Shown here piece after piece: positions 1 to 10,478 of a stretch of 10,478 nt of DNA (position 1 is its first letter; the number at the start of each line of letters is the position of its first letter). The DNA is from Patescibacteria group bacterium. Its GTDB lineage: Bacteria > Patescibacteriota > Dojkabacteria > SC72. A program made the translations under genes and the position numbers. The stretch is from the NCBI GenBank assembly GCA_003518125.1, contig DOZG01000089.1:1-10478 (forward strand), given 5' to 3'. Below the pieces are notes generated by a model. That model made no database searches and was not told the DNA's origin. It saw only the letters and a list, made by a program, of their open reading frames with translations.

Positions 1-666
1 GGAGAAATAGTTCCTGGTTTTTTCTTAGAATATCCAAGATATAAGTCTATAAATGTACACTTCTCTCTTTTACCAAAATACAGAGGTGCAGTACCAATTC
101 AGAAAGCAATCTTAGATGGAGAAAAAGAAACAGGTATATCCATCATGCTAATGTCAAAGGGTTTGGATGAAGGAGATATCTTGAGTACCTACAAAGAGAA
201 GATTATTAAAAAAGATAGTAACCAAACATTAAGAAAGAGATTAGTAAAGAAGAGTGCAGAAATATTGGGTGATACTTTAGAAGAATGGATTAAAGGAAAG
301 ATTAAGCCAAAGAAACAGGATAGTGATATAGCTACATACTGTTGGAAAAAAGATATTTCCAAAGAGAATGCACAAATTAATTGGGATAGTATGAGCCCTG
401 AGTATATAGAGAGAATGGTTAGAGCATTTCTCCCATGGCCAGTAGTTTGGACTTTACTAGACGGGAAGAGATTAAAACTTTTTAATGTAGATATATTTCA
501 GTGTAATACAGATAAAGAGGCTGGAGAACTTTTTATAGAAGATAATAATTTATTATTTAGTACAAAGGAAAAGAATGTTTGTATTAAGATAAATGAGTTA
601 CAAGTGGAAGGGAAAAAGAAGATGTTAGCACAGGAATTTATTAACGGGTTTGGAGATCATTTGTAA
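1..666 (+). CDS. fmt: Methionyl-tRNA formyltransferase, C-terminal two-thirds (5' cut by window edge)
   Basis: The enzyme transfers a formyl group from 10-formyl-tetrahydrofolate to the amino group of initiator Met-tRNA in the cytoplasm. The frame is open from base 1; the ATG at 145 is internal, so 221 residues are visible and about 90-100 N-terminal residues are missing. The visible part begins in the Rossmann-type formyltransferase domain. It shows INVHFSLLPKYRGA (visible residues 17-30), carrying the family's catalytic Asn and His (N18, H20), then ETGISIM and GLDEGDIL with the catalytic Asp (D59). The rest is the smaller C-terminal tRNA-binding domain, with INWDSMSPE and a typical DGKRLKL strand. 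It ends with TAA, and its last 10 bases overlap the end of the opposing toxin remnant. The family call is secure from these motifs. Confidence 0.95.
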   Translation, partial: GEIVPGFFLEYPRYKSINVHFSLLPKYRGAVPIQKAILDGEKETGISIMLMSKGLDEGDILSTYKEKIIKKDSNQTLRKRLVKKSAEILGDTLEEWIKGKIKPKKQDSDIATYCWKKDISKENAQINWDSMSPEYIERMVRAFLPWPVVWTLLDGKRLKLFNVDIFQCNTDKEAGELFIEDNNLLFSTKEKNVCIKINELQVEGKKKMLAQEFINGFGDHL

Positions 667-943
667 ATAGAAGAAAAGCCTGAGTGTCTACCTGTATTAG
701 CAAAACTCACCTCTTTCTCATTCACAAATTCCCATAGAATTCGGATATCACCTGTAACTCTTGAACTATATACTTTCCCTAAAGACAGATTGACAGTATG
801 TTTTAAGACCATTAGAGAAAGGATCTTCTTGGAAATTTTTCATATGCATTACACATTTCCTTGTTCTTCTTTGTAATTCTCTTCTTACTTAACTTAGGAA
901 GCTTATACTTCTTAAAATCAATCTTTGGCATTTTAAATTGCAT
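657..943 (-). pseudogene. RelE/ParE-like toxin gene broken by two one-base indels
   Basis: No intact ORF exists here, but three frames join into a plausible 94-residue protein. It starts at ATG 943 (MQFKMPKIDF..., then ITKKNKEMCNAYEKF), shifts near 832 (one extra C) into QEDPFSNGLK, and shifts again near 801-804 (one extra A) into HTVNLSLGKVYSSRVTGDIR. It ends with ILWEFVNEKEVSFANTGRHS and a TGA at 657-659. The pattern 'R-V-T-G-D-I-R-I-L-W' followed by 'N-T-G-R-H-S' is like the C-terminal strands of RelE/ParE-family mRNA interferase or gyrase toxins ('RVTGDYRI... IGTHSELY'), and the size fits. Its start lies 10 bp after the ABC gene's stop on the same strand; its end overlaps fmt by 10 bp. 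No antitoxin partner is visible. The family call is from memory of the fold's motifs, so moderate. Sequencing indels are an alternative to real decay. Confidence 0.55.
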
Positions 944-953
944 TCTCTTTTTC

Positions 954-3188
954 TTACTCATATCTTAAAGCATCAAGGGGAGCCATTTTAACTGCACGAC
1001 CAGAAGGATAGAGCCCTGTTAGAAAACCAACAAATGTTCCAATAATTACAATGGTCAACATTAAATATAATGGCAAGAAACTTACCGTAATATAACCCCC
1101 ACCTCTACTTACTGAAAAAAGGGAGAGAGTAACAGATACAAAAAGACCCATAAACATTCCAAGAACAACTCCTAGAACAGCTCCTGTAATACACATAATC
1201 ATTGATTCGTTTATAAACAGACTACGAATCTCATCTGCTTTCATACCAATGGTTTTCATAAGACCAACCTCACGAGTTCTTTCAAGTAGTGAAACTGTCA
1301 GAGTATTAAACATTCCAAGAATAGCTATAGATAATGCAATTGCACCTACAACCAGTAAACCAATCTTAGCATATGAAAAGAGATTCTCTACTTCTGATAC
1401 AGTATCCATAACAGAGGTTGTTTCAAAACCTAAAACCTCTATCTGTCTTCTAATGTCAATGATCTGACCTTCTTTTTTAATTGTAATTCGCAGTTGAGAA
1501 AACTCAGTTATTCCAAAATCTTCTAAATCTAATATTGGAACATAAACAATAGATGGATTACTATCTTCCACCACACCAGTAATGGTATAGCTTCTCTCAC
1601 TTTCAACAGAATCTTCCTCTGTTTCTTCTTTAACAATCTCTGATAGTACAAAATCAATATTAATATTCTTTCCTATAGCATCGTTTGGCAAAATACCAAT
1701 TGTTGTTAGAAATTCTGCATTTACAACCACTTCTTTCTCGTCTTCTTTAAAAATCTCTCCTGCAGACAATATTATTGAGGAGTCTTCAATATACTTTGCT
1801 TGTACTCCATATACCACAACATCTGTACTAGACTTCTCGAATTCAACTCTTGCTGCAAGGTTAACTAATGGCATTACCTCTTGTACACCTTCAATATCGC
1901 TAATAATTTCGAGATTAGAAGCATCCAATAAAACATTACTACTTACAGTAGGCATAATGTCAACCTGTCTCATATCTTCAATACGAGTAACCTCATCAAT
2001 AACAAGTCTTTCTAAACCATAACCTAAGGATAGTAAGAATACTATAAATCCAATACCTATAGATATACCTATGATTGTTACTGAAGTTCTAGATTTCTTA
2101 ACCCAAAGATTTCTAAATGATATTTCAGTTAGGTCCATAGAGTTGATACTAGATGATATCTTTCCACTCAGAGTATTATCAAATTTCCTACATAATCGAG
2201 CAAATGTCTGTTTGAATTTCAACGCTTGATTAGCAAAAAAAACATTTCTCCTACCAAGAGTTTGAAGGAATATCAACCATATGAAAAAAATGCTCTGAAA
2301 AAGGAATCTAAGGTTAAATGTTATTGCATATCTTAATTTCTGGAATATATTTCTCTTCTTTATATCTTCACTACTATTAATTGTTCTAGGAGGATTGGTA
2401 GGACTCTTTTCAATAGTGGTACCTGATTCTATAAATGTTTTTAAATCTGCAGATATTTCTTTTTGTATAGTATCAGCATTTGCTTCTGTTACGGAAATCT
2501 CTTTTCTTATACGACCATCAAGCATTAATATAACTCGATTTGCCGATTTAAGATACTCTGGATTATGAGTAACCATGATAATTGTTTTCCCAGCCTTGTT
2601 TAATCTCTTTAAAAGGTTTATCATTTCTTGTCCACTTTTTACATCAAGGTTTCCTGTTGGCTCATCTGTAATTATTATCCTAGGATCCGTCATTAGGGCT
2701 CTAGCTAATCCTATCTTTTGTTGTTCACCAGCAGACAATTCACTTGGGATATATTGTGTTCTAAAATCCATACCAACAGTTTTAAGAACTTCTCTTGCTT
2801 TTTCTTGTGCTTCTTCTTTTTCTAAACCGATAAGTTGTCCAGAGAAAGCAAGATTTTCTACAACACTTAGAGACTTAATCCAGTTTTGTTGTTGGTACAT
2901 GATTCCTATCTCTCTTTTACGTATGACTGCTCTCTCTTCAGTACTCATTGTCCATAGGTCCATACCTTCTAGTTTTACAATACCTGCATCTGGTCTTTCA
3001 AGTCCCATGATTACATGGAGGATAGTACTTTTACCACAACCTGATGGACCGAATACAACAAGGAATTCACCATCATGAATATTTAAGCTTACATTTCTAA
3101 GAACTCTAGTATACCTATCTCCGGTTTCGAAACTTTTATATATGCCTTTGATAGATATAATTGTTTTCTTTGGTGGTACAGTTTTCAT
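954..3188 (-). CDS. MacB-like ABC transporter: ATPase fused to FtsX/MacB-type permease
   Basis: This 744-residue inner-membrane protein carries a full ATPase and a permease in one chain, as in MacB. ATPase domain, about residues 8-235: Walker A GPSGCGKST (47-55), Q-loop near 99-102, signature LSAGEQQ (151-157), Walker B IIITDEP (171-177) and switch His in MVTHN (H208). A charged linker leads to an additional hydrophobic stretch (about 291-311). The permease follows: TM about 368-390, an extracytoplasmic region about 395-600 (MacB periplasmic-core-like), then three TMs about 608-632, 663-690 and 704-728, ending APLDALRYE. Type VII ABC proteins of this kind work as mechanotransmitters or export lipoproteins, peptides and toxins; the substrate here is unknown. 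The start is ATG at 3188 with no clear Shine-Dalgarno. It lies 20 bp after the surface-protein gene, so co-transcription and a role in that protein's envelope function are plausible inferences. The hydrophobic stretch before TM1 is unlike standard MacB. Confidence 0.9.
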   Translation of the reverse strand: MKTVPPKKTIISIKGIYKSFETGDRYTRVLRNVSLNIHDGEFLVVFGPSGCGKSTILHVIMGLERPDAGIVKLEGMDLWTMSTEERAVIRKREIGIMYQQQNWIKSLSVVENLAFSGQLIGLEKEEAQEKAREVLKTVGMDFRTQYIPSELSAGEQQKIGLARALMTDPRIIITDEPTGNLDVKSGQEMINLLKRLNKAGKTIIMVTHNPEYLKSANRVILMLDGRIRKEISVTEANADTIQKEISADLKTFIESGTTIEKSPTNPPRTINSSEDIKKRNIFQKLRYAITFNLRFLFQSIFFIWLIFLQTLGRRNVFFANQALKFKQTFARLCRKFDNTLSGKISSSINSMDLTEISFRNLWVKKSRTSVTIIGISIGIGFIVFLLSLGYGLERLVIDEVTRIEDMRQVDIMPTVSSNVLLDASNLEIISDIEGVQEVMPLVNLAARVEFEKSSTDVVVYGVQAKYIEDSSIILSAGEIFKEDEKEVVVNAEFLTTIGILPNDAIGKNINIDFVLSEIVKEETEEDSVESERSYTITGVVEDSNPSIVYVPILDLEDFGITEFSQLRITIKKEGQIIDIRRQIEVLGFETTSVMDTVSEVENLFSYAKIGLLVVGAIALSIAILGMFNTLTVSLLERTREVGLMKTIGMKADEIRSLFINESMIMCITGAVLGVVLGMFMGLFVSVTLSLFSVSRGGGYITVSFLPLYLMLTIVIIGTFVGFLTGLYPSGRAVKMAPLDALRYE

Positions 3189-3208
3189 ATTGGCTGATAT
3201 TTCATTAA

Positions 3209-6200
3209 TTATCTTAAGAAATCGAATATACTTATAAGAGAAATCGTTACACTTTCAAAGACTGTAAGATTACTCTTGGGAGTGATAGAAATCATTGGAC
3301 CATACTCTCCTATATTACCAGCAATATCATCACTTACAAGTTTCAGATGGTAAACTTTGGAAGGAGTTAAATTAGTAAGTACAATACTATGTTTCGTTCT
3401 TAATTCAGAATTAATATTAGTACTACTAGAATATGTTCCCATTGTCCCCTCTCCATATTCTACTCTACTTGTCGCTGGTTCATCAGTTTCCCAAGATACA
3501 ATTAGTTGAGCACTTCTACTTTTCTCTGACTGAATTGTCCTACTTATCAAATCTCCTACGACACGAGCATTAGAGATGACTGGTGGTCTTGTATCTGTAG
3601 CTGTTGTGAATGTAATAGTATCAGAGAAAGCTTTGTTCCCCATACTGTCAACCCCTTCTACTGTAGCATAGTATTTAGTTTCAGGTATCAAATTGGTTAA
3701 ATTCATACTGTGTAAACCACTTATATTCTCCAGATCTATCTGATCCATTTCAATATCGCCATCTATTTCTCCATAATTAATAACTGAGGTAATTTTTGTA
3801 TTACTTTTCCAAGTAAATGTTACTGTTGGACTTGCCACCCCCTTTAACTCTTCAACTCTTACATTCGAAATACTTGGTCTTGGAGGTGTAGTAAAAGTAT
3901 GATCTTCTATTGAATCATATGAATAACCCTCTGAATCAATTAATCTAATCTTGTAGTGATATGTAATCCCATCTTCAAGATCAGAGATAATTACAGAGTA
4001 TTTACTAACCACTGGAGATGTATTTACCTCTTGCAGTCCACCATATGATGAGGTCTTTCCATAGACTACTTGTGCCATATCTGCACCAACTAGAGTCATA
4101 TCTAAAATGGCATAATCTAAACTAACCTTACTAATTTTTGAAACTCTCACCGTAGGCATAGAGGAGGTCTTAAATGACATTTCATTACTGATTCCCACAT
4201 TACCATCTTCATCCATCCACTTAGATCTAAAGTAGTAAACAGTTTCAGGATCAAGACTAGTTAGATTAATACTATGTGAGGTTAACATATTAGAATTTCC
4301 GATTTCTTCATCAAAGTACTCACCACTCTCTATTCCATACTGAATACGAGTATCACACTCCCTGTCAGTTACCCAATTGATTGTAGCTCTTCTAGTGGAA
4401 ATATTTGTAACCATTGGTTGAGATATGACAGAAGCAGGTTCAGTAAATTTCCCATCTGGATACATACCTACTACAGACGAAAATGCACTACAATTGTTCG
4501 CACTATCACAAGCTTTAACTTTGTAAAAATGCTCTTCTTGAGTTAATCCTACAATTACATATGAAATACCTGAAGTAGTCCCTTCTAAAGTAAAATTCTC
4601 ATCATCAGTAGAATGATATATTTGATAGTACTCAATACCTACACCAATATCTTCTGGCTCTTCCCAAGATACTACAAGTTTCCAACTACTAGTAGCTTTA
4701 ACACTTACATCAGCAATATCGATATTTAGTGGAATACTAGGAGCAGGTGTATCAGCTACAAAAGTAATACTTGCATGTGAACTGTAGTTGACATTACCTG
4801 CTTCGTCTTTAGCTACAACATAGAAGGTGTTCGTAGAAGGTTGTATAGCAAATGAATCTGCATCAAGCGAAGAAGAATCTGCCCAATTACAAATAATTGA
4901 GGAAGGGACAGAGTTTACGGTGTAGCAATATGAGAGTCCACTTTCTTGACCAGCATAGGTTACAGGAGTCTCCCAGCTAAAAGCAAAAGAGTTCTCAGTA
5001 TTGCTCTCAGGTGTTACTTGGAGATTTTGAGGCTCAGTTGGAGCAATTCCAGAATATTTCAATATCGCCGTTATATTCGTATCTGTTACATTACACGCAT
5101 TGTCATATGTTCTAAAGTAAAAAGTACTCTCACCTACAGAGAGAGTATCAAAATCAGAATCGAGAGTATATGAACCAGTAGTGACTAAATCACTACAATC
5201 CTGAGCCCCACTATGATTACTGCCATACCAAGTACCCCCACTTTCAATCTTGTATTGATATCCCTTTACTCCAGAAACGCTATCCTGCGCAGCAGTAGCT
5301 CCTGTTGTTGACCAATATACCGTTATATTCTCAATCTCATTTTGATATGTTTGAGGACTAGATAAACCAGTAGGATTAGTAGGATCTTCACTGTCATATT
5401 GATATGTAAAAAAGGTGTAATCGTCTTCTGCATTAGTATATACATTTCCAACATTGTCATATGTCTGAATTCTAAGATAGTAAGTAGAGCCAGAAACAAG
5501 CGCAGGGGGAGTGAAATAATCGTCTTCCTGGGCGCTACCATGAGTAGATGGTATAGCGGTATCGTCAGTACCCCAGTACACATAATATCCTTCTACTCCA
5601 CTTGTATATCCAGAGTCGTCTACAGTGTCAGTTGCTCCCACCCATTCGAAATATGGTGATTCATAGTTATAGTAATATTCTGTACCCGTTTGTATTTGTA
5701 AAGCTTTACTACCCTCGCTATACCCACTTAGTGTAGTTGGTTGTATAGGGTCTCCTATCTCCTCCACATACACTCCTGTATCTGCCATATCTATCCAGCC
5801 TGTGTCTATAGACCATACATTTCCTTGGAATTGTCCAGTAGTAGTATTAATCGAAGCATCGTTGTTGTAGTTATCAAAATCCAATATGGATCCAGTATTG
5901 ATAACAGAAGCAGTACCTACTAAATCACCACTAGCATACACTACAGTTACACCTGTAAAGTCTATCCACCCTAGATCTTCTGACCATGCATATCCACTTA
6001 GTGTACGAATATTGGAATTCCCTGGATCCGGATCCGTTATCGTTACATTAGAGCTATATGTCAAGGTAAAATCTAAGGTTGCACCCGTATTAACCATATT
6101 AGCTAATCCTCTGATAGGTGTAGGATCACCTGCAAAAATTGTGATTGAGAGTATTATGGCAGTTATAAGAATAGGTACGATAACAAGAAACCACCTTAGT

Positions 6201-6223
6201 TGTCTGAAGGCGGACTTTTTCAT
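3209..6223 (-). CDS. Exported multi-domain fibronectin type III-like surface protein
   Basis: A 1004-residue protein with an N-terminal signal/anchor: basic MKKSAFRQLR, then a hydrophobic core at about residues 11-31 ending near FAGDP. Two copies of a short motif follow, GYAWSEDLGWIDF (about 77-89) and GNVWSIDTGWIDM (about 134-146), of a 'GYAWSENIGWI' type seen in CPR surface proteins. About eight Ig/FnIII-like modules of 90-110 residues follow, roughly 160-275, 278-390, 395-490, 495-590, 595-688, 690-780, 783-875 and 880-982. The later ones share 'T-R-V/I-x-Y-G', 'H-S-I-x-L-T-x-L-x-P-x-T-x-Y-Y/H' and 'D-x-x-G-N' strands. There is no LPXTG or obvious catalytic site; the C-terminus is a short hydrophobic tail (FESVTISLISIFDFLR). 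The probable role is adhesion or an envelope scaffold; partner unknown. ATG 6223 is chosen because the signal peptide begins there. The ABC exporter gene follows 20 bp later. Antisense ORFs inside it are composition artefacts. Confidence 0.85.
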   Translation of the reverse strand: MKKSAFRQLRWFLVIVPILITAIILSITIFAGDPTPIRGLANMVNTGATLDFTLTYSSNVTITDPDPGNSNIRTLSGYAWSEDLGWIDFTGVTVVYASGDLVGTASVINTGSILDFDNYNNDASINTTTGQFQGNVWSIDTGWIDMADTGVYVEEIGDPIQPTTLSGYSEGSKALQIQTGTEYYYNYESPYFEWVGATDTVDDSGYTSGVEGYYVYWGTDDTAIPSTHGSAQEDDYFTPPALVSGSTYYLRIQTYDNVGNVYTNAEDDYTFFTYQYDSEDPTNPTGLSSPQTYQNEIENITVYWSTTGATAAQDSVSGVKGYQYKIESGGTWYGSNHSGAQDCSDLVTTGSYTLDSDFDTLSVGESTFYFRTYDNACNVTDTNITAILKYSGIAPTEPQNLQVTPESNTENSFAFSWETPVTYAGQESGLSYCYTVNSVPSSIICNWADSSSLDADSFAIQPSTNTFYVVAKDEAGNVNYSSHASITFVADTPAPSIPLNIDIADVSVKATSSWKLVVSWEEPEDIGVGIEYYQIYHSTDDENFTLEGTTSGISYVIVGLTQEEHFYKVKACDSANNCSAFSSVVGMYPDGKFTEPASVISQPMVTNISTRRATINWVTDRECDTRIQYGIESGEYFDEEIGNSNMLTSHSINLTSLDPETVYYFRSKWMDEDGNVGISNEMSFKTSSMPTVRVSKISKVSLDYAILDMTLVGADMAQVVYGKTSSYGGLQEVNTSPVVSKYSVIISDLEDGITYHYKIRLIDSEGYSYDSIEDHTFTTPPRPSISNVRVEELKGVASPTVTFTWKSNTKITSVINYGEIDGDIEMDQIDLENISGLHSMNLTNLIPETKYYATVEGVDSMGNKAFSDTITFTTATDTRPPVISNARVVGDLISRTIQSEKSRSAQLIVSWETDEPATSRVEYGEGTMGTYSSSTNINSELRTKHSIVLTNLTPSKVYHLKLVSDDIAGNIGEYGPMISITPKSNLTVFESVTISLISIFDFLR

Positions 6224-6229
6224 ATGTAT

Positions 6230-6258
6230 AATATAACCTAAAGATGCAGAAAGCTCAA
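6230..6258 (-). promoter_or_regulatory. Putative sigma70-type promoter of the surface-protein/ABC operon
   Basis: On the minus strand, a -35-like TTGAGC (6253-6258) is followed by a 17-nt spacer and a -10-like TATATT (6230-6235). The -10 ends only 6 nt before the ATG at 6223, so transcription would start at or next to the start codon. No Shine-Dalgarno is visible. Assigned by eye against the TTGACA/TATAAT consensus. Confidence 0.35.
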
Positions 6259-6316
6259 ATAACTAATAGGAATATTCATATAATTTCCTTCTATACATAT
6301 ACCCAATGTTAATAAA

Positions 6317-6322
6317 TATAAT
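6317..6322 (+). promoter_or_regulatory. Putative -10 element upstream of the reverse transcriptase
   Basis: A perfect TATAAT ends 8 nt before the ATG at 6331, which I take as the true reverse transcriptase start. No good -35 is seen at 16-18 nt upstream, and there is no Shine-Dalgarno. The short distance suggests a leaderless or near-leaderless transcript. In such AT-rich DNA a chance TATAAT is possible. Confidence 0.35.
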
Positions 6323-6330
6323 TAATATCT

Positions 6331-6456
6331 ATGTTTTATCTCAAAGAACTAACTAAAGCCTACACTACATGTAGGAAACACAAAAGAACAAGTATAAACG
6401 CCATCAATTATGAAATATCTTGGGAAAGAAACATCTATACTCTTATGAAAAACTAA
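6331..6456 (+). pseudogene. N-terminal segment of the DGR reverse transcriptase, frameshifted from the core
   Basis: ATG 6331 opens MFYLKELTKAYTTCRKHKR, continuing TSINAINYEISWERNIYTLMKN and a stop at 6454-6456. This is the expected N-terminus of a DGR reverse transcriptase: 'AY..CRK.KR...NA..FE...E.N...L...L'. The core reading frame (CTA at 6453, LKKKSYSPGRS) continues the same protein if one A is added to the five-A run at 6448-6452, or if the ribosome slips back one base there. The local heptamer, read in frame, is G-AAA-AAC. It resembles but does not match the classical A-AAA-AAC slippery site. Genuine mutation, recoding and assembly error cannot be separated from sequence alone. Confidence 0.75.
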
Positions 6457-7289
6457 AGAAAAAGAGTTATTCCCCTGGTCGATCAATATGTTTTGCTGTA
6501 AGTTACCCTAAAATTAGAGAAATATTTGCTTCAGACTTTAACGATAGAATCTTACACCATCTTCTAATAAACCGAATTGAACCATATTTTGAAAAACGAT
6601 TCATATTTGATTCGTGCGCATGTAGACCTAAAAAAGGTGGACATTTTGCTGTAGAGAGGTTGAGACTTTCCGAAAGAAATATTACGAAGAACCATACTAG
6701 ACAGGCATACTCTTTACAACTGGATATAAAAAGTTTCTTTTACAATATCAATAAGCAGATTCTAATGAACATACTGATTCATACTTTATACAAATCTGAC
6801 TTTGGTGACGAGGAATTTGAAGAGGATCTATGGCTTGCTCATAAAATCATATTCCATAATCCATGTAATAACTACAAACTCAAAGGAGATATGACTCTGC
6901 TCGAGAGTTTACCAAAACACAAATCTCTCTTTAATATACCACCACACAAAGGGCTACCAATTGGAAACCTAACCTCCCAATTCTTTGCTAATGTTTATCT
7001 TAATGAACTATACCAATTTATAAAAAGAGAACTAAAATTTAAATACTACATTAGGTATGCAGATGATATGGTACTACTAGATACCGATTACAAGAGACTA
7101 GAGAGGACTATATATATAATTAATGATTTCCTTATCAATCGTTTAGATCTTGAGTTACACCCTAACAAAACGAAACTTAATAGTATATATTCTGGAATGG
7201 ATTTTCTAGGATACATAGTTAAGACCAGGCTACGTTCTTACAAGAAGGAGAATTACACAAAACTTAAAAAAGAAACTGTACTATTTTAA
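6420..7289 (+). CDS. Diversity-generating retroelement reverse transcriptase, catalytic core frame
   Basis: DGR reverse transcriptases copy a template-repeat RNA into cDNA with errors at adenines; the cDNA then replaces the variable repeat in the target gene. The open frame is 289 codons, but the protein-like sequence begins near LKKKSYSPGRSICF (6453 on); the ATG at 6420 lies in the wrong frame for the conserved N-terminus, which is in frame from 6331. Visible motifs: FAVSYPKIREIFASDF and HHLLI; the first catalytic Asp in LQLDIKSFFYNI; the DGR-type motif IGNLTSQ, where group II intron enzymes have QGxxxSP; the active-site YADDMVLL; and HPNKTKL with GMDFLGY in the thumb-proximal part. The frame stops early at 7287-7289; the homologous C-terminus continues in frame 1. 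The core is intact and all active-site residues are present. It faces the avd, TR and target genes from the opposite strand. Confidence 0.92.
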   Translation: MGKKHLYSYEKLKKKSYSPGRSICFAVSYPKIREIFASDFNDRILHHLLINRIEPYFEKRFIFDSCACRPKKGGHFAVERLRLSERNITKNHTRQAYSLQLDIKSFFYNINKQILMNILIHTLYKSDFGDEEFEEDLWLAHKIIFHNPCNNYKLKGDMTLLESLPKHKSLFNIPPHKGLPIGNLTSQFFANVYLNELYQFIKRELKFKYYIRYADDMVLLDTDYKRLERTIYIINDFLINRLDLELHPNKTKLNSIYSGMDFLGYIVKTRLRSYKKENYTKLKKETVLF

Positions 7290-7545
7290 TAGTGGATTTC
7301 TCCTACTAGAAACTAATTGTAAAGAAGAAGCAGTAGCTATACATAACCCACCAACACAAGATGAGATACAGAGTATATGCAGAAGTATAAATTCTCTTTT
7401 GGGACATATTACTTGAAGTAATAGCTACAACTTCAGGCAGGATATTTACCATAATCATTTGGGAATACTTGAACAATATTTAGAACCACAAAATAATCTT
7501 ACTTCTTACAAAGTTTTAAAGAAGAAAGTTAATACTTCTGATTAG
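7270..7545 (+). pseudogene. C-terminal segment of the reverse transcriptase, after a second frameshift and with an in-frame TGA
   Basis: Past the core's six-A run (7266-7271), frame 1 reads KKLYYFNSGFLLLETNCKEE and on to SICRSINSLLGHIT, then TGA (7414-7416), then SNSYNFRQDIYHNHLGILEQ and a TAG at 7543-7545. The stretch 'S-I-N-S-L-L-G-H-x-x-(stop)-S-N-S-Y-N-F-R' matches the usual DGR reverse transcriptase tail 'S-x-N-S-Y-L-G-x-x-K-H-x-N-S-Y-x-L-R-K'. Deleting one A from the run restores the frame, so this shift exactly compensates the one near 6450. With both repaired, and the TGA read through, the protein is about 404 residues, a normal size. The end overlaps the convergent avd stop by 17 bp. 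Confidence 0.7.
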
Positions 7546-7885
7546 CCCATTTGTACCATCCTTTAAGCATTTTTTCAATTTCAACCTCGTGAAGAATAAT
7601 AAACTCCATTTGTTTAGGACTAAAAAGTTTAAGCTTAAATGCCATGTGTAGTTTTAAGATTAATCTCTCGAAATTTCCACAAGCTCTCTTTATGTAAGGT
7701 TTCTTTTTTGTATTGGGAAGGTTGTTAGCAAATACAATGTCATCTAATGTTTCCCATCCAGATTGAAGAATATTCTCCCCTAAGGAGTATTTATACTCCT
7801 TAGGAAAGTTGTGTACTAGGGTGTATAAATATTTAATAAATTTATACATAGCTAAGTACAGTTTTGGTTTGTTTGCTAAAGTCAC
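7529..7885 (-). CDS. avd: DGR accessory variability determinant (Avd-like four-helix protein)
   Basis: Avd proteins form small basic pentameric four-helix bundles that bind the reverse transcriptase and the template RNA and are needed for mutagenic cDNA synthesis. This 118-residue product is helical and strongly basic. It contains 'H-N-F-P-K-E-Y-K-Y-S-L-G-E-N-I' near residues 25-39, a match to the family's 'FPKsqRftLG..i' signature, followed by helices with KKPYIKRACGNFERLILKLH and ending GWYKWANQKY. The start is GTG at 7885; GAGGG at 7895-7899 lies 9 nt upstream, a good Shine-Dalgarno, and it is inside the end of TR. The same frame stays open upstream through the whole TR to a stop at 8030-8032 but offers no ATG. 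The position beside TR supports the call; the related 23S rRNA intervening-sequence protein family is the main alternative. Confidence 0.8.
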   Translation of the reverse strand: MTLANKPKLYLAMYKFIKYLYTLVHNFPKEYKYSLGENILQSGWETLDDIVFANNLPNTKKKPYIKRACGNFERLILKLHMAFKLKLFSPKQMEFIILHEVEIEKMLKGWYKWANQKY

Positions 7886-7891
7886 AATTGT

Positions 7892-8016
7892 TGTCCCTCG
7901 GATACACCTAACATAGTTATTATTAGACTTATTATTGTTATTGGTATTTCCATTATTTAGATTGACGTTCCAGGCGTTATGGCGATTATTATTGTTCTCA
8001 CTGGACGACCAGAAGT
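7892..8016 (-). repeat. DGR template repeat (TR)
   Basis: This is the invariant master copy, transcribed to RNA and reverse-transcribed with adenine-directed errors. It aligns without gaps to VR (8328-8452, offset 436) over 125 nt with 18 differences; 17 of them fall on sense-strand adenines (T on the plus strand) and one on a sense C (7926). The outer 26 nt (7892-7917) and 20 nt (7997-8016) are identical to VR; the former corresponds to the initiation-of-mutagenic-homing end. Read in the target frame, the centre is dominated by 17 AAY codons (for example ENNNNRHNAW), the hallmark of a DGR template. It has 49 sense adenines, of which 17 differ in VR. Orientation is the same as target and avd. 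Confidence 0.96.
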
Positions 8017-8318
8017 CGGAATATTCTTGTTAATTTTTATTACTCACTGAGAGCCTGATATTTAGAAAAGATCTCTCTGTATCACAATACCACTTGGGTA
8101 TAACAAGACGGACATCAGTTGTGCCTTTCTTTGTTATCCATTGCTATTTCGGTAGTTGTGATAACAAACTCTTGCACGTTTATATACTGCCATATACATT
8201 TCTAAATTACCATGGAGTTATAGTAATTTGTTAGAACATATTTATTTAAATTAAAAATTACAAACCGTCTACAAAGTTTAAGGAAGAAGATTGTATAAAC
8301 CCTATAGTAAAAAGCAGG
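8017..8318. other. Spacer between TR and target gene, no coding content seen
   Basis: About 300 bp without a credible ORF on either strand. The target-like frame upstream of TR (YEQ, then SDFWSSSE) is blocked by a stop at 8030-8032, so TR is not part of a second target gene. The stretch contains a 9-bp inverted repeat with an inner UUCG-loop stem (8130-8168) and a weaker gagag/ctctc hairpin (8049-8053 with 8073-8077). The part next to the target stop (8281-8318) contains no convincing T-tract terminator. It is likely the 5' leader of the TR RNA. Confidence 0.5.
8130..8168. repeat. Inverted repeat / stem-loop with inner UUCG tetraloop
   Basis: TTTGTTATC (8130-8138) is perfectly complementary to GATAACAAA (8160-8168). 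Inside it, CTAT (8144-8147) and GTAG (8152-8155) close a TTCG loop (8148-8151), with one T-G wobble in the plus-strand RNA. No T-run follows on either strand, so an intrinsic terminator is unlikely. The location, between the target gene and TR, suits a folded segment of the template RNA; function is inferred only. Confidence 0.6.
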
Positions 8319-9338
8319 TTATTCTGATGTCCCTCGGATACACCTAACATAGTAAGTAGTAAACTTATTATAGTAAGAGGTAGAACCATAATTTAGATAG
8401 ACGTACCAGGCGTAATGGCGAGTATTAGTGTACTCACTGGACGACCAGAAGTTATTTACAGCATTCGGTAGGTTATTTGCACTACCATCTATGTATGCCT
8501 GCATTAACTGCTTCTGTGTAGGAAGGTACCAGTCCGTCTCTACACCTGTTGTTCCATCATCATCCAAATCTGCATTATCTCCATCTAACTCTAGATTTAA
8601 ACAGAACTCTGCAGCTGATACATCATCATCCTCTGTAATAGCATCTGTAGGGTCTCTATTATCACAATATGCATTTGCTGTACCTGTTGAAAGGAAGTTA
8701 CAAGATGTAGAAGTAGGAGTTACTGGATCATCCCCTATCTCCCACTGAAATTCATTATCTAAAGCTGTAGCTGCTTTATCTGACCAATACAATCCTGTAA
8801 GAGCATCCTGATATACCTTGTTTGAAGATATATTAACTGTAATGGCATTGTCGGTTACTGATACTGCTGTACCACCATCTGCTGTGAGTGTCCATGTAGA
8901 CTCTTCAGAAGTATTCTCATTAACTGTACCTGCACTTGCTAACCAATCATCATACCTACAATCCTTCTGTTCATCATATTTTCCTACTATAGCGGTTCCT
9001 GTTTTAAGTGTACGGTCAGATCCTGCATAGAAGGTATATGATGGAAGAACTTGTGATTCTGTAGCTGTAGCTGTTGATGGTACCCATTGCGCTGATGATC
9101 TTATTCTATTCCAATATGCTCCCCAATCTCCCCAAGCCCCTGCACTCTCTGATCCATGGGTAAGTGTTACTAAGAAGTCATATGTTGCTTTTATTCTTGA
9201 GTCTGTACCAGAATCTGGTGTAGATCCACTTTGTTCTGCAAATACACTAAAAGTTGCAAATGGTAGACCACCACATAGGATTACTGCAAGAATTAGCACT
9301 AAAGAAAAGTTATTAATCTTCTTTTTATTTTTCTTCAT
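8319..9338 (-). CDS. DGR target: secreted DUF1566 / C-type-lectin-like protein with variable C-terminus
   Basis: This 339-residue protein starts at ATG 9338 with a signal peptide: MKKNKKKINN, hydrophobic core about 11-33, and a likely cleavage near VFAEQ. The middle (about 40-170) is Ser/Thr-rich and unrecognised. From about 175, DALTGLYWSD, then an Asp-rich stretch (237-267), DWYLPTQKQLMQAYID (269-284), NNFWSSSEY (295-303) and YYVRCIRG (329-336) give the DUF1566 (Lcl C-terminal-like) pattern 'TGLxW... WxLPTxxEL... YWSSS... RCVRG', a C-type-lectin fold used by many DGR targets. VR codes residues 297-337. The 17 adenine-derived variable sites are 303-306, 309, 312, 314, 316, 317, 319, 321-324 and 327-329, while W298, W311 and the RCIRG end are fixed. 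The likely role is a cell-surface binder of changing ligands (host, prey or phage). It has the same strand as TR and avd, which lie downstream. The start is supported by the signal peptide. Confidence 0.9.
   Translation of the reverse strand: MKKNKKKINNFSLVLILAVILCGGLPFATFSVFAEQSGSTPDSGTDSRIKATYDFLVTLTHGSESAGAWGDWGAYWNRIRSSAQWVPSTATATESQVLPSYTFYAGSDRTLKTGTAIVGKYDEQKDCRYDDWLASAGTVNENTSEESTWTLTADGGTAVSVTDNAITVNISSNKVYQDALTGLYWSDKAATALDNEFQWEIGDDPVTPTSTSCNFLSTGTANAYCDNRDPTDAITEDDDVSAAEFCLNLELDGDNADLDDDGTTGVETDWYLPTQKQLMQAYIDGSANNLPNAVNNFWSSSEYTNTRHYAWYVYLNYGSTSYYNKFTTYYVRCIRGTSE
8328..8452 (-). repeat. DGR variable repeat (VR) in the target gene
   Basis: This is the copy that receives mutagenised cDNA. 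Compared with TR, sense-strand changes at adenines are A to T (11) and A to C (6), none A to G, plus one C to T at 8362 (Ser to Phe, residue 326). Of the 17 AAY codons of TR, eight became Tyr, four Thr, two Ser and three stayed Asn. The 26 nt at 8328-8353 are identical to TR and sit just before the stop codon, the expected position of the initiation-of-mutagenic-homing sequence. Confidence 0.96.
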
Positions 9339-9346
9339 TATCTATT

Positions 9347-9375
9347 ATTATTACCTTAAATCACTTCTAGGTCAA
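9347..9375 (-). promoter_or_regulatory. Putative promoter of the DGR target gene
   Basis: On the minus strand, TTGACC (9370-9375) is followed by a 17-nt spacer and AATAAT (9347-9352). Each hexamer matches 5 of 6 consensus bases. The -10 ends 8 nt before the ATG at 9338, so the transcript would have almost no leader. A separate TATAAT (9385-9390) lies further upstream without a good -35. Confidence 0.4.
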
Positions 9376-9579
9376 CTATTTCTAATTATAAATATCTTTC
9401 TCTCCCAAAAGTATATACCAACTCGGTACAAATATGTTAGCATTAAATTCTAACCCGCTATTTCTAACTCTTTCCTTTTTATCCTTTACTCATAATTTGT
9501 ACCTTCGATATTCTGTGTGTAATATTCTTGATTGATGAGACATACACCTATTATCTCAACCAAAGATGAACTGAAAGCT
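9376..9579. other. Intergenic region between the DGR target and rnpB, with inverted repeat
   Basis: No convincing gene. GGTACAAAT (9425-9433) is perfectly complementary to ATTTGTACC (9495-9503), extendable to about 12 bp with a one-base bulge. The 61-nt interval contains a smaller GTTAG/CTAAC stem (9436-9440 with 9450-9454). I see no clear intrinsic terminator for rnpB. The stretch could hold rnpB's 3' processing or termination signals or regulatory sites for the target gene; nothing more can be supported. Confidence 0.4.
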
Positions 9580-9873
9580 GCGCAAGTATTCAATAAGCCG
9601 AATTCTGTATAACGATGGTTATCTATCTATGCGGTTTAACCTTGCTCCAGGAAGGGGTTACCACGCGATAGTATATTACTACACTACCCGGTAGTCTCTT
9701 ACACTACCATTTCACCCTTACCTAACAAGCGGGCAATGCTTAGTTAGGCGGTATAACTTTCTGTTGCCCTTTTATCCGAGAGATCACTCCCTCCCAACTC
9801 TCGTTGGTTCCATTTACGGAGTCCGGACTTTCCTCACCTATTATCTAGGCGCAACCATCTAAAATACTTGCGC
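9580..9873 (-). ncRNA. rnpB: RNase P RNA, type A-like but shortened
   Basis: This is the catalytic RNA that removes the 5' leader from pre-tRNAs. On the minus strand the 5' conserved block GAGGAAAGTCCGGACTCC lies at 9818-9835, and the 3' block ACAGAATTCGGCTTAT at 9593-9608; together they form P4. GGAGCAAGGTTAAAC (9634-9648) is conserved region IV, and GTAAGGGTGAAA lies before a P12 stem. P1 pairs 9863-9873 with 9580-9590 (11 bp), P2 pairs 9853-9859 with 9614-9620 (7 bp), and P3 is the CCTA/TAGG hairpin at 9837-9849. These pairings set the ends. At 294 nt it is shorter than the about 377 nt of E. coli. Only 25 nt separate conserved regions IV and V, so P15-P18 appear to be absent. It begins 14 bp downstream of the DUF4349 gene on the same strand. 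Confidence 0.96.
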
Positions 9874-9878
9874 GTGTA

Positions 9879-9884
9879 ATTATA
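9879..9884 (-). promoter_or_regulatory. -10 element of rnpB
   Basis: A perfect TATAAT on the minus strand ends 5 nt before the first base of P1 (9873), in the short gap after the DUF4349 stop. The distance agrees with transcription starting at the RNA's 5' end. No clear -35 is seen, so rnpB may be both independently transcribed and read through from upstream. This element calibrates the -10 consensus for this genome. Confidence 0.55.
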
Positions 9885-9887
9885 CCA

Positions 9888-10478
9888 TTATTTCTTACGC
9901 TTTTTCTTCTTGATAAGTACTACAACACCAATCACAATACCTACTAAAGGTGAGAATACTACTACCCATATCAACATATCTACAACACTTTTACACAAAG
10001 ATACAAGGGAAGAGAAGGCATTCTTAACAACCCCCCAAGGTTTCCATGAGTCATCAGCTACATTCATACCTGTATCACTGAGTGTAAGTGATACTGTAAT
10101 ATATGAATAATCTACTTGACTATCCATATACTTTAATTGACCTTTAATCACCTCAATCTGTGACCTAATACTAGTTAACTCTTCGTACACATTTAAAGTT
10201 TCTGTTACTGTTTTTGCACTCTTGAGCAATGTTACTAATTGTATCTCGGTAGCATTTAGATTCTTAAGTCTTGACTCAAGATCTGTATACTCCATTGTAA
10301 CATCATCTGTGTAGTAAGAAGCATATGTAACCTCTCCTTCAATATCTTTAACTTCAGCATATATATCCTCAAAATATGCAGATTCAATCCTTAATGTCAT
10401 GGAAATATACCTTTCGTTTCCTTCACCACTTTCATAACTACCTGTTAAATCTCCATTATAATCCTGCAAAATATCATA
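9888..10478 (-). CDS. DUF4349 domain membrane protein, C-terminal part (5' cut by window edge)
   Basis: The frame is open through base 10478 (it reads YDILQDYNGDLTGS), so 196 C-terminal residues are visible; a start inside the window is unlikely. The sequence fits DUF4349: NERYISMTLRIES, a strand-rich part with VTYASYYTDDVTMEYTDLES, then a helical, probably coiled-coil arm with SRLKNLNATEIQ and SIRSQIEVIKGQLKYMDSQV. The strand SYITVSLTL follows, and then a C-terminal hydrophobic segment (VDMLIWVVVFSPLVGIVIGV) with a basic tail KKKKRKK. These proteins are usually lipoproteins or signal-anchored at the N-terminus with a C-terminal TM helix, and act in the envelope; the biochemical function is unknown. 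It is followed after 14 bp by rnpB on the same strand. Confidence 0.85.
   Translation of the reverse strand, partial: YDILQDYNGDLTGSYESGEGNERYISMTLRIESAYFEDIYAEVKDIEGEVTYASYYTDDVTMEYTDLESRLKNLNATEIQLVTLLKSAKTVTETLNVYEELTSIRSQIEVIKGQLKYMDSQVDYSYITVSLTLSDTGMNVADDSWKPWGVVKNAFSSLVSLCKSVVDMLIWVVVFSPLVGIVIGVVVLIKKKKRKK

What the first reader, a model, noticed from the sequence alone, without database searches (positions are those of the whole stretch)
6331..9338. A complete diversity-generating retroelement with a secreted lectin-fold target
Reverse transcriptase (YADD, IGNLTSQ), Avd-like protein, TR and VR all lie within 3 kb. TR and VR differ at 18 of 125 positions, and 17 are on template adenines (17 of 49 adenines changed, against 1 of 76 other bases). 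The target has a signal peptide and a DUF1566/C-type-lectin-like C-terminus holding the VR. DGRs are known to be common in CPR and DPANN genomes; this particular target and its ligand are not something I recognise.
Basis: partly seen in the sequence, partly recalled or inferred. Interest (0 to 1): 0.9.

Follow-up and report, generated by a model that had tools for sequence, protein, structure and literature searches.

The report
Diversity-generating retroelement with a broken engine
This bacterial genome holds a diversity-generating retroelement, whose template and variable repeats differ almost only at adenines of the template, but its reverse-transcriptase gene is split by two frameshifts and a stop codon, so it has likely only recently stopped rewriting its target, a predicted secreted lectin-like protein.

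Summary
The repeat observation holds exactly: template 7892-8016 and variable region 8328-8452 differ at 18 of 125 positions, 17 on template adenines (17 of 49 A, 1 of 76 others). Avd, target and its C-type-lectin fold are supported. "Complete" is not. Against intact relatives the RT gene (6331-7545, +) lies in three pieces: frameshifts at about 6444-6450 and 7216-7222, and an in-frame TGA at 7414 at a conserved Trp; an Asp found in 119 of 119 relatives is Tyr. In about 29 kb of homologous coding sequence sampled from the same assembly the only frame breaks lie at runs of N, and no other RT was found in this 83%-complete genome. The RT protein is otherwise normally conserved and the repeats differ at one non-adenine, so inactivation looks recent. 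RT facing the other genes is the published "inverted" layout. The DGR lies in an 8.9-kb block, with an FN3 protein and a MacB-like transporter, absent at that place in one genus-mate. RT-disrupted DGRs with intact repeats were published in 2012. Unexplained: every changed codon-position-1 adenine became T and every changed position-2 adenine C, so those residues became only Tyr, Thr or Ser.

The parts
667..9578 (.). block of about 8.9 kb (ABC, FN3, RT, avd, TR, target) between the formyltransferase gene and RNase P RNA, absent at that place in same-genus genome G001
   Evidence: G001 L061: RNase P 6270-6561 followed at once by the formyltransferase ORF 7522-6563
954..3188 (-). MacB-like ABC transporter with FtsX permease domain, open frame
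   Evidence: PF00005, PF12704, PF02687; stop TAA, no internal TGA
3209..6223 (-). large FN3-repeat, probably secreted surface protein, open frame
   Evidence: PF00041; long homologues are followed by a MacB-like ABC gene in 5 of 5 loci L050-L054
6331..6444 (+). RT gene, first piece (frame 1), start to about codon 38
   Evidence: tblastn with P0002, P0003, P0004, P0005, P0012
6444..6450 (+). RT lesion 1: frameshift
   Evidence: relatives pass from frame 1 to frame 3 about here
6450..7216 (+). RT gene, middle piece (frame 3; within mechanical ORF 6420-7289) with IGNLTSQ 6960-6980 and YADD at 7056
   Evidence: PF00078 4.8e-20, PHROG RT 7e-77
7002..7019 (+). NELYQF: Tyr at a position that is Asp in 119 of 119 listed relatives
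7216..7222 (+). RT lesion 2: frameshift
   Evidence: frame 3 stops matching relatives, frame 1 resumes at 7219
7219..7545 (+). RT gene, last piece (frame 1), C-terminal part
   Evidence: 84% identity to P0002 residues 297-397
7414..7416 (+). RT lesion 3: in-frame TGA at a position that is Trp in P0002, P0003 and P0004
7529..7885 (-). avd, open frame (GTG start), 3' end overlapping the RT gene's 3' end
   Evidence: PF22296 above cut-off; PHROG Avd
7889..8016 (-). template repeat (TR), 17 AAY codons in the frame of the target
8017..8101 (-). degenerate target-like sequence upstream of TR
   Evidence: target residues 267-338 match 7889-8101 at 44% with one stop
8325..8452 (-). variable region (VR), C-terminal codons of the target
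8319..9338 (-). target gene, 339 aa, open frame; signal peptide by eye; Lcl_C/DUF1566 C-terminus
9579..9870 (-). RNase P RNA, right border of the block
   Evidence: RF00010, 169 bits

Best explanation
This is a diversity-generating retroelement whose reverse-transcriptase gene is disrupted by two frameshifts and a stop codon, so that mutagenic copying of TR into VR has likely stopped, and likely recently. Before that (inferred from the family) RT and Avd copied TR RNA with errors at adenines and the cDNA replaced VR, changing the binding face of a predicted secreted C-type-lectin-fold protein. Shown: adenine-biased TR/VR differences, three RT lesions in this assembly, open avd and target frames, the block's absence at this place in one genus-mate. 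Inferred: loss of RT function, its recency, secretion and ligand binding, and that the target now works as one fixed variant.
For: TR/VR bias P = 2e-7. P0002, P0003, P0004, P0005 and P0012 each give three RT pieces in two frames with TGA. In the same assembly, 37 G001 ORFs matched at 50% identity or more over 29,169 nt; the three frame breaks found were all at runs of N, and the six alignments with '*' were, by eye, upstream of start codons, at an N gap, or an ORF antisense to a longer one; if three lesions fell at random over this sequence plus the RT gene, all three would lie in RT with chance 6e-5. The window holds no N. The protein database holds the same 289-aa ORF with a longest contig of 23,065 bases, longer than this 10,478-base contig; whether that is an independent assembly is unknown. 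Only one RVT_1 match in the held genome. Recency: one non-adenine difference in 77; P0001 and P0002 have 5 and 5 private changes where P0003 and P0004 agree.
Against: Lesions rest on one assembly; reads could not be seen. The genome is 83% complete, so another RT could be missing. Apart from one invariant Asp, the RT protein shows little decay (2 departures in 63 columns at 95% conservation; 13 of 119 relatives have as many), which also fits a working gene plus assembly errors. The own-assembly sample is 33 of 98 contigs and its frame-break search was limited to G001 homologues.
Confidence: 0.75

Rival explanations
1. The DGR is intact and active in the population; the RT lesions are assembly or consensus errors, or a minority allele caught by the assembly.
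For: RT protein has as many private changes as its intact relative P0002 (5 against 5) and most conserved columns are kept; lesion 1 lies next to a run of A.
Against: No similar lesion in about 29 kb of homologous coding sequence sampled from the same assembly; by eye lesion 2 is not in a homopolymer, and lesion 3 is an in-frame stop, not a frameshift; the same 289-aa ORF is in the protein database with a longer contig.
Confidence: 0.16
2. The RT gene is dead but another RT acts on this TR in trans, so VR still varies.
For: Genome 83% complete; avd, TR and VR are present.
Against: One RVT_1 match in the held genome; neither of the two same-genus genomes searched has a match to this RT.
Confidence: 0.06
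3. The three RT pieces are joined by programmed frameshifting and stop read-through.
For: All pieces keep good identity to relatives.
Against: 20 of the 23 sequences examined show no such frame break, several of them cut by contig ends; six other window genes (two cut by the contig ends) hold 43 TGG and no internal TGA.
Confidence: 0.02
4. TR and VR are an ordinary gene duplication, not a DGR.
For: Target-like sequence extends upstream of TR.
Against: 17 of 49 adenines against 1 of 76 other bases changed; Avd and an RT with DGR motifs lie beside them.
Confidence: 0.01

Closest known systems
RT-inactivated DGRs (Schillinger 2012, PMC3521204: Ruminococcus gnavus nonsense, Acaryochloris insertion, Bacteroides frameshift)
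   Same: RT disrupted by frameshift or nonsense, TR/VR differing only or nearly only at adenines, read there as very recent inactivation (section read)
   Different: Three point lesions in one RT gene here, in a likely Patescibacteria genome
'Inverted' DGRs (Schillinger 2012 group 4; 'G5' cassette in PMC6642488)
   Same: RT on one strand, TR, VR and target on the other
   Different: Here avd too lies opposite RT; L006, L033 and L036 also show RT facing avd
Patescibacteria DGR clade 2 (Roux 2021, PMC8144416)
   Same: Cell-encoded; the paper reports lower-than-average activity for clades 2 and 3
   Different: Clade membership by RT phylogeny not tested here
Bordetella phage BPP-1 DGR (PMC3240598, passages)
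   Same: avd, TR, and VR at the 3' end of the target gene (recalled in part)
   Different: No strong hairpin after VR here, which BPP-1 needs; RT inverted and broken
Legionella Lcl C-terminal domain (8q4e)
   Different: 22% identity in that alignment; whether that protein is DGR-diversified was not examined

Membership tests
Diversity-generating retroelement | TR/VR pair with differences confined to TR adenines | tested here: met
   17 of 49 A against 1 of 76
Diversity-generating retroelement | DGR-type RT sequence ((I/V/L)GxxxSQ, YxDD) | tested here: met
   IGNLTSQ and YADD in the middle piece; PHROG reverse transcriptase 7e-77; NCBIfam gave only other RT models, all below cut-off
Diversity-generating retroelement | intact RT open reading frame | tested here: not met
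   two frameshifts and a TGA
Diversity-generating retroelement | Avd accessory protein | tested here: met
   below the NCBIfam cut-off
Diversity-generating retroelement | VR at the C-terminus of a C-type-lectin-fold target | tested here: met
   (fold from a predicted model)
Diversity-generating retroelement | hairpin downstream of VR (BPP-1 type) | tested here: not met
   MFE -1 kcal/mol, z +1.69; 5 of 9 other loci have z <= -2.4, 4 of 9 do not
Diversity-generating retroelement | ongoing adenine-specific VR variation | not testable with these tools
   needs reads
RT-inactivated DGR (Schillinger 2012) | disrupted RT with only A differences in VR | tested here: met
   with one non-A difference

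The most novel reading that the evidence does not exclude
The lineage froze its receptor: after a VR was selected whose 17 template-Asn positions are only Tyr, Thr, Ser or Asn, the RT and the VR hairpin were lost, turning a hypervariable lectin into a fixed adhesin carried on a surface-protein/transporter block.
Probability: 0.12. Interest if true: 0.6.

Novelty: new member of a known kind. Interest (0 to 1): 0.36.

Why it matters
Surveys that count RT plus TR plus VR as a working element would count this one as active. Split RT frames also appear at L019 and L026, so dead RTs might contribute to the low activity reported for Patescibacteria DGRs (untested). If reads confirm it, the locus is a datable case of a hypervariable receptor becoming fixed.

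Tried and rejected
TGA as a sense codon: six other window genes (two of them cut by the contig ends) have no internal TGA and 43 TGG; TGA ends 1 of 25 sampled alignments that reached a stop, so as a stop it is rare but present. Rejected.

Assembly-wide indel errors: the three frame breaks in the sample were all at N runs. Rejected as a general cause, within that sample.

Relaxed selection on RT: little sign of it (2 departures in 63 columns at 95% conservation, mean of others 0.55, 13 of 119 relatives with 2 or more; private changes 5 against 5). This goes against an old pseudogene and is why I call the loss recent.

Further VRs or TRs: none in the held genome. A 24-base TR/VR pattern in viral contigs: 0 matches. 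Papers with 'diversity-generating retroelement' and 'FtsX': 0 in the held library. Target against PDB by sequence: none at E <= 1. Avd against PDB: 8 sequences at E <= 1, the best PRDM9 zinc fingers (5.6e-4, 23 residues), taken as spurious.

Hairpin loss as proof of decay: 5 of 10 tested sequences have one with z <= -2.4 (L006, L018, L025, L029, L036); the window, L016, L019, L023 and L027 do not. L027 is cut short and L029's lies about 40 bases from VR. Too mixed to carry weight.

Mobile-element ends for the block: no target-site duplication seen by eye; no systematic search was made.

Full report
Observation. TR 7889-8016 and VR 8325-8452 on the - strand are an ungapped repeat. TR finds no third copy in the held genome. 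In the target's frame TR has 17 AAY codons; of 42 codons 17 differ, 16 non-synonymously.

RT. The + strand gene matches relatives of about 400 aa (P0002 74%, P0003 67%, P0004 64%, by the middle ORF) in three pieces: frame 1 from 6331 to about 6444, frame 3 to about 7216, frame 1 again from 7219, with TGA at 7414 where P0002-P0004 have Trp. The open 289-codon frame with YADD is only the middle. An Asp found in 119 of 119 listed relatives is Tyr. In a sample of the same assembly (32 other contigs plus the window, 192,098 bases) 37 of 260 G001 ORFs matched at 50% identity or more, over 29,169 nt; the three frame breaks were at N runs. Split RT frames were seen in 3 of 23 sequences, the window, L019 and L026; several others are cut by contig ends, and L034 and L036 come from one genome.

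Timing. One non-adenine difference in 77, and RT protein changes equal to those of an intact relative, argue that the RT died recently. PMC3521204 reasons the same way for its own cases (passages, and sections 8 and 15 read).

Layout. RT faces avd; target, TR and avd share the other strand. L006 (a MAG titled Candidatus Woesebacteria), L033 and L036 also have RT facing avd, and L006 and L036 hold TR and target in the same arrangement. L029, L030 and L032 have RT and avd on one strand. Inverted DGRs are published.

Block. In same-genus G001, RNase P RNA abuts the formyltransferase gene; in the window 8.9 kb lies between them. In the other same-genus genome, G002, the contig ends inside RNase P, so it says nothing. 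G006 has a transposase-like ORF at the same junction (recognised by eye). In G014 the ABC gene, target, TR and avd follow one another, and FN3 and ABC genes are adjacent on another contig. FN3-ABC pairs occur at 5 of 5 loci with long FN3 matches, L050-L054; G034, G016, G021 and G008, four of those five genomes, are not among the 26 genomes with an RT match, so the pair is not tied to DGRs. FN3-like stretches also lie near RT or target at L006, L019, L031 and L056.

Error spectrum. Over 128 bases the changes are A to T 12, A to C 6 and A to G 0. Of 24 sequences searched, 11 rows gave a pair; leaving out the window and counting G012 once (L018 and L035 are the same locus), nine other pairs give 44, 32 and 70 (my sum). 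By codon position the window has T in 11 of 11 changes at position 1 and C in 6 of 6 at position 2; none of the nine others does. At the 17 template-Asn positions homologues carry Tyr, Asn, Ser or Thr for 62% of letters; the window has 17 of 17, the next best of 54 aligned proteins 15 of 17, so it is the extreme of a family tendency. This was noticed after the fact; selection and an altered error spectrum cannot be separated.

Papers. PMC8144416: outline, abstract, passages, sections 8 and 10. PMC6642488, PMC3240598 and PMC5006420: passages only. Others were seen as listings. The host's Patescibacteria placement is inferred from names of relatives, not tested.

Noticed in passing
8325-8452: All changed position-1 adenines became T (11 of 11) and all changed position-2 adenines became C (6 of 6), with no A-to-G; nine relatives' pairs are mixed.
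   Followed up: partly
7883-7900: TR ends 3 bases before the avd start codon, and a Shine-Dalgarno-like AGGGA 8 bases upstream of that codon lies inside TR's 3' end (read by eye).
   Followed up: no
L029 1113-1468: avd of G013 matches in two frames, so it may be broken too.
   Followed up: no
L056 2004-2854: Target homologue in G032 matches in two frames, beside an FN3-like stretch.
   Followed up: no
L063 4560-5024: Transposase-like ORF (by eye) sits between RNase P RNA and the formyltransferase gene in G006, the junction where the window's block lies; L006 has a similar-looking ORF at 9012-9695 beside its target.
   Followed up: partly
L019 and L026: RT genes of G106 and G096 are split between two frames; L019 keeps a TR/VR pair with 15 A changes and no other change.
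   Followed up: partly
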